Of a stretch of DNA of 64,000 nucleotides, positions 1-64,000 are shown piece by piece. The notes under the pieces were generated by a model. That model did no database searches. It saw only the letters and a program-made list of their open reading frames with translations, and was not told the DNA's origin. Source of the DNA: an uncultured bacterium (GTDB taxonomy: Bacteria; Fidelibacterota; Marinisomatia; Marinisomatales; Marinisomataceae); NCBI GenBank assembly GCA_943841495.1, contig CALSYL010000004.1:1-64000 (forward strand). The letters are read 5' to 3'. Made by a program: the position numbers and the translations under genes. How positions within the stretch are numbered: position 1 is the stretch's first letter; the number at the start of each line of letters is the position of its first letter.

Positions 1-1327
1 TAATGGTTGGTTGGTCATCTTTGTTGGTCTTGTCGACATATCTTCTTTTTGGTCTTAAGTCTTCAAACCTAGTTATCACTTCCGCTTCTACCACACCTAA
101 CTCACTTGATAAACGTTTAATTAGATCGTTTCTAATGATAATATCTTTAACCAATTTAATTTCTTCAATGCACTCATTTAAAAACTTTGATCTATCAGAC
201 GCACCTAATGAAAGAATGCCTTTTTTCATTATAATAAAATTAATCGGGTGCATAGCATTTTTAATAAGGCCTCTAAATGTCTGCTTATTATTTTCTTTTA
301 GTTTGAAATAATCATCTGGATCAAGTCCGTCTCCCAAATCAAGCACTCGTACTTCAAAGCCATTTTGCAATAAGATATAACCTGTTCTAATTGCAGCATT
401 TACTCCGGCGCTGTCTGAATCGTATGTAAGAATAACTCTATTAGTATATTTACCTAATGCATTGGCGTGCTTTGAAGAAAAAGCGGTCCCTGAAGTAGCT
501 AGCACATTTTGAAAACCCTTTTCATACAAACGAAGGAAGTCAGTTTGACCCTCAACTAACAATACATAATTTTGCTTCCTAATTTCAGGCATTGTTTGAT
601 ATGAGCCATAAAAAACTTTACTCTTTTGAAATAATAATGTTTCAGGAGAGTTTAAATATTTAACATCTTCATTGTCCGATAAGCTTCGTCCACTGAATCC
701 AATCACTTTCCCTGATGGGCTGTAAAAAGGAAACATAATTCTATTTCTAAATCTATCTAAAAATCCTTTTTTGCCATTAGAGAATAATCCTGATTTTTCA
801 ATAACCTCATTATCAAATTTTTGACTTAGCTCTTTGTAGAGCATATCCCATGATTCTGAAGCAAATCCAATATTAAACTTCTCAACAATTGCTTTATCAA
901 AAAAACGATCTTCTAAATATTTAATAGCATGTTTACCCGCTGAAGACTTCAGGTTGTTAGAGAAAAACAAATATGCAAGGTTGTGTATTTCATACAACTG
1001 ATCATAAAGATTACTCTGTTGCTCATTTCCGACTTCTATAATCTCAATACTATGCTTTTCAGCTAACGAGCGAATTGCTTCAGAAAAACTAATTTTTTCA
1101 TATTCAATTAAAAATTGAACCGCATTACCTCCTTGACCTGAACCAAAATCATACCACATATTTTTTTCAGGAGCAACGCTAAATGATGGTTTTGTTTCTG
1201 ATCGAAAAGGGCTTAAGCCAAAATAATTTCTACCTCTTTTTTTGAGGTCAACGTATTGAGAAATAACATCAAAAATATCTACTTCTTCTAAAACTCTATT
1301 AATTGTTTCTTGTGCTATTCTTCTCAT
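1..1327 (-). CDS. dnaG: DNA primase DnaG (partial, 3' end outside window)
   Basis: Primase that makes RNA primers at the replication fork. About 442 codons are present, running off the left edge. I translated the reverse strand by hand. The N-terminal CHC2-type region (residues about 35-80) reads like DnaG, but all four expected zinc ligands are changed: S39, R42, D60 and S63 stand where C, H, C and C are expected. The catalytic core follows, with a TOPRIM domain showing VEGQTDFL, then SGTAFSS, YDSDSAG and LDPDDYF, which match the conserved acidic residues. The ATG shares its A with the stop of the upstream CvpA-like gene (TAATG), so translation is probably coupled. Identity as DnaG is secure; the loss of a zinc site is seen directly, its consequence is not. 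Confidence 0.9.
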   Translation of the reverse strand, partial: MRRIAQETINRVLEEVDIFDVISQYVDLKKRGRNYFGLSPFRSETKPSFSVAPEKNMWYDFGSGQGGNAVQFLIEYEKISFSEAIRSLAEKHSIEIIEVGNEQQSNLYDQLYEIHNLAYLFFSNNLKSSAGKHAIKYLEDRFFDKAIVEKFNIGFASESWDMLYKELSQKFDNEVIEKSGLFSNGKKGFLDRFRNRIMFPFYSPSGKVIGFSGRSLSDNEDVKYLNSPETLLFQKSKVFYGSYQTMPEIRKQNYVLLVEGQTDFLRLYEKGFQNVLATSGTAFSSKHANALGKYTNRVILTYDSDSAGVNAAIRTGYILLQNGFEVRVLDLGDGLDPDDYFKLKENNKQTFRGLIKNAMHPINFIIMKKGILSLGASDRSKFLNECIEEIKLVKDIIIRNDLIKRLSSELGVVEAEVITRFEDLRPKRRYVDKTNKDDQPTI

Positions 1328-1791
1328 TATTTAAAAATATAGTCTTTGAAAGGTTCGAGTAAAACAAGAATCTTTGATTGACCATATAAAATTTGGTATA
1401 CGTTAACAGATATATATTTTTCAAAAATTCCTGCAAATAATGTTAGAGTAATTATGCCTTTTACAGACCCAATTATGAATCCTAATATCATGTTTATATT
1501 TTTATATGATGAAATACTTCCATCTAATAAAAACAAGAGTAAGCTTGTTAATAACCTCATGGCTATGATGGACATTAAAAATATTATTGCAAGTGAAAAA
1601 ATTATTATAATAGTCGCACTTACTGATATATACTGAGATATATAAAAAGATAAATCAACATAGAAAAGGAGCGCTAGTGAAACGCCTACTACTAAATTTA
1701 AAAAATCTGTAAAAGATTCAATAAAACCTTTTTTCATGCCAAAAATACCCATGATAAAAATAATCACTGAAAACAGAAAATCTATAATCAT
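1327..1791 (-). CDS. CvpA family membrane protein
   Basis: Small inner-membrane protein of 154 residues with about four hydrophobic segments and the CvpA-like pattern near the N-terminus (MIIDFLFSVIIFIMGIFGMK, followed by a KKGF motif and a stretch like SFTDFLNLVVG). In other bacteria CvpA is needed for colicin V production and for bile or envelope stress tolerance; its biochemical activity is unknown. The ATG at 1791 is preferred over an upstream in-frame start at 1839, because the longer form would overlap yqeY by 47 bases and adds a non-hydrophobic leader. It sits 1 base after yqeY and overlaps dnaG by one base, so it is part of that operon. Confidence 0.75.
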   Translation of the reverse strand: MIIDFLFSVIIFIMGIFGMKKGFIESFTDFLNLVVGVSLALLFYVDLSFYISQYISVSATIIIIFSLAIIFLMSIIAMRLLTSLLLFLLDGSISSYKNINMILGFIIGSVKGIITLTLFAGIFEKYISVNVYQILYGQSKILVLLEPFKDYIFK

Positions 1792-1792
1792 A

Positions 1793-2230
1793 TTATGATA
1801 ATAATTCTTTGACAATAGCTTGAGCAGAATTACCGTCAATCTTACCAGAACCCTGTTTCATAACATTGGGCATTACTTTGCCAAAATCTGCCATACCAGA
1901 AGCTCCAACATCTGCAATAACAGACAATACTAAACTTCTTAAGTCTTCTTCGCTCATCATTGAAGGAAGATAAACTTCCACAAAACCTAATTCACGCATT
2001 TCAGCTTCAACCAAGTCATCACGCTTTCCTTCTTTATAAAGCTTGATAGACTCCTTATGTTGCTTTGCTACAGTTTGTAATACTTTGATGATTTCCTGAT
2101 CAGATAATTCTTTTCTAACTTCAATTGCCTTGTTTTTGCATTTTGATATAATCAGTCTCAGCGCTCCTGCTTTTTCTTTTTCTTTATTTTTAAGAGCTTG
2201 CATCATATCTTGTTCTAATTTTTTTAGCAT
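1793..2230 (-). CDS. yqeY: GatB/YqeY domain protein
   Basis: A 145-residue stand-alone GatB/YqeY domain, the family's usual length. It matches the family throughout: an N-terminal helical part (MLKKLEQDMMQALKNKEKEK), the internal QHKESIKLYKEGKRDDLV segment, a LPSMMSEEDL motif, and the C-terminal GKVMPNVMKQGSGKIDG motif shared with the tRNA-binding tail of GatB. It is thought to bind tRNA or assist amidotransferase-like reactions, but its function is not settled. In many genomes yqeY lies next to rpsU and dnaG, which agrees with dnaG being in the same operon here. The start codon directly abuts the stop of the methyltransferase-like gene upstream. Confidence 0.85.
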   Translation of the reverse strand: MLKKLEQDMMQALKNKEKEKAGALRLIISKCKNKAIEVRKELSDQEIIKVLQTVAKQHKESIKLYKEGKRDDLVEAEMRELGFVEVYLPSMMSEEDLRSLVLSVIADVGASGMADFGKVMPNVMKQGSGKIDGNSAQAIVKELLS

Positions 2231-2952
2231 TAGTTTTCTCTTTCATTTATTGTTTTCATAGCTAATAATATCTGATCTTGGTTTGACTCAAAACCAATAA
2301 ACCTTCTTCCTCTTTTTTTTGCAACAACCCCCACTGCTCCTACATTCATGAAAGGATCTAAAATCCAATTTAATTTGAAACTACTGGCTTTAATAATTCT
2401 ATGTATAATTTCTTCATAATCTAAATGAAACCATAAGTTATCTTTAATATCATCCGGTTTTGGATTGTTTATGTTTTTACCATTGACTATATAGTTTTGG
2501 TTAAAAATATAATCATTTGTTTTGGTTGCGAACCAAATATCAGAAATTTTATTCTTCCATTGAGAAAGTTCTATATTTTCAATTTGTCTTTCTGCAGTAA
2601 TTCTAGATTGTACTATGAACTTTTTCCCCAAAACAGAGTGATAAAGTGAAGATGATTCCCATGGGCAAATAATATATATTGAACCACTAGCTGTTAATAC
2701 CCTTTTGCATTCTTCTATCCATTGATCAATCCATTGAACGTATTCTGTATAAGTTAACGTACTATTTGGGTCTAACGATGGTTCAGTTACTATCAAATCT
2801 ACAGATTCACTCGGTAGCTTCTTTAGTCCAACTAAAGCATCTGACTTAAAAAGACCCTCTGACAACTTATCTTTGAAATGAATATCAACCTCTGTTTTAA
2901 TAGCAGGTAAGTATTTATTTAAATCTTTTACTGTTATGATGTCTTTATTCAC
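2230..2952 (-). CDS. Degenerate beta-class DNA methyltransferase homologue
   Basis: A 240-residue protein with the layout of N4-cytosine/N6-adenine DNA methyltransferases of the beta class, in which the catalytic motif IV comes before the SAM-binding motif I. The frame is intact. The motif IV region reads VDLIVTEPSLDPNS where active enzymes have (S/D)PP(Y/W). Motif I reads LDPFMNVGAVGVVAKKRGRR where the family has DPFxGSGTT. The flanking residues (KRVLTASGSIYI; RRFIGFE) are well kept. I see homology to site-specific methyltransferases; I infer that DNA methylation is doubtful. No restriction endonuclease is adjacent. It is the first gene of the yqeY-cvpA-dnaG operon and diverges from the gene at 3004. 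Confidence 0.75.
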   Translation of the reverse strand: MNKDIITVKDLNKYLPAIKTEVDIHFKDKLSEGLFKSDALVGLKKLPSESVDLIVTEPSLDPNSTLTYTEYVQWIDQWIEECKRVLTASGSIYIICPWESSSLYHSVLGKKFIVQSRITAERQIENIELSQWKNKISDIWFATKTNDYIFNQNYIVNGKNINNPKPDDIKDNLWFHLDYEEIIHRIIKASSFKLNWILDPFMNVGAVGVVAKKRGRRFIGFESNQDQILLAMKTINEREN

Positions 2953-3003
2953 TATTACAATTTAATCTTATAATGTTAATTATAAAATTGTAAGTTTGCG
3001 AAA

Positions 3004-3888
3004 TTGATTAACTTTTTAAAACCCAAAATTGCTATAAGCTCTCTTCCACAATCTGGTTGGTGGCCGGACGGTATTACAGCATATCAAGATAATGATATGA
3101 TGAGTAATGGAGCTCATCCTAATCAGTTGCTACTTAAAGAAGAACACTTAAGCTTAATAAAAATTTTAAAAAAATATTCTCTGGAAATAATAAACATTCC
3201 ATTCAAAAAAAAGCTAGAGAAAGATAAAAAGTATGATTTTGTATTTATGAGAGATCATTTTGTTTGCAATACAAATAAAGATGTTGTGATGTGTAATATG
3301 AAGCTTTCTGAAAGAGTGGATGAGGGTGAATTCGTTATTTCAAATTTAGAAAATGCAGGATATAATATTTCATTTTTAAATAATGATTGCATTGCAGAAG
3401 GTGGAGAATTTTTTTATTTACCAAAAGAAAATATACTTTTAGCTGGGCAGTGTAGAAACAATCTTAAAGGCGCTGAACATATGGCAGAAAAATTGAAGGT
3501 ATCTCAATTGTATATAATTCCATCAAGCGGGTATCATCTTGATACTTCTATCTCTCCTATTTTTAACAATAATTACGATTGTATTGGGATTATTTGCGCC
3601 AAAGAGGTCTTTAATGATAAACAGTTTTTAAACTTCTCAACTATATGCAATAAAAATAACTGGGATATAATTGAGGTAGAGCATCGCTCTCAAATAGAAT
3701 CAATCCAATTTAGAACATCTATGAATAGCTTATCGCTACCAGGTCTCCTAATTGGAAGTTCAGCTCTAAATGATACAAAAATAATAGATTTCACTTCAGT
3801 AAATAATATAATATTGGACACAACACCTGCTTCTCAGTTCAATTTGAGCGGTGGGTCAATACACTGTCTAACAAATGAACTATTTTAA
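3004..3888 (+). CDS. Amidinotransferase-fold hydrolase (DDAH/arginine deiminase-like)
   Basis: A 294-residue member of the guanidino-group-modifying superfamily, which includes dimethylarginine dimethylaminohydrolase, arginine deiminase and amidinotransferases. The catalytic set is visible: D78 and the FMRD segment (81-84), EGGE (132-135), H178 with D180 in YHLD, and the nucleophile C288 in GSIHCLT. The length fits DDAH and related citrulline- or ornithine-producing hydrolases better than full arginine deiminase (about 400). The substrate cannot be fixed from sequence. Only a TTG start is possible, since an in-frame stop lies 21 bases upstream and there is no ATG near the conserved N-terminus. 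It is a single-gene unit. Confidence 0.75.
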   Translation: MINFLKPKIAISSLPQSGWWPDGITAYQDNDMMSNGAHPNQLLLKEEHLSLIKILKKYSLEIINIPFKKKLEKDKKYDFVFMRDHFVCNTNKDVVMCNMKLSERVDEGEFVISNLENAGYNISFLNNDCIAEGGEFFYLPKENILLAGQCRNNLKGAEHMAEKLKVSQLYIIPSSGYHLDTSISPIFNNNYDCIGIICAKEVFNDKQFLNFSTICNKNNWDIIEVEHRSQIESIQFRTSMNSLSLPGLLIGSSALNDTKIIDFTSVNNIILDTTPASQFNLSGGSIHCLTNELF

Positions 3889-4469
3889 TTAGGAAATTCA
3901 TCTCCCAAAGATTCCCATAAATATAAAGTAGCTATCGTTTTATAAGGAGACCAATTGTTAGCAATTTTAAGAATTTGTTCTATTGAATCAACTTTATACT
4001 CTTTTTTAATAACATTAATCACCGCCAAATCGCCTACTGGGAAAATATCGAGATCTCCTTTAGAGAAAATTAAAAACATATCGACTGTCCAATTTCCAAC
4101 TCCTTTGATTTTAATAAGCTTTTTCCTGATCAAATCTGAATCGTTGCTTTTTTTTAGGCTATAAATTTCACTTCTATCCTTAAATATATTTTCAATGTAT
4201 TTTTTTTTCTGATGTGATAAGCCAATATTTTTACAATCTTGCTCATTCCACACTGTGATGTCTTCTTTATTTTTTTGATAATATTTTAAAAATCGATTAA
4301 AAATACTATTTCCAGCTTTAGTGGAAATTTGTTGAAAAATTATATACTTATACAAATCAAGTATATAGTCTTCAGATTTAGATATTTTAGGTATGTTATT
4401 ATCTTTAATTATCTTTTTTAAAATACTATCTGACTTTGATAAATAAGAAATATGATTTTTTGTAATCAT
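3885..4469 (-). CDS. DNA-3-methyladenine glycosylase II-like (AlkA/HhH-GPD family)
   Basis: A 194-residue helix-hairpin-helix base-excision glycosylase. The hairpin motif is KGVGNWTVDM (residues 122-131) and the catalytic aspartate is D147 in FPVGDLAV. There is no C-terminal iron-sulfur cysteine loop, so this is the AlkA/MPG2 type and not endonuclease III or MutY. Its expected role is removing 3-methyladenine and related alkylated purines from DNA. The start overlaps the end of the upstream esterase by 4 bases (ATG within its stop region). Its stop interleaves with the stop of the convergent gene at 3888 within a TTAA tetramer. Shorter than E. coli AlkA (282) because it lacks the N-terminal beta domain. 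Confidence 0.85.
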   Translation of the reverse strand: MITKNHISYLSKSDSILKKIIKDNNIPKISKSEDYILDLYKYIIFQQISTKAGNSIFNRFLKYYQKNKEDITVWNEQDCKNIGLSHQKKKYIENIFKDRSEIYSLKKSNDSDLIRKKLIKIKGVGNWTVDMFLIFSKGDLDIFPVGDLAVINVIKKEYKVDSIEQILKIANNWSPYKTIATLYLWESLGDEFPN

Positions 4470-5437
4470 TGTTGATTTTTAAAAAACTGCCAAATTAACT
4501 CTGAACTCGATACATCATGTCCCCAGTTTTGGCTGAACCAAGTATGCCCTTCCCCTTCCAAGGAATAAAGTTCAACAGTTGTGTCTTCCCCACAGTTATA
4601 TGAAACAAGTTTTTTAGTATATTGGCTATCCCCATTAAAGTCTGGAAGAGTTATAGAAGCTTGATCGCTACATTCATTATAATTTTTCCAAAATTCATGT
4701 GCTTCATTTGCAGAGTAAAGCCAATCTCCTCCATTATAAGGAACAACAGTGTCCTCTTCTCCATGGAAGTGAATAATACTTTTTTTGGTTTGAGGCTGAC
4801 ATGCTGTATAACCTCCCATTGAGCCTGTTACTGATCCAATACTATTAATATCATCTACCTCACAAGCTAAGCGATAACTCATAAAGCCTCCCATTGACAT
4901 ACCTGTTGAAAATATTTTTGATGTATCAATATTATAATTGGATTTAAAGTAGTTAATTAATGACCTAAAGAGCCCAACGTCATCCACTGCTGTAAATGCA
5001 CCAAACCTGCCAGCATTCCAACCTGTATTGCCAAAAATATCTGTAGTTCCTTGTACATATACTGCAATAAAATTTTCTTCATCAGAAATTTGGTCAAATC
5101 CAGAATATTGTCTAATAATTGGAGCTTGGCTAGTATATCCGTGCAAAACAAAAACTAAAGGCAAAGATTGAGTTGCTGAGTTATAATTAGGAGGAACATG
5201 CACAATAAAATTTCTAACAAAATTTCCGAAAGGCGCTGAAAATGAAGCCGTTTGATCGTCATACGTTGTTATAAGTTCAACGTTAAGATCTTCAATATTT
5301 CCTCCGCCTCCTCCGCCTCCAGTAAATCCTCCCCCGGTATTTCCACCATTACCATCAGTTAAAATATCTTCTGAACTGGAATCGGTTGAACAACCCAAAA
5401 AAAACAACAGAATCAATATATGGCATATTTTATTCAT
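4466..5437 (-). CDS. Esterase lipoprotein, PHB-depolymerase/feruloyl esterase (LpqC) type
   Basis: A 323-residue alpha/beta hydrolase with a lipoprotein signal: MNKICHILILLFFLGC, with the lipobox cysteine near residue 16. A glycine-rich linker (about residues 25-50) follows, then the hydrolase domain. Visible parts are the oxyanion motif HGYTS, the nucleophile elbow GMSMGG with its serine, and a late histidine in GEGHTW. Similar enzymes cleave feruloyl or acetyl esters on polysaccharides, or polyhydroxybutyrate; the substrate is unknown. The ATG at 5437 is preferred to an upstream GTG/TTG-type start at 5452 because it begins exactly at the signal peptide. It overlaps the end of coaE by 8 bases. 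Confidence 0.8.
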   Translation of the reverse strand: MNKICHILILLFFLGCSTDSSSEDILTDGNGGNTGGGFTGGGGGGGNIEDLNVELITTYDDQTASFSAPFGNFVRNFIVHVPPNYNSATQSLPLVFVLHGYTSQAPIIRQYSGFDQISDEENFIAVYVQGTTDIFGNTGWNAGRFGAFTAVDDVGLFRSLINYFKSNYNIDTSKIFSTGMSMGGFMSYRLACEVDDINSIGSVTGSMGGYTACQPQTKKSIIHFHGEEDTVVPYNGGDWLYSANEAHEFWKNYNECSDQASITLPDFNGDSQYTKKLVSYNCGEDTTVELYSLEGEGHTWFSQNWGHDVSSSELIWQFFKNQQ

Positions 5438-6020
5438 TGTTAATCTTAGCAATTATTTTATCAATTTTTTGAAATAATTCAGATTTTGTTGAATTATTTT
5501 TAACTACATAATCTGCATATTTTATTTTTTCAGAATCTGGAAGTTGTAATCTCATTCTTTCTAACACAGTTTCTTCTACTAGATTTCCACGCAGTTCAGC
5601 TCTCTCTTTTCTAAGATGCTCATCCGCTAGGACAACCAATAAAGTCATACCATTGTTTTTAAAAGTATTTACTGAACCAGATTCTATAATCAAAGCTGCA
5701 TCAATAACAAAAAATGGATGGCTCCCTTCTTTTTCAAATATTCTCTTTTCAATTTCTTTATCTACGTGTGGGTGAATAATATTATTTAGTTTTTTTTGAG
5801 ATTCTTTGCTCTTGAATGCAACGCGAGCTAAAGTATTATTATCTAATAATTTTATTTCTGGGAATACATCTAATATTTCTTTTTTTACTTTTTTGGTATG
5901 AAGTAGTCGTTTTGCTTCAACATCTGCATCAAAAATATATGCTTTATATTTTTCTTTTAGATGCGATGATATGATACTTTTTCCTGATGCAAGACCGCCA
6001 GTAACACCTAAGATAATCAT
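5430..6020 (-). CDS. coaE: Dephospho-CoA kinase
   Basis: Last step of coenzyme A synthesis: ATP-dependent phosphorylation of the 3'-hydroxyl of dephospho-CoA, in the cytoplasm. It has 196 residues, the family's usual length. The P-loop is GGLASGKS (residues 8-15). It also has the family motif DADVEAKRLL near residue 35, the HPHVDKEIEKR segment, and the lid-region pattern RAELRGNLVEE with a following MRLQLP. It lies directly after adk (stop and start separated by no bases) and overlaps the esterase gene by 8 bases, consistent with one transcript. Start and identity are clear. Confidence 0.93.
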   Translation of the reverse strand: MIILGVTGGLASGKSIISSHLKEKYKAYIFDADVEAKRLLHTKKVKKEILDVFPEIKLLDNNTLARVAFKSKESQKKLNNIIHPHVDKEIEKRIFEKEGSHPFFVIDAALIIESGSVNTFKNNGMTLLVVLADEHLRKERAELRGNLVEETVLERMRLQLPDSEKIKYADYVVKNNSTKSELFQKIDKIIAKINNE

Positions 6021-6572
6021 TTATTCAATTATGTTTAAAATTCTTGATGTCACTTCTTCAATAGAACCATCTCCATCAATGTTTATAATTTCATTATTAT
6101 AAAACTCAATCACGGGAGCGGTTAATTTATGATATACTTTTTGTCTATTAACAATAACTTCCTTGGTATCATCTGCTCTTCCAGATTTTTCAGCTCTTTC
6201 TACCAAACGATTAATAAGTACATCTTTTTCTACATATATGTTTATTACATAATCAATTTTTTGATTTAAGGATTTAAAAATAGTTGATAAGCCTTCTGCT
6301 TGCGGAATCGTTCTTGGAAAACCATCTAAAATCAAACCTTTGTCTTTTAAATTTTCTAGCGTCGAATCCATCATAGATAAAAGTACTTTGTCTGGTACCA
6401 GGTTTCCTGCATTCATGTATGACTGCGCTTCAAGACCCATAGAAGATCCTTTGTCAATTTCTGAACGTAAAATATCTCCGGTTGATAAATGCACCAGATT
6501 AAATTTTTCAGCTAATATTTTAGCTTGAGTTCCTTTGCCAGCACCAGGAGGCCCCATAATCAATAACTTCAT
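6021..6572 (-). CDS. adk: Adenylate kinase
   Basis: Interconverts ATP + AMP and 2 ADP. It has 183 residues from the ATG at 6572, which begins the classic MKLLIMGPPGAGKGTQAK P-loop. An in-frame start at 6602 would add a 10-residue leader that does not match the family and overlaps the upstream gene, so I reject it. The AMP-binding signature is LILDGFPRTIPQAE. The LID is the short form (ERAEKSGRADDTKE), with no zinc cysteines. The gene begins 1 base after the stop of the upstream membrane-anchored protein and abuts coaE. Confidence 0.95.
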   Translation of the reverse strand: MKLLIMGPPGAGKGTQAKILAEKFNLVHLSTGDILRSEIDKGSSMGLEAQSYMNAGNLVPDKVLLSMMDSTLENLKDKGLILDGFPRTIPQAEGLSTIFKSLNQKIDYVINIYVEKDVLINRLVERAEKSGRADDTKEVIVNRQKVYHKLTAPVIEFYNNEIINIDGDGSIEEVTSRILNIIE

Positions 6573-6573
6573 A

Positions 6574-7056
6574 CTATATCCCTTGAGATTTTGGTGGATC
6601 AAAAATAGCTTGCATAACTATCGCTAATTTTGTCGGTTTATTTTTAAGTTTTTTCTGAATTGTTAGCAATTTTTTCGCAGGCGATGTTCTCTTTTTTCTT
6701 TTTCCAAGATCGATACGCTTTTCAAGATGTGTTAAATGATTATCTTTAATATTATACTCTGCTTTTGGTTGTGATTCATTGATAGCATTTAAATCTGAAT
6801 GTATATCAAAAACCTGACTTGTATTCTTTAGAGGCTTGGAGGTTTTTGGCAATTCGTCTATATCAATAGCAGATTTTTCCATGGAATCATTTAAAAATTC
6901 AAAGATATTAAAATCAAGGTTGGGTGATTTTTTTTCTTGGTTAGGTAATGGTTTGGGGGCAAATACTTCTTCACTACTTTGTTTTTTCTGCTTACTTCTA
7001 TAAGCCGAAAAAAGATAGAAAAGAAATATTGCTCCCCAATATATTAATTCTTCCAA
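6574..7056 (-). CDS. Membrane-anchored hypothetical protein
   Basis: I do not recognise this 160-residue protein. It has one N-terminal hydrophobic segment (about residues 4-20, IYWGAIFLFYLFSAY) followed directly by a basic stretch (RSKQKKQ), which predicts a single-pass inner-membrane protein with a cytoplasmic tail. The tail is polar and low in complexity, with a basic C-terminal part (KRKKRTSPAKK). It sits 3 bases after floA and 1 base before adk, so it is cotranscribed with the flotillin-like pair. It could be a lineage-specific partner of FloA/NfeD, but that rests on position only. Confidence 0.6.
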   Translation of the reverse strand: MEELIYWGAIFLFYLFSAYRSKQKKQSSEEVFAPKPLPNQEKKSPNLDFNIFEFLNDSMEKSAIDIDELPKTSKPLKNTSQVFDIHSDLNAINESQPKAEYNIKDNHLTHLEKRIDLGKRKKRTSPAKKLLTIQKKLKNKPTKLAIVMQAIFDPPKSQGI

Positions 7057-7059
7057 AGA

Positions 7060-8031
7060 CTACCCCTTAGATTCTGTACTGTCATCATCTGAAACACCAG
7101 CAATAGATTGCCTCATGCTTGTATCTGAAGCAATATTATCTAATTTGTAGTAATCTAACACTCCTAGATTGCCCATTTTAAATGCTTCAGCCATAGCAAG
7201 AGGTACTTGAGATTCTGCTTCTACAACTTTGGCTTTCATTTCTTGCTCAAGCGCAACTGCCATCGCCCTTCTAGTTTCTGCCTTAGCTTGTGCAACTCTT
7301 AGGTCGGCTTCAGCTTGATCTGCTTGTAGCTGTGCACCAATATTTTTACCTACATCAATATCGGCAATATCGATTGATAGTATTTCAAAAGCAGTTCCTT
7401 TGTTTAGTCCTTTTTCTAATACTGTTCTTGAAATTGAATCAGGATTTTCTAGAACTGCTTCATAGTTCTCTCTTGAACCAATTGCACTTACAATCCCTTC
7501 ACCCACTCTTGCAATAATTGTATCTTCAGTTGCTCCACCTACTAGGTTTGGTATATCAGTCCTTACCGTTACTCTTGCTCTTGCTCTAACTTCAATTCCG
7601 TCTTTGGCAACAGCAGATAATTTTCCATCGATAGGTGCATCAATAACCTTTGGATATACACTAGTTTGGACAGCTGAAAGTACATCTCTTCCCGCTAAAT
7701 CAATTGCTGTTGCAATAGCAAATGTTAATTCTATTCCAGCTTTTGATGAGGCAATTAATGCATCAACTACTTTATCTACATTTCCGCCTGCCATGTAATG
7801 AACTTCCAAATCATCACCGCTAACTTCATCTATTCCTGCTTTTTTTGCAGCAATTAATCCGCTAACGATAATTCCTGGAGGGACCCTTCTAAATCTCATA
7901 CCAACAAGATTAAAGATGGTCACATGTCCTCCTCCTATACTGAATATAGCTTGCAACCACAGTCCAACTGGCACAACCCATAGTAGTAGTAAAATAAATA
8001 ATATTAATGGTATGGCAACATACAGTCCCAT
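7060..8031 (-). CDS. floA: Flotillin-like protein FloA
   Basis: A 323-residue SPFH/flotillin-like scaffold of the YqfA/FloA family, associated in Bacillus with functional membrane microdomains and membrane fluidity. The N-terminal hairpin-like hydrophobic stretch (residues about 3-30) is followed by the family's highly conserved [17 protein letters not shown]-type region (here [18 protein letters not shown]). Other FloA-specific segments are [30 protein letters not shown] and the coiled-coil [21 protein letters not shown]. It lies 61 bases downstream of nfeD. FloA and NfeD-family proteins are commonly encoded together, and the pair is thought to act jointly in the membrane. Confidence 0.93.
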
Positions 8032-8092
8032 TACGCCTCCTTTATGTTATATATCTTCAAGTTTAAGGTCGATTGTTGATAAATCATTACAA

Positions 8093-9298
8093 CTACTCAA
8101 CCTTACTTCTATTTTTATAATTCTTTTTTAATGTGGTTTTATTTGAATCAGTACTTACTAACTTTTGAAAAAAAGCAGATTTACCAATTATTCTCAACAA
8201 AAATATGATTCCAAATATTCCAACAACTACAGCCCAAGAAAAACCATCTAAAGCTTCTGAATATACTTCTGGCCCAACGGGAATATCAGGAATTAATAGT
8301 AAATATAGTCCATAAAATAAAACAACAATCCCTGTAATCCCAAATATACCAAATCCAGGAATTGCTACAAACTCAATGAATAGCATCGCAAGCCCAAATA
8401 ATATGATCAATAAATCTGTTGCAGATGCTAATTGAGTTAAATATCCAGCTCCTAATGCTAAAGTCAAACATATAATACCAATGGTTCCGCCAATACCCCA
8501 ACCTGCACTATATAGTTCAGATATGACTCCTATAGTTCCGAATGTAGTAAGCAAAGATGATACAGTAGGATTTGTCAATATTCGAACAACATTTTCAGAC
8601 CAATTTTCATTTACAGTTTTTATTTCATAGTCTGTTATTTCAAGCGATAAAAGAAGTTCATCGATACTTTCACTTTTACCATCAGCTATGCCATACTTTA
8701 ATGCTAATTCTGTGGTAAGCGTAATAAGCTTTCCCTCTTTTCTTCCTTCAATATCATCAACTGCTAATGTATCTCCTTCAACAATTAGATATTCAAAGCT
8801 TAGCTCTTCATCTACCATGCCTCTAGCTATTTCGGGATTTTTTCCTGACTTTTCAGCAGTTGCGGCCATTTCCTCTCTCATGTAGCTCTGAGATTTTTCA
8901 GATTGCTTGGACCCTGACATATCAACAACGCTTGTTGCGCCAATTGTTGCCCCCTCTGTCATATATATTTTATCGCAAGACAATGAGATTAATGACCCAG
9001 CAGAAATAGCTCTCCTATTAATAAATGCAATGGTTTCGATATCCGTAGAGGCTATTGAATCCTTTATTTGAGTAGCTGCATCAACTCGACCTCCAAACGT
9101 GTCTATATCAAAAATAATTAATTTTGCATTATTTTCTTCAGCTAAATCAATTCCTCTGCTAACTAAACCTGGAATGCCCAAGTCTATAACATCTTGAATA
9201 GGGATGACATATACTTTTTTATTTAATCCTTCAGCAAAAATCATTGCTGACATTAAAAATATAGCGCTTAAAATTATGTTCTTAAATTTTGTTTTCAT
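8093..9298 (-). CDS. NfeD-family membrane serine protease (ClpP class)
   Basis: A 401-residue long-form NfeD (1510-N type) protein. A signal peptide (residues about 1-23) precedes a ClpP/crotonase-fold protease domain with DIDTFGGRVD and the probable catalytic serine S102 in ISAGSLIS. The lysine of the Ser-Lys dyad is likely in the segment around residue 150 (AATAEKSGK). Four or so membrane helices follow from about residue 250, and the C-terminus is a short basic tail. The NfeD OB domain usually found after the helices appears absent or very short here, perhaps because FloA supplies the partner function in trans. Family members cleave stomatin/flotillin-type proteins. Confidence 0.88.
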   Translation of the reverse strand: MKTKFKNIILSAIFLMSAMIFAEGLNKKVYVIPIQDVIDLGIPGLVSRGIDLAEENNAKLIIFDIDTFGGRVDAATQIKDSIASTDIETIAFINRRAISAGSLISLSCDKIYMTEGATIGATSVVDMSGSKQSEKSQSYMREEMAATAEKSGKNPEIARGMVDEELSFEYLIVEGDTLAVDDIEGRKEGKLITLTTELALKYGIADGKSESIDELLLSLEITDYEIKTVNENWSENVVRILTNPTVSSLLTTFGTIGVISELYSAGWGIGGTIGIICLTLALGAGYLTQLASATDLLIILFGLAMLFIEFVAIPGFGIFGITGIVVLFYGLYLLLIPDIPVGPEVYSEALDGFSWAVVVGIFGIIFLLRIIGKSAFFQKLVSTDSNKTTLKKNYKNRSKVE

Positions 9299-9326
9299 TA
9301 CTAATTCAAAGATTTACATTTAGGTG

Positions 9327-10160
9327 ATGTATTTTTTTTTAAAAGCGTTTTCTTTGTTCCTGAAAAATGCTCCATCATTTGCATACAAAATTACCTATAA
9401 AATTATTTATAGTCTACTATTCCATGTACTTAAAATGAGGAAAAAAGTGGTATTGCAAAATCTATTGTGGGCTTTTCCTGAAAAAGATAGTTTGTGGAGA
9501 CAAAATACAATGAAGCAATGTTACAAATTTTATTCAGAAGATTTCTTAGACTTTATATCGTTTCCAAAATACTATAATGCCTCCAAAATACGTTTGACTA
9601 ATATAGATATGCTTTCGGAGGCGCTGTCAAAGAAAAAAGGTGTGATATTGGTTGGTTCTCACCATGGATCTTTTGATAAATTGTTTTATTTGTTAGGCTT
9701 GAAAGGATATGATTTAACAGGAGTGGCATATAAACAAAATAGCAGTGGAGCTGATCTTTTTTTCAGAAAAATAAGAGAAAATTTTATGAAAAATCAACTC
9801 TATAAAGGTGGAAATGCAAAACAATTAAGCCAGGCATTAAGTCAAAATAATATTCTTATTTTACTAAGCGATCAAGATGCTAAAAAAAGAGGCACCAAGG
9901 CAACATTTTTTGATATTAATTCTTCTACCCATTCAGGAGCAGCAATTCTAAGTAAAAGAAAAAAATCTCCGTTAGTATATTTTAGCATTGTTAAAAAAGA
10001 TGATATTTATGAGGCTAGATTTGAAAAAATTGATACTAGTGGAAGTATTGAATCAATTGTTCAGCTATATACTAGTAAAATTGAACAAACTATTCGCGAG
10101 TACCCCGAGCAATATTTTTGGTTTCATAAAAGATGGAAATCTGTAAGGAAATATAAATGA
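9327..10160 (+). CDS. Lipid A biosynthesis acyltransferase (LpxL/LpxM family)
   Basis: A 277-residue LPLAT-family acyltransferase, probably adding a secondary acyl chain to lipid A at the inner membrane. It has an N-terminal hydrophobic anchor, then the HX4D motif HHGSFD (H112 to D117), then LLSDQDAKKRGTKATFF, where the family has DQ...G.FFG, and a PLVYFSIV segment. The ATG at 9327 follows an AGG-containing weak ribosome site; a GTG one codon upstream is the alternative. It overlaps the start of the TsaC-like gene by 4 bases. Lipid A genes elsewhere in the window (lpxA, C, D, B, K) support the role. Confidence 0.82.
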   Translation: MYFFLKAFSLFLKNAPSFAYKITYKIIYSLLFHVLKMRKKVVLQNLLWAFPEKDSLWRQNTMKQCYKFYSEDFLDFISFPKYYNASKIRLTNIDMLSEALSKKKGVILVGSHHGSFDKLFYLLGLKGYDLTGVAYKQNSSGADLFFRKIRENFMKNQLYKGGNAKQLSQALSQNNILILLSDQDAKKRGTKATFFDINSSTHSGAAILSKRKKSPLVYFSIVKKDDIYEARFEKIDTSGSIESIVQLYTSKIEQTIREYPEQYFWFHKRWKSVRKYK

Positions 10161-10720
10161 AAAGAATTAAAAGTGACCATCCCGATGCTAAAAAATACTT
10201 CTTAGATGCTTTGGAAAATAAACAACTAGTTGCCTATCCGACTGATACGATTTATGGGATAGGTACGGACGCTAACAATACAAATGGGATTAACAAAATA
10301 AATGAAATTAAAAAACGTAGTCAACCAATGAGCATTGTCTTGCATGACTTTAGTGTTGTGAAAAATAAATTGATTGTAGAGAAAAATATTGCCAAGAAAA
10401 TTGAAGAAATACTTAAGGATGGAAGCACATGTATTGCAAAATATATACCAGGATCATTTAATCACAAAATAACAAAAGATGGTAAAATAGGCTTTAGAAT
10501 ACCTAATCACATTTTTTTAAAATCTGTTTTATCTTCATATAATAAACCTATAACTACTACTAGCATCAATGAGACTGGTCAAGAACCTTTATATGCCCCA
10601 GATGATATTGAAAAAAAATTTGGAGATAAAATTGACTTGCTTATTGATGATGGAGTGTTAAATAATAGTGCATCGAAAATATTTTTAATTAATAATAACG
10701 AGATAAAGCAAATAAGATAA
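10157..10720 (+). CDS. Threonylcarbamoyl-AMP synthase family protein (TsaC/YrdC/Sua5)
   Basis: A 187-residue YrdC-domain protein. This family makes threonylcarbamoyl-AMP from threonine, bicarbonate and ATP for the t6A37 modification of ANN-decoding tRNAs. The family signature is YPTDTIYGIGTDA near residue 25, followed by the KKRSQPMSIVL block and, later, TTTSINETGQEPL, which matches the conserved ST(S/A)N segment. There is no C-terminal Sua5 domain, so this is the short TsaC form. It overlaps the upstream acyltransferase by 4 bases (ATGA) and directly abuts the DUF3108 gene. A YciO-type homologue of different function cannot be excluded. Confidence 0.85.
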   Translation: MKRIKSDHPDAKKYFLDALENKQLVAYPTDTIYGIGTDANNTNGINKINEIKKRSQPMSIVLHDFSVVKNKLIVEKNIAKKIEEILKDGSTCIAKYIPGSFNHKITKDGKIGFRIPNHIFLKSVLSSYNKPITTTSINETGQEPLYAPDDIEKKFGDKIDLLIDDGVLNNSASKIFLINNNEIKQIR

Positions 10721-11434
10721 ATGAGAGCTTATTTAATAATTTTACTTATTTCTTTTTCTTCGGGCATGTCTGACAGTAGTCGATTTAGCAAAAAAGTAGA
10801 GTATGAATATAGTGCGTACATAAATCTTCTAAATATCAAAATAGGCGAGGCTTCGCTATCTGTTGAAGAATCTGGCAACATTGAAGGTAGAGATGTCTAC
10901 CATTTAAACTTTAGTGTTAAAACATCAAAACTGGGAGACAGAATATATAAGATTCGAAATAAAATTGATGTTTGGATTGACAAAGAAAATCTAAACGTTG
11001 TTAGACAAGATAAGAGTGTGCGAGAAGTACGCAAAAAGAAAAAATCCATCACTTCCATTCAAGGAGAGTTAGCAATTACAAATGGTAAAGAATATATTAT
11101 TAACGAAAATACATTTGACCCCTACTCACTCTTGCTTATTCTTCCTGAATTTGAAATACCGGTAGAATCTTCAAAAAAATTTAATATTGTTGATGCTGGT
11201 AAAGTAAGAGAAATAGAACTAACGAATGAAGGATTTCGTAAAATTAAAACGCCGTATGGTACGTTTTTAGCTTATACATTGACACCAAGTAAAGATGATG
11301 ATTCAATTCTTAAAAATAAAGGGGATATGGAGGTTTCTTATGCTTCAATTGGTGATAATTTAGTGCCAGTTGAAATATTAATAAAGTTAGGGCAAGGAGT
11401 TATAAGCCTTAGGCTTAAAAAAGTACGCGAATAA
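10721..11434 (+). CDS. DUF3108 domain protein, exported
   Basis: A 237-residue protein with a short signal peptide (MRAYLIILLISFSSGMS) and a DUF3108-type beta-rich domain. Recognisable family features are the opening EYSAYINLLNIKIGEASLSV, a central VWIDKENLNVVRQDK segment, and the late TPYGTFLAYTLTPSKDD and LVPVEILIKL segments. Members are periplasmic or envelope-associated and of unknown function, often encoded near LPS or outer-membrane genes. It abuts the TsaC-like gene. Its 3' end overlaps the convergent rseP by 20 bases. Confidence 0.75.
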   Translation: MRAYLIILLISFSSGMSDSSRFSKKVEYEYSAYINLLNIKIGEASLSVEESGNIEGRDVYHLNFSVKTSKLGDRIYKIRNKIDVWIDKENLNVVRQDKSVREVRKKKKSITSIQGELAITNGKEYIINENTFDPYSLLLILPEFEIPVESSKKFNIVDAGKVREIELTNEGFRKIKTPYGTFLAYTLTPSKDDDSILKNKGDMEVSYASIGDNLVPVEILIKLGQGVISLRLKKVRE

Positions 11435-12422
11435 TATCATTCAGAAGTAAAAAAACCATTAACGAAAGTAAAATAAACATTCCGACTGATTGAATTCTAA
11501 TTCTAGTTTTAACAGATAGCTTTCTTCCTAAAAGTGACTCCACTAAGATTAATGCAATGTGTCCACCGTCTAATCCAGGTATTGGTAAAATATTTATATA
11601 AGCTAGATTCACACTGATTAATGCCATTAAAAATAAAAATGGTACTAAACCAGCTTGTGCGGCTTGTCCCGCCATATCTCCTATCATGATAACGCTACCA
11701 ACCTCATCTCTTGAAACATTACCTTGAAAAATCATTTTTAAAGAAGAGGTCATTAATGTCATTGCCCACTTGGTTTCGTTAATTCCATAAACGAAAGATT
11801 CTGAAAAACTTAATTCTACAGGAATTTGCGTTTTTGAAATTCCAAGTGCGCCCACTTGTATATCGACTCTACCTGAAGTTAAATCTGGCCTTGTACCTAA
11901 GGTAACTTCCTTATTGTACACTTCCCCTTGCCTATCAAGCGAAATAAGAATTGTTTCATTTGGATATTTTTCAATTTGACTAACTGCTTCATTCCAACTA
12001 TTGACACTTGTACCCGCAATAGCAACAAAAGCATCTCCAGCTTGCAACCCAGCTTTATCTGCAGGTTGATCGGGAACAATAAAGTCAATGGTTGTATTTG
12101 TATTTTCAAGCTTTGTATCGCCTTGCAAATTACCAATGAGAGTAAAAACAAAAAAAGTAAGTATAAGATTAAAAATTACACCTGCGCTCATAACCCATAT
12201 TTTTTGGAGAGCATTCTTTGATTCAAGTTCATCGTCCTCTCCCTTAAATTCGCTGTCCATACTTTCGTCTAAAATACCTTTCATTTTGACATAACCACCT
12301 AATGGTAACAAACCGATAGTGAAGATAGTTTCTGAAGGATTTCTAAACGATGAAAATATAGTTGAATATACTTTTACCCATTTTACTTTTCTGTTTTTTA
12401 CATGCAAAAAAATATATATCAA
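11415..12422 (-). CDS. rseP: RseP site-2 protease, C-terminal part (frameshifted gene)
   Basis: Downstream part of a gene broken by an apparent single-base frameshift; the N-terminal part is at 12343-12588. The conserved reading resumes with RNPSETIFTIGLLPLGGYVK, the block that follows the HExxH helix in RseP. A PDZ domain follows (QPADKAGLQAGDAFVAIAGT), then NILPIPGLDGGHI with the LDG motif that supplies the third zinc ligand, and C-terminal membrane helices. The first residues of this open frame do not represent a natural start. Joined, the gene spans 11415-12588 and would give about 390 residues, in the range for one-PDZ RseP. The role is intramembrane cleavage of an anti-sigma factor or signal-peptide remnants. 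Confidence 0.8.
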   Translation of the reverse strand: MIYIFLHVKNRKVKWVKVYSTIFSSFRNPSETIFTIGLLPLGGYVKMKGILDESMDSEFKGEDDELESKNALQKIWVMSAGVIFNLILTFFVFTLIGNLQGDTKLENTNTTIDFIVPDQPADKAGLQAGDAFVAIAGTSVNSWNEAVSQIEKYPNETILISLDRQGEVYNKEVTLGTRPDLTSGRVDIQVGALGISKTQIPVELSFSESFVYGINETKWAMTLMTSSLKMIFQGNVSRDEVGSVIMIGDMAGQAAQAGLVPFLFLMALISVNLAYINILPIPGLDGGHIALILVESLLGRKLSVKTRIRIQSVGMFILLSLMVFLLLNDIIRVLF

Positions 12423-12588
12423 CTATTAATCCTTTTTTTGTTTTGGTAAAATCTACAAAATTTGGCGGCATGCCAATGGAAAAGCGCTCTACACCAACTC
12501 CGACGCTTCTAGCTGCCATGTAATGTCCAAGCTCATGAACAAAGACTATGACGCCAATTAATATTATGAATGCTAGTATATAAATCAT
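12343..12588 (-). CDS. rseP: RseP site-2 protease, N-terminal part (frameshifted gene)
   Basis: Upstream part of the frameshifted rseP. It carries the first transmembrane helix and the metalloprotease motif HELGH (H18, E19, H22), then GVGVERFSIGMPPNF, the normal continuation of this family. The frame then ends out of register. Removing one T from the T7 run (bases 12406-12412 on this strand) gives an unbroken reading of IYFLHVKNRKVKWVKVY into the C-terminal part. The start is an ATG 4 bases after dxr. Either a homopolymer sequencing error or a real disruption would explain it; the intact remainder favours error. Confidence 0.8.
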   Translation of the reverse strand: MIYILAFIILIGVIVFVHELGHYMAARSVGVGVERFSIGMPPNFVDFTKTKKGLIVDIYFFACKKQKSKMGKSIFNYIFIV

Positions 12589-12592
12589 TTCT

Positions 12593-13729
12593 CTACTTAG
12601 GGTTTAAATATAGTTTAATATTATTATCTAATGTAATTAAATCTTCAAGTGTTGGTAAATGATTATTAGAAAATTGATTTATTGTCTTTTTGAGAAGTGG
12701 AAACATTTCATTAAAGGCTATTTCTTCGTCTAAAAATTTTTGTACAATATAATCATTTGCAATACTCATTATTGGAACTCTATTTCCACCCATATTAATT
12801 AACTTTTCAACTAAAGATAATGTAGGATATCTATCAATACTTGGTTTACTAAATTGTAGATTCATTTTTGTAAAATCTAAACTTTTAACAGTTGTTTTTT
12901 CCCTTTGTGGATACGTTAAAGCATATTGAATTGGCACTCTCATATCTGGTACCCCTAAATGAGCCTTATACGAACCATCTTCAAATTCTACCATTGAATG
13001 AACTATGGATTGCGGGTGTATTACAATCTCAATTTTTTCAAGATTTACATTAAATAGCCATAAAGCTTCAACTAGTTCTAATGCTTTATTCATCATAGTC
13101 GCAGAATCTATGGATATTTTTTTTCCCATCTCCCAATTTGGGTGACTTAATGCTTCTTTGGGGGTGATAGATTTAAAAGTATTTAATTTCCTTTTTAAGA
13201 AAGGGCCTCCACTTCCGGTTAAAATTATTTTTTTTAATTTAGCATCATTCTCACCATGCAAACACTGGAAGATTGCTGAATGTTCACTATCTACAGGTAA
13301 GATTTTAACATTATTTTTTTTTGCAAGGGGCATTATAATGTGTCCTCCTAAAACCAGTGACTCTTTATTGCTTAACGCAACATCTATTCCACTTTCAATT
13401 AATCTAATTGTTGGTTGAAGTCCGGAAGTTCCAACAATTGCATTTACTGCAATATCAATATTGCCTAAAGGAACAATATTTGAAGCATTATCGCCATGAA
13501 AGAGCTTAATATTTTTTCTATCACAATAATTAATTAAATCATGTGATAGTTCTATATTGTTGATTGCAACTACAGATGGATTAAATAATTTAACTTGCTC
13601 GAATAAAAGGTTGCTGTTAGAGTTGCAGCTTAATCCTGTTACGGAATACATATTATTTTTTGATAAAACTTCAAGTGTTTGGATCCCTATAGATCCAGTA
13701 GATCCAAATACAAAAATATTTTTTTTCAT
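12593..13729 (-). CDS. dxr: 1-deoxy-D-xylulose 5-phosphate reductoisomerase
   Basis: First committed step of the MEP isoprenoid pathway: NADPH-dependent conversion of DXP to MEP. It has 378 residues. The N-terminal NADPH site is FGSTGSIGIQTLEVL. The metal-binding and substrate-loop motifs are NKESLVLGG, LPVDSEHSAIFQ, the GSGGPF segment and SHPNWEMGKKISIDSATMMN. It lies between lpxA and rseP, as in the widespread uppS-cdsA-dxr-rseP-bamA cluster, though in a rearranged order. Together with IspDF and IspE at 32400-34369 it shows that MEP is the isoprenoid route here. Confidence 0.95.
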   Translation of the reverse strand: MKKNIFVFGSTGSIGIQTLEVLSKNNMYSVTGLSCNSNSNLLFEQVKLFNPSVVAINNIELSHDLINYCDRKNIKLFHGDNASNIVPLGNIDIAVNAIVGTSGLQPTIRLIESGIDVALSNKESLVLGGHIIMPLAKKNNVKILPVDSEHSAIFQCLHGENDAKLKKIILTGSGGPFLKRKLNTFKSITPKEALSHPNWEMGKKISIDSATMMNKALELVEALWLFNVNLEKIEIVIHPQSIVHSMVEFEDGSYKAHLGVPDMRVPIQYALTYPQREKTTVKSLDFTKMNLQFSKPSIDRYPTLSLVEKLINMGGNRVPIMSIANDYIVQKFLDEEIAFNEMFPLLKKTINQFSNNHLPTLEDLITLDNNIKLYLNPK

Positions 13730-13738
13730 TTTAAGGGT

Positions 13739-14518
13739 CTAAATAATTCCTCTTTTACTCAATTCATAAAACTTTATAATATCTTCTATATTAGAGCTTC
13801 CCTTAAATTCTTCTCTGATTCTATTTAGGGCGTCTGATTGGTTTAGGTCTGATCTAAAAAGATACCTATATGCTTTTTTAATATCTGATTTTTCACTCTC
13901 ATCAAATCCCCTTCTACTTAACCCTAGAGAGTTAATGCCAGAATACTTTACTGGATGTTTCCCAGCTAGAATGAATGGAGGGACATCTTGAACTAGCTTT
14001 GAATTTGCAGCAACCATTGCGTGCTTGCCAATCTTACAAAATTGATGAGCGTTGCTTGCACCGCCTAAAATAGCCCAATCACCAATTTCAACATGACCGC
14101 CTAAAGCAACTAAATTTACAAGTATAGCATTGTTTCCTATAATACAATCATGAGCTACATGTACTCCTGTCATAATTAAAACATCTTCTCCAATTCTTGT
14201 TTCCCCTGTCTCTTTAGTTCCTCTGTTTAATGTAACAAATTCTCTTATTATAGTTCTATCTCCAATAACAAGCTTAGTTTTTTCTCCTTCAAACTTCCTA
14301 TCTTGAGGTATTGCTCCTATGCTGCTATTATTGACAATCTGGCAATCATTTCCTATTTCAGTAAATTTAGAAATTGTATTGAAATTGCCGATTGTAACGT
14401 TATCGCCAATAATTACGTTTTCTTCGATAACATTGTAAGCTCCTATTGTAACGTTATTACCAATTTTCGCTGAGCTTGAAATAATGTTTGTTTTATGTAT
14501 TTTATTTTTGATTACCAA
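13739..14518 (-). CDS. lpxA: UDP-N-acetylglucosamine acyltransferase LpxA
   Basis: First step of lipid A synthesis: transfer of a 3-hydroxyacyl chain from ACP to UDP-GlcNAc. It has 259 residues of left-handed beta helix built from hexapeptide repeats (for example IGNNVTIGAYNVIEENVIIG). It also has the LpxA-specific stretch FVTLNRGTKETGETRIG, the catalytic-histidine region VHVAHDCIIGN, and a C-terminal helical domain. The start is a TTG: no ATG exists near the conserved N-terminus, and the gene begins 3 bases after fabZ, behind an AGAGG element that overlaps the fabZ stop. It is part of the lpxD-lpxC-fabZ-lpxA run. Confidence 0.94.
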   Translation of the reverse strand: MVIKNKIHKTNIISSSAKIGNNVTIGAYNVIEENVIIGDNVTIGNFNTISKFTEIGNDCQIVNNSSIGAIPQDRKFEGEKTKLVIGDRTIIREFVTLNRGTKETGETRIGEDVLIMTGVHVAHDCIIGNNAILVNLVALGGHVEIGDWAILGGASNAHQFCKIGKHAMVAANSKLVQDVPPFILAGKHPVKYSGINSLGLSRRGFDESEKSDIKKAYRYLFRSDLNQSDALNRIREEFKGSSNIEDIIKFYELSKRGII

Positions 14519-14521
14519 CCT

Positions 14522-14953
14522 CTACTTATTTACCAACGATGCTATAAATTCTGCTTTTGCTACCAATTCATTATTTACATGACATGTAGCGCGAAATTTA
14601 AATGAATTCATCTTTTCATTTATAGTTTCTGCATTAATTATAATTTGATCACCCGGTATTACATTTTTTAAAATTCTAAAATTATTAACCTTAGATAAAT
14701 AAACTAAATGATGCTTAGGATTATCAATGTAGTCTAAAATAATAAGGCAGGCTGATTGCGCCATAGACTCCATAATTAAAACGCCTGGCATTATAGGTTT
14801 TTCTGGAAAATGGCCAGTAAAATATGGTTCATTAATTGTTACATTTTTAATAGTCTGTATATGTGATTTTTCTTTTTTTTCTATCACTCTATCAACCATA
14901 AGGAATGGATACCTATGCGGAATCATTTCTAATATATAGCTTATATCATTCAT
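14522..14953 (-). CDS. fabZ: 3-hydroxyacyl-ACP dehydratase FabZ
   Basis: Dehydrates 3-hydroxyacyl-ACP in fatty acid elongation, competing with LpxA for the same substrate. It has 143 residues and a hot-dog fold. The catalytic histidine lies in FTGHFPEKPIMPGVL (HFP motif), and the glutamate is in the following LIMESMAQSACL helix. The N-terminal IPHRYPFLMVDRVIE motif is the family signature. It is a stand-alone protein, not fused to LpxC, which argues against a typical Bacteroidota host. It sits 1 base after lpxC and 3 bases before lpxA. Confidence 0.96.
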   Translation of the reverse strand: MNDISYILEMIPHRYPFLMVDRVIEKKEKSHIQTIKNVTINEPYFTGHFPEKPIMPGVLIMESMAQSACLIILDYIDNPKHHLVYLSKVNNFRILKNVIPGDQIIINAETINEKMNSFKFRATCHVNNELVAKAEFIASLVNK

Positions 14954-14954
14954 C

Positions 14955-15872
14955 TTAAAACTGGTCTTTAAATTCAGCCCTCAATAATTTAGCAAATTCT
15001 ACATTTCCTTTGTGTCCACTTTTTATAGCCGTTACGTGTCCCTTAATTGGCTTGCCTAGCAAAGCTAAGTCTCCAATAAGATCTAATGTTTTATGTCTTA
15101 CTGGTTCATTTTTGAAGCGCAGTTGTTGTGATTTGTATAGTCCTCTAGTGCCTTTATAAAATTTAATACCAAACTTATCTTTAAAAAATTTTACTTCTTC
15201 GCCATCCATATCCTTGTCTACAATAATTACTGCATTACCTAAGTTTCCGCCTTTAATAAGCCCTTGCTTAGTGAGCTCTGTAACCTCACTTAACAAACAG
15301 AAAGTTCTTGCAGGTGCTATTTGTGTTTCATAATTGGTGTAAGCGTTTTGAATTGAACTATATTGTACATCTAAATCATCTAAATCATATTGGATTGTAA
15401 AAGTAGTTTTAAAGCCGTCAAATGGAACAGCTAAAACTTCAACGTCTTTTTCTTCATCATTATATACTACAGGCTTGGTAATTTCTAAAAAATCTACTTT
15501 AGCATTTTGCTCAACTATTTCACCTTCTTTCAGTGCAGCAACAAAATCTTTAGAACTACCATCCATTACAGGCGGCTCTTTACTATTGAGTTCAATAATT
15601 AAATTATTAATTCTCATTCCAGCACATGCAGACATTACATGCTCAGTAGTATGTACCCTAACTCCATTTTCCTCTATTGTTGTTCCTCTGGTCAGATCAA
15701 CTACATTATCAATATATGGGGTAACTACTTGGTCGTCCATATCATTTCGAATAAATCTGATTCCAGTGTTTACATCGGCTGGATGAAAAGTAACCGTACT
15801 TTGGACTCCAGTGTGAAGACCAACTCCAGTACATGAAACTGAATATTTAATTGTGCGTTGCTTAGATGACAT
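14955..15872 (-). CDS. lpxC: UDP-3-O-acyl-N-acetylglucosamine deacetylase LpxC
   Basis: Zinc-dependent deacetylase, the committed step of lipid A synthesis. It has 305 residues. Zinc and catalytic motifs seen are VHTTEHVMSACAG (first zinc histidine region), EPPVMDGSSKDFV, the catalytic-loop RHKTLDLIGDLALLG (zinc histidine and aspartate), and GHVTAIKSGHKGN (catalytic histidine). The N-terminal QRTIKYSVSCTGVGLHTG is standard. It overlaps lpxD by 11 bases and precedes fabZ by 1 base, so levels of the three are probably linked by translation coupling. Confidence 0.96.
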   Translation of the reverse strand: MSSKQRTIKYSVSCTGVGLHTGVQSTVTFHPADVNTGIRFIRNDMDDQVVTPYIDNVVDLTRGTTIEENGVRVHTTEHVMSACAGMRINNLIIELNSKEPPVMDGSSKDFVAALKEGEIVEQNAKVDFLEITKPVVYNDEEKDVEVLAVPFDGFKTTFTIQYDLDDLDVQYSSIQNAYTNYETQIAPARTFCLLSEVTELTKQGLIKGGNLGNAVIIVDKDMDGEEVKFFKDKFGIKFYKGTRGLYKSQQLRFKNEPVRHKTLDLIGDLALLGKPIKGHVTAIKSGHKGNVEFAKLLRAEFKDQF

Positions 15873-16857
15873 GATTTTTGAGTTTTTTCTCTAAAATTTC
15901 AAATCTTGTATATAGTGCATCTCTTTTTTGTTTTTCTTTAATTGGCCTAGCAGGGTTTCCTGCATACATTGCTGAACCTTGCAAAGATTTAAGCACACAA
16001 GAACGTGCTGCAATAACGGCCTTCTTCCCAATGGTTACGTGAGGACCTATATCGCTTTTCCCTGCAATTGTTACAAAGTCTTCTATTGTTGTACTTCCTC
16101 CTATAAACACACCGCCAGCTACTAAACATCCTTCTCCCATTTTTACATTATGTGCTAAATGGACTTGGTTATCCAGCTTACAATGGTTGCCTATGACTGT
16201 ATCTTGAACTGAGCCCCTATCAATTGTACAAGAAGCGCCAATTTCTACATTATCTCCTATAACAACGTTTTTTATGTGTGGAATTTTATGGTGATAATTT
16301 TCATTTGTATGATAACCAAAACCATCGCTACCTACCACAGTACCAGAATGGATAATACTATTTGCTCCAACAGTAATATTGTCATATAAAACGACATTAT
16401 CATAAAGAATACAATCGTCTCCGATTACTGATCCTGGACCAATTTTTACACCACTTCCAATGAATACATTGTTACCGATAGTTACATTTTCGTTTATAAC
16501 TGAAAAAGGTCCTAAATGTAAATTTTCTTTTTTAGATGTTGTGCGATGGATGATAGAATTTTCTGAAACTTCATAACTGGGAACAGGTCTTTGATCAAAG
16601 ATATCTAAAACTTTAATCATAGCCAAATAAGGATTGTCTACAACAATACCAGCCTTAGTACCTAAATCGTCTTGAGATGTAACAATAAATGCTGAAGCCT
16701 TGGAATCAATAATTGCTTTTTTATATTTTGGTAGGAAAGCAAAAGAAATAGATTCTTTTGAAGCAAGCTTTATATCGTCAACAGATGATATGGGTATTGA
16801 TTGATTACCAATCAATTTGCCCTCAATTTTATCAGCAACCTCTTTAAGAGTAATCAA
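15862..16857 (-). CDS. lpxD: UDP-3-O-(3-hydroxyacyl)glucosamine N-acyltransferase LpxD
   Basis: Adds the second 3-hydroxyacyl chain in lipid A synthesis. It has 331 residues: an N-terminal uridine-binding domain (about 1-100), then a hexapeptide-repeat beta helix with SGTVVGSDGFGYHTNENYHHK and the catalytic histidine in QVHLAHNVKMG. A C-terminal helix starts near KEKQKRDALYTRFEILEKKL. The start codon is TTG at 16857, with an AAGG element 7 bases upstream; there is no ATG alternative near the conserved N-terminus. It lies 13 bases after ompH. Confidence 0.95.
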   Translation of the reverse strand: MITLKEVADKIEGKLIGNQSIPISSVDDIKLASKESISFAFLPKYKKAIIDSKASAFIVTSQDDLGTKAGIVVDNPYLAMIKVLDIFDQRPVPSYEVSENSIIHRTTSKKENLHLGPFSVINENVTIGNNVFIGSGVKIGPGSVIGDDCILYDNVVLYDNITVGANSIIHSGTVVGSDGFGYHTNENYHHKIPHIKNVVIGDNVEIGASCTIDRGSVQDTVIGNHCKLDNQVHLAHNVKMGEGCLVAGGVFIGGSTTIEDFVTIAGKSDIGPHVTIGKKAVIAARSCVLKSLQGSAMYAGNPARPIKEKQKRDALYTRFEILEKKLKNHVI

Positions 16858-16870
16858 AGTGTTACCTTAT

Positions 16871-17386
16871 TTACTCTGATGCTTGATCAGTCTTTCTAAG
16901 CTCGTATAGTACGTCGTCTGTTAAATCAATAGTTGGTTTTGTATACAAAGATGCCTGGGAACCATCAACGATTAAATCAAACCCTTTTGAAATTGCTACT
17001 GCATTGACAGCTGCCTTAAACTTTTCAACTAACTCAAATTCTAACTGGGCTTGTTTTCTAGTCAATTCTCCATTAGGTCCAACTTTTGACATTTGATAAC
17101 TTTGTAATGAGTTATTCATATCAACAATATCTTGCTCTTTAGCTTTTTTAAGCTCTTCAGACATCATCAGACTTTGCTGTTCATATTCTTTGACCATACT
17201 ATCTAATTCTGTGGCCATTGATTGATATTCTTTTTGAATAACTTCTAAATCTAATTGTAGTTGTTGTTCAACATCTTTGAATTCTTCAAAATCAAGTCTG
17301 ATTTTTTCAGAAAATACTACACCTATTTTTTGCTGTGAAAAAGCTATTCCAGTTAATAATAATATTGTTAATATTTTTTTGTACAC
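16871..17386 (-). CDS. OmpH/Skp family periplasmic chaperone
   Basis: A 171-residue periplasmic holdase for unfolded outer-membrane proteins. A signal peptide (residues about 1-17, YKKILTILLLTGIAFS) is followed by the Skp-type opening QQKIGVVFSEKI. A long coiled-coil region comes next (about residues 40-120), and the C-terminal KGFDLIVDGSQASLYTKPTIDLTDD block is typical of the family. The GTG at 17386 is chosen because an AAGGAG ribosome site lies 6 bases upstream and the signal peptide starts there; the longer open frame to 17437 would run into bamA. It lies directly between bamA and lpxD. Confidence 0.9.
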   Translation of the reverse strand: MYKKILTILLLTGIAFSQQKIGVVFSEKIRLDFEEFKDVEQQLQLDLEVIQKEYQSMATELDSMVKEYEQQSLMMSEELKKAKEQDIVDMNNSLQSYQMSKVGPNGELTRKQAQLEFELVEKFKAAVNAVAISKGFDLIVDGSQASLYTKPTIDLTDDVLYELRKTDQASE

Positions 17387-17392
17387 TTTATT

Positions 17393-17398
17393 CTCCTT
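17393..17398 (-). promoter_or_regulatory. Ribosome binding site of ompH
   Basis: AAGGAG on the minus strand, 6 bases before the GTG at 17386. It decides the start of the OmpH/Skp gene in favour of GTG over an in-frame start 51 bases upstream that would overlap bamA. Confidence 0.7.
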
Positions 17399-17400
17399 AT

Positions 17401-19779
17401 TTAAAAAGTTTGCCCAAATGTGATTGTATACTCCCAACCCTGTGGGTTGCCATCACCAACTATATCATCAAATCCATATCCCATATCAAATCCTAATTTA
17501 CCAATACCTGGCATAAAAAACCTAACACCAACTCCTGCTGATTTTTTCATCGAAATTGAATTGAATCTATCAATGTAAAACGGCTCTGTCAATGCAGATG
17601 TATTCCATACATTCCCCATTTCACCAAAAGCCATAACATATATTACCGGATTTTCTGATAGAGGAAATCTTAATTCAGTTATAAATCTTCCCATTGAATT
17701 TCCACCCACGGCCTGTCCAGTGACAGTTTGAGGTCCAATGGCGTTGTCTGGATAACCACGAAGCGCGTTTCCATAAGGTATACCATTTCCACCCATAATA
17801 AACCTTTCGTCAAAAGGAACAAAACTTTGGGTATCATCTCCGACATCAATTGTCTTAATAACTCCCAGCTTTGCAGAGTTATAAAGAATGAATTTAGAAA
17901 AAGTTGGAGTAAACCACTCTAGTGTCAACATATGCTTTTGGAAGTTTTCATTACCTCCAAGAAATCCGCCGGAATAAGTATTCTCTAAAATAAACGTTGA
18001 TCCATTTGTTGGAAACTCTGCTCTATTTCGACTATCTCTTGATAACACTTGGGATAAACTTATTCCTCTAGTGGTTTGGAGGCCTCCTATATAATTATCT
18101 ATATCAGCTTGGGAACCATCATAGTCTTTTTGCATAAATTTAGCTGACCACATTACTCTAAAAAAGTCGTCTGGCCATTCAAGCCTTCGTCCAAAACTTG
18201 CAACGGCCCCTCCTACTGTAAAGTCTAGTGGGAAATAATAATTTGTTGATGATCCTCTGAAAGAATAAAAAATGGAAGCACCTACCAAATAAGGACTATC
18301 ATTTATCATGGGATCTTGAAAACTAATATTAAGTGATTTGTATTTTGATGGTTCTTGTGTTGTATAAACCGAAAAATTAGTCCCAGTACTTGCTCCAATA
18401 TTTAATTTTTGGCCCTTACCTCTAAAATTATCAAATTCTACACCTGCTCCTCCAGTAATTCCATACTCACCAGTAAAGCCTAGGTTGGCATTGATTCTTT
18501 GTGTTGATTTTTTTTCTTCTACAACAAAATCAAGATTAACTTTATCATCTGATATTGGAGTAACATCAGGAATAACATTGTCAAAGTAATTTAAAATCCA
18601 TATATCTCTTTGACTTCGCATAAGCTTTGATCTACTAAATACGTCTCCAGGATACAACTTCAGCTCTCTTCGAATTACATTTTCTCTAGTTTTTTCATTT
18701 CCTGATACAAAAATATTTTCAACAAAAACCTTATTCCCCTCATTGAAAACAAATTTCACATCAAGAGAGTCCGTACCAAATGGAACAACCTCAGGACTAA
18801 CATTACTAAAGATATACCCTTTGTCTTGATAAATACTCATCATCGTTTCAAATACAGACTTATCAAACTGCTCCTTAGAAAACATGTCTCCCTCTTGTAA
18901 ACCAAGAAGTCTTTTTAAGTCATTCTCTTCAGCAATCTGATTTCCTTCAAAAGTAAATTTTCTGAAATAATATTTTGGTCCCTCTTCAACATTAATTTGC
19001 AATGTAAGAGCAGAGTTTTCTTCATCAATCAACAGTGTATCACTGAGTACTCTAAAATCCCTGTGACCTTCATTTTGGTAAAAAGCTAATAATGTTTCTT
19101 TATCTTCATTAAAAGTTTTTGGATCGAAACTTTTTACCCAAAATGTCCACCATTTTCTTTGTTTAGTATTCGTTAATTCTTTTCTTAATTTTCTATCTGA
19201 AAAACTATTATTTCCTTCAAAAACAACGTTCTTAAGTCGATATTTTTTATTTTCCTTAATCGTAAATAAAACATCTCTTGCAAAATCTACACGAACAATT
19301 GTATCCTGGGGAACGACGACTGTTGGAGTAACCTCTACATTGAAATACCCATCTTCTTTATACATTTCAGTAATTTTTCTTGAAGCTTTTTCTAGCGAAT
19401 TAGGCTTAATTCTTTGACCGGATTTTAATTCAATTTTTTCTTTGAATCTTGCTTCTCTTACTGTCATTCCATCAAATAATACTTGATTTAATATAGGGCT
19501 TTCAGATACTTTAATTGTGATTTCTACTCCATACTGAGACTCATTGTTCAGAACAATATTAACATCATCAAATAATCCTAAATCCCAAAGTCTTGTAATA
19601 GCAGTTGAAATATCAGATCGTTGAATTTCTGTTCCATCTCTAAGTCCTGCAGAATATTTAATCATCTTGTCAGATGTTGTGGTATTTCCTTCAACGTTTA
19701 CCCTATAAAGGGTTACATTCTGTGCAAATAAATTTGCAAAGAAGCAGGAAAGAAATATTAATACCTTTATTTTTTTCAT
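17401..19779 (-). CDS. bamA: Outer membrane protein assembly factor BamA
   Basis: Central outer-membrane insertase of the BAM complex. It has 792 residues: a signal peptide (about 1-19), five POTRA domains (about 20-420) starting with VTLYRVNVEGNTTTSDKMIK, and a C-terminal 16-strand beta barrel. The barrel contains a typical lid-loop motif GNGIPYGNALRGYPDN (the conserved VRGF/Y-type sequence), and the protein ends in an aromatic residue (FGQTF). The neighbours ompH, lpxD, lpxC and uppS are the usual BamA company. The start is an ATG 3 bases after uppS. Its length is normal for the family. Confidence 0.96.
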   Translation of the reverse strand: MKKIKVLIFLSCFFANLFAQNVTLYRVNVEGNTTTSDKMIKYSAGLRDGTEIQRSDISTAITRLWDLGLFDDVNIVLNNESQYGVEITIKVSESPILNQVLFDGMTVREARFKEKIELKSGQRIKPNSLEKASRKITEMYKEDGYFNVEVTPTVVVPQDTIVRVDFARDVLFTIKENKKYRLKNVVFEGNNSFSDRKLRKELTNTKQRKWWTFWVKSFDPKTFNEDKETLLAFYQNEGHRDFRVLSDTLLIDEENSALTLQINVEEGPKYYFRKFTFEGNQIAEENDLKRLLGLQEGDMFSKEQFDKSVFETMMSIYQDKGYIFSNVSPEVVPFGTDSLDVKFVFNEGNKVFVENIFVSGNEKTRENVIRRELKLYPGDVFSRSKLMRSQRDIWILNYFDNVIPDVTPISDDKVNLDFVVEEKKSTQRINANLGFTGEYGITGGAGVEFDNFRGKGQKLNIGASTGTNFSVYTTQEPSKYKSLNISFQDPMINDSPYLVGASIFYSFRGSSTNYYFPLDFTVGGAVASFGRRLEWPDDFFRVMWSAKFMQKDYDGSQADIDNYIGGLQTTRGISLSQVLSRDSRNRAEFPTNGSTFILENTYSGGFLGGNENFQKHMLTLEWFTPTFSKFILYNSAKLGVIKTIDVGDDTQSFVPFDERFIMGGNGIPYGNALRGYPDNAIGPQTVTGQAVGGNSMGRFITELRFPLSENPVIYVMAFGEMGNVWNTSALTEPFYIDRFNSISMKKSAGVGVRFFMPGIGKLGFDMGYGFDDIVGDGNPQGWEYTITFGQTF

Positions 19780-19782
19780 TTT

Positions 19783-20469
19783 TTAAACTTTTCCAAACTT
19801 TCTATTTCTACACTTAAAGTCTTCTAATGCTTTGTCTAGCTCACTAGTTTCAAATTCGGGCCACAACTTTTTAGAAGTATAAATCTCTGCATAAGCTGAT
19901 TGCCATAATAAAAAATTGCTTAACCTATTTTCTCCACCAGTTCTAATAATTAAGTCTGCATCTGGTAATTCAGGGCAATATAAGTGATTTTTTAGAATAT
20001 CTTCATTAATTATTTCAATATTACTCTCTAAAATTGAGTTCATTGCATCAATTATTTCTTGGCGTCCCCCATAGCTTAGTGCTAAAGTTAAAAATAAGCC
20101 TGAATTATTCTTTGTTTTATTAATTGTTAATTCTAAAAACTCCTTAGTTTTTTTTGGTATTTCCTCTAACCTTCCAACGACATTAAACCTAATATTGTTC
20201 CTCATCATGTTCTTAATTTCTTTTTGTAGCATAAATGACAACAGTTCCATTAATGAATCTATTTCCTCTTTAGGCCTTAGCCAGTTTTCGCTAGAGAAAG
20301 TATATAGCGTTAAAAATGGTATTTTTTTTTGAACACAATCGTTAATTATTTTTTTAGCGGTTTGAGCTCCCTCTTTATGTCCAAAAGCCCTTGATTTATT
20401 TTTATTAACAGCCCATCTTCCATTGCCATCCATTATAATCGCTAAATGATTTAAGGATAAATCATTCAT
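19783..20469 (-). CDS. uppS: Undecaprenyl diphosphate synthase
   Basis: cis-prenyltransferase that makes the C55 lipid carrier used for peptidoglycan and LPS. It has 228 residues. The substrate site is HLAIIMDGNGRWA with the catalytic aspartate, followed by GHKEGA. Other family motifs are TLYTFSSENW and the C-terminal DLIIRTGGENRLSNFLLWQSAYAE-type region (RTGGE, LLWQ and the Y(A/S)E segment). It overlaps mrp by 8 bases and precedes bamA by 3. The usual downstream cdsA is not present here. Confidence 0.95.
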   Translation of the reverse strand: MNDLSLNHLAIIMDGNGRWAVNKNKSRAFGHKEGAQTAKKIINDCVQKKIPFLTLYTFSSENWLRPKEEIDSLMELLSFMLQKEIKNMMRNNIRFNVVGRLEEIPKKTKEFLELTINKTKNNSGLFLTLALSYGGRQEIIDAMNSILESNIEIINEDILKNHLYCPELPDADLIIRTGGENRLSNFLLWQSAYAEIYTSKKLWPEFETSELDKALEDFKCRNRKFGKV

Positions 20470-21562
20470 ATTGTTTAACCAGACTTTTGGCTACTCTAAT
20501 GAATATTTCTGAAATTGTATGCTTTGAATCGTATTGGACTAATGGCTCTCCCTTATCAATAGAAAGCATTAAATCTTCCGAATAGGGTATCTCTGCCAAT
20601 AAAGGAACATTTAGTCTTGCACTTTCCTCCAGCCCCCCTCCTTTTTTAAATAGATGAAAATTAAAGGAGAAATGTTCATTCTCAACTTTAACTGTTTTAC
20701 CATTAATTAATATTTCTTGATTGTTCATTCCCGGTATTTCCCCTTGAATGTTCATAAAAGACATATTTTCAATAACGCCAAGTAATTTTGTTTTTACTTT
20801 TTTAAACATATCTGCGCCTTTTCTAACATCTGTCAATGCAATATCATTTGGTGTTGTTACAATGATAGCTCCATCTAAAGGAATTTTTTGCGATAGGGTA
20901 AGTTGAACATCGCCAGTACCTGGCGGAAGATCTAAAATCAAATAATCTAATTCTCCCCATGTAACATCCTTAAAAAATTGTTCTGTCATTTTTGCAACCA
21001 ACGGACCTCTCCAAACAACGGGTGCTTGGTTGCCGCTAATAAAACCAAAACTCATTAATTTTAAATTATTTTTTTCAATTGGTACAATTTTTTGCCCATC
21101 CACAACTTGAGGATTTTCATTTACTCCCATTGTAATAGGAAGAGAAGGTCCATATATGTCCAAATCTAATAATCCAGTTTTATAGCCTAGCTGAGCTAGT
21201 GCCGAAGCAATATTTAAAGCAACGGTTGATTTTCCAACCCCTCCTTTTCCACTAGCAACGGCGATAATGTTTTTAATCTTACCTTCTACGTTCGCATCTT
21301 TGTTGCTAGTATCTACTGTTTTTCTTGCAGGCTGATCTAACACTTTTATTTTGACATCAAATTTATCTATTTGTATAGATTCGGAAATTTGCTTAACCAG
21401 TTGATTTTTTTTCTCTTCGTTTTGAGAAGAAATGGAGAGAATAATTGTAATATTATTTTTATCAATCACTACATCTTTAACCATTCCAAAAGAGACGATA
21501 TCTCTATTAAAGCCAGGATAATTGATAGTCTTGAGTTTTTCTAATATTTGATTTTTATCCAT
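20462..21562 (-). CDS. Mrp/ApbC family iron-sulfur cluster carrier ATPase
   Basis: A 366-residue P-loop NTPase thought to carry and deliver Fe-S clusters. The N-terminal MIP18/DUF59 domain (about residues 1-95, with the YPGFNRDIVSFGMV motif) is followed by a deviant Walker A in ASGKGGVGKSTVALNIA, the switch motif YGPSLPITMGV, and LILDLPPGTGDVQLTL. The common CxxC for cluster binding in the C-terminal part is not evident; the corresponding stretch reads ENMSFMNIQGEIPGMN. That makes the cluster-carrier role uncertain. It heads the uppS-bamA-lpx operon. Confidence 0.88.
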   Translation of the reverse strand: MDKNQILEKLKTINYPGFNRDIVSFGMVKDVVIDKNNITIILSISSQNEEKKNQLVKQISESIQIDKFDVKIKVLDQPARKTVDTSNKDANVEGKIKNIIAVASGKGGVGKSTVALNIASALAQLGYKTGLLDLDIYGPSLPITMGVNENPQVVDGQKIVPIEKNNLKLMSFGFISGNQAPVVWRGPLVAKMTEQFFKDVTWGELDYLILDLPPGTGDVQLTLSQKIPLDGAIIVTTPNDIALTDVRKGADMFKKVKTKLLGVIENMSFMNIQGEIPGMNNQEILINGKTVKVENEHFSFNFHLFKKGGGLEESARLNVPLLAEIPYSEDLMLSIDKGEPLVQYDSKHTISEIFIRVAKSLVKQYE

Positions 21563-21627
21563 TTATAAATAAAGTTATGAGTGTAAAAATAGAAAATGAA
21601 AGTGTAAAATGTTAGGAAATTATAAAC

Positions 21628-21924
21628 TTATCTTTCTTGACCAAAGAAACTATAATTTTTATCGATTGAGGTTTCATATTCATCGGGAACCTCATCTTCA
21701 TCATAGATTGCATCTACTGGACACTCAGGCTCACACGCACCACAATCAATACATTCTTCAGGATTTATATATAATTGCTTATTGGTAGCATCATAACCGC
21801 TTGCTTTTGCCTCTTCCCCTGATCCTTCTGGATCATCTGGTCCATGAATACAATCAACCGGACAAACTTCTACACATGCTGTATCGCATGTTCCAACGCA
21901 TGGATCTGCTATAATGTATGTCAT
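21628..21924 (-). CDS. Ferredoxin, two-cluster (7Fe/8Fe) type
   Basis: A 98-residue electron-transfer protein with two cysteine clusters. The first is C9-x7-C17-x3-C21 with extra C13 and C25. The second is C58-x2-C61-x2-C64-x3-C68 in the CIDCGACEPECP motif, flanked by PVDAIYDEDEVP. The layout resembles the 7Fe ferredoxins ([3Fe-4S] plus [4Fe-4S]) of Chlorobi and Bacteroidota relatives. It has a 20-odd residue acidic insertion between clusters. The ATG at 21924 is the natural start (MTYIIADPC); the longer open frame would overlap the divergent transporter. Confidence 0.9.
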   Translation of the reverse strand: MTYIIADPCVGTCDTACVEVCPVDCIHGPDDPEGSGEEAKASGYDATNKQLYINPEECIDCGACEPECPVDAIYDEDEVPDEYETSIDKNYSFFGQER

Positions 21925-21955
21925 AATTATCTTTATTTTACGTAGTTTCAATCCG

Positions 21956-23152
21956 ATGTTCAAAGGAAAAAATTTAAATATATTTTTATTAACGGTGCCG
22001 TTGATGAATTCCATTGCAAGAGCAATTTATGATGTTGCCTTTATATGGCTTGTTTTAGATTTAACGAATTCTGAAAAAATAACTGGTATTGTTGCTATGA
22101 CTTCTTATTTACCAGCAATTTTATGTGGATTGTTTATTGGAGCTATTGTTGATTTATTCCCCAAGACTAAAATGATATCATTTGCAACTATTATGCAGGG
22201 TTTAATTTTAGCACTTATACCTCTACTATTTTATTTAAACATTACTTCTATCTGGATTATTGTACTCATTGCTTTTTTTCACAATGCTTTTGGGTTGCCA
22301 ATGGTGCCTGCTTTTAACGCCTATCTACCTACACAAATCAGCAAAGAAGGGTTGCTTAAAGCAAACTCGATTGTTAACATTTCTTGGCAAACAGCTGTAT
22401 TAATAGGCCCAATCATTGCTGCTCAACTTTTAACAATTTATAATGTCGAAAACTTATTTGTTTTTTGTCTATTCTTTTACTTTATAGCTGCCGCCATAAC
22501 TACGATGGCTCCAAAAGATATTGTTGAAAAAGAAGAGATTAATATGCAGAAGATCATTTCTAAAACTAAGGAAGGTATTGGCTACCTTAGAGAACACACT
22601 ACCTTTGCATTCATTATTCTTTTAACCTTGCTTAGCAATTTATTCGTTATGGGTCCAGCAATAGTTGGTATACCAATATTAGTTAAACTTTATTTAGGCG
22701 GTACTGCATCTGATTTTGCGATAGTTGAAGCATTTGTAGGTTTAGGAATGCTTATTGGAACTGCAATAGTATATAAAATTGGCAATAAATTACCTCACGG
22801 CCTACTATTTCTTTTGGGCTTATTTATAGACGGAGCAAGTTTTTGTTTTTATTACTTTATTGAAACATTGAACCAATTGAATTTTTTATCCTTTATGCAT
22901 GGTATTGGAATTCCCTTTTTAATTATTTCTAGAGTTTCAATTATGCAAAAAAATATACCAGAAAAGTTACTCGGTCGTATCTTTGCAATTATTTCTGTTT
23001 CAATTCTAAGTATGACTGCTATCTCTAGTGGAATGATTGGGCTACTAACAGAAGTGATAAGTATTCACGAAATATTTTTATTATTTGGTTTAATGGCTGG
23101 ATTATGTGGAATAGCAGGCTTAATTCACCCTAAAATTAGATATTTAAACTAA
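21956..23152 (+). CDS. MFS transporter
   Basis: A 398-residue major facilitator protein with about 12 hydrophobic segments. It resembles the enterobactin-exporter/MFS_3 type (EntS-like), as in the repeated Asp/Lys loop GAIVDLFPKTKMISFATIMQ, which is the motif-A position after TM2. Substrate cannot be inferred. The ATG at 21956 is preferred; an upstream in-frame ATG at 21914 would overlap the divergent ferredoxin gene. Its 3' end overlaps plsC by 9 bases in convergent orientation. It is a single-gene unit with no substrate-defining neighbour. Confidence 0.85.
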   Translation: MFKGKNLNIFLLTVPLMNSIARAIYDVAFIWLVLDLTNSEKITGIVAMTSYLPAILCGLFIGAIVDLFPKTKMISFATIMQGLILALIPLLFYLNITSIWIIVLIAFFHNAFGLPMVPAFNAYLPTQISKEGLLKANSIVNISWQTAVLIGPIIAAQLLTIYNVENLFVFCLFFYFIAAAITTMAPKDIVEKEEINMQKIISKTKEGIGYLREHTTFAFIILLTLLSNLFVMGPAIVGIPILVKLYLGGTASDFAIVEAFVGLGMLIGTAIVYKIGNKLPHGLLFLLGLFIDGASFCFYYFIETLNQLNFLSFMHGIGIPFLIISRVSIMQKNIPEKLLGRIFAIISVSILSMTAISSGMIGLLTEVISIHEIFLLFGLMAGLCGIAGLIHPKIRYLN

Positions 23153-23857
23153 AAGATTGGCCACTTTTGACCTTGTAAGATCTCTAAGTTCTTCAACGCT
23201 TAAGTCTTTATAGTCTTTTGGAGTAATTGGCTCTCCAAATACTGTTGTTAGTTTGCCTGGATTAATTATCCAACTGTTTCTTACATTTGCACGATACGCT
23301 CCAACTAGGCCAACGGGAACAATGGAAGCAACGTTTGTAGCCTTTGCAAAATGGAATACCCCTTTTTTGAATTCGCCCAATTCCCCAGTAAGAGTCCTTT
23401 GTCCTTCCGGAGATAATATCATAGAATCACCATCTTCAACCAATATTTTTTCTGCTGCTTTTAAAGTTTTTATGGCTTTATCTGTATTTTCATGTGTTAC
23501 CGCATACGCACCGTATCTTTTAGCAAAATACCCAAAAAGAGGCCACTTAAAAACTCCCTCCCAACCAATAGCATTTACATAATAAGGAATGGATCCTCCC
23601 AGCATGAAAACATCAAACATCGATTCGTGATTAAACATAAAAATATAGGGGCCATTTTCTTTCTTAGGCGCCTGACCTTTTACGCTAAACCACTGAAAAG
23701 AAACTAACATCAACAATCTACTTGAGATAGGGATTAGAGGATAATATGCGTTTCTCATATGCGTAAAGTATGAGCAAACAATACCTGTTATCAAAAACAA
23801 AACAAATAAAGGTAAAAATAAAATAAACACAATTGCAGATATTAATGTTTTTATCAT
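23144..23857 (-). CDS. plsC: 1-acyl-sn-glycerol-3-phosphate acyltransferase
   Basis: Acylates lysophosphatidic acid to phosphatidic acid at the inner membrane. It has 237 residues with an N-terminal membrane segment (about 3-28). The HX4D catalytic motif is FNHESMFDVF, and the second block is LSPEGQRTLTGELGEFKKG (EGxR-type phosphate-binding loop), followed by VPVGLVGAY. It lies 11 bases after mutY and overlaps the convergent transporter by 9 bases. It is a PlsC family member by all four blocks; substrate preference is unknown. Confidence 0.9.
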   Translation of the reverse strand: MIKTLISAIVFILFLPLFVLFLITGIVCSYFTHMRNAYYPLIPISSRLLMLVSFQWFSVKGQAPKKENGPYIFMFNHESMFDVFMLGGSIPYYVNAIGWEGVFKWPLFGYFAKRYGAYAVTHENTDKAIKTLKAAEKILVEDGDSMILSPEGQRTLTGELGEFKKGVFHFAKATNVASIVPVGLVGAYRANVRNSWIINPGKLTTVFGEPITPKDYKDLSVEELRDLTRSKVANLLV

Positions 23858-23868
23858 ATCGCGCTATT

Positions 23869-24903
23869 TTAATCTAACTTTCTAAGAATATCTAACATTT
23901 TATGGTTTGCTTTTGGCAGAGCATATTTATCAATATCATCAATCTGTATCCATTTATAGTCCTGCTTAATAGACAGATTGCTTATAGATTTTGGATAAGA
24001 AATAAACAATGCAATATTTACTCCAAAATGAGAGTATTGATGTTTTATAGATCCCAAGTAAGTTGGCGTTTTAATATTTAGATTAGTTTCCTCTTTTAGC
24101 TCTCTTATAATAGCTATTTCTGCTGATTCATTTTTTTCAATCTTTCCTCCTGGAAACTCCCATAAGCCTGATAAAAATTTTGTATTTTCTCTTTTAGAAA
24201 TTAACACTCTGTTATCAAACTTTATTACAGAAACTGCTATATCATATGTTGGTAGTTTTTTAGAAATCTTGGGAGTTGGGTATTTTGTTGGTGAAGAAGA
24301 TTTGAAAGCCTTACAAGAGCTTTTTATAGGACATTGTTTGCAAAAAGTGGTATATGCCTTACATAAGGAACTTCCGAGATCCATTAAAGCTTCATTGTAA
24401 TCTCCAGGCCTATCTTTGCTTTGATTTTTTTCTAAAAAATTAATAACTCTTTGTTGATTTCTTTTGCTTTTGGCTTTCAATCCTAATTGTCTATAGCCTA
24501 TTCTTTCTAAATTGGTATCTATGCCAACAGCCTGATTGTTATAAGCAATTGCAAGAATTGTTTTTGCAGTATAGTCACCGATTCCAGGCAAACTAACTAA
24601 CTCTTCATATGTTTTTGGGAAAGATGTCGTTATTTTTTGAACAGCGCTATAAATATTTTTGCACCTACTATAGTATCCTAACCCCTCCCATATCTTAATT
24701 ATATCATCATATTTAGCATTTTTTAATGATTCAAGGTTAGGATATTTTTCCATCCATTTATTAAAGTATGGGATTACAGTTTTAACTTGAGTTTGTTGCA
24801 ACATTATTTCAGAAATCCAAACTCTATAAGGGTTTCTCCCATGTCTCCATGGTAGATTTCTTTTATTTTGGTCGAACCATTCTAGTAGCTTTTGATTAAT
24901 CAT
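23869..24903 (-). CDS. mutY: A/G-specific adenine glycosylase MutY with Nudix-type C-terminal domain
   Basis: Removes adenine mispaired with 8-oxoguanine. It has 344 residues. The catalytic glutamate is E32 in WISEIMLQQTQV and the aspartate is D129 in GIDTNLERIGY. The hairpin motif is SLPGIGDYTAKT. The [4Fe-4S] cysteines are C181, C188, C191 and C197 (C-x6-C-x2-C-x5-C). The C-terminal domain carries an almost complete Nudix hydrolase box at 253-275 (G-x5-E-x7-RE-L-x-EE-x-N-L; only the late G is N). Ordinary MutY has a Nudix fold without this catalytic box. It ends 11 bases before plsC. Confidence 0.93.
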   Translation of the reverse strand: MINQKLLEWFDQNKRNLPWRHGRNPYRVWISEIMLQQTQVKTVIPYFNKWMEKYPNLESLKNAKYDDIIKIWEGLGYYSRCKNIYSAVQKITTSFPKTYEELVSLPGIGDYTAKTILAIAYNNQAVGIDTNLERIGYRQLGLKAKSKRNQQRVINFLEKNQSKDRPGDYNEALMDLGSSLCKAYTTFCKQCPIKSSCKAFKSSSPTKYPTPKISKKLPTYDIAVSVIKFDNRVLISKRENTKFLSGLWEFPGGKIEKNESAEIAIIRELKEETNLNIKTPTYLGSIKHQYSHFGVNIALFISYPKSISNLSIKQDYKWIQIDDIDKYALPKANHKMLDILRKLD

Positions 24904-24921
24904 AAGCTACAATTTACTAAC

Positions 24922-25932
24922 TTAACTACAAGTTGTATCTATTAATGCTGCACATGCTTTGTAAGGATCTACATTTGAGGCAGGTCTTCTATCTTCGAGA
25001 TAACCTCTGCCTTCATTTGCTACATCCATTGGGATTCGTATAGAAGCTCCTCTATCACTAACTCCATACTTAAATTCATTAATGCTACATGTTTCGTGGT
25101 CACCAGTTAACCTTTCATCATTATTAGCTCCATAGGCAGCGATATGCTTTTCAACCTCTTTGCCGAGCTTTTCACAGGCTTCATTGATAACTGATATGCC
25201 GCCTTCTGCTCTCATGCTTTCAGTGCTATAATTAATATGTGCACCAGATCCATTCCAGTCACCCTTAATTGGCTTTGGATGCAATTCTACTGTAAGGCCA
25301 TAATCTTCACCTATTCTTTCAAGTAGCCATCTTGCCACCCAAAGTTGATCACAAACTTCTAATGCTGGTAGCGGTCCAACCTGATACTCCCACTGTCCCA
25401 ACATCACCTCTGCATTGATACCAGAAATTTCAAAACCTGCTTCTAAACATAGGTCTAAATGATCTTCAACCATACCTCTAGCTGCTACATTTTCAGAACC
25501 AACACTACAATAATAAGGTCCTTGTGGTCTTTCAGGGAAACCTTCTTCAGGCCAACCAGCCGGCTGCTTACCATCCATTAACGTGTACTCTTGTTCTATT
25601 CCAAACCACGGTTTATGGTCTTTAAATTTATCAGCTAATTCAACTAGAGCTGCCCTGCTATTAGACTTATGTGGTGAACCGTCGGGATTACACACTTCGC
25701 ACATAACTAAAATATTATCTCCTCCTCGCAGTGGATCTGGACACATCCAAACCGGTTTCAGCTTACAATCACTGTCTCCACCTTCAGCCTGAAGTGTACT
25801 TGAACCATCAAATCCCCAGGAAGGTAGTTCAGATACAGATAAAATCTTATTATTCAAAACTTTTGTTTTTGACCTAAGGCTTGCAGTGGGCTCATAGCCA
25901 TCAATCCAGATATATTCAGCTTTAATTTTCAT
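24922..25932 (-). CDS. Glutamine synthetase, type II (GSII)
   Basis: ATP-dependent synthesis of glutamine from glutamate and ammonia. It has 336 residues, the short GSII form found in eukaryotes and some bacteria rather than the 440-470-residue GSI. The beta-grasp domain opens with AEYIWIDGYEPTASLRSKTK and SWGFDGSST. Active-site blocks are PWFGIEQEYTL, NAEVMLGQWEYQVGP, GDWNGSGAHINYSTESM and HETCSINEFKYGVSDRG. GSII has no adenylylation tyrosine, so control by GlnE is not expected. An Lrp/AsnC gene lies 78 bases upstream, and ATTAATAAA repeats in the gap suggest transcriptional control by it. Confidence 0.93.
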   Translation of the reverse strand: MKIKAEYIWIDGYEPTASLRSKTKVLNNKILSVSELPSWGFDGSSTLQAEGGDSDCKLKPVWMCPDPLRGGDNILVMCEVCNPDGSPHKSNSRAALVELADKFKDHKPWFGIEQEYTLMDGKQPAGWPEEGFPERPQGPYYCSVGSENVAARGMVEDHLDLCLEAGFEISGINAEVMLGQWEYQVGPLPALEVCDQLWVARWLLERIGEDYGLTVELHPKPIKGDWNGSGAHINYSTESMRAEGGISVINEACEKLGKEVEKHIAAYGANNDERLTGDHETCSINEFKYGVSDRGASIRIPMDVANEGRGYLEDRRPASNVDPYKACAALIDTTCS

Positions 25933-25982
25933 TGAAAATTTCCTTATGTAATTTAATTTGAATTAAAAAATCAACTAAATAT

Positions 25983-26004
25983 ATTAATAAAATAAATTAA
26001 TAAA
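25983..26004. repeat. ATTAATAAA direct repeats upstream of glutamine synthetase
   Basis: Two copies of the 9-mer ATTAATAAA at 25983-25991 and 25996-26004. They lie between the glutamine synthetase start and the end of the Lrp/AsnC gene. The same 9-mer recurs three times upstream of that regulator gene. This may be a regulator-binding region or promoter-associated A+T-rich DNA. Confidence 0.4.
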
Positions 26005-26010
26005 AATTAA

Positions 26011-26490
26011 TTATTTACTATTAATTGACAATCTACTTAATATATTAAGGTCAATTGATGTTTCTTCCTTGTATGTAGAAAGAACTAGATTAGATTGAGT
26101 TCTTGAAACTCCTGGCCAATTCTGGATCTTATAGAGTAAATCCTCAAGAGCTTGCGAGTTTTCAACTCTCACTTTTAAAATGTGTGAACCGCCACCAGTA
26201 ATAGAATGACACTCCATAACTGCTTCGCATTTGTTTGCCTCATCAACAAAGCTATTATAATGATCAGAATGCTCACTAACTATAAAGACAAAAGCTGTAA
26301 GATCTAAACCAGCATTTTTATGGTTCAAAATTCCTACAAATTTATTAATTAAGCTTTTATCGGTAAGTTTTTTAATTCGTTCGGTGACAGCAGGAATTGA
26401 TAGGTTTACTGCTTTTGCAATTTCGCTCGCAGAAGCCCTGCCATCAGCTTGTAGAATCTTTAATATTGATATATCTGTTTTATCTGTCAT
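26011..26490 (-). CDS. Lrp/AsnC family transcriptional regulator
   Basis: A 159-residue feast/famine regulator. The N-terminal winged helix-turn-helix (about residues 1-60) contains DISILKILQADGRASASEIA and LSIPAVTERIKKLTDK. The C-terminal RAM/AsnC ligand-binding domain contains the SITGGGSHILKVRVENSQ segment with the typical Gly-rich effector site. Such proteins bind amino acids and switch oligomeric state. It lies just upstream of glutamine synthetase on the same strand. Direct ATTAATAAA repeats occur on both sides of the gene, so autoregulation and control of glutamine synthetase are reasonable guesses. Confidence 0.92.
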   Translation of the reverse strand: MTDKTDISILKILQADGRASASEIAKAVNLSIPAVTERIKKLTDKSLINKFVGILNHKNAGLDLTAFVFIVSEHSDHYNSFVDEANKCEAVMECHSITGGGSHILKVRVENSQALEDLLYKIQNWPGVSRTQSNLVLSTYKEETSIDLNILSRLSINSK

Positions 26491-26500
26491 AATTAAAATT

Positions 26501-26549
26501 ATTAATAAAAAGTTAAAATTAATTAATAAATTAATGTATTATTAATAAA
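26501..26549. repeat. Three ATTAATAAA repeats upstream of the Lrp/AsnC gene
   Basis: Three copies of ATTAATAAA at 26501-26509, 26522-26530 and 26541-26549, spaced 21 and 19 bases (about two helical turns). They fill the gap between the divergent Lrp/AsnC gene and the gene at 26587. This is a candidate operator for autoregulation; A+T richness alone could produce part of the pattern. Confidence 0.45.
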
Positions 26550-26586
26550 TATAGTTAATGAATTAACGTTTAACAAAACAATAGGC

Positions 26587-27021
26587 ATGTCCATTAATAA
26601 AAAAGAATTAGAAGATTTAATACTACGAATTGAAGGTCTTGAAAAGAGACTAGACAAATTAGATCCAATTAGTAAAAGGAAACTTCCAAGTAAAAAAGAA
26701 CAAGTTGAAGAAATTCAAAACAATCTAGAAGAATGGTCAAAGAAATTTCCCAGCCTAGATGTTGAGTTTGAATTGCTCAAAATGCTGGATTGGTTAAAAG
26801 CAAATCAAAAACGTAAAAAAGATTATAAGGCATTTTTTAGAAACTGGTTGCGCAAATCATCTAATTCTGTTGAAAAAAAAGTTGAGGAAGTATATCGCTA
26901 TATTTATGGATGTAATAATAGAGATGATTGCAGTACACAAGAATCTGAGTACAAAGATATGTACATTTTTTGCAAAAAGTGTAGCGCGCAAAAAACTATA
27001 ATTAAATCTATTAAAAGTTAA
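26587..27021 (+). CDS. Hypothetical protein with coiled coil and cysteine-rich tail
   Basis: I do not recognise this 144-residue protein with certainty. Residues about 3-45 are heptad-like and charged (coiled coil). The middle block, LKMLDWLKANQKRKKDYKAF followed by FRNWLRK, resembles the WLxxN..RKK....F..NWL motif common in the C-terminal region of phage-type replication or DnaD-like proteins. The C-terminus has four cysteines (C-x5-C before and C-x2-C after, ending CKKC), suggesting a zinc ribbon. It diverges from the Lrp gene, and its stop interleaves with that of rplI in TTAA. A nucleic-acid-binding role is an inference. Confidence 0.6.
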   Translation: MSINKKELEDLILRIEGLEKRLDKLDPISKRKLPSKKEQVEEIQNNLEEWSKKFPSLDVEFELLKMLDWLKANQKRKKDYKAFFRNWLRKSSNSVEKKVEEVYRYIYGCNNRDDCSTQESEYKDMYIFCKKCSAQKTIIKSIKS

Positions 27022-27464
27022 ACTTCTTTTTCAACCATCAAACTTAAACTACCTGCAATATCAGCTGTAAAAATAATACCAATCTTATGCTCACCAAGAG
27101 TTTTAATTGGAGAACTTAAATCAATATACTTCTTATCAATTTCAATATTGTTTTCCTGTAGAAGTTTGACTATGTCAACTTTAGTAACTGATCCAAAAAG
27201 CTTCTCTCCTTCTTCAGACTTCATCTGAATACTAAGGTTAAGCTTTTCAATATCTTTTATGATTGATAGAAGTTTATCTTTTTGCATTTCAAGCTTTCTA
27301 TCTTCCAGCTTTTTGGCTTCTTCAATACTCTTTATTTGTTTCTTTGTAAATAAAATTGCTAGGTTTTGAGGCATCAAATAATTTCTGGCATATCCAGCCT
27401 TAACCTCAACAACATCACCTTGCTGGCCTAAGTTTAAAACATCTTCTTTTAAAATAACTTTCAT
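27018..27464 (-). CDS. rplI: 50S ribosomal protein L9
   Basis: Large-subunit protein of 148 residues. The N-terminal domain is MKVILKEDVLNLGQQGDVVE with the signature continuing VKAGYARNYLMP. A long connecting helix (about residues 45-80) and the C-terminal domain beginning MKSEEGEKLFGSVT follow. The ATG at 27464 is the natural start; the open frame to 27533 would run into rpsR and adds no homologous residues. The order rpsF-rpsR-rplI is the widely conserved operon, here without ssb between rpsF and rpsR. Confidence 0.96.
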   Translation of the reverse strand: MKVILKEDVLNLGQQGDVVEVKAGYARNYLMPQNLAILFTKKQIKSIEEAKKLEDRKLEMQKDKLLSIIKDIEKLNLSIQMKSEEGEKLFGSVTKVDIVKLLQENNIEIDKKYIDLSSPIKTLGEHKIGIIFTADIAGSLSLMVEKEV

Positions 27465-27465
27465 T

Positions 27466-27690
27466 TTAATCCCTGTCCACTGCGGCAAAAGGAAGTAGTG
27501 CAATATTTCTTGCTCTTTTGATAGCCAAGACAAGCTTTCTATGCATTTTACTACTAGTGCCAGTTACTCTTCTAGGGGTAATCTTACCCTGATCATTAAT
27601 AAACTTATTTAAAAGCTTAACATCTTTATAATCAACTTCTTGAATGTTATTTCTTTTAAAATAGCATGACTTTTTTCTACTTGATAACAT
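27466..27690 (-). CDS. rpsR: 30S ribosomal protein S18
   Basis: Small-subunit protein of 74 residues that pairs with S6 on the platform. The family signature is seen in [20 protein letters not shown] followed by [20 protein letters not shown] and RNIALLPF. The short N-terminus is basic. It overlaps rpsF by one base and precedes rplI by one base. No zinc-binding cysteine pattern is present beyond a single cysteine near residue 8. Confidence 0.97.
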
Positions 27691-28043
27691 TAATTCTCCT
27701 CCTGTACAGTATCTTCTTTTGTACTTTCATCATTATTTATTTCTAGCGAAGGTTTATCGTCAAGTTTAATAATCATATACTTCATAACTTCCTTATTTAA
27801 ATTCAAAAATACCTTGAATTCATTTACAAAGTTAGTGTCTTGAAATTCAGTATTAAGCAGTATATAGTTTCCATATTTATGCTTTTTTACATTGTACGCT
27901 AGTTGTTTTTTACCCCAAAAATCATGATTTATAATTGCATGTTTTTTCTTTTCTACAAAGTCCGAAACTTCGCTCATAACTCCTGCAATTTGATCTTTGC
28001 TATAATTAGGGTTTAATATATATAGTACTTCATAGTAATTCAT
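27690..28043 (-). CDS. rpsF: 30S ribosomal protein S6
   Basis: Small-subunit protein of 117 residues. It opens [18 protein letters not shown], then contains [20 protein letters not shown] and the [10 protein letters not shown] strand typical of S6, with an acidic tail. The ATG at 28043 is preferred over one at 28055 because GGAG lies 6 bases upstream of it, and because the upstream ATG overlaps both that site and the hppA stop. It opens the rpsF-rpsR-rplI unit directly behind hppA. Confidence 0.95.
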
Positions 28044-28054
28044 AAACTTCTCCA

Positions 28055-30094
28055 TTATAAAAGTGGTGCAATAACAAGTGATACCACTGATATTAGTTTT
28101 ATTAAAATATTTAATGATGGGCCTGCAGTATCTTTAAATGGATCGCCTACTGTGTCGCCAACAACCGCAGCCTTATGAGCAGCACTGCCTTTTCCACCGT
28201 GATGTCCTGATTCAATATATTTCTTAGCATTGTCCCATGAACCACCTGCGTTGGACATAAAGATAGCTAACAATACACCAGTCACGGTAACACCAGCTAA
28301 TATTCCACCCAACATTTCTTTTTGACCTAGTACTAATCCAAAGAAAATTGGTGTGAATACTGCTAACGCTCCAGGCAGAACCATTTTATTAATTGCTGCT
28401 GTGGTAGCAATATCTACGCACTTCGCATAATCTGCTTTTGCCTTACCATCTAACAATCCTTTGATTTCTCTAAATTGCCTTCTTACTTCTTCAATCATTT
28501 CGAACGCAGCGTCCCCGACAGCTTGCATTGCTAATGCTGAAAATACAAATGGAAGTGAAGAACCAATTAATAACCCTGCCATAACAGTAGGGTTGTTAAT
28601 GTCTAAGGTTAGTCCACCGACAGTTTCTCTAAATGCGGCAAACAATGCTAATGATGTTAATGCAGCAGATCCAATAGCAAACCCTTTTCCTATCGCAGCT
28701 GTGGTATTTCCTACAGCATCCAACTTATCAGTTCTTTCTCTTACTTCCTTAGGAAGCTCTGCCATTTCAGCAATACCCCCAGCATTGTCTGCTATGGGCC
28801 CATATGCATCAACTGCTAATTGAATTCCTATTGTTGATAACATACCTAAAGCTGCTAATGCAATACCATACAAATGTGCAAAGTGATACGCCCCTAAAAT
28901 TGAAAGCGCAATAACCAATACAGGGAGTGCAGTAGAATACATTCCATTAGCTAACCCTGATATGATATTTGTTGCAGAGCCGGTTTCACTTGCTGCAGCG
29001 ACATCTTGTGAAGGTTTCTGATGATCTGAAGTATAATATTCTGTTAATACTCCAATCAAAATACCAGATACTAAACCAACAACAGTGGCTAAAAATAAAT
29101 CAAGGGCTACAACGCTTTGATATCCATCTGTTAATGATACTGGATCGCTAATTAAATAATTTATTAAAAAATAACTAACAACTGTCATAACAGCGCCTGA
29201 GCCAAATACTCCAATATTAAGTGCTGTTTGAGGGTTGCCGCCTTCTTTTGTTTTGACAAAGAAGGTCCCAAAAATTGAAACTATAATGCCAGCGGCAGCT
29301 AAAAATAAAGGTAAAAAGACTAAGCTTTTTTCTCCAGCTGAAGCAGCTAAAACCATCGCACCAATCATTGAACCAACATATGATTCAAATAGGTCGGCAC
29401 CCATTCCTGCCACATCGCCTACATTATCTCCTACGTTATCAGCTATTGTTGCTGGATTTCTAGGGTCATCTTCTGGTATGCCAGCTTCCACCTTCCCTAC
29501 CAGGTCAGCTCCTACGTCTGCGGCTTTTGTATATATTCCTCCGCCAACACGAGCAAATAGAGCTATAGATGAGGCGCCCATTGCAAAGCCAGAAACCTTA
29601 GTCATAACTAAAGAGAAATCTGGTGCGGTACCTAACCCACCATATAAGAAAAATAATAATGAAAGGCCTAAAATACCTAGTCCAACAACATTCATGCCCA
29701 TTACAACTCCACCATTAAACGCCACGCTTAACGCTTTGCTTAAGCTGGTTCTGGCAGCTTCGGTAGTTCTGTGATTAGCAAGGGTTGCAACTCTCATACC
29801 TAGCGCTCCAGCTAGACCGCTACAAACTGCACCCACTATAAAAGAAAAAGCAACCTCTGTTGTATTTGATGACATGTTTACCCAATACAAAAGTGCGGAT
29901 ACGGTCAAAACAAATACAGTTAATACTTTATATTCTCTCACAAGAAAAGCTGTTGCTCCCTCACGGATTGCTAAACCTATTTCTTGCATTTTTTCATTTC
30001 CTGGATTTTGTTTTGAAATCCAGCTACTTCTCATTAATCCGAATACGACTGCCAAAACTCCTGACAGTGGTATTAAATAGTATAGATTTTCCAC
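28055..30094 (-). CDS. hppA: Membrane-bound ion-pumping pyrophosphatase
   Basis: Couples pyrophosphate hydrolysis to export of H+ or Na+ across the inner membrane. It has 679 residues and about 16 membrane helices. Substrate and metal motifs are [40 protein letters not shown] and the late [20 protein letters not shown]. The stretch [18 protein letters not shown] has alanine at the position that is lysine in K+-independent enzymes, so this is probably a K+-dependent type; whether it pumps H+ or Na+ is not decided. Start is GTG, overlapping the pth stop (TAGTG). It lies directly upstream of rpsF. Confidence 0.95.
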
Positions 30095-30663
30095 TATGCT
30101 ACTCCTATAGTTTGATTATTAAAATTATTCATTGTGAATTCTTCTCCATTTTCTAATAATGAAGTCATTGCTTCACTTGAAAAAGACAATACGTCTTCAA
30201 CAAGCGCATTATAACGACTATGGAAAGGCTTTAAAACATACTTTTCTGAAGGTCTTTTATAATCTGAAGCTGCAATACCAACCTTTAATCTCTTTATATT
30301 GTTTGTTGATAAATATTTAATAATAGACTTCATTCCATTATGACATCCGTCGCCTCCGTCAGTTTTAAATCTTATTTCACCTAAAGGAAGATCAACATCA
30401 TCAAAAACAATGACTAGATCTTCTTTTTTTGCTTTATAAAAATTTAAAACTTCATTGATGATAGTTCCGCTATTGTTCATACCAGTAGTTGGTTTAATTA
30501 GCATAAAACTTGAACCTTTTTTGGCAACAAAATAATTACCTTTCCCGGGCTTAAACTCTAAACCATGCTGTTTAGCAAAACCATCTAATACCCAATAGCC
30601 AACATTGTGTTTAGTATTGTGGTACTTTAGTTCATGATTGCCCAAGCCAACAAAAATCATCAT
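30094..30663 (-). CDS. pth: Peptidyl-tRNA hydrolase
   Basis: Releases stalled peptides from peptidyl-tRNA. It has 189 residues. The N-terminal motif [20 protein letters not shown] carries the catalytic histidine. [13 protein letters not shown], then [10 protein letters not shown] and [15 protein letters not shown] with [12 protein letters not shown] (a variant of GGxxGHNG) complete the family pattern. GGxGxHNG is slightly changed to GGDGCHNG, which is tolerable. It abuts rplY and overlaps hppA by a base. The rplY-pth pairing is widely conserved. Confidence 0.94.
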
Positions 30664-31358
30664 TACCCTTCTTCTCCTGATTTATCAGATGATTCTTCGG
30701 TATTTTCTTTTGATGTGTTTTCATCTGAATCTGCGCTTGAACCTTCTGAGTCTGCGTCTTCAGTATCGCTATCTATGTCATCCATAGAATCAGCGCTTTC
30801 TTCCGCTTCTTGCTTAGGCTCTTGAACTGAAACCACTGCAATATCTTCAGCTGTTATCATCTCAACATCGCTTGGTAAAGTAATATCTTTAACAAACAAG
30901 TTTGTGTTCATTTCCATTTCTGTAACATCAATCTCAAGAAACTCTGGAATTTCTGCTGGTCTACATTTTACTGTAACCGAATTTAACATTTGTGTTAAAA
31001 GTCCACCAAGTTTCACTCCTTGGGACTCTCCTACGCTTCTGATAGACACCTCTAAAGAAATCTTCTCGTCTTCTTTTACTTTTTGGAAATCTATATGCAT
31101 AATTTCATCAGTTACTGGATGATATTGTATCTCTTTTACTAAAACAAACTGGTTTTTGTCTTCAACATTAACCTCAAAGATCATTTGACCCGTTCTTAGC
31201 GCCTTATTTAAACTTATCTTATCTACAGATAGAGGGGTGGCCTCGACTCCAGAATGATAAACTACAGCTGGCACTTTATTTTGCAATCTAATTCTTCTGG
31301 ATGCTGATGTGCCGTGCTCTTTTCTTATATCTACATTTAATTTTTCAAATTTGCTCAT
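30663..31358 (-). CDS. rplY: 50S ribosomal protein L25/Ctc form
   Basis: 5S rRNA-binding protein of 231 residues in the long TL5/Ctc form. The N-terminal L25 domain (about 1-95) has RKEHGTSASRRIRLQNKVPA and VKEIQYHPVTDEIMHIDF. The C-terminal TL5 domain follows (about 96-185). The last 45 residues are an acidic Glu/Ser/Asp-rich tail of low complexity. It overlaps prs by 4 bases and abuts pth, the standard prs-rplY-pth order. Confidence 0.95.
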   Translation of the reverse strand: MSKFEKLNVDIRKEHGTSASRRIRLQNKVPAVVYHSGVEATPLSVDKISLNKALRTGQMIFEVNVEDKNQFVLVKEIQYHPVTDEIMHIDFQKVKEDEKISLEVSIRSVGESQGVKLGGLLTQMLNSVTVKCRPAEIPEFLEIDVTEMEMNTNLFVKDITLPSDVEMITAEDIAVVSVQEPKQEAEESADSMDDIDSDTEDADSEGSSADSDENTSKENTEESSDKSGEEG

Positions 31359-32317
31359 ATTACTTTCCTAAATAGTTGACTTACTGATTCACCATTATGA
31401 ATCCTGTTAATTGTTTCTGCAAAAATTTTTGCAGAAGAAATAATTTTTAGTTTACTTAAATTTTTTATTTCTGCCGTATTTGTTGTATCAGTTAAAAAAA
31501 TTGAATCTATAGTATCATCAGATAATCTTTCAATTGCTTCTCCCGACAAAATACCGTGCGTTGCAGCAACCGTAACGCTCAACGCGCCTTTTTCTTTTGC
31601 CACTTTAGCTGCATTTAAAATAGTGCCTGCAGTATCAATCATATCATCAACAATTAAAACATGTTGTCTATCGAGCTCACCTACTACAGATACAATCTCA
31701 GATTGATTATGTCCATTTCTTCTTTTATCAACCAAGGCAAAACTCATTCCGAGCATTTTGGCATAAGACTGCCCAAGCTTACTGGAACCCATATCTGGAA
31801 TCAACACTGTAAAATTCTTTTCACTAGACAGCTTCTTACAATATTTTTCAAGCTCTGGCATGAGAACCAAACTACCATAAATATTGTCTATAGGTTTAGA
31901 AGAAAATCCCTGAATCTGTGTTGAGTGAAGGTCCATTGTTACAATTCTATCTGCTCCAGCTTTAATAAAAATATCCATCATTACTTTAGCAGAAATAGGT
32001 ACTCTTGGTTCATCTTTTCTATCCTGTCTTGAATAACCAAAATATGGCATGATCACATTAATTCTTTGCGCGCTAGCTCTTTTAGCAGCATCAATGAGAA
32101 GTGCTAATTCTAATACATTTTCTGCGGGTGCGTTGGTAGATTGAACAAGATAAATGTCATTCCCCCTTAAGTTTTCTTCGAACTTTACCCAAATCTCCCC
32201 ATCACTAAAACGCTCTATACTAAGCTGGCCAAGAGATACACCACACTCTTGTGCAATTTTTTTTGCAAGTACAGGATTACTTGATCCCGCGAATATTTTT
32301 TTTACATATTTACCCAT
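31355..32317 (-). CDS. prs: Ribose-phosphate pyrophosphokinase
   Basis: Makes PRPP from ribose 5-phosphate and ATP for nucleotide, histidine and NAD synthesis. It has 320 residues. Motifs are FSDGEIWVKFEENLRGNDIY, the ATP-site PYFGYSRQDRKDEPR, MDLHSTQIQGFSSKPIDN, and the PRPP loop VLIVDDMIDTAGTI. The ATG at 32317 lies only 7 bases after the mature 3' end of tRNA-Gln, so processing of that tRNA would leave an mRNA that is almost leaderless. No ribosome site is visible in those 7 bases. Confidence 0.96.
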   Translation of the reverse strand: MGKYVKKIFAGSSNPVLAKKIAQECGVSLGQLSIERFSDGEIWVKFEENLRGNDIYLVQSTNAPAENVLELALLIDAAKRASAQRINVIMPYFGYSRQDRKDEPRVPISAKVMMDIFIKAGADRIVTMDLHSTQIQGFSSKPIDNIYGSLVLMPELEKYCKKLSSEKNFTVLIPDMGSSKLGQSYAKMLGMSFALVDKRRNGHNQSEIVSVVGELDRQHVLIVDDMIDTAGTILNAAKVAKEKGALSVTVAATHGILSGEAIERLSDDTIDSIFLTDTTNTAEIKNLSKLKIISSAKIFAETINRIHNGESVSQLFRKVI

Positions 32318-32324
32318 ATTTTTG

Positions 32325-32396
32325 TTGGGGAGCAGGGACTCGAACCCCGACTGCCTGGACCAAAACCAGGTGTCCTGCCAATTAGACGACTCCCCA
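32325..32396 (-). tRNA. tRNA-Gln (anticodon TTG)
   Basis: Cloverleaf read on the minus strand. The acceptor is TGGGGAG paired with CTCCCCA (7 pairs). The D arm contains AATTGGCA, and the anticodon arm is CCTGG-TTTTGGT-CCAGG with anticodon TTG, decoding CAA (and CAG by wobble). The T arm is GGGGT-TCGAGTC-CCTGC-like with TTCGAGT. The discriminator is A, and CCA is not encoded (CAA follows). It sits 3 bases after ispE and 7 before prs, inside a protein operon. Confidence 0.93.
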
Positions 32397-32399
32397 AAA

Positions 32400-33239
32400 T
32401 TATGTCATTGGATTTACATAGTAAGTAGAGTAGTGGGGACTGAAGAAAGCTTGTGCCTTTAGCACATCTGCTTTTGAAGGAAATATTCCAAACACAGTCG
32501 AACCCGTACCCGACAAACTGGCGTATATAGCACCTAAATCCATGATTTTCAATTTTATGTCGCCAATTTCTGGATGTGTTTTAAAAACATACATCTCAAA
32601 ATCATTTTTAAATAACTTAGAACTAAAATTATTATTTTTTAGTTCTTTCAATAATTGCGACAAGTTAATGTCCATACCTTCATTTAACAAATGGTTTTTT
32701 AAATCCAAAAAAGCTTCTTTTGTCTTTATTTTAATTTTGGGCTTCACCAGCAATAAGTGTTCTGGAATAAATACGTCTGGAAGTCTTTTTAAAGCCTCCC
32801 CTCTTTTTGTTCCAAGCTGAATTCCCCCATTGATGAAAAAAGATGAATCTGAACTCACCTTGCTTGCTAATTCTAGCATCTCTTCGTTGGTTAAAGACAA
32901 ATTAAATAGCGTATTTATTCCTTTAATTATTGCAGATCCATTGCTTGATCCTCCTCCCAAGCCTGCATTGATTGGTATATTTTTTGAGATTAAAATTTCA
33001 ACATTTGGAATTGTGGGAAACCTTTGTTTAATAAGGTTGTATGCAATGGTACCAAAATTTTCTTTTTCTTTTATTGAAGAAAGACTGGTTTTACAAGAAA
33101 AATATTTTGACTCTTTTATTTTTATATTGTCAAATAAGTTTATTTCTTGAAAGACTGTCGTAAGATTATGAAATCCATCTTTGCGTTTATTATGAACATG
33201 GAGTCCTAAGTTTATTTTGGCGTATGATTTTAGATCCAT
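32400..33239 (-). CDS. ispE: 4-diphosphocytidyl-2-C-methyl-D-erythritol kinase
   Basis: GHMP kinase of the MEP pathway that phosphorylates CDP-ME. It has 279 residues. It opens MDLKSYAKINLGLHV (AKINLxLxV is the family motif), then has KRKDGFHNLTTVFQEINL. The ATP-binding loop is IPINAGLGGGSSNGSA and the late motif is SLSGTGSTVFGIF. The ATG at 33239 overlaps ispDF by 10 bases; a start at 33272 lies deeper inside ispDF and adds unrelated residues. tRNA-Gln follows 3 bases downstream. Confidence 0.94.
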   Translation of the reverse strand: MDLKSYAKINLGLHVHNKRKDGFHNLTTVFQEINLFDNIKIKESKYFSCKTSLSSIKEKENFGTIAYNLIKQRFPTIPNVEILISKNIPINAGLGGGSSNGSAIIKGINTLFNLSLTNEEMLELASKVSSDSSFFINGGIQLGTKRGEALKRLPDVFIPEHLLLVKPKIKIKTKEAFLDLKNHLLNEGMDINLSQLLKELKNNNFSSKLFKNDFEMYVFKTHPEIGDIKLKIMDLGAIYASLSGTGSTVFGIFPSKADVLKAQAFFSPHYSTYYVNPMT

Positions 33240-34369
33240 TTTTTTATAACAATAATTACTTCTGCTCCCCACCCATTAGACATATCTACATATTTTAATC
33301 CATTGCTCGTTGTACCTTTAATTGATATCGAATCAGTGGGAATACCTAGTGCTGAGCTTAAAGATTCAGTAATTTTATTTTTGTGTGGTGAAATTTTTGG
33401 TTCATTTAAAACAATAGATGCGTCAATATTTATAATTGAAATATTTTTAGGCATCATAGCAACGACTCTTTTTAATAGCTCTATGCTTGATATATTGTAA
33501 AATTCATCTGTGTTGGGGAAATGTTGGCCAATATCACCAACATTTAAAGCTCCACAAAGTGCATCTATCACTGCATGCGTTAAAACATCTCCATCAGAAT
33601 GTGCTTCAGATTTAAATTTACAATCTATTTTATGTCCCCCTACAACAATACCATCCCCTTCAACAAGGGTATGAAAATCTATACCTATTCCTGACATTGT
33701 CTGTCCTTCTACTGCTTTTGATATAAATTCTATGTCTTTTTTGGTTGTCAATTTTGTGTTTACTTTTTCACTTTCAAATATTTGGACTTTATGTCCTGCG
33801 TTCTCAACAATAGCAGCTTCATCTGTGAACTCATTCATGCTGTTAAGATTATAATTATAGCTATCATTTAAAATTTTATAATCGAAAACTTGAGGAGTTT
33901 CTGCTGTCCACAGATAAGTTCTATCTACTGTAAATTCTGAGCAATTATTTTTAACAGATCGCACTGTGTCATTTATCTTTTTTCCAAGAACTACTGCTTT
34001 ATATTTTTTAGAAAAAGCATTTAAACTTATTAGCACATCACTTTGAATAAGGGGCCTTGCTGCATCATGAATGAACACCTTAGAATTTTTATTTTTAATT
34101 TCATTGAAGGCGTTGTATACAGATGTGGATCTTGTATTCCCACCTTCAACAATTGTTACATTTTTATATTCATCGCTTTCTATTTCTTTTTTTATCGTAT
34201 TAATTAATTCTTTATGGAGAACTAAAAAAATTTGTGAGAATATTTTGGATGATATGAAAGCATCGAGTGAGTATTTATAAACAGCTTTACCATGAATGAG
34301 TTGTATCTGTTTAAACGAACCAAATCTTTCTCCAGCCCCTGCACCAACTATGATTGCAATATTTTCCAT
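33230..34369 (-). CDS. ispDF: Bifunctional IspD/IspF protein
   Basis: A 379-residue fusion of two MEP-pathway enzymes. The N-terminal part (about 1-220) is the cytidylyltransferase IspD: IIVGAGAGERFGSFKQIQL nucleotide loop and VFIHDAARPLIQ. The C-terminal part (from about 225) is the cyclodiphosphate synthase IspF: MSGIGIDFHTLVEGDG with the metal-binding D and H, then SEAHSDGDVLTHAVIDALCG and NVGDIGQHFPNTD. The N-terminal glycine-rich motif is VGAGAGERFG, where LAAGxGxRM is usual. Start is ATG at 34369, or TTG one codon earlier. IspE, the step between the two activities, is encoded next. Confidence 0.94.
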   Translation of the reverse strand: MENIAIIVGAGAGERFGSFKQIQLIHGKAVYKYSLDAFISSKIFSQIFLVLHKELINTIKKEIESDEYKNVTIVEGGNTRSTSVYNAFNEIKNKNSKVFIHDAARPLIQSDVLISLNAFSKKYKAVVLGKKINDTVRSVKNNCSEFTVDRTYLWTAETPQVFDYKILNDSYNYNLNSMNEFTDEAAIVENAGHKVQIFESEKVNTKLTTKKDIEFISKAVEGQTMSGIGIDFHTLVEGDGIVVGGHKIDCKFKSEAHSDGDVLTHAVIDALCGALNVGDIGQHFPNTDEFYNISSIELLKRVVAMMPKNISIINIDASIVLNEPKISPHKNKITESLSSALGIPTDSISIKGTTSNGLKYVDMSNGWGAEVIIVIKKWI

Positions 34370-34373
34370 CAAA

Positions 34374-35426
34374 TTACATGATTAACATAGAATCACCATA
34401 ACTTAAAAATCTATACTTTTTCTTTTTGGCTTCGTTATATGAGTCTTTAATGAATTTATACCCACCAAATGCAGAGGTTAGCATTAGCAGGGTGCTTTCA
34501 GGTTGATGAAAATTGGTAATCAAACCATCTACAATTTTAAACTCGTGCGGAGGATGAATAAATTTGTTTGTCCATCCCTTTTTTGGAGATATTTGAAATC
34601 CTGAAACATTAACTGTTTCTAATGCTCTCACGGTTGAAGTCCCTACTGCAAATATTCTACGCCTTTTTCTTTTTGCTTCATTAATTGCTAAAGCTGTGCC
34701 CGGAGAAACCTCAAAATATTCTGAATCCATATGATGTCGGTTTAAATCTTCAACCTGTACAGGCTTAAATGTTCCCAGGCCTATATGTAGAGTGATAAAG
34801 TGTATATTTACACCCTTTTTTTCTAGTTTTTTTATAATCTCTGTCGTGAAATGTAGTCCAGCAATAGGGGCTGCAACTGCTCCTCTTTTTTCTGCATATA
34901 CTGTTTGATACCTTTCTTTGTCTGATTTTGTAGCAGGTCTTTCTATGTATGGAGGCAAGGGTGGATGCCCCAGCTTGTCCAAAATATTGTCAAAGTCTCC
35001 ATTTTCAAATTCAAACCTAACAACTCTTCCGCCAGAAACAGTGTTGTCAATTACATCGCAAAACAGGCCATCTGACAAAATAAGTTTATTTCCTATTCTA
35101 ACTTTTCGTGCGGGTTTTACAAGCACCTCCCAAAGCCTATCTCCTAATTCTCTTAACAAAAATATTTCTACCTTTGCATCAGTTCTATCTTTTGTTGCAA
35201 ATAGCTTTGCAGGAAACACTTTAGTGTTATTCAATATTAAAAGATCGTTTTTTTGAAAATAATCTGTGATATCAGAAAATTTTTTATGTTTAATAGATTG
35301 ATCTTTTCTGTTTAAAACCATCATTTTAGATGCATCTCTCTTTTGCTTTGGTTTTTGTGCAATATATTTTTTAGGAAGCTGGTATCTAAAGTCGCTTAGT
35401 TTATATTTTTTCTTTTTTTCTATCAT
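34374..35426 (-). CDS. queA: S-adenosylmethionine:tRNA ribosyltransferase-isomerase
   Basis: Builds epoxyqueuosine on tRNA by transferring the ribosyl part of SAM. It has 350 residues. Family segments are LSDFRYQLPKKYIAQKP, the KVFPAKLFATK block, VAAPIAGLHFTTEI with LHIGLGTFKPV, the HMDSEYFEV and STLLMLTSAFGGY stretches, and the final RFLSYGDSMLIM. It lies 2 bases after ruvB and 4 before ispDF. The ruvB-queA pairing is conserved in many bacteria. Confidence 0.95.
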   Translation of the reverse strand: MIEKKKKYKLSDFRYQLPKKYIAQKPKQKRDASKMMVLNRKDQSIKHKKFSDITDYFQKNDLLILNNTKVFPAKLFATKDRTDAKVEIFLLRELGDRLWEVLVKPARKVRIGNKLILSDGLFCDVIDNTVSGGRVVRFEFENGDFDNILDKLGHPPLPPYIERPATKSDKERYQTVYAEKRGAVAAPIAGLHFTTEIIKKLEKKGVNIHFITLHIGLGTFKPVQVEDLNRHHMDSEYFEVSPGTALAINEAKRKRRRIFAVGTSTVRALETVNVSGFQISPKKGWTNKFIHPPHEFKIVDGLITNFHQPESTLLMLTSAFGGYKFIKDSYNEAKKKKYRFLSYGDSMLIM

Positions 35427-35428
35427 AA

Positions 35429-36436
35429 TTATTCCTTGTTTTTTGGCTTATTCATACTAAACATTTCATAAGCTTTTTCTGTTGCCACTCTTCCCCTAGA
35501 AGTTCTTTCAATAAAACCCTCTTTAATTAAATATGGCTCATAAACATCTTCAATTGTTTGTATATCTTCATTGATTGATATTGCTAGGGATTTTCCGCCT
35601 GTAGGACCGCCATTATAATTAACAATTAAATTTTTTAAAATTTTTCGGTCCATGCTTTCAAGACCATTTTTGTCAATACCAATACTATTAAGGGAGCTTT
35701 TAGCATCACTTAATGTTACTTCTTTGAGATTTTTGACTTGAGCAAAATCTCTAACCCTTCTTAAAACTCTGTTTGCAATCCTTGGTGTGCCTCTAGAGCG
35801 CCCAGCAATTTCTATTAAAGCCTCGTCGTTAACATTTATTTTTAATATCGATGCTGTTCTTTTCAAAATTTCAAAAATTTCTTCTTTTTTGTAAAAGTCT
35901 AATCTGAATATTGCACCAAATCTATCTCGCATTGGTGTTGATATATTCCCCAGCCTTGTGGTTGCTCCAACCAAAGTGAATGGTTCCAGATCAATCCTTA
36001 CCGTTCTTGCATTAGGTCCTGAATCTATCAATATATCTATTTTATAATCTTCCATTGCTGAGTAAAGGTACTCCTCCACAGTTGTGTTAACTCTGTGTAT
36101 TTCATCTATAAAAAATACATCTCTGTCTTGAAGATTTGTCAACATACCTGACAAATCTCCAGGAATTGAAATAACTGGTCCTGAAGTTGATAAAAATCCC
36201 TTATCTAGTTCTGTTGCTATAATATTGGATAAAGTTGTTTTTCCCAACCCTGGTGGACCGTATAATAATATATGGTCTAGTGCATCTTCTCTCTGCTTAG
36301 CAGCGGTAATATATGTTTTTAACGATTCTACTATTTCTGTTTGACCTATAAAGTCGTCAAACAAGTTTGGTCTAATTTGTTTATCGAAATTTTTTTCTTC
36401 GTTGGAAGAAATGACTATTTTTTGCTCATCACTCAC
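35429..36436 (-). CDS. ruvB: Holliday junction branch-migration helicase RuvB
   Basis: Hexameric AAA+ motor that drives branch migration with RuvA. It has 335 residues. The N-terminal RPNLFDDFIGQTEIVESL is standard. Walker A is YGPPGLGKTTL, Walker B is DVFFIDEIHRVN, and sensor 1 is LVGATTRLGNIS, with the beta-hairpin region around AMEDYKIDILIDSG. The C-terminal winged helix ends in FIERTSRGRVATEKAY. RuvA and RuvC are not in the window. It precedes queA by 2 bases. Confidence 0.96.
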   Translation of the reverse strand: MSDEQKIVISSNEEKNFDKQIRPNLFDDFIGQTEIVESLKTYITAAKQREDALDHILLYGPPGLGKTTLSNIIATELDKGFLSTSGPVISIPGDLSGMLTNLQDRDVFFIDEIHRVNTTVEEYLYSAMEDYKIDILIDSGPNARTVRIDLEPFTLVGATTRLGNISTPMRDRFGAIFRLDFYKKEEIFEILKRTASILKINVNDEALIEIAGRSRGTPRIANRVLRRVRDFAQVKNLKEVTLSDAKSSLNSIGIDKNGLESMDRKILKNLIVNYNGGPTGGKSLAISINEDIQTIEDVYEPYLIKEGFIERTSRGRVATEKAYEMFSMNKPKNKE

Positions 36437-36475
36437 CTTACTAAGATAAAGAGGGAATGACCGTTATCCAAAAAA

Positions 36476-39289
36476 TTATTTTAGAACTTTTTTAAGAAAC
36501 TTTCCTGTAAGCGATTGCGGTTCTTTACAAACTTCTTCTACCGTGCCTTGTGCTATTACTGTTCCGCCACCTTCTCCTCCTTCAGGCCCCAAATCTATTA
36601 TCCAGTCAGCACATTTTATAACATCCAGGTTGTGTTCAATGACTATAACCGTATTTCCTTGGTCTACTAGCTTTTGCAGTACTGATAATAACATTTGAAT
36701 ATCATCAACATGAAGTCCTGTTGTTGGCTCATCTAAAAAATAAACAGTATTTTTAGTACTTGTTTTAGATAGCTCTGTAGACAACTTTATCCTTTGTGCT
36801 TCACCGCCTGATAGGGTTGTTGCTTGTTGGCCGAGTTTAATATAGCCTAAACCCACATCATGCAAGGTATCCAAGCGTTTTTTAATTGGTGGAATGTTTT
36901 GAAAAAATAGTCTTGCTTCATCTACTGACATACTTAAAATATTATCAATATTTTTATTTTTGTATTCTATCTGTAGGGTTTCTTTATTATATCTTTTTCC
37001 ATTACAATCATCACAGTTAACGTAAACGTCTGGAAGGAAATTCATTTCAATTTTAATAATACCCGCGCCTTGACATGTTTCACATCTACCGCCTTTAACA
37101 TTAAAAGAAAACCTTCCAATCTTATATCCTCTTAGTTTTGCTTCTCTGGTTTGCGCAAAAAGATCTCTAATGTGCGTAAAAATTCCTGTGTAGGTTGCAG
37201 GATTTGATCTTGGCGTTTTTCCGATAGGTTTTTGATCAACATTGATAACTCTTTCAATTTTATCTGTTCTTAAAAGATTTTTAAACGGAAGCATTTCCTT
37301 AACACCATAATTCACCATATTTGATAGAGCAGGATATAGCGTTTGGTTTATCAAAGAGCTTTTACCGCTCCCCGATACTCCGGTTATCGCTACCAACCTC
37401 TCATAAGGAAAGCTAACATCTATGTTTTTTAGGTTGTTTCCGCTTGCGCCCAAAATAGTAAAATGATCAAAAGTTGTTGTTCTATAATTTGGAAGCGATA
37501 TGCTTTTTAGGCCTGAAAGGTATTTACCTGTAAGACTTTTTTCGTGCTTCATAATTTCTTTTAATTTTCCAGAGAAAACCACCTCACCTCCTAAAGCTCC
37601 AGCCTTAGGACCCATATCAATAATTTGGTCCGCAGATTCTATTGTATTTAGGTCGTGTTCAACAACTATGACAGTATTGCCAATATCTTTTAATGACTTT
37701 AATGTATCTAGCAGCCTATCATTGTCTCTAGGATGCAGACCAATGGACGGTTCATCTAAAACATAAAGAACTCCGGTTAATTGAGAGCCTACTTGTGATG
37801 CCAGCCTAATTCTTTGCGCCTCTCCTCCAGATAATGTTCTTGAGGCCCGATCTAAGGTTAAATAGTTCAATCCTACATTAATTAAAAAGCTTAATCTTTT
37901 TTTAATTTCCTTGAGTATTCCACCAGCAATGTCTTGTTGATTTTTACTGAGCTCTACTTCTTCAAAAAATTTCAGCGTCTCTGATATGTTATTAGAACAA
38001 AGATTTCCAATGTTTGTTGATCCTATTTTTACATTAAGGGAAGAGTCTTTTAATCTTTTACCATTACAGCTATCACATGTTCGCGTGCTCATAAAGCCTT
38101 CAATCCATCTTCTGATACCATAAGACTGTGTTTGTTTATATCTTCTTTGCAGTTCAGGAATTATTCCTTCCCATTTGCCGGTGTATGTTCCCTTCCATTT
38201 TTTATTTTTAATATCAATATCTATTTTTTTCCCACTCAAACCATATAACAAAATTGTTCTTATCTCTTTTGAAAGCTTGTTCCATGGTTTAGAAAACGAC
38301 AAATCAAAGTCTCTTGCCAAAGCCCTAAGCTTACTTCCGTGGAAACCTTTAGGCTGACTACCTATTGGCTTTATTGCTTCCTGAATTAATGATTTTTTTA
38401 TATTTGGAACAACCAGATTGGGGTCAATTTCTGTAATGAAACCTAGTCCATCACACTGTTGGCAGGCACCGTATGGCGAATTGAATGAAAACATTCTTGG
38501 GGTTAAGTCTGTCATCATAACATAAGGATGGTATGCACATGCAAAATGTTCGCTAAATGAATAGTCTTCATTTTTATTAATATTAATAATGCATATTCCG
38601 TTTCCCATCTTAAGAGCTAGCTCTACCGACTCTAACAATCTAGACTGAACTGATTTTTCTAAAATAACTCTATCAACTAAAACATCAATATTGTGGTTTT
38701 TATTTTTTTCTAGCGCGGGTGTTTTTCTCAATGAAACAATTTTTTTATCAATTCTGGCTCTCAAAAATCCTTTCTTTTTTATGTCTTCAAATATTGTTTT
38801 ATGCTCTCCTTTTCTTCCCTGAATAATAGGAGATAAAATATATGCTTTTTCATTTTTGTGGAGTTTTAAAATCTGTTCTACTATTTGTTCTGGTGACTGT
38901 CTAGAAATCTCCCTTGAACATTCCCAACAATGCGGTTGTCCAATGCTTGCATAGAGAAGCCTAAGATAATCGTGTATTTCAGTTATCGTTCCAACAGTCG
39001 ACCTTGGGTTTCTTGATCCCGTTTTTTGTTCAATAGAAATTGCAGGTGACAATCCCTCTATTGTGTCTACGTCGGGTTTTTCCATTAAGTCTAAAAACTG
39101 TCTAGCATAAGCAGATAGGGACTCCACATATCGTCTTTGTCCTTCTGCATATATCGTATCAAACGCCAAAGAAGATTTTCCTGAACCAGATGGTCCTGTA
39201 ATAACTACAAGCTTATTTTTATCTATATCAACATTAACATCTCGTAAGTTGTGTTGTCTAGCTCCTCGTATTTGTAGTTTATTTTTCAT
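36476..39289 (-). CDS. uvrA: Excinuclease ABC subunit A
   Basis: DNA damage sensor of nucleotide excision repair. It has 937 residues, normal length. It contains two ABC ATPase modules: the first Walker A is GPSGSGKSSLAFDTI and the second GVSGSGKSSLINQTL, each with an LSGGEAQRI signature and a DEPxxGLH Walker B (DEPSIGLHP, DEPTTGLHV). Zinc-finger cysteines include CWECSREIS early on, CDSCNGKRL in the middle, and CETCQGAG / CDDCNGKRY near residues 730-760. It heads a long leftward operon and diverges from yqgE. Confidence 0.97.
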   Translation of the reverse strand: MKNKLQIRGARQHNLRDVNVDIDKNKLVVITGPSGSGKSSLAFDTIYAEGQRRYVESLSAYARQFLDLMEKPDVDTIEGLSPAISIEQKTGSRNPRSTVGTITEIHDYLRLLYASIGQPHCWECSREISRQSPEQIVEQILKLHKNEKAYILSPIIQGRKGEHKTIFEDIKKKGFLRARIDKKIVSLRKTPALEKNKNHNIDVLVDRVILEKSVQSRLLESVELALKMGNGICIININKNEDYSFSEHFACAYHPYVMMTDLTPRMFSFNSPYGACQQCDGLGFITEIDPNLVVPNIKKSLIQEAIKPIGSQPKGFHGSKLRALARDFDLSFSKPWNKLSKEIRTILLYGLSGKKIDIDIKNKKWKGTYTGKWEGIIPELQRRYKQTQSYGIRRWIEGFMSTRTCDSCNGKRLKDSSLNVKIGSTNIGNLCSNNISETLKFFEEVELSKNQQDIAGGILKEIKKRLSFLINVGLNYLTLDRASRTLSGGEAQRIRLASQVGSQLTGVLYVLDEPSIGLHPRDNDRLLDTLKSLKDIGNTVIVVEHDLNTIESADQIIDMGPKAGALGGEVVFSGKLKEIMKHEKSLTGKYLSGLKSISLPNYRTTTFDHFTILGASGNNLKNIDVSFPYERLVAITGVSGSGKSSLINQTLYPALSNMVNYGVKEMLPFKNLLRTDKIERVINVDQKPIGKTPRSNPATYTGIFTHIRDLFAQTREAKLRGYKIGRFSFNVKGGRCETCQGAGIIKIEMNFLPDVYVNCDDCNGKRYNKETLQIEYKNKNIDNILSMSVDEARLFFQNIPPIKKRLDTLHDVGLGYIKLGQQATTLSGGEAQRIKLSTELSKTSTKNTVYFLDEPTTGLHVDDIQMLLSVLQKLVDQGNTVIVIEHNLDVIKCADWIIDLGPEGGEGGGTVIAQGTVEEVCKEPQSLTGKFLKKVLK

Positions 39290-39370
39290 AATTTTTTAAA
39301 AATTTAGACCTTTAACTTACTTAACTATGGAAATGATTCAAAAAAGGATTTATGTTTTATTAAATAAAAG

Positions 39371-39916
39371 ATGAAAAACCTTAAAAACAAACTATTGATA
39401 TCAATGCCAAATATGGTTGATCCGTATTTTTCTAAAAGCGTATTATTTATATGCGAAGATAGCATTAATGGCACAACCGGCATTATTATTAACAAACCAG
39501 TCAGTGAAATGAAAATTGTCAATTCTGGGATTAAAAATAAAATATTTGAGGACATACTTAATGAATCAAAAAAAATATTTTTTGGCGGCCCTCTTAACTT
39601 AAATGAGGCTTGTGTTATTGAAAACACGTTCGATTCTAGTGTCGATTTTTCTAAAAAAATTCAACTTTCTACAGACCTAGATCTCATCCAAGAAATATTA
39701 TTTAATGATAAATCGTCTCATGGCGCAAGACTTATATTTGGTCATGCAGGGTGGGAAAAAAATCAGCTTGAAAAAGAAATTAAACGAGGAGACTGGATTC
39801 TCCAGGACTATGATAGTTCCATTTTTAATATTCCTTCAAAAAATTTGTGGCAGGAAATGATTCATATTTTTGGGTTAGATGAATTTAATTTTATTGGTAA
39901 TGGTGGGATGTCTTGA
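39371..39916 (+). CDS. YqgE/AlgH family protein (UPF0301)
   Basis: A 181-residue member of the YqgE/AlgH family, whose molecular function is not known; AlgH influences alginate expression in Pseudomonas. The family pattern is visible: LLISMPNMVDPYFSKSVLFI, then GTTGIIINKP, a FFGGPLNLNEACVI block, and RLIFGHAGWEKNQLEKEIKR with the conserved GxAGW. It diverges from uvrA, with 81 bases between them. A candidate 49-residue gene starts in a 4-base overlap with its stop. Confidence 0.88.
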   Translation: MKNLKNKLLISMPNMVDPYFSKSVLFICEDSINGTTGIIINKPVSEMKIVNSGIKNKIFEDILNESKKIFFGGPLNLNEACVIENTFDSSVDFSKKIQLSTDLDLIQEILFNDKSSHGARLIFGHAGWEKNQLEKEIKRGDWILQDYDSSIFNIPSKNLWQEMIHIFGLDEFNFIGNGGMS

Positions 39917-40062
39917 TTAAAAATATTAAAAAAATTCAAAAAGACATTAAAAACAAAAAAGCAACTAAGGCTACAAACGGAATACAGCTACTAGCAAATG
40001 GCTTGTCTCTTTCAAAAAAAGGTCTTGGTCTTTTATTTGCTGAAATTTTTTCTAAAAAATAA
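39913..40062 (+). CDS. Candidate small basic protein after yqgE
   Basis: A 49-codon open frame not described by any family I know. It starts at a TTG that overlaps the yqgE stop (TTGA) and ends 2 bases before the stop of convergent fabI-like gene. The product is lysine-rich in its first 20 residues (MIKNIKKIQKDIKNKKATKA), followed by a more hydrophobic amphipathic part (LLANGLSLSKKGLGLLFAEI). Support is positional: without it, this would be the only convergent junction in the window with a sizeable gap (148 bases). No homology evidence is available to me. Confidence 0.35.
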   Translation: MIKNIKKIQKDIKNKKATKATNGIQLLANGLSLSKKGLGLLFAEIFSKK

Positions 40063-40064
40063 TC

Positions 40065-40844
40065 TTACAAAGATCGGTGTTCTCCGCCATCACAAAATAT
40101 TGTTGAACAATTCACAAAATCAGCTTTATCACTCATCAACAAAGAAACTAAACCCGCTACATCTTCTGGCGTTGTTACTCTTTTCATAGGATTTCTTTCT
40201 TTGGTTGTTTCAACCCATTTTTCCCAGTCTTCAGATATTTTTGTGAGGGCGCGCGTTGGTGTTATTCCTGCTTGAATTGTATTTGCTGTAATTCCTTGTT
40301 TGCCTAACTCCCAACCAATCTGACGCACAACAGCCTCTAGTGAAGCTTTAGCTACTCCCACAGGGCCATAGCCTTCCATAGCCTTATAGCTTCCTTCGCT
40401 AGTAAGGCCTACAATTCTTGATCCATTAGTTAAAAATTTTTTTTCTAAAAGAGCCTGCGTCCAATAAATTAAACAATGTGCCATAACATGTTGCGTCATA
40501 TCCATTTGGCGCTGTCTAACAGGTGTGGGTTCAAAAAAATTAGTTGTACTTCCAAAAGCGATTGAATGCATTAGGAGTTTTACTTGTCCACTGCCAACAA
40601 GATCTGATATTTCGGGCATTCTTTTAAACATCACCTCTTTATCTGCGGCATTCTCGTTCCAAAATTTTACTTTTGCTCCGTTCATTAAAGCTATTTCTTT
40701 TTCAAGCTCTTGTGCTTCTTTTTTAATCGCACCTCTATCCAAATGAAAACCAATTATTCCCATGCCTTCGCTTGCAAGCTGCTTGGAGATTGCTGCCCCG
40801 TGCCCTGTTGAACATCCTAAAACTATTGCCCATTTATTTTTCAT
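40065..40844 (-). CDS. SDR oxidoreductase, enoyl-ACP reductase-like
   Basis: A 259-residue short-chain dehydrogenase most like the enoyl-ACP reductases FabI/FabL of fatty-acid elongation. It shows the Y-x6-K active site in YGPVGVAKASLEA, with a second tyrosine ten residues earlier (Y before KAMEG) as in FabI. It also has the FabI-like HSIAFG segment and the C-terminal IQAGITPTRAL and FCDGG. The cofactor loop is GCSTGHGAA, the classical GxxxGxG, which is nearer FabL than FabI. Another fatty-acid SDR role is possible. Divergent from ychF. Confidence 0.7.
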   Translation of the reverse strand: MKNKWAIVLGCSTGHGAAISKQLASEGMGIIGFHLDRGAIKKEAQELEKEIALMNGAKVKFWNENAADKEVMFKRMPEISDLVGSGQVKLLMHSIAFGSTTNFFEPTPVRQRQMDMTQHVMAHCLIYWTQALLEKKFLTNGSRIVGLTSEGSYKAMEGYGPVGVAKASLEAVVRQIGWELGKQGITANTIQAGITPTRALTKISEDWEKWVETTKERNPMKRVTTPEDVAGLVSLLMSDKADFVNCSTIFCDGGEHRSL

Positions 40845-40894
40845 AAGATTTCAATTTAATAAATACTAATTCAATTAAGTATTATATTCTCAGC

Positions 40895-41986
40895 ATGAAT
40901 TTAAACTGTGGATTTGTAGGCTTACCAAACGTAGGGAAATCAACCCTATTTAATGCTTTGAGCAAAAATAATATTGCGGCCGAGAATTATCCTTTCTGTA
41001 CCATTGAGCCCAATACTGGGGTTGTTGAGGTGCCTGATCACAGGCTAAACGAATTGACTAATATCTATAAACCAGAAAAGACCATTCATAATACCGTTGA
41101 ATTTATTGATATTGCTGGCTTGGTAAAAAACGCTCATCAAGGAGAGGGTTTAGGCAACCAATTTCTTTCTCAGATTCGGTCTGTAAAGGTTATCATTCAG
41201 GTTGTTCGATTTTTTAATGATAACAACATTACACATGTTGAAAATAGGGTTGATCCACTAGATGATATGGAAATTATCAATACTGAGCTTGTTCTTGCTG
41301 ATATCAAAACTGTTGAAAGAAGTTTAGAAAAAAATGAAAAACTTGTTAGGGCAAATAAGCCAGAGGGGGTGCTGGCAAAAGAAGTTTTATCTAACCTTCT
41401 TGAACATCTAAATAATGGTTATGCTTCTAGGTCTTTTAAGAGAGTGTCTAAAGAAAATGCGTGCATAAAAAATTTATTTTTACTTACAGATAAGCCTATG
41501 ATATATGTAGCTAACATTGATGATGATGGAGGGAGCAGTGACTTGCTGGACAGGGCTAGTTTGATCGCTAAAAAAAACAACTCTTCCTTTATTAAAATTA
41601 ATGGAAAACTCGAATCTGAAATGGCCGAATTTGATGAAGATGAAAAAGAGATGATTTTAAAAGATTATAATATTGACGAAAGCGGATTAAGTGTCTTAAT
41701 AAAAGAAGCTTACAAGACACTTGGGCTTGAAACATTTTTTACTTGCGGAGAAAAAGAAGTAAGGGCTTGGACCATGAAGAGCGGGTCTCAGGCCGTTGAA
41801 GCCGCCGGTGAAATTCATACAGATTTTTCGACTAAATTTATAAAAGCTGAAATTTTTTCCTATAAAGATGCAATCAACAACAAGGAAAAAATAAACGAAT
41901 TAAAAACAATGGGCTTGGTGAAAATGGTTGGAAGAGACTATATTATGCAAGAAGGAGATATTGCATACTTTATCAAAGGACAATGA
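40895..41986 (+). CDS. ychF: Ribosome-associated GTPase/ATPase YchF
   Basis: A 363-residue Obg-superfamily NTPase that binds ribosomes and prefers ATP. G1 is GLPNVGKSTLFNAL, G3 is DIAGLVKNAHQGEGLGNQFL, and the G4 position shows YVANIDDD where most GTPases have NKxD (YchF normally has NxxE-type). The C-terminal TGS-like domain includes TCGEKEVRAWTMKSG and MVGRDYIMQEGDI. The ATG is preceded by no obvious ribosome site (TATTCTCAGC). Its stop overlaps the start of the next gene in ATGA. Confidence 0.95.
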   Translation: MNLNCGFVGLPNVGKSTLFNALSKNNIAAENYPFCTIEPNTGVVEVPDHRLNELTNIYKPEKTIHNTVEFIDIAGLVKNAHQGEGLGNQFLSQIRSVKVIIQVVRFFNDNNITHVENRVDPLDDMEIINTELVLADIKTVERSLEKNEKLVRANKPEGVLAKEVLSNLLEHLNNGYASRSFKRVSKENACIKNLFLLTDKPMIYVANIDDDGGSSDLLDRASLIAKKNNSSFIKINGKLESEMAEFDEDEKEMILKDYNIDESGLSVLIKEAYKTLGLETFFTCGEKEVRAWTMKSGSQAVEAAGEIHTDFSTKFIKAEIFSYKDAINNKEKINELKTMGLVKMVGRDYIMQEGDIAYFIKGQ

Positions 41987-42396
41987 TAGAAAAAAAACCC
42001 AAAATTGGCGTTATTGGTGCAGGGCACCTTGGCAAACACCATATTAAACATCTTTCACAACATAAAAGCGTTGAATTTGTTGGAGCATTTGATACTAACA
42101 AAAATGTTTTAAAAGAGGTCTGTGCAGAGTTTTCCGTCAAGATGATCGATTCAATGGAAGATTTTATAGGTAAATGTACGGCTGTACACATTGTTACTCC
42201 TACCAATACCCATTTTGCGATTGCAAAGTTTTTTTTAGAAAACAACGTTGATGTTTTAATAGAAAAACCAATTACCAATACTGTAAAAGAAGCAGAAGAT
42301 TTAATTAAAATAGCTGAAAAAAATAGGTGTATAATCCAAGTTGGACACATTGAAAGGTTCAACCCCACAATTAACAAACTCAAACAACTAATATAG
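41983..42396 (+). CDS. Gfo/Idh/MocA oxidoreductase, N-terminal part (frameshifted gene)
   Basis: The first 137 residues of a broken NAD(P)-dependent sugar oxidoreductase. It contains the Rossmann motif GVIGAGHLGKHHIKHL, the cis-proline block VHIVTPTNTHFAIA, the EKPITNTVKEAEDL motif and QVGHIERFNP. The frame ends at 42396, but in the next frame an ADPHYIEIERLAPFQ reading continues directly, as expected in the family. The intact gene would run 41983-42968, about 328 residues, with one base missing between about 42370 and 42396. Its position beside lpxB suggests a sugar-nucleotide (possibly UDP-GlcNAc) substrate. Confidence 0.75.
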   Translation: MIEKKPKIGVIGAGHLGKHHIKHLSQHKSVEFVGAFDTNKNVLKEVCAEFSVKMIDSMEDFIGKCTAVHIVTPTNTHFAIAKFFLENNVDVLIEKPITNTVKEAEDLIKIAEKNRCIIQVGHIERFNPTINKLKQLI

Positions 42397-42425
42397 CAGA
42401 TCCACATTATATAGAAATAGAGCGC

Positions 42426-42968
42426 TTGGCGCCGTTTCAAGCAAGGGGAACGGAGGTCCCTGTTGTTTTAGACTTAATGGTCCATGATATAGATATGATT
42501 TTAGAAATGGTAAATAGTCCAATAGAAAATATTCAAGCTAGTGGGGCAAAAATGATGAGCAGCACAATAGATTTAGCTCACGCTTATATTAAATTCAAAA
42601 ATGGTGTTGTAGCTAATTTAAAATCTAGCAGAATTGCCCAAGGCTATGTAAGAAAAATTAGAACTTATGAAAAAAATTTATACAGCATTGCTGATTTAAT
42701 GATACCCCAAATTGAAGTTTATGGATTAAAAAATAATGGTCAATTTTCTAAAAATTCCATTTCTAAAATCGTTGAAACTTCTGAAGGGGGAAAAACGGTT
42801 TTTTATGAAAAATTTGTTCCAGAAAAAAAAGATGCTCTTCTTGAGGAAATTAATAATTTTATAGAGTCTGTTTTAAATAGAACCAGCCCTAATGTAGATG
42901 GTAAGGCTGGGAAAAAGGCTCTAGATATTGCACTGCAAATAGAAAATAAAATTTTTTTAAATGACTAA
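42426..42968 (+). CDS. Gfo/Idh/MocA oxidoreductase, C-terminal part (frameshifted gene)
   Basis: The second part of the same gene, in a different frame from its first half. The homologous reading extends upstream of this open frame's start codon to about 42392. It contains VVLDLMVHDIDMILEMV, with the HDID motif (substrate/catalytic histidine region of this family), the NGVVANLKSSRIA strand, and an ordinary C-terminal helix pattern (KALDIALQIENKI). It overlaps lpxB by 8 bases. The start here is not the real translation start of the gene. No matching aminotransferase (GnnB-like) is adjacent. Confidence 0.72.
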   Translation: MAPFQARGTEVPVVLDLMVHDIDMILEMVNSPIENIQASGAKMMSSTIDLAHAYIKFKNGVVANLKSSRIAQGYVRKIRTYEKNLYSIADLMIPQIEVYGLKNNGQFSKNSISKIVETSEGGKTVFYEKFVPEKKDALLEEINNFIESVLNRTSPNVDGKAGKKALDIALQIENKIFLND

Positions 42969-44067
42969 AGAAAAAATATTTATTATTGCCGGGGAAGACT
43001 CTGGAGACTTGCACGGCGCTAATTTAATATCCACAATTAAAAAAATAAATCCTTCTGCTCATTTTTATGGCATAGGCGGCAACAGGATGCAAAAAGAAGG
43101 GTTGCATATCACTGAACACATACGCAACCTTAATATTATTGGTTTTTTTGAAGTTATAAGGCACTACAGACGCATTAAAAAAATTTTTGATGACACCCTA
43201 TTAGAAATAAAAAAAATTAAACCTGATAAAGTTATTCTTATAGATTATCCAGGATTTAATCTTAGAATGGCAAAAAAACTTTCTGCTCAGGACTTTGATA
43301 TTACTTACTTTATTCTTCCTCAGGTTTGGGCTTGGAAAGAATCTAGAAAAAAAATACTTCGAAACTGTTGTGATCGTCTCATAAGCATTATACCGTTTGA
43401 AAAAATTTGGTTTAAAAATAGGGGTATCGACGTGCATTATGCGGGACATCCCATATCAAGCATAAGTAATAAAAAGTATGATAAAGAGAAATTTCGACAT
43501 AAGCATAGCATCCCCGACGAAAATAAGATAATTGCCCTCCTTCCAGGCAGTAGAAAAGGAGAAATCCAAAGACATTGGAAGATTTTTTCCGACACTATCG
43601 ATAAAATTAGTTCTGTTAAAAAAAATATTACGTTTATTTTAATTGAAGGGCAAAATGTGAACATTGATTCGCCCTCAAACATAATTAAGATTAAAGCAAA
43701 TCAGTATGAAGCAATATACTCTGCTGATGCCGCAATTGTCTGTTCCGGAACAGCTACGCTAGAAACTGCAATGCTAAAATGTCCAATGATTGTTTGTTAT
43801 AAGTTGTCAGCCCCAACGTGGTTTTTGGCAAAATTAATGTCAAAAGTTAAATATTTATCCTTGGTAAACCTTATTTCCGGTAAAAAGATTGTGCCTGAAT
43901 TTCTTCAAAAAGATATGTCATCTAAAAACCTTTCAAGAGAAATTCTTTCTCTGATAGATGACCCAAAGAAAAAGCGTGCCCAACAGGACCATTATGTAAA
44001 ATTAATCAAAAAACTTAATGTTGAGGACAGCGCCTATCTTTCGGCTGCAAAATATATTTATGATTAA
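42961..44067 (+). CDS. lpxB: Lipid A disaccharide synthase
   Basis: Glycosyltransferase joining UDP-diacylglucosamine and lipid X into the lipid A disaccharide backbone, at the inner membrane. It has 368 residues. It opens KIFIIAGEDSGDLHGANLI, then has YGIGGNRMQKEG, the GF.E motif NIIGFFEVIRHY, IDYPGFNLRMAKK, PQVWAWKESRKK and the late LPGSRKGEIQRHW, with CSGTATLETAML near the end. It follows the frameshifted oxidoreductase with an 8-base overlap and overlaps the DUF374 gene by 8 bases. Confidence 0.96.
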   Translation: MTKEKIFIIAGEDSGDLHGANLISTIKKINPSAHFYGIGGNRMQKEGLHITEHIRNLNIIGFFEVIRHYRRIKKIFDDTLLEIKKIKPDKVILIDYPGFNLRMAKKLSAQDFDITYFILPQVWAWKESRKKILRNCCDRLISIIPFEKIWFKNRGIDVHYAGHPISSISNKKYDKEKFRHKHSIPDENKIIALLPGSRKGEIQRHWKIFSDTIDKISSVKKNITFILIEGQNVNIDSPSNIIKIKANQYEAIYSADAAIVCSGTATLETAMLKCPMIVCYKLSAPTWFLAKLMSKVKYLSLVNLISGKKIVPEFLQKDMSSKNLSREILSLIDDPKKKRAQQDHYVKLIKKLNVEDSAYLSAAKYIYD

Positions 44068-44680
44068 ATCTTTTTTAAAAAAACAAATTCTTTTTTTATT
44101 AATAGTTTTCCTTTATCGATTTAATAGAAAACTGGTGGTTGGAAAAGAAAACTTGGATTCTCTTGATTCTTTTATAGTTGTTACTTGGCACGGTAAGGTT
44201 TTGGGCTTAATGGAATATCTTAAAAAAAAGAAATATTATGCCTTGGTTAGCCAAAGTCGTGACGGAGATTTAATTGTTGATGTTGCTAAAAAATTTGGGT
44301 ACAGGTTTTTTAGGGGGTCTAGTAGTCGAGGTGGTCGTTCAGCTCTAGATAGTATGAACAATTTTTTTGCAGATCGAAAATCGGCAAAAATTGTTATAAC
44401 TCCTGATGGTCCAACTGGACCAGAACACAAAGCAAAGCCTGGTGCTTTTTTATTGTCTCAACAGTCTGGTCGTCCAATTGTTCCTATAGTCGTGGACGTA
44501 AAAAATAGCTGGAAGTTTAAAAACTGGCACACTTTTTACCTGAGCAAACCTTTCTCAAAAATGAAAATCGCTATCGGCAAACCATTATATTTTGGTAAGG
44601 GTGACACTGTTGAATCGGGTACTAAAAAAATTGAAGCAAAATTAAAAGAAATCGACAAAATAGCTAGTAATCATGAATAA
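44060..44680 (+). CDS. DUF374 lysophospholipid acyltransferase family protein
   Basis: A 206-residue LPLAT-fold protein of the DUF374 family, found in LPS gene clusters and probably an acyltransferase acting on lipid A or a related lipid. The signature blocks are TWHGKVLGLM (histidine-containing catalytic motif), SQSRDGDLIVDVAKKFGYRF, RGSSSRGGRSALDSM, and ITPDGPTGPEHKAKPGAFLL. An N-terminal hydrophobic segment (about 7-22) anchors it. The ATG at 44060 overlaps lpxB by 8 bases; an earlier start at 44018 lies inside lpxB and adds non-homologous residues. It overlaps lpxK by 8 bases. Confidence 0.85.
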   Translation: MIKSFLKKQILFLLIVFLYRFNRKLVVGKENLDSLDSFIVVTWHGKVLGLMEYLKKKKYYALVSQSRDGDLIVDVAKKFGYRFFRGSSSRGGRSALDSMNNFFADRKSAKIVITPDGPTGPEHKAKPGAFLLSQQSGRPIVPIVVDVKNSWKFKNWHTFYLSKPFSKMKIAIGKPLYFGKGDTVESGTKKIEAKLKEIDKIASNHE

Positions 44681-45701
44681 GATACATATCATATTAAACA
44701 ACAAGCTGTTGACTGCTATTGCTTCTGCTTTTCTTTTTTTGTTTCCACTTCACGTAGTTTTTATTTTTTTCAAAAACCTTTTTTATGATTTGGGTCTAAT
44801 TAAAGCTACCAAGATAAACTCTAGGGTTGTCAGCATTGGTAATGTTTTACTTGGTGGTACCGGCAAAACTCCTACAACAATAGCCATTGCTAATTTTTTA
44901 CAAAAAAATGGCTTTACTGTTGGGATTGTTACTCGCGGACATGGTAGAAAAAACGAATCTAATAGCTTTTTGCTTAAAGATCATCATTGGAGTGAGTGTG
45001 GCGATGAAGTGATAATACTTAAAAATAATTTACAACCCAACATTCCAATCTATGTTTCTAGAAACAAAGTTTTTGCTGCCCAACAACTATCTAATCTTGG
45101 TTGTAATGTTATTTTATTAGATGACGGATTTCAACATCGAAAAATCTATAGAGATATTGATATTGTTTTAATTGGACCTGAAAATTATGTAAAAAAGAAT
45201 CAGCTTATTTATCCTTATGGCTTATTAAGAGAGCCTTTTTCCTCTTTGAAAAGAGCTGACATTACAATTTCAACTAAAAGAAATTTAATTCCCTATGAAA
45301 ATTCCATACAAACTGATCATAGATTGGATCTTGAAGTTAAAAAAGAGGTTTTGTCATCTGGTCAGGCTAGATCAATCCACGACTTCTCAAACAAATCTGG
45401 CATTCTTGCGCTGTGCTCCATCGGCGACCCCAAGAGTTTTGAAAAAACATTAAAAAATATAAAAATTTTAGCGGACAGAAGTATGTTTTTCCCGGATCAT
45501 TGGCCCTTTTCAAAAAAAGATATTGATAAAATTAATCAAACATTAACACGCGACAATTTAAATACCATTGTTTGTACAGAGAAAGACTATGTAAAACTTT
45601 ATGAGTTTAGAAACCTGCTTAAAGCAGATATAAATGCGATTGTTTTAAAACATGATTTAAATCAAGATATCAAAGCAGACATTTTAGGTCGATTGGTCTA
45701 A
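44673..45701 (+). CDS. lpxK: Tetraacyldisaccharide 4'-kinase
   Basis: Phosphorylates the 4' position of the lipid A disaccharide at the inner membrane. It has 342 residues. An N-terminal membrane-associated segment (about 8-35) precedes the P-loop, GNVLLGGTGKTPTTIAIA. Further motifs are GIVTRGHGRK, the GDEVIILKNN segment, VILLDDGFQHRKIYRDIDIV (DDGFQH), and the C-terminal STK-like CTEKDYVKL. It ends the lpxB-DUF374-lpxK run; waaA, often placed in this cluster, is absent. Confidence 0.95.
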   Translation: MNKIHIILNNKLLTAIASAFLFLFPLHVVFIFFKNLFYDLGLIKATKINSRVVSIGNVLLGGTGKTPTTIAIANFLQKNGFTVGIVTRGHGRKNESNSFLLKDHHWSECGDEVIILKNNLQPNIPIYVSRNKVFAAQQLSNLGCNVILLDDGFQHRKIYRDIDIVLIGPENYVKKNQLIYPYGLLREPFSSLKRADITISTKRNLIPYENSIQTDHRLDLEVKKEVLSSGQARSIHDFSNKSGILALCSIGDPKSFEKTLKNIKILADRSMFFPDHWPFSKKDIDKINQTLTRDNLNTIVCTEKDYVKLYEFRNLLKADINAIVLKHDLNQDIKADILGRLV

Positions 45702-45712
45702 AATTTACACCA

Positions 45713-45741
45713 TTGACATTGGATTTTTAATAAGCTAAGTT
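45713..45741 (+). promoter_or_regulatory. Possible promoter before exbB
   Basis: TTGACA at 45713-45718, a perfect -35 hexamer, is followed after 17 bases by TAAGTT at 45736-45741, a weak -10. It lies in the 71-base gap between lpxK and exbB and could start the exbB-exbD-exbD-tonB unit. The -10 matches poorly, so support is modest. Confidence 0.35.
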
Positions 45742-45760
45742 TTTGAACATTTAACACATT

Positions 45761-45766
45761 AGGAGG
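45761..45766 (+). promoter_or_regulatory. Strong ribosome binding site of exbB
   Basis: AGGAGG, a perfect Shine-Dalgarno core, lies 6 bases before the exbB ATG at 45773. Most genes in this window have weaker sites, so this predicts high translation of ExbB. Confidence 0.7.
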
Positions 45767-45772
45767 ATTTAA

Positions 45773-46378
45773 ATGGTAGAATTATTTTTAGAAGGTGGGC
45801 CTTTCATGTGGCCTATTTTAATTTTATTACTTGCGGGGCTTGGCCTTGTTGGTGAAAGAGCTTACTCGCTTAATCAGTCTAAGGTTGACTCTGATGGATT
45901 TATGGACGCTTTAAGAGGCGCTTTAAAATCTGGCGGTGCCAAAAAAGCTTCTGGTGTTTGTGATGGACATGATGGTCCTGTTGCAAACATTTGTCAAGCA
46001 GGTTTAGCTAAAGTTGGTAAAGGACCTGATCAAATTGAAAAAGCGATTGAAAATGCTGGGTCTTTAGAAATGGCATTTTTAGAAAAAAATATGGGCTGGT
46101 TAACAGCTATTATAGCCATTGCTCCGATGATGGGCTTTACTGGAACAGTTGCTGGTATGATTTTCGCATTTGATGCTATTGCTGCGGCAAATGATATTTC
46201 TCCGGCTGTTGTTGCGGTTGGTATTTCACAAGCGCTTCTAACTACGGCTTTTGGATTAATTGTTGCTATGATCATTCAAATTGCTCAAAATCTTTTTTCT
46301 TCTATGATTGACGGAATGGTTTTAGACATGGAAGAAAGATCAATTGAAATCACTGATTTATTAAGAGATTCTAAGTAA
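45773..46378 (+). CDS. exbB: MotA/TolQ/ExbB proton channel family protein
   Basis: Inner-membrane proton-channel subunit powering TonB-dependent uptake. It has 201 residues: one N-terminal helix (about 7-28, GGPFMWPILILLLAGLGLVG), a cytoplasmic loop, then two helices with the conserved APMMGFTGTVAGMIFAFDAI motif and GISQALLTTAFGLIVAMI. Two ExbD-type genes and tonB follow immediately, so ExbB rather than TolQ is the better name. It begins a new unit after a 71-base gap with a perfect ribosome site. Confidence 0.92.
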   Translation: MVELFLEGGPFMWPILILLLAGLGLVGERAYSLNQSKVDSDGFMDALRGALKSGGAKKASGVCDGHDGPVANICQAGLAKVGKGPDQIEKAIENAGSLEMAFLEKNMGWLTAIIAIAPMMGFTGTVAGMIFAFDAIAAANDISPAVVAVGISQALLTTAFGLIVAMIIQIAQNLFSSMIDGMVLDMEERSIEITDLLRDSK

Positions 46379-46381
46379 CAC

Positions 46382-46780
46382 ATGGCTCTTAGAGAAAGAA
46401 AAGCCCGTGTTGGTGCTATCCCTGAAGGAGGAATGGCAGATATAGCATTCCTTTTGCTGGTATTCTTTTTGGTAACCACCACTATTGACATGGATAAAGG
46501 TTTGGGTATTATTCTTCCAGCCGAGGGTCAAGAGTTAGAGATTAACAAAAAAAATATTCTAAATTGCTTAATCAGCGCATCTGGCAATGTTTTGCTTGGC
46601 GGCGAACCAGTAGCCATGAAAGATTTAAGCAGAAGAGTTAAAGAAGAAATTCGCGCAAACGATAAGCTAATTATTTCAGTAAAGGCTCACGAAAAATCTG
46701 AGTATGATGTTTATGTTGAGGTTTTAGATCAACTCAAACTTGCTAATGCTACAAGAATATCAATTGCGGAGACAGAATAA
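46382..46780 (+). CDS. ExbD/TolR family protein (first copy)
   Basis: A 132-residue single-pass inner-membrane protein with a periplasmic domain, partner of ExbB. The short N-terminal cytoplasmic part leads into GGMADIAFLLLVFFLVTT, where the membrane aspartate essential for proton-driven rotation is in MADIAF. The periplasmic part is about 85 residues. Start is 3 bases after exbB; its stop overlaps the start of the second ExbD in a one-base TAATG. Two different ExbD copies in tandem (only loosely similar) are common in the FCB group. Confidence 0.9.
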   Translation: MALRERKARVGAIPEGGMADIAFLLLVFFLVTTTIDMDKGLGIILPAEGQELEINKKNILNCLISASGNVLLGGEPVAMKDLSRRVKEEIRANDKLIISVKAHEKSEYDVYVEVLDQLKLANATRISIAETE

Positions 46781-47193
46781 TGAAGTTTAGAAGAAAATCG
46801 GCAGTAGAATCAAAAATATCAACATCCTCCATGCCTGATATTATTTTTATGCTTCTTATATTTTTTATGGTTACGACCGTGCTTAGAGAATTTTCTGGTC
46901 TTCCCGTTTCTCTTCCTAGAGCAGAAAGAATTGAAAAGCTAGAGTCTAAAAGACATACTTCAGATATTTGGGTATCAAAAGACGGGTTAATCTCTATTGA
47001 AGACAAGCTATATAATAATAATGATGTTCGTCATATAATGTATGAAAAAAGAGCGTCAAATCCTCAGCTAACGGTTTCTTTAAAAGCAGACCAGGCGGCG
47101 AGAATGGAAACAATTTCAGACATTCATAATGAACTTAGAAAAGCAGACGCTTTAAAGCTTAACTATTCTACAAAAGTAAAGGCTCCTAATTAA
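46780..47193 (+). CDS. ExbD/TolR family protein (second copy)
   Basis: A 137-residue second ExbD-like protein. The membrane helix is in SMPDIIFMLLIFFMVTT, with the key aspartate in MPDIIF. The periplasmic domain ends with RMETISDIHNELRKADALKL. It overlaps the first copy by one base, and tonB begins 2 bases after it. Heteromeric ExbD use has been seen in some bacteria; that both copies join one complex here is an inference. Confidence 0.9.
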   Translation: MKFRRKSAVESKISTSSMPDIIFMLLIFFMVTTVLREFSGLPVSLPRAERIEKLESKRHTSDIWVSKDGLISIEDKLYNNNDVRHIMYEKRASNPQLTVSLKADQAARMETISDIHNELRKADALKLNYSTKVKAPN

Positions 47194-47195
47194 AA

Positions 47196-47888
47196 ATGGA
47201 TGAACTAAAAAAACTACTCGAACGCTTTAGCCCCTTCTCTTTTATTGTAGACTTCTTTTTAAAAAGAGCAAGGCTTGTTGAAAATACATTGAAAGAAAAA
47301 TATTCAACGGTATTAAGGGTTGGTTTTTTATTTGCTTCTTTTGTTTTGTTGGTTGGTTTTTATTCGCTGCAACGATTCGAAAATGATATTGAAATAGAAA
47401 CTGAGAGTCAAATAATTATTGAAAATATTGAGATTCCTGAAACTCAACAATTTGAAACTCCTCCTCCCCCTGCAAGACCTTCAGTTCCTGTAGAATCAGA
47501 GGACGATGACCTAGCTGATGACTTAACTATTGAAGAAACAGATTTAGACAATTTTGATGCTTGGGATGCGCCACCGCCTCCCCCTTCTGGTCCACAAGTA
47601 AAATTTATTCCATACGACGATCCGCCAAGGCCCCTGTTTCCAATTCGTCCGGTATATCCAGACATTGCACAAGAAGCAGGTATTGAAGGTCAAGTGCTAG
47701 TTCAATGCTTTATTGATAAAACAGGTAAAGTAAAAGAAACGATTGTCCTTAAGGGAATTCCAAACACAGGCCTTGATGAGGCCGCTGTTGATGCTCTAAG
47801 AAAAACTAGGTTTAGACCAGCAAAACAACGCGAAACTAAGGTTGGTGTTTGGATTACTATACCTATCAACTTCAAACTTCAAAACTAG
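47196..47888 (+). CDS. tonB: TonB family energy-transducing protein
   Basis: A 230-residue TonB protein that spans the periplasm and contacts outer-membrane receptors. A cytoplasmic N-terminus (about 1-40) precedes a membrane helix (about 45-65, VGFLFASFVLLVGFYSL). Next comes a proline- and acid-rich linker (PPPPARPSVP; APPPPPSGP), then the TonB C-terminal domain (about 150-230) with RPVYPDIAQEAGIEGQVLVQ and FRPAKQRETKVGVWITIPI. The N-terminal cytoplasmic stretch is longer than usual. The receptor genes are not in this window. Confidence 0.92.
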   Translation: MDELKKLLERFSPFSFIVDFFLKRARLVENTLKEKYSTVLRVGFLFASFVLLVGFYSLQRFENDIEIETESQIIIENIEIPETQQFETPPPPARPSVPVESEDDDLADDLTIEETDLDNFDAWDAPPPPPSGPQVKFIPYDDPPRPLFPIRPVYPDIAQEAGIEGQVLVQCFIDKTGKVKETIVLKGIPNTGLDEAAVDALRKTRFRPAKQRETKVGVWITIPINFKLQN

Positions 47889-47903
47889 TTCTGTCTTCAC
47901 TAT

Positions 47904-48230
47904 ATGTTCTTTGAAATTACCATAGTTGGTTTTATCAGCCTACTCATCCTTTTAATTGCTAGGTCGCTCAACAAAAACAATGCCAAATTTATATTGGCTG
48001 GGTATAACACAATGTCAGAAGAAGAAAGATTAAAATATGATATTGGTCTTGTTGTTAGTCTAGCTAAAAAATTTTTATATTCCTTAGCAGTCATCCCCTT
48101 TGTGTGTTTTGTTTTTTTTTATCTTTTTTTTGACGTGATAAAAGCAGCTGTTGTTTACTCTGCTGTTATTCTTTTAATGATAATAAAATTTATAGTGTCT
48201 TCGAAAACACTTAAATCTTTGACTTTATAA
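47904..48230 (+). CDS. DUF3784-like membrane protein
   Basis: A 108-residue protein with three hydrophobic segments (about residues 3-20, 50-70 and 75-92). Between the first two is the stretch [20 protein letters not shown], which matches the DUF3784 family motif (AGYNTMSxEExxxYD). Family function is unknown; members are small integral membrane proteins. It starts 15 bases after tonB and may share its transcript. The 3' end overlaps the convergent sdhB by 20 bases. Confidence 0.75.
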
Positions 48231-48948
48231 ACTCTCTATTAAGCCTTGCTATATTTGTCTGCCCAATTTCTTTAGGACACTCAGCTGAGCATGCTCCAGT
48301 ATTAGTGCAGGCACCAAAACCTTCTTCATCCATTGTTGCTACCATATTAACCACTCTTTCTTTTCCTTCTTTTTCTCCCTGCGGTAACAAGGCAAGGTGA
48401 GAAACTTTTGCTGCTGTGAACAGCATGGCTGATGAATTTTTACATGCTGCTACACAAGCTCCGCAACCAATACAGGCTGAAGATAAAAATGCTTCATCTG
48501 CGTCTTCTTTTGTGACAGGAATACTGTTTGCTTCGAGCACGTCTCCGGTGTCAACTGCAACATATCCTCCAGATGAGATGATGCGATCAAACGCTTTTCT
48601 GTCTACTGATAAATCTTTAATAACAGGAAATGCCTCTGCCCTGAAGGGTTCTAGCAAAATATTATCTTCGTTGTTAAAAGCTCTCATGTGAAGCTGGCAA
48701 ACCGTTGTTGCTTTTTGTGGACCATGCGGCCTTCCATTTATCATAAAACCGCAAGAGCCGCATATACCCTCCCTGCAGTCGTGATCGAAGGCAACTGGAT
48801 CTTTTTTTTCTTTAACTAGCTTAATGTTTAGTATGTCAAGCATCTCCAGGAAGGAGATGTTTGGGTCTATATTTTCTAATCTATAAGAACGCAATCCTCC
48901 GTCTTGATGGTCTGATTTTTGTCTCCATATTTTAAGATTAATATTCAT
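48211..48948 (-). CDS. sdhB: Succinate dehydrogenase/fumarate reductase iron-sulfur subunit
   Basis: Electron-transfer subunit of complex II. It has 245 residues. The [2Fe-2S] domain has [15 protein letters not shown] and a following VCQLHM. The [4Fe-4S]/[3Fe-4S] domain has [19 protein letters not shown] and [15 protein letters not shown]. It is the last gene of sdhC-sdhA-sdhB, adjoining sdhA by one base. The gene order and the subunit lengths match the FCB-type enzymes with a single-chain cytochrome b. Confidence 0.94.
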
Positions 48949-50870
48949 TATTTATAGCTTCTTGTTTTTAACTTTACGTTTTTATATTGTAATTCTTCCT
49001 TAAAAAGCTTTGGGCTTTCCTCTTCAGAGTATTTCCATGCAGCTACATATTTAAAGTCTGTGTCGTTTCTTTTGGCTTCATTTTCCTCTGTTTGGTATTC
49101 TTCTCTAAAATGCGCCCCACAAGACTCATTCCTGTCTAGCGCATCATATGCCATTAGCTCTGCAAGCTCTATAAAGTCTTTAATTCTTAGGGCTTTTTCT
49201 AGCTCCTGGTTAACATCTTTGTCATCTCCGGGAATAGATATTTGACTCCAAAACTTTTGTTTTACTTTTGGAATTTCTTCGAGCGCGCTTTTGAGGCCTT
49301 TTCTGTTTCTTGCCATTCCTATTTTGTCCCACACAATCTTGCCAAGCTCTCTATGAACCTCATCAACAGCCAAGCTTCCATCTACTTTCATCAACTTAGA
49401 AATCTCTTCCTCTGTTTTCTTTTTCGCTTCTATAAATTCTGGAAAACTAGTTATATCTTTTTCTAGCGGTTTTTCTTTAGCCAAATAATCCATTGTTGTG
49501 TGCGGAACAACAAAATATCCATCTGCTAACCCCTGCATCAGGGCGCTTGCTCCAAGCCTATTTGCTCCATGGTCAGAAAAATTACTTTCTCCTATTGAAA
49601 AAAGGCCATTAATTGTTGTCATAAGATTATAATCTACCCACAAACCTCCCATTGTATAATGAACTGCTGGATATATCTTCATCGGTGTTTTGTATGGATT
49701 TTCATCTGTTATGTTTTGATACATATCAAAAAGATTTCCATATTTTTCTCTAATAAATTCTTCACCCTTTTTTTCAATGGCTCTTTGAAAGTCTAAATAT
49801 ACTGCGTATCCTGTGGGTCCAACCCCTCTTCCTTCATCGCAGACCTCTTTTGCTCTCCTGCTTGCAACGTCTCGTGGAACAAGGTTCCCAAAAGCTGGGT
49901 AAATTCTCTCTAAATAATAGTCTCTTTCTTCTTCTGGTATATCTGCAGCTTTTCTTTGGTCGTTCTTCTTTTTTGGTACCCAAACCCTTCCATCATTCCT
50001 TAAGCTTTCGCTCATTAGTGTTAATTTTGACTGAAAATCGTTTTTTACTGGAATGCAAGTTGGGTGAATTTGTGTAAAGCTTGGGTTTGCAAATAGGGCT
50101 CCTTTCCTGTGTGCCCTCCAATTTGCGGTAACGTTGCTTGCCATTGCATTGGTTGACAAATAATAGACGTTGGAATATCCACCTGTTGCTAAAATCACAA
50201 CATCTGCGCTGTGTGTCGAAATTTTTCCACTAATTAAATCTCTTGTTACAATGCCTTTTGCCTTTCCGTTTACAAGAACTACATCTAACATGTCGTGTCT
50301 TGAATAAAATTTCACTTTTTTCTTTTCCATTTGTCTGCTTAGGGCAGAATAGGCCCCCAACAAGAGTTGTTGTCCTGTTTGCCCTCTTGCATAAAATGTT
50401 CTAGAAACTTGAACCCCACCAAAAGATCTGTTGTCAAGCAAGCCTCCATACTCTCTAGCAAATGGTACGCCCTGTGCTACGCATTGATCAATAATGTTCT
50501 TGCTTATTTCTGCTAACCTATAAACATTGTCCTCTCTTGATCTAAAGTCTCCGCCTTTGATTGTATCATAAAACAGTCTCATTACACTATCGCCGTCACT
50601 CTTATAGTTTTTCGCAGCATTAATTCCTCCCTGAGCTGCAATACTGTGTGCCCTTCTTGGAGATTCGTGAAATGAAAATGCGTGTACATTAAAACCTTTT
50701 TCAGCCAAGGTTGCTGAGGCTGAGGCCCCTGCTAGACCAGTCCCTATTACTATAACTTTGTATTTGTTAGCTTCTTCTGGTGAAAGCTTTTTTAGTGAAC
50801 TTTTGTAGTCTTCCCACTTTGTATACAGATCTCCATCTGGGGCTTTAGAAAATAAATTGAAGTCTGTCAT
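48948..50870 (-). CDS. sdhA: Succinate dehydrogenase flavoprotein subunit
   Basis: FAD-bearing catalytic subunit that oxidises succinate (or reduces fumarate). It has 640 residues, the long FCB-type form. FAD-binding [17 protein letters not shown] is followed by the FAD-attachment histidine motif [37 protein letters not shown], and the substrate/catalytic motifs [15 protein letters not shown] (arginine) and GGLWVDYN. The ATG at 50870 begins the conserved N-terminus and overlaps the sdhC stop in ATGA; the open frame to 50936 adds 22 residues inside sdhC and is rejected. Confidence 0.95.
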
Positions 50871-51526
50871 ATTACTCTCACAAGAAACCCAAACCATACT
50901 GGAATTGATATAAATCCTAAAGGTATCCAAAACCAAAAAATAGCAGCAATATTGTTGTATGTTTTTTCATACTTAGTACCAACAATGCCCAGTGTTTGAC
51001 CCGCCGATGCTATGCCGTGTTTTAAGTGGTAGCCCAGTAGCGCGATAGCTATGATATAGAAAATTGAAACCAAAGGACTCCCAAATCCTACAGAGCTTTC
51101 TGTTACAACATAATAATAGCTCATTCCTCTCATGTCAAAATTAAATTTATACCAGAAAGTTGACCAATGTGTTGCTAAAAAGATAAAAACAATACTTCCA
51201 GTAAAGGCCGCATACTTGGCGGCTCCTGAGGTATTTTCTTTGCTATAAGAACTAATAATTTTTTTTGCTTTTCTGTTTTTAAGCCACAAAAGGATTCCGC
51301 TATATGCATGACTAAAAACAAAAAGTACTAGAAAAAACTCCGCTATTCTTATTAAAAATCCAAGCTTGTGTAGCTTTTCCACATACCCATTAAACGCCGC
51401 CTCGCCAACAAAAAGGAAGAGGTTTCCAAATAAATGGAAGGCCATAAAAAGAGACAATGATAGGCCCGTGATGGCCATTAAAATTTTTCTCCCCACTGAA
51501 GACGTTAATAGTTTTATTATAGACAT
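50867..51526 (-). CDS. sdhC: Succinate dehydrogenase cytochrome b subunit
   Basis: Membrane anchor of complex II. It has 219 residues with five hydrophobic segments, the single-chain b558 form rather than the SdhC plus SdhD pair. Heme-ligand candidates are the histidines in [35 protein letters not shown] and [11 protein letters not shown], consistent with two hemes. The first segment, [20 protein letters not shown], is characteristic. It overlaps sdhA by 4 bases. No SdhD is present or needed. Confidence 0.93.
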
Positions 51527-51619
51527 AATTTGGTGATGTTTATTTTAAAACGCATTTATATAAATATAAAGATAAATTGCTTTTTAAAAGCTATTTCAAT
51601 CGTGCTTGTGCTTCAAAAA

Positions 51620-52741
51620 TTAAAAAGAGAACTCGCTTAACTTGGGAACCTGTTTTTTCACCTCTGCTAGGCTGCCTTTATATGTTTTTTTATTAAACAC
51701 GACCACCCACTCTCCAGAAGGATTTCCATCTGTAAAGCTTCCTTTAATAGTAGGGTTTTGTCTTGGTGCAACGTAGTTCCATTGTCCATTTTTTTGGTTA
51801 TTGCTGTACGTGCCTTTTCCAAAAAACCTTGATCCAAAATCAATGTCTGGCCCCTCGGTCCACTCACCCTCTTTTATATCCGAAACGAACGTTCCTTCTC
51901 CAATTCTTCTGCCATTTTTTGCATATAAAGACCAAAGACCTTCTTTTTTACCAAACTGGTATGCTCCGCTCTGAGACCTTTCTAGTGATCCTTCTTGTGC
52001 TGTATAATACTCTTGCCATTCTCCTGTTTTGGTGCCTTCTTTATATTTACCCTTTCCTCTAATTTCTGCATAAGGAGATAGGTTGTGAAATTCTCCATCT
52101 AGGATGCCATTTTCATAGTTTTCTTGCCACCCCTTATCTTCGCCCTCTTTATACCAAACCCACTTACCTATCTTTTTGCCTTGATCGTACTCTCCTTCGC
52201 TAACTAAAACCTCTTGTGCGTCCCAGCTTTTCCACAATCCTTGTCGTTGCCAGTTTTTATAGTCTCCTGCCCTTACAACTACTAGGGTGTTAGGATCCCA
52301 CTCTCTCCATCTTCCCTCTCCATCTTCAAAAACTATTTCTCCTGTTTTTCTGAGTCTATTTTCGGCATCTCTACTCCATTGGGTCCAAGTTCCAATCGGT
52401 TTTCCATTTTCATATTTTATATACTCTAGTCGCTTGTTGTTGTCCATTGGTCCTGGAAAAACATAAGTAATTTGCTCTCCTTCGGGCGCACCTTTAATAT
52501 AGTTGGCTTTCCTTCTAGTTCCATTTTTATAGTCGATTTCAATCCACGGACCATCTTTTATTCCCTTTTTATATGTTCCTAATTTCTCACCATATTTATC
52601 TAGAACATCCCCAGAAAAAAGCTTTTCCGTTCCGGCCACATAGGCCAAGTCGTTGTCTCCAATTTTAATTTCATCTTCATAAATTTCTCCAGAACATGAA
52701 ATAAATAATGCCGTAATAAATAATATAAATGTTTTTTTCAT
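51620..52741 (-). CDS. MORN-repeat-like (YwqK-type) lipoprotein
   Basis: A 373-residue exported lipoprotein: MKKTFILFITALFISCSG carries a lipobox-like cysteine near residue 16. The rest is a chain of about ten repeats of roughly 23-30 residues following the YwqK/MORN pattern, for example KYKEGTKTGEWQEYY, GEYDQGKKIGKWVWYKEG and GKKEGLWSLYAKNGR. Such repeats form extended beta sheets; the molecular role of surface-exposed versions is unknown. It stands alone, 93 bases from sdhC and divergent from ppdK. Confidence 0.8.
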   Translation of the reverse strand: MKKTFILFITALFISCSGEIYEDEIKIGDNDLAYVAGTEKLFSGDVLDKYGEKLGTYKKGIKDGPWIEIDYKNGTRRKANYIKGAPEGEQITYVFPGPMDNNKRLEYIKYENGKPIGTWTQWSRDAENRLRKTGEIVFEDGEGRWREWDPNTLVVVRAGDYKNWQRQGLWKSWDAQEVLVSEGEYDQGKKIGKWVWYKEGEDKGWQENYENGILDGEFHNLSPYAEIRGKGKYKEGTKTGEWQEYYTAQEGSLERSQSGAYQFGKKEGLWSLYAKNGRRIGEGTFVSDIKEGEWTEGPDIDFGSRFFGKGTYSNNQKNGQWNYVAPRQNPTIKGSFTDGNPSGEWVVVFNKKTYKGSLAEVKKQVPKLSEFSF

Positions 52742-52805
52742 TGTCTCTCCTTAAGTTTATTTGGGCCGTAAAGGTTTTTTATAAATTCAATTAAATGTAT
52801 TCATA

Positions 52806-55484
52806 ATGAACAATAAACAAAAAATATATTTTTTTTCTCAGCTTCAAACGGATGGAGACCAACATATGGTGGATATTCTTGGTGGCAAGGGAGCTAATAT
52901 TGCAGAAATGTGCAAACTGGGGCTTCCTGTGCCTCCGGGTTTTACGCTGGCCACATCTCTTTGTTCAGATTATTTGAAAAAGGGCACCCTTACTCTTACC
53001 TTAAAAAAAAACATTAAAAAAAATATTACAAAAACCGAAAAGATGCTTGGCAAGTCTTTCGGCGGTAAAGACCCTCTGTTATTTTCTGTAAGGTCCGGCG
53101 CCCCTGTTTCTATGCCGGGCATGATGGAAACAATTTTAAACATCGGTCTAACTTCACAAACAATACCCCACATGATTCAAAGGTCAGGAAATAGTCGTTT
53201 TGTTTATGACAGCTACAGAAGACTAATTATGATGTACTCTGATGTGGTAATGGAAAAAGCCCTCGGCCTAAATAAAACAAACCATTCAATAAGAGAACAA
53301 ATGGAGAGCTTGTTAAAAAAAACTAAAAAAACTAGGGGCTATAAAAACGATTCGTACATGACCTCTGAAGACTGGAAACTTTTGTCCGATAAATATTTAT
53401 CTCTATTTAAAAAAACGTTTGGTGTTCCTTTTCCGGACAACCACTATGATCAGCTTTATGGTGCAGTTGAGGCTGTTTTTGCAAGCTGGAACGGAAAGAG
53501 GGCTAAAGAGTATAGAGCTTTTGAAAAAATTCCTTCCAAGATGGGAACTGCGGTCAATATACAGGCCATGGTGTTTGGAAACCTGGGACCAAACTGCGGA
53601 ACAGGTGTTGCTTTCACAAGAAACCCTTCAACGGGCGAGAATGTTTTTTTTGGGGAGTGGCTTCCAAATGCACAGGGAGAGGATGTTGTTGCTGGCATTA
53701 GAACGCCCCACCCTATAATTGATGACAAAAAATCTAAAAACTCTTTATTTGTTGCGATGCCAGATGCATTTAAAGAGCTGAACAGTGTTAGAAAAAAACT
53801 CGAAAAACACTACGATGACATGCAAGACATAGAATTTACAATTCAGGACAAAAAATTGTGGATGTTACAAACAAGAAAGGGGAAAAGAACTGGTATTGCT
53901 GCTATTAAAATTGCCACTGACATGGTTGAAGAAAAATTAATCTCGAGAAAAGAAGCTGTTCGCCGCGTAAAACCTTTACAAATTTATGAGAGTCTTTTAA
54001 AAAATATAAAACCAGGAGAACTAGAAAAGAATCTTTCTGTGGGGTTTGGTCTCCCTGCTGGCCCAGGCGCTTCTTTTGGTGCAGTGGTTTTTTCTGCTGA
54101 AAAAGCAGAAGAGCTTGGCAAAAAAGGGAAAAAAATTATTTTAGTAAGGGAAGAAACATCTCCGGAAGATATACATGGCATGCACTATTCTGAGGGTATT
54201 CTTACAAGCAGAGGAGGACTGACAAGCCACGCAGCGCTTGTTGCCAGAGGTTGGGGTAAAAGCTGTATTGTTGGCTGTCAGACGCTTGTAATTGATAAGA
54301 GCTTACGCTTTGCTATGCTTGGGAAAGAGAAGATTAAAGAGGGCGACTTTTTAACCCTTAACGGCTCTACTGGTGAAATTTTTCTTGGGCGTTTAGCGTT
54401 ATTTCAAAATCCAATTGGCTCATCCGGCCCATTAACTGATTTGTTGTCTTGGGCGGACAAATTTAGAAAACTAAAAATTAGAACTAACGCTGATACCCCT
54501 GAGGACTGTGAAAAAGCCCTGGAATTTGGTGCAGAGGGCGTGGGTCTTTGTAGGACAGAACATATGTTCTTTGATGAAAAACGTGTGCACGATTTTAGAA
54601 AAATGATTTTGTCTGGATCAGAAAATGAAAGGCTTAATCACCTTAAGAGGCTTCTTCCTTATCAAACAAAAGATTTTTATGCTATTCTTAAAAAGATGGA
54701 TGGGCTGCCTGTCACCGTAAGGCTTCTTGATCCGCCGCTTCATGAGTTTATAAATATAAACCAAAAAGAGTTGGAGGTGCTTGCTACAGACCTGGATTTG
54801 TCTTTGCAAGAAGTCGAAGAGAGAGTTGATATTTTGAAAGAATCAAACCCGATGTTAGGCCATAGAGGCTGCAGGCTTGGGGTCTCTTATCCTGAAATTA
54901 CTGCAATGCAAGCAAAAGCAATATTGGGTGCTGCTTTCAAGCTTAAAAAAGAGGGGTATAATCCGCAAGTTGAATTAATGATACCTCTCGTATCTCACTT
55001 AAATGAATTTATCAGTCAAAAAAATATTATCATGAATATTTATGAAGACATGAAGGCTAAAAAAAACCAAACCTTATCCTTTAAAGTTGGAACGATGATT
55101 GAAGTTCCGCGCGCTTGTCTCGTTGCAGAAAACATTGCTAAAAATGCTGATTTTTTTAGCTTTGGAACGAATGACCTAACCCAAACCACTTTTGGATTCA
55201 GTAGAGATGATACCGGGTCCTTTTTTCCGCATTATTTTGAAAAAAACATAATAGAGGTAGACCCGTTCGAACAAATAGACCGTGAGGGAGTTGGGAGGCT
55301 TATGTCTCTTGCTGTTAAAGATGCAAGGGCTTCTAAAAATAGAATTTCTATTGGTATATGTGGCGAACATGGTGGAGATCCTAACAGTATCGCATTTTGC
55401 AAAATATTGGGTCTTGACTATGTCAGCTGTTCTCCTTATCGTGTTCCTATTGCACGCCTAGCGGCGGCGCAGGTTGAATTATGA
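52806..55484 (+). CDS. ppdK: Pyruvate, phosphate dikinase
   Basis: Interconverts pyruvate + ATP + phosphate and PEP + AMP + pyrophosphate. It has 892 residues, usual length. The N-terminal ATP-grasp domain has LGGKGANIAEMCKLGLPVPP. The phosphohistidine is in TSRGGLTSHAALVARGWGKS (TSHA). The C-terminal TIM barrel has LCRTEHMFFDEKRV, GHRGCRLGVSYPEI, the FGTNDLTQTTFGFSRDD motif, and the catalytic cysteine in SIGICGEHGGDP. It produces pyrophosphate, which the membrane pyrophosphatase encoded at 28055 could use. It overlaps the next gene by 4 bases. Confidence 0.96.
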   Translation: MNNKQKIYFFSQLQTDGDQHMVDILGGKGANIAEMCKLGLPVPPGFTLATSLCSDYLKKGTLTLTLKKNIKKNITKTEKMLGKSFGGKDPLLFSVRSGAPVSMPGMMETILNIGLTSQTIPHMIQRSGNSRFVYDSYRRLIMMYSDVVMEKALGLNKTNHSIREQMESLLKKTKKTRGYKNDSYMTSEDWKLLSDKYLSLFKKTFGVPFPDNHYDQLYGAVEAVFASWNGKRAKEYRAFEKIPSKMGTAVNIQAMVFGNLGPNCGTGVAFTRNPSTGENVFFGEWLPNAQGEDVVAGIRTPHPIIDDKKSKNSLFVAMPDAFKELNSVRKKLEKHYDDMQDIEFTIQDKKLWMLQTRKGKRTGIAAIKIATDMVEEKLISRKEAVRRVKPLQIYESLLKNIKPGELEKNLSVGFGLPAGPGASFGAVVFSAEKAEELGKKGKKIILVREETSPEDIHGMHYSEGILTSRGGLTSHAALVARGWGKSCIVGCQTLVIDKSLRFAMLGKEKIKEGDFLTLNGSTGEIFLGRLALFQNPIGSSGPLTDLLSWADKFRKLKIRTNADTPEDCEKALEFGAEGVGLCRTEHMFFDEKRVHDFRKMILSGSENERLNHLKRLLPYQTKDFYAILKKMDGLPVTVRLLDPPLHEFININQKELEVLATDLDLSLQEVEERVDILKESNPMLGHRGCRLGVSYPEITAMQAKAILGAAFKLKKEGYNPQVELMIPLVSHLNEFISQKNIIMNIYEDMKAKKNQTLSFKVGTMIEVPRACLVAENIAKNADFFSFGTNDLTQTTFGFSRDDTGSFFPHYFEKNIIEVDPFEQIDREGVGRLMSLAVKDARASKNRISIGICGEHGGDPNSIAFCKILGLDYVSCSPYRVPIARLAAAQVEL

Positions 55485-56677
55485 ACAAAAAGTTTAATAT
55501 AATTATTTTTGGTGCTACCGGTTTTACTGGCGAACTTTGTGCAAAATATTTGTCTGAAAACTATCCCGACATATCTTTTGCTATTGCAGGTAGAAACAAA
55601 GAAAAACTTGAAAAAATTAAAAGCAAAAACAACCTGTCGTGTCCTATTGTTGTTGCAGATTCTTTTGATAGAACTGCATTAAACGATATGTGCGAAAAAG
55701 CAGGCGTTGTTTTAACAACAGCTGGCCCTTATCACAAATATGGATCACACCTGCTTAGTGCATGTATTGATAACGGCTGTCACTATGTAGACATTACAGG
55801 TGAAAGTTTTTGGGTAAAGGAGCAAATTGAAAAACATCATGCTTCGGCAGAAGCAAAAGGTGTTCGCATAATCAATGCTTGTGGGTTTGACTCTGTTCCA
55901 TCAGACCTCGGTGTATTTTTTGCTGTGAACAGCGTTAAAGGTGAAGTTCAAAGCGTTCAAGGTTTTCACTCTTGGAAAGGAGAAGCTTCTGGGGGTACAA
56001 TAGAAACTATGTTTTCATCAGCAGATGCAAAGCCTGTAAAGGGGGGCCTGGGGAAGTTTTCGCTTAATCCTAAAAACTCTGTATCGGATAAACAAAAGAA
56101 AAACACAAACGATAAAATAAAAATACAAAAAATTGAGCAGCTGGGGGGCTGGACAGGTCCCTTTGTTATGGCGCTTCCCAATACTCGAGTAGTAAGAAGG
56201 TCTGCCGCCCTATCAATAAAAAGTGAAAAATATTATGGAGAAAACTTTGTATATCATGAGGGTGCTTTTTATTCTCGTCCTGGGCCCGCTTGGAAGGTTT
56301 CTATAATGACAGTATTACTGGGAGCTTTTATTTTTTCGCCCCTAAGAAAGTTTATAAGACCTTTTTTCAGAAAACCCGGGCAAGGACCATCACAAAAGGC
56401 AATGGATGAAGGATTTTTTAAGAGTAAGTTTTTGGTAAAGACTGTTGAGGGCTATAGTGCATTTCAAATGGCGGCAAGCGGGGATCCCGGATATAAAATG
56501 ACATCTAGAATGGCCGTCGAATGCGCCTTATGCCTGGCTGTAGAAGACCCCGAAACTCTTCCTGGAGGAGCAGGTTTTGGTGGCTTGCTAACCCCCTCTA
56601 TTGGTTTGGGAAATGTTCTTATTAAAAGATTAAAAGATATTGGTGTTTCTTTTAAAGAAATCAAAACACTCAACTAA
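55481..56677 (+). CDS. Saccharopine dehydrogenase-like NAD(P)-binding protein
   Basis: A 398-residue member of the saccharopine dehydrogenase-like / trans-acting enoyl reductase family. The N-terminal Rossmann motif is FGATGFTGELCAKYL, followed by IAGRNKEKLEKI. Also seen are TAGPYHKYGSHLLSACIDNG, HYVDITGESFW and NACGFDSVPSDLGVFF, all typical. A hydrophobic segment sits near residue 260-285. Members act on lipids or unusual substrates in bacteria and eukaryotes; the reaction here is unknown. It overlaps ppdK by 4 bases. Its stop interleaves with the Smr-like gene. Confidence 0.85.
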   Translation: MNKKFNIIIFGATGFTGELCAKYLSENYPDISFAIAGRNKEKLEKIKSKNNLSCPIVVADSFDRTALNDMCEKAGVVLTTAGPYHKYGSHLLSACIDNGCHYVDITGESFWVKEQIEKHHASAEAKGVRIINACGFDSVPSDLGVFFAVNSVKGEVQSVQGFHSWKGEASGGTIETMFSSADAKPVKGGLGKFSLNPKNSVSDKQKKNTNDKIKIQKIEQLGGWTGPFVMALPNTRVVRRSAALSIKSEKYYGENFVYHEGAFYSRPGPAWKVSIMTVLLGAFIFSPLRKFIRPFFRKPGQGPSQKAMDEGFFKSKFLVKTVEGYSAFQMAASGDPGYKMTSRMAVECALCLAVEDPETLPGGAGFGGLLTPSIGLGNVLIKRLKDIGVSFKEIKTLN

Positions 56678-56994
56678 AGCCAAAAAATTGTTATTCCCGG
56701 ATTTCTATTGTTAAAATCTCTGTCCTTTTTGTTTAAAAGATTTGATCTCATGTCTACAGAACTCTTGTTAAACGTGTCATAGTTTTCTCCATAGATAACA
56801 GCAGTAAATCTTCCCTCTTGTTCTTTTGCCCAAGACCTAACCTTTTCGGCAACCCTTCCTGACCCTAGTCCGTGAACAACCTTGACCGCAATTACGCCTG
56901 GTTCATTTTTTGCGGTACTGATTGCTGTTTCTAATAAAATTAATGCCTCTTCCGAGGATTGTCCCGCGTGTGCTATATCAACCTTTTTTATCAT
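56674..56994 (-). CDS. Small Smr-domain-like protein
   Basis: A 106-residue protein resembling a stand-alone Smr domain (nicking nuclease/RNase domain at the C-terminus of MutS2). It has DIAHAGQSSEEALILLETAI, then IAVKVVHGLGSGRVAEKVRS, where the family has the HGxGxGxLR motif. The stretch GRFTAVIYGENYDTF follows, where Smr has an xGGxGVTxV tail. The HGLGSG glycine-rich loop is preserved, the terminal motif is not. It could be an Smr homologue with altered activity. It converges on the saccharopine dehydrogenase-like gene and diverges from the aldehyde dehydrogenase. Confidence 0.65.
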   Translation of the reverse strand: MIKKVDIAHAGQSSEEALILLETAISTAKNEPGVIAVKVVHGLGSGRVAEKVRSWAKEQEGRFTAVIYGENYDTFNKSSVDMRSNLLNKKDRDFNNRNPGITIFWL

Positions 56995-57061
56995 AGCCTA
57001 AATTAGTCAAAAATTTATTACTCCTAACATCGTTTTGTAAAAATTCATATATTTTGTTTCA

Positions 57062-58459
57062 ATGCAAAACATAGACCATATTTTTAATTCTCAACAAAGT
57101 GTGTGTGCGTCTTTAGCCGCTACCACATATAAAGAAAGGCAAAGAAAAATTAGGCTTTTGCTAGAAAATTTTTTAGATATGGAAAGCGAGGTGCTTGCTG
57201 CTCTTTCAAAAGATTTAGGAAAAAGCAAGACGGAAGTATATTTAGCAGAAATCCTTGGGGTTAAAACTGAAGCTCTTTTTGCAATTAAAAACATTAAGGG
57301 CTGGATGAAAAAAAGAAGGGTTCCTACCCCCGCCGCCATTGCCTTTACCAAGAGCTGGGTCAAGCCTGAACCAAAAGGATCTGTTTTAATCATATCTCCG
57401 TGGAACTATCCTATTATGTTGTGCCTCAATCCTCTCATTGCTGCAATTGCTGCGGGTAATACGTCTATCATAAAACCATCCGAGCTTACTCCTGAGTCTG
57501 GAAAGGTTGTGCAGCGGTTAATTAAAAAAACCTTCAAAGAAGAGGAGGTTGCTGTAGTTTTAGGAGAAAAAGATGTTGCTGAAAAGCTACTATCGCTTCC
57601 CTTTAATCATATTCTATTTACTGGAAGTCCAGAGATTGGAAAGATTGTTATGTCTGCTGCTGCAAAACATTTAGCTGGTGTAACTCTTGAGCTTGGAGGA
57701 AAATCGCCCACAATTGTTGATAGTTCTGCAAACATTAAAGATGCGGCGTGGAAAATTGCTTTTTTTAAATTTGCAAACGCCGGTCAAACCTGCACAGCTC
57801 CGGATTATATTTTATGTGAGGAGTCTGTTCACGACTCGCTTATTAAAGAATTAAAAAATAACCTTGTTAATTTTTTTGGTGGAGACCTTGAGGGCGGATC
57901 TAAAGACTACTGTTCTATAGCAAACGATGTTCATTTTGAGCGTCTTGTTGACGCTTTGCACAGCTCCACAAAAAGTGGCTCAACGGTTTCTTTGGGTGGA
58001 AATATGAATAAAAAAACTCGCTATTTTTCTCCAACAATTTTAACGGGGGTTCAAGAAGACAACCCTATAATGATGAATGAAATTTTTGGTCCTCTTTTGC
58101 CCGTTATAAAGGTTTCTAGCATTGACTCTGCAATTAACTATATCAACAAAAAACCTAAGCCCTTAGCTCTATACCTGTTTAGCAAGAACAAAAAAAACAA
58201 GGACCTTGTTTTAAACTCAACTTCGAGCGGAGGCTTGGTGATAAACGACTGTGTTTTACATCACACAAACCCCAACCTTCCTTTCGGTGGAATTAACAAT
58301 AGTGGCGTTGGAAGCTATCATGGAAAGTTTGGCTTTGATGCTTTTTCTCATCAGAAGGCTATTTTGGAAAGCAGCGGCTTTTCCCCTTTTAAACTCTTGT
58401 TACCGCCGTATACTAAATCAAAAGAGCGTATTGCTACTTTAATAAAAAAATTCTTTTAG
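57062..58459 (+). CDS. Aldehyde dehydrogenase
   Basis: A 465-residue NAD(P)-dependent aldehyde dehydrogenase, closest by eye to the fatty/aromatic class 3 type (no signal peptide, shorter than 490). It has SPWNYPIMLCLNPLIAAIAAGNT, the FTGSPEIGKIV cofactor loop, the catalytic glutamate in TLELGGKSPTIV, and the catalytic cysteine in FANAGQTCTAPDYIL. The final motif is NPNLPFGGINNSGVGSYHGK. A hydrophobic C-terminal part (SGFSPFKLLLPPY) recalls membrane-anchoring tails of class 3 enzymes. Substrate unknown. Its end overlaps convergent mltB by 26 bases. Confidence 0.92.
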   Translation: MQNIDHIFNSQQSVCASLAATTYKERQRKIRLLLENFLDMESEVLAALSKDLGKSKTEVYLAEILGVKTEALFAIKNIKGWMKKRRVPTPAAIAFTKSWVKPEPKGSVLIISPWNYPIMLCLNPLIAAIAAGNTSIIKPSELTPESGKVVQRLIKKTFKEEEVAVVLGEKDVAEKLLSLPFNHILFTGSPEIGKIVMSAAAKHLAGVTLELGGKSPTIVDSSANIKDAAWKIAFFKFANAGQTCTAPDYILCEESVHDSLIKELKNNLVNFFGGDLEGGSKDYCSIANDVHFERLVDALHSSTKSGSTVSLGGNMNKKTRYFSPTILTGVQEDNPIMMNEIFGPLLPVIKVSSIDSAINYINKKPKPLALYLFSKNKKNKDLVLNSTSSGGLVINDCVLHHTNPNLPFGGINNSGVGSYHGKFGFDAFSHQKAILESSGFSPFKLLLPPYTKSKERIATLIKKFF

Positions 58460-59246
58460 AAATTTCGTTTCTTAAGTCGATTATAACATTGGCGTACTTA
58501 TCTGATCTATTATACGTACGAATTCCACTCCACGCTTTTGACTTGTGTGAAAAATTAAAATCATTTTTTGGGTATCCGTTTTCAACAAGATAGTGCGCAA
58601 TGCTGCCCAAAACGTCTTCCCAGTCGTAAGGATTTTTTTTGCCATCTTTGTTATAGTCAATAGAAAGTTTGTTAAAGCTTGATGGAATAAACTGTCCAAA
58701 CCCAAATGCACCAGCATAAGAACCTTCTAAATCGTACGGACTGATATTGTTTGCGCTACAAAACGTAAGTAGTTCTGCTATTTGCTTTGTTGCCCAATTT
58801 GATCTGTTGGGCATTTTAACAGCTTGGGTGTAAAGAGAGTTCATTACTGAAAACTCTGATGTTTTCATTCCGTAGTTTGTTTCTACTCCAACTATTGCAA
58901 CCAAAATCAGTGGGTCTATTTCAAACTCTTTAATAATTTTAGACAAGAGCTCTTTGTGTGTATTATAAAAACTTATTCCTCCAACTATGCGCTCTTCATT
59001 TATAAATATTTTTTTGTATTGTTCATAGGTTTTGGTTTTTTCTGGTTTTTTTTTAAATCTCTCAAGTATAGCTTCGTCCTCCTTAAGCCGTGGGTCATTA
59101 AAAACACTAACTATATATTCTGTTGATGGGTTCTTTAGGGACTCTGTCTGTGCAATAACATTTTTTAACACCCTTTCTTTGTCTGTAGCCAACAAAAAAG
59201 AAAAACAAAATATAATGCTTAGTTTATTGATATGGTTTATTTTCAT
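58434..59246 (-). CDS. Lytic murein transglycosylase, MltB type
   Basis: A 270-residue peptidoglycan lytic transglycosylase (SLT_2 / MltB family). An N-terminal export signal (MKINHINKLSIIFCFSFLLA) comes first. The catalytic glutamate lies in AIVGVETNYGMKTSEF, followed by LYTQAVKMPNRSNWATKQI and the typical LEGSYAGAFGFGQFIPSSFN and DWEDVLGSIAHYLVENGY. The ATG at 59246 follows an AAGGA site by 9 bases; one at 59252 is also possible. It is shorter than E. coli MltB (361). The start region overlaps that of the divergent EamA gene. Confidence 0.88.
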   Translation of the reverse strand: MKINHINKLSIIFCFSFLLATDKERVLKNVIAQTESLKNPSTEYIVSVFNDPRLKEDEAILERFKKKPEKTKTYEQYKKIFINEERIVGGISFYNTHKELLSKIIKEFEIDPLILVAIVGVETNYGMKTSEFSVMNSLYTQAVKMPNRSNWATKQIAELLTFCSANNISPYDLEGSYAGAFGFGQFIPSSFNKLSIDYNKDGKKNPYDWEDVLGSIAHYLVENGYPKNDFNFSHKSKAWSGIRTYNRSDKYANVIIDLRNEISKRIFLLK

Positions 59247-59250
59247 TTGC

Positions 59251-60102
59251 ATGTATCCTTTTTTAAAAAATAAATATGTTATGCTTTTTATTGCCCTCCT
59301 TGCTGTAAGCTCTTCGGCTTGGGTAGTTCGTTTGTTACCTGACCTGTCATCAACAACAATAGCATTTTGGAGAATGTTTTTGGCAAGCATAATGGCCTTC
59401 ACAGTATCTTACAAAACTATTCTTACTTTTGTTCCTAATAAAAAAATTTTAGTTGCTGGCTTGTTTTTAGGCTTTCACTTTGCTCTTTTTTTTAGAAGCG
59501 TGCAGCTTACCTCTATTGCTGAGGCTGCCTTATTGGGCACAATATCCCCAGTATTTACGGAAATTTATTCTCTGCTTTTTCAAAAAAAATCTTTTTCTCT
59601 TCGCGTTTTTTTTGGTTTGTTTTTGGCTCTATTTGGTGCATTTATTCTTATAAACCAAAGCAGTTTTAGCTCAACGAGCACTACAGGAAATTTACTAGCT
59701 GTTCTTTGTTCTATTGCTATGGCTGCTGTTCTTTTAATTGGAAAAGATGTCAGAAAAAAAGTTGGTCTTTTTGAATATTCTCGGTGGATTTTTCTTTACG
59801 CTTCTGTTTGTTTGTTTATTATTTCTTATTTTGAAAATGTATCTGTTCTAGAGTTTCAAAATAAAGATTTTGGTTGGTTTGTTTTTCTAGCCGCAATCCC
59901 AACCATGGTTGGTCATAATATTTTTTATTTTTTGGTCAAGTCTCTGAGCGCCACTACGGTTGCTGCTGTCCCGCTTGGCGAACCTGTAATTTCCTCTATC
60001 GGTGCTTTTTTCTTTTTTGGGGAACCAGTCGATGCTTTTGTTTTTTTTGGCGGCTTTATTACTTTACTTGGTGTGTATTTCGTAATTAAATACGGTGACT
60101 AA
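59251..60102 (+). CDS. EamA/DMT family transporter
   Basis: A 283-residue drug/metabolite transporter with about ten hydrophobic segments in two EamA repeats. The first holds WVVRLLPDLSSTTIAFWRM, the second GLFEYSRWIFLYASV, and the ending is PLGEPVISSIGAFFFFGEPV, which is the usual EamA signature. Start is uncertain: an ATG at 59251 is chosen to include the first helix, with alternatives at 59281 and 59215, and no clear ribosome site in front of any. Substrate unknown. Its end overlaps convergent typA by 4 bases. Confidence 0.82.
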   Translation: MYPFLKNKYVMLFIALLAVSSSAWVVRLLPDLSSTTIAFWRMFLASIMAFTVSYKTILTFVPNKKILVAGLFLGFHFALFFRSVQLTSIAEAALLGTISPVFTEIYSLLFQKKSFSLRVFFGLFLALFGAFILINQSSFSSTSTTGNLLAVLCSIAMAAVLLIGKDVRKKVGLFEYSRWIFLYASVCLFIISYFENVSVLEFQNKDFGWFVFLAAIPTMVGHNIFYFLVKSLSATTVAAVPLGEPVISSIGAFFFFGEPVDAFVFFGGFITLLGVYFVIKYGD

Positions 60103-61937
60103 CTTTTGTGTTGATCTGAGAGTCTTTCTTTTTTTTGTATTGATTCTCTTTTTTGTTGATCTAGTTCCATCTTTCTCATTCTAATTGCTTTCGGGGTAAC
60201 CTCTACCAACTCGTCTTCTGATATAAACTCTAGAGACTGATCAAGCGAAAGGCTTCTTGGTGGCCTTACGGTTACTGTATTATCAGATCCCGAACTTCTC
60301 ATGTTGGACAGCTTTTTTTCTCTGGTAATATTAAGCGCAAGGTCGTTTGTTTTGTTTCTTTCTCCAACAACCATGCCATCGTATACCTCTGTTCCTATTT
60401 CGACAAAAAACTCTCCTCTGTCTGCCATGTTTACACAGGCATATGTAGTAACTTTTCCAGGCCTATCTGCTACTAGGGCGCCTGTACTTCTTTGTGGTAT
60501 TCTTCCAAACCACGGCTGATACCCTTCAAATATCTTGTTCATTATCCCTGCACCTTTTGTATCTGTTACAAATTGACTTCTAAAGCCAATTAGTCCTCGA
60601 GAAGGTATTAAAAACTCTAAAGAAACTCTGCCAAACCCGTGGTTTTGGAGGTTTGTCATTCTTCCCTTTCTTTCTGAAAGCTTTTCTGTTACTACGCCAA
60701 CCCTTTCTTCTGGTATGTCTAAAAAAACCTTTTCCATGGGCTCTAAAACAACCCCGTTTTTCTCTTTTGTTATAACTTTTGGTTTTGAAACCATAAACTC
60801 GTACCCTTCTCTTCTCATGGTTTCAATCAAAACGGCCATTTGCAACTCTCCCCTTCCTCTGACCTCATATGCGTCTGCCCTGTCTGTTTTTAAAACCTCA
60901 AGAGATACGTTGCTTAAAACTTCCTGCTCCAACCTATCGTTTATATGTCTTGTTGTTAGGTATTTTCCTTCTTTTCCTGCAAACGGTCCACTATTTACAT
61001 AAAAAAGCATGGACACTGTTGGCTCGTCGATCTGTATTCTTGGTAGGGGGCTGGGGTTTTCGCTTGAAGAAATTGTGTCGCCTATTGAAATATTATCAAT
61101 GCCGGCGGTTGCTATAATGTCACCCGCTTCTAGTTTTTCTACTTTTATTTTTTTTAAACCCTTAAAGGTGTAAAGCGCAGAAAATCTCAAATTTTTTGTT
61201 ATTTTTTTTTCTCCGCAAAGCGAGTAGGTTTTGTTCATTTCTAGCTCGCCGTTGTTTAGTCTTCCTATTGCTATTTGACCAACATATGGGTCATAGTCTA
61301 AGTTGGTAATTAAAAATTGTGGGGTTGTTGTGTTGTCTGCTATTGGCCCTGGAATGTTTTGTATAATTTCTTTAAAAAGGGGGGTTAGATCGCTCGAGGC
61401 TCCACTTTTTTCGCTGTTTGCTATACCCTCTTTGGCATTAGTGTAAAGTATTGGAAACTCAATTTGCTCTTCGTTGGCTCCAAGGTCTATAAATAGGTCA
61501 TAAACCTCATCTACCACCTCTTCAATTCTTGCATCTGGCCTGTCAACTTTGTTAATAACCAAAATTATAGGCAAATTTTTATCTAGTGCTTTTTTTAATA
61601 CAAACCTTGTCTGTGGAAGCGGTCCTTCGCTTGCATCCACCAACAAGAGCGCTCCGTCTACTAAGTTTAAACTTCTTTCTACCTCCCCTCCAAAGTCTGC
61701 GTGTCCGGGGGTGTCCATAATGTTAATTTTTATGTCGTCATAATAAATAGCGGTATTTTTAGCAGTAATTGTAATACCCCTTTCTTTTTCTATATCCATT
61801 GAGTCCATTACCCTGTCTTCAACTTCTTGGTGCGCCTTAAATGTTCCGCTTTGTTGCAACATTCCATCAACAAGGGTAGTTTTTCCGTGATCTACGTGGG
61901 CAATAATAGCAATATTTCTAAATTTTTCTTTTCTCAT
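60099..61937 (-). CDS. typA: Translational GTPase TypA/BipA
   Basis: Ribosome-binding translational GTPase involved in stress adaptation and 50S assembly. It has 612 residues. G1 is AHVDHGKTTLVDGML, then ERGITITAKNTAI (G2), DTPGHADFGGEVERSL (G3) and VINKVDRPDAR (G4). EF-G-like domains follow, with the C-terminal TypA-specific GLIGFRSQFVTDTKGAGIMN and VGERNKTNDLALNITREKKL-type stretch. No gene overlap on the 5' side; thyA lies to the right on the same strand, upstream, ending 67 bases before its start. Confidence 0.96.
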   Translation of the reverse strand: MRKEKFRNIAIIAHVDHGKTTLVDGMLQQSGTFKAHQEVEDRVMDSMDIEKERGITITAKNTAIYYDDIKINIMDTPGHADFGGEVERSLNLVDGALLLVDASEGPLPQTRFVLKKALDKNLPIILVINKVDRPDARIEEVVDEVYDLFIDLGANEEQIEFPILYTNAKEGIANSEKSGASSDLTPLFKEIIQNIPGPIADNTTTPQFLITNLDYDPYVGQIAIGRLNNGELEMNKTYSLCGEKKITKNLRFSALYTFKGLKKIKVEKLEAGDIIATAGIDNISIGDTISSSENPSPLPRIQIDEPTVSMLFYVNSGPFAGKEGKYLTTRHINDRLEQEVLSNVSLEVLKTDRADAYEVRGRGELQMAVLIETMRREGYEFMVSKPKVITKEKNGVVLEPMEKVFLDIPEERVGVVTEKLSERKGRMTNLQNHGFGRVSLEFLIPSRGLIGFRSQFVTDTKGAGIMNKIFEGYQPWFGRIPQRSTGALVADRPGKVTTYACVNMADRGEFFVEIGTEVYDGMVVGERNKTNDLALNITREKKLSNMRSSGSDNTVTVRPPRSLSLDQSLEFISEDELVEVTPKAIRMRKMELDQQKRESIQKKERLSDQHKS

Positions 61938-62004
61938 TTTGTGTTTGGTGTGCTGCGAATATAAACCTAAAAATATCCGTTTATCATAAATATTGTTAAA
62001 ATAT

Positions 62005-62871
62005 TTAAACGGCCATTGGAGCTTTGATACTGTCCATTGGTTTATAGTTAATCAGCTTAAAGTGCTCTGGGCTGCTTTTTGTCACATCGTCAATGCTACT
62101 AAATTTTGGCATTTCTAGGGTTGGACCCTCTTTTGGTTTCCTTGTAATTTGCTCTTTTACTTGATTAAAATGGTTGTTGTATATGTGACAATCTCCTCCT
62201 GTCCAAATAAAATCTCCCGGCTTAAGATTTAATATGCTTGACATAATGTGCGTCAATAGGGCATAAGAGGCTATATTAAACGGAACCCCTAAAAACATAT
62301 CCGCGCTTCTTTGGTACAGCTGGCAACTAAGTTCGTTGTTTTGTATATGAAATTGAAACATTGTGTGGCACGGCGGAAGAGCCATGCTCTCAACCTCTTC
62401 AACATTCCATGCACTAACAATATGTCTTCTGCTGTCAGGATTTGTTTTTATTTCATTAATAACCTGTGATATTTGGTCTACGCCTTGCTTGTCTTTTCCC
62501 CACGATCTCCATTGTTTTCCGTAAACTGGACCAAGCTGCTTTTCAAGGTCGTTGTTTTTGTACCCCAAAGAGCGACCCTGCATGTCTGCGTTTGCTGTCC
62601 ATATTGTTTTTTTGTCTACTAGTTCTTTTTTTTGTTTTCCAAAGTGTATTTCTGCCAACCTTCTTTCGTCCGTGCTTCCCTCTAAAAACCACAAAAGCTC
62701 GCTGACCACGCTTTTCCACGCCAACCTTTTTGTGGTTACCGCGGGGAAGGTGTTTCTCAAATCAAAGCGCATTTGATAACCAAAAACTCCTCTAGTTCCT
62801 ATTCCCGTTCTATCGCCCCTATCTTTTCCTTGTTTGAGAATGTGTTCTAGGGCGCCTATATATTGTTTCAC
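62005..62871 (-). CDS. thyA: Thymidylate synthase
   Basis: Makes dTMP from dUMP using methylene-tetrahydrofolate. It has 288 residues. Opening DRTGIGTRGVFGYQMRFDLR, the nucleophile in ALPPCHTMFQFHIQNN, then SCQLYQRSADMFLGVPFNIA and the FIWTGGDCHIYNNHFNQV block are all standard. It is somewhat longer than E. coli ThyA (264). It lies 3 bases after the dihydrofolate reductase gene, an arrangement that couples dihydrofolate production to its recycling. Confidence 0.96.
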   Translation of the reverse strand: MKQYIGALEHILKQGKDRGDRTGIGTRGVFGYQMRFDLRNTFPAVTTKRLAWKSVVSELLWFLEGSTDERRLAEIHFGKQKKELVDKKTIWTANADMQGRSLGYKNNDLEKQLGPVYGKQWRSWGKDKQGVDQISQVINEIKTNPDSRRHIVSAWNVEEVESMALPPCHTMFQFHIQNNELSCQLYQRSADMFLGVPFNIASYALLTHIMSSILNLKPGDFIWTGGDCHIYNNHFNQVKEQITRKPKEGPTLEMPKFSSIDDVTKSSPEHFKLINYKPMDSIKAPMAV

Positions 62872-62874
62872 TGT

Positions 62875-63360
62875 TTACCTTTTTTCCCAAATCTGAAATT
62901 CAACCGTGCTGTGTTTTTCAGACCATCGTTTTTTAAATAGCTGTTCTATTTTTTTTAAAGACAAAAACCCGTCACACTCATATGATCCAGGTATTCGACT
63001 CAAATAAAACTCTTCTATGATATTTAGTGTTTGGTCGATTATGTTTGGGCCACCAATAATCCAAACTATTTTATCTTTATTTTGGTTTGAAATTTCTAGT
63101 ATTGCTTCGCACAGATTTCCACTAATGTGGGTGTCAGCTAGTGGAAAAATTTTTTTTCTGTTTGTAGCTAATACGTTTGTCCTGTTCGGTAGCGGCCAGG
63201 GCATTAGGGGGTCATCCCATGTTTTTGAGCCCATCACAACAATGTTGTTTGAGGTGTTTTTTTTAAACCATTTTAAGTCTTTTAGGTTTTTTGGCCAGGG
63301 GATTGTTCCGTTTTTGCTAACTCCACCGCTTTCATCGCAGGCCAAAATAGCTTTAATCAT
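62875..63360 (-). CDS. folA: Dihydrofolate reductase
   Basis: Regenerates tetrahydrofolate for ThyA and one-carbon metabolism. It has 161 residues. The N-terminal strand IKAILACDESGGVSKNGTIP carries the Met20-loop-like region (with PWPKNLKDLKWFKKNT), followed by VVMGSKTWDD, LPNRTNVLATN and VWIGGPNIIDQTL with the conserved GG. The catalytic acidic residue is in the CDESGG/PWPKNLKDL region as in short bacterial enzymes. Translation is closely coupled to thyA. Confidence 0.92.
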   Translation of the reverse strand: MIKAILACDESGGVSKNGTIPWPKNLKDLKWFKKNTSNNIVVMGSKTWDDPLMPWPLPNRTNVLATNRKKIFPLADTHISGNLCEAILEISNQNKDKIVWIIGGPNIIDQTLNIIEEFYLSRIPGSYECDGFLSLKKIEQLFKKRWSEKHSTVEFQIWEKR

Positions 63361-63368
63361 AAAATCTT

Positions 63369-64000
63369 TTAGTCCTCTTTTAGGGGGTTTCCGTCTTGAT
63401 CTATTGACCCTGCGGCCACCCTATATAGACCATCAAGCGTTATATATTTTTTAATTGCTTCGTTTACCTGGTCTAGTGTTATTTTTTTAACCTGTTCTGG
63501 ATAGCTATCTAAATATTCGAGGCTGTTGTGTGTTACAACAGCAGATAATATTCCGCTGGCCAATCCTCCTGTAGTGTCAAACCCCACCTGAAAACCGCCG
63601 GTTAGCGTTGATTTTGTTACATCAAGTTCTTTTTGAGTAATTCCTTTCTCCAACCACAGTTTAACCTCTCTAAGTGTTGAGCTTTCTCCCTTTGAAAGAA
63701 GTTGTGGCGCAAAGGTTCCTCCCACCATCCAATAACCATCGTTTCCGTTTCCAAAACCCGAAAGAGAAGAGTTTATTCCATATGTTAAGCCCTCTTTTAC
63801 CCTAACTGTCTGCATCAGCCTGGCAGAGAAGTTCCCGCCAAGGGTGTGTGTGCCAAGATATAGGGGAAGGTAATCTGGATGATATCTGTCAATTTCAAGG
63901 GCTGTTCCTACCAAGAAATCTGTGCTTGTTTTATCTTGCATGGTTAAGTAAACCTTGCCCGCCTTTTTGCTCGCTACCCTCTCTTCTTGTTTGGTATTAA
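63369..64000 (-). CDS. M16 family zinc metallopeptidase, C-terminal part (partial, 5' end outside window)
   Basis: The last 210 codons of an M16 (insulinase/PqqL-type) peptidase; the frame stays open to the window edge at 64000. The C-terminal domain pattern is clear: LGTHTLGGNFSARLMQTVRV, the VKEGLTYGINSSLSGFGNG block (R...Y motif of the second half), the GYWMVGGTFAP strand, and a WLEKGITQKELDVTK helix. The HxxEH zinc motif would be in the missing first half. It ends 8 bases before the DHFR gene, so it may share the same transcript. Confidence 0.88.
   Translation of the reverse strand, partial: NTKQEERVASKKAGKVYLTMQDKTSTDFLVGTALEIDRYHPDYLPLYLGTHTLGGNFSARLMQTVRVKEGLTYGINSSLSGFGNGNDGYWMVGGTFAPQLLSKGESSTLREVKLWLEKGITQKELDVTKSTLTGGFQVGFDTTGGLASGILSAVVTHNSLEYLDSYPEQVKKITLDQVNEAIKKYITLDGLYRVAAGSIDQDGNPLKED

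Follow-up and report, generated by a model that had tools for sequence, protein, structure and literature searches.

The primase DnaG of a streamlined ocean genus of Ca. Marinimicrobia appears to be a normal, inherited enzyme whose CHC2 ribbon became metal-free in a single conversion in the genus ancestor and keeps its fold; a polar network would take the place of zinc, the template would still be presented, and a tyrosine at residue 59 would probably shift the start trinucleotide. We assign this reading a probability of roughly 0.78. The assemblies that represent the genus come from single cells and metagenomes and measure about 0.4-1.0 Mb, and the stretch of DNA analysed here (the window, 64,000 nucleotides) is the start of one contig (C4) of a genome of 958,662 bases in 8 contigs. 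In reviews, the three Cys and one His of DnaG are called highly conserved, and the zinc-ribbon motif is called essential for primase function (PMC6163395, PMC5204125).

The window holds the 5' part of dnaG (442 codons, positions 2-1327, reverse strand), the 3' end of which is missing at the contig end. In profile searches, the window protein scored 390.4 bits with the full TIGR01391 dnaG model (cut-off 283.6) and about 100-104 bits with PF01807 (cut-off 24.9), and the DNAG_N and Toprim models of Pfam were also matched. Residues 1-99 (1031-1327, reverse strand) form the metal-less CHC2 or zinc-ribbon domain, and residues 100-425 (53-1030, reverse strand) comprise the linker, the RNA-polymerase (TOPRIM) domain and the start of the helicase-binding region, with matches to PF08275, Toprim families and PF10410. 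The TOPRIM acidic residues (E259, D303, D305, D336 and D338) are invariant in the genus alignment, and the original prediction of an intact TOPRIM core is thereby borne out. The same prediction had read the four zinc ligands as replaced, and the residues seen at the aligned zinc columns are S39 (1211-1213), R42 (1202-1204), D60 (1148-1150) and S63 (1139-1141), all on the reverse strand; its reading of the gene was right on the ligands and not on completeness, since the frame ends at the contig end. The DnaGs of relatives are open full-length frames of 581-615 aa including the C-terminal region. In one relative (L057), the C-terminal part gave weak matches, with PF10410 at 23.7 bits, just over the cut-off, and PF08278 below it. 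A changed recognition of DnaB, which had also been proposed, does not follow from the loss of the zinc ligands, because DnaB binding resides in another, C-terminal domain that is recognisable, if weakly, in the relatives. As a separate observation, the catalytic core of the genus DnaG carries fixed genus-specific changes within residues 212-304 (416-694, reverse strand), namely G212S, A222V, Y233F, Y261Q and G304S, and Y261Q turns EGY into EGQ beside the catalytic E259.

In the alignment with related genomes, S-R-D-S was read directly at the ligand columns in the window genome and in all 21 other gene-bearing genomes of the genus (22/22), in place of the Cys-His-Cys-Cys of PF01807 that the other Marinimicrobia DnaGs read here have; the two genus genomes lacking dnaG are incomplete assemblies (56 and 72%). 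At each column the amino acid is invariant and the codons vary, with AGT or AGC for S39, five different codons for R42, both codons for D60 (GAT in 11 genomes, GAC in 11) and TCA, TCT or TCG for S63. Across residues 1-99 of the genus alignment there is no conserved Cys or His column, so that a classical zinc site is impossible in the genus DnaG. In the phylum survey, PF01807 was matched in 172 of 199 genomes, with about 97-109 bits in the genus and mostly 120-147 bits in other members; ligands across this survey were judged from the bit scores, and the direct reading covered 46 non-genus rows, which are CHCC wherever legible. Further zinc-less Marinimicrobia outside the genus were considered and rejected, since the low scores of the four non-genus genomes inspected come from N bases and no ligand was seen lost in them. 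The fixed differences between the genus and the phylum cluster at the cage (39, 42, 46, 58, 59, 60 and 63), with others at 13 and 74. Among them, W58-Y59 (1151-1156, reverse strand), which precedes ligand column 3, is invariant in the genus; the rest of the phylum has Y or F at 58 and H (73%) or K (17%) at 59.

Judged from its copy number, tree position and neighbours, the window DnaG is the sole chromosomal primase of the genus and is vertically inherited. The window genome gave one PF01807 and one DNAG_N match, as did every gene-bearing genus genome scanned, and the profile searches found no second dnaG in any of them, neither the canonical copy that would have explained the gene away nor another; this sustains the earlier view of a real chromosomal DnaG. 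One DnaB is present in the window genome. In the tree of catalytic columns, the genus clade (100/100) is nested in the phylum clade (100/99). Upstream of dnaG lie, all on the reverse strand, a CvpA-like gene (1327-1839, PF02674), yqeY (1793-2230, PF09424) and, directly upstream of yqeY-cvpA-dnaG, a gene for an N4/N6 DNA methylase of 240 aa (2230-2952, PF01555). The order MTase-yqeY-cvpA-dnaG is common to the genus and the sister family f11, where at locus L010 cvpA and yqeY occupy the same place and the homologous end of the methylase gene lies upstream of yqeY. The catalytic tree and the gene order thus argue for an inherited chromosomal primase and contradict the suggestion that an element-type primase had been captured as a replacement.

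Structure prediction gave a mixed answer on the zinc-less domain. When AlphaFold2 was supplied with genus sequences only, the ribbon (residues 28-62) had pLDDT below 50, the alignment being shallow; using 42 diverse sequences, the ribbon reached 89-94 with the zinc-ribbon strands present, and Foldseek placed the model on the zinc-bound 1D0Q domain with 1.1 Å rmsd over 93 columns. The confident model may lean on the zinc-containing homologues in its alignment, and it is therefore likely, not proven, that the normal ribbon fold is kept without metal. In the mechanism that we propose, the genus ancestor would have acquired C39S, H42R, C60D and C63S, accompanied by changes at 46, 58 and 59. A buried polar network, made of an R42-D60 salt bridge, hydrogen bonds of S39 and S63 and packing of W58, would stand in for the metal and keep the two knuckles of the ribbon in place, and the domain would still hand the template ssDNA to the RNA-polymerase (catalytic) domain. 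Reviews place sequence recognition in the zinc-ribbon domain (PMC6163395), and in the C. difficile primase the change K70H, beside the zinc motif, alters the initiation trinucleotide preference (PMC5204125). Alignment to Aquifex maps this specificity position to residue 59 here. Y59 instead of H or K probably shifts the preferred initiation trinucleotide, and owing to its place at the specificity position, a shifted start-site preference is the most specific prediction of our reading; an altered template preference of the genus DnaG is possible.

Among the other explanations, the one that survives best concerns motive and not an alternative structure. It holds that the scarcity of zinc in surface seawater selected the change, as one case of a general loss of zinc proteins, and we consider it unlikely in that form. 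It would account for a similar loss in SAR11, which is also marine and streamlined, and for the nearest relative's L31, which is of the zinc-less type (L214:14466-14651). However, RpoC retains both of its zinc pairs, CxC and CxxC, LigA keeps zinc cysteines, and UvrA (36476-39289, reverse strand) does so with one C to H, its zinc module being C-x2-H (CAYHP) ... C-x2-C in place of C-x2-C ... C-x2-C; in addition, genome sizes of 3.7 and 4.6 Mb occur among the zinc-less alphaproteobacteria. As RpoC and, largely, LigA and UvrA keep their zinc cysteines, the sequences indicate that zinc is not generally abandoned, and zinc scarcity may still have favoured the change in DnaG. This zinc-protein census is partial, and nothing can be drawn from its RecR_ZnF result, since the B. 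subtilis control fails too. Within the same census, no genuine PriA was found in the 95%-complete window assembly (G000, L223-L225), where TIGR00595 gave at best 49 bits against a cut-off of 230 with weak helicase matches only, and no PriA zinc ribbon was found in the window genome, though DnaB is present.

Zinc-less primases occur well outside the genus. SAR11 DnaGs have S-K-C-T at the ligand columns and one Acholeplasma DnaG has S-V-C-S. In a class sample of Alphaproteobacteria, 35 of 41 are CHCC and 6 of 41 are zinc-less with Cys60 kept, so that a class-wide ligand loss is rejected. On the catalytic tree, the sampled zinc-less alphaproteobacteria alone need four changes, and the branches starred on that tree force five changes from CHCC overall, Acholeplasma uncounted. 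On the tree built from the zinc-binding domain (ZBD) only, the ribbons of zinc-less alphaproteobacteria (L161, L164, L171, L183 and L086) group together (98/87), and their catalytic domains fall in four places; this grouping would reflect either coupled convergence (S62, E65) or an exchange of the N-terminal domain. Among mobile elements, S-x-D-S is found in the primases of Flavobacterium phages and other viral contigs and in a Mycoplasmatota plasmid dnaG; the Prevotella and Persicobacter records are CHCC. The viral contigs L239, L240, L241, L242, L243 and L245 contain S-x-D-S ('IWKDFSSGKGGN') primase-type frames, mostly of about 1,060-1,090 aa where uncut. The earlier idea that zinc-less CHC2 primases belong mainly to mobile elements is thus correct as to their occurrence there and not as to "mainly", since the chromosomes of SAR11 and other alphaproteobacteria have them. 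We found no publication on a zinc-less chromosomal DnaG in the open-access literature. The chromosomal DnaGs of Flavobacteriia are presumably also S-x-D-S ('SPF...IWKDFSSGKGGN'), and if this is true, the Marinimicrobia case is less new.

The phage sequences raise a second explanation, in which the ribbon, and not the catalytic part, was transferred from a Bacteroidota source, phage or host, that was already S-x-D-S with W58 and D60. Bacteroidota phage primases do share S39, W58, D60 and S63 ('IWKDFSSGKGGN') with the genus, and on the short ZBD tree a grouping with the phage ribbons was not formally rejected (p-AU 0.157). With the ligand-side columns removed, however, the genus ZBD shares 56% identity with the zinc ribbons of its own phylum (nearest 63%) versus 42% with those of phages (best 50%), which favours convergence, and we regard such a transfer as improbable.

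The ribbon is under strong purifying selection in the genus. In pairwise comparisons among its genomes, identity averages 92% over residues 30-70, 86% over residues 1-99 and 71% over the catalytic region; dN/dS is about 0.01-0.1 for residues 1-99, and in almost every genus pair the ribbon has a lower dN than the catalytic region. Being the best-conserved part of DnaG, the metal-less domain is, by these sequence comparisons, functional and not decaying, and the original prediction, which had set aside a decayed gene, agrees with this and with the intact catalytic residues. If the domain were instead vestigial, with priming carried out without ZBD-based template recognition, the absence of the metal ligands would be expected, and metazoan TWINKLE, in which the zinc ligands and priming were both lost, would be a precedent; yet the very low dN of the ribbon, its invariant replacement residues and catalytic residues that are intact, unlike those of metazoan TWINKLE, make degeneration very improbable. 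Even less credit can be given to a different ion held jointly by D60 and further acidic or backbone groups: D60 is invariant, but residues 1-99 offer no conserved Cys or His, and R42 beside D60 would be unfavourable for a cation site. There is practically no case for an error of sequencing or assembly, or for a pseudogene accompanied by a true dnaG at another site. Although the window copy ends at the contig end, the same four residues occur in 22 independent assemblies, from single cells and metagenomes, with synonymously varying codons, which is far more than chance or read error would give; the relatives have full-length open frames, and there is no second dnaG core.

Since zinc-ligand losses arose independently in the genus, in SAR11 and in other bacteria, zinc is apparently not indispensable to DnaG. 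A broader proposal is that bacterial replicative primases, including those of SAR11 and of this Marinimicrobia genus, repeatedly escaped zinc through at least two chemically distinct metal-free ribbon designs (S-x-C-S/T and S-R-D-S), and that the Tyr design uses an initiation trinucleotide unseen in any DnaG; we put this forward tentatively, as somewhat less probable than its opposite. Natural, selected metal-free DnaGs allow template recognition to be told apart from the structural role of zinc, and they are ready-made test proteins for the role of the zinc motif, which reviews call unresolved. In addition, a zinc-less DnaG bears on the zinc demand of abundant ocean bacteria.

Compared with the canonical DnaG (TIGR01391; 1D0Q, 2AU3), the genus enzyme agrees in domain order, in catalytic motifs, in predicted fold, in being a single copy and in the phylum gene order, and it differs in the replacement of all four zinc ligands and in the Tyr for H/K before ligand 3. 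The DnaGs of SAR11 and some other alphaproteobacteria (S-K/N/S/Q-C-T/S) and of Acholeplasma (S-V-C-S) are likewise chromosomal DnaG-type genes that have lost ligands 1, 2 and 4 and carry S39 and S/T63; unlike the genus, they keep Cys60, the alphaproteobacterial ones also His59 and a coupled S/A62, and their origins on the catalytic tree are separate, with the alphaproteobacterial DnaGs in clades apart from the genus. The Bacteroidota phage primases (Flavobacterium phages laban6-1 and 1H; IMG/VR contigs) and the Mycoplasmatota plasmid dnaG share S-x-D-S, and the phage ones also W58, but they are element-borne, with frames of about 740 to >1,000 aa, and their likeness to the genus was read in the ZBD; the genus DnaG, with its 581-615 aa and its place in the MTase-yqeY-cvpA-dnaG order, is no such long primase in a phage gene context. 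The zinc-independent ribosomal proteins (C-minus forms of L31, L36 and S14) offer another parallel, as ribbons that still work without Cys ligands; these are mostly conditional, Zur-controlled paralogues, whereas the zinc-less DnaG is the only copy in the genus. Finally, metazoan mitochondrial TWINKLE has a DnaG/T7-type ZBD without zinc ligands and lost priming along with them; Foldseek matches of the genus DnaG model to TWINKLE are weak, and the genus DnaG, unlike TWINKLE, has its catalytic residues intact.
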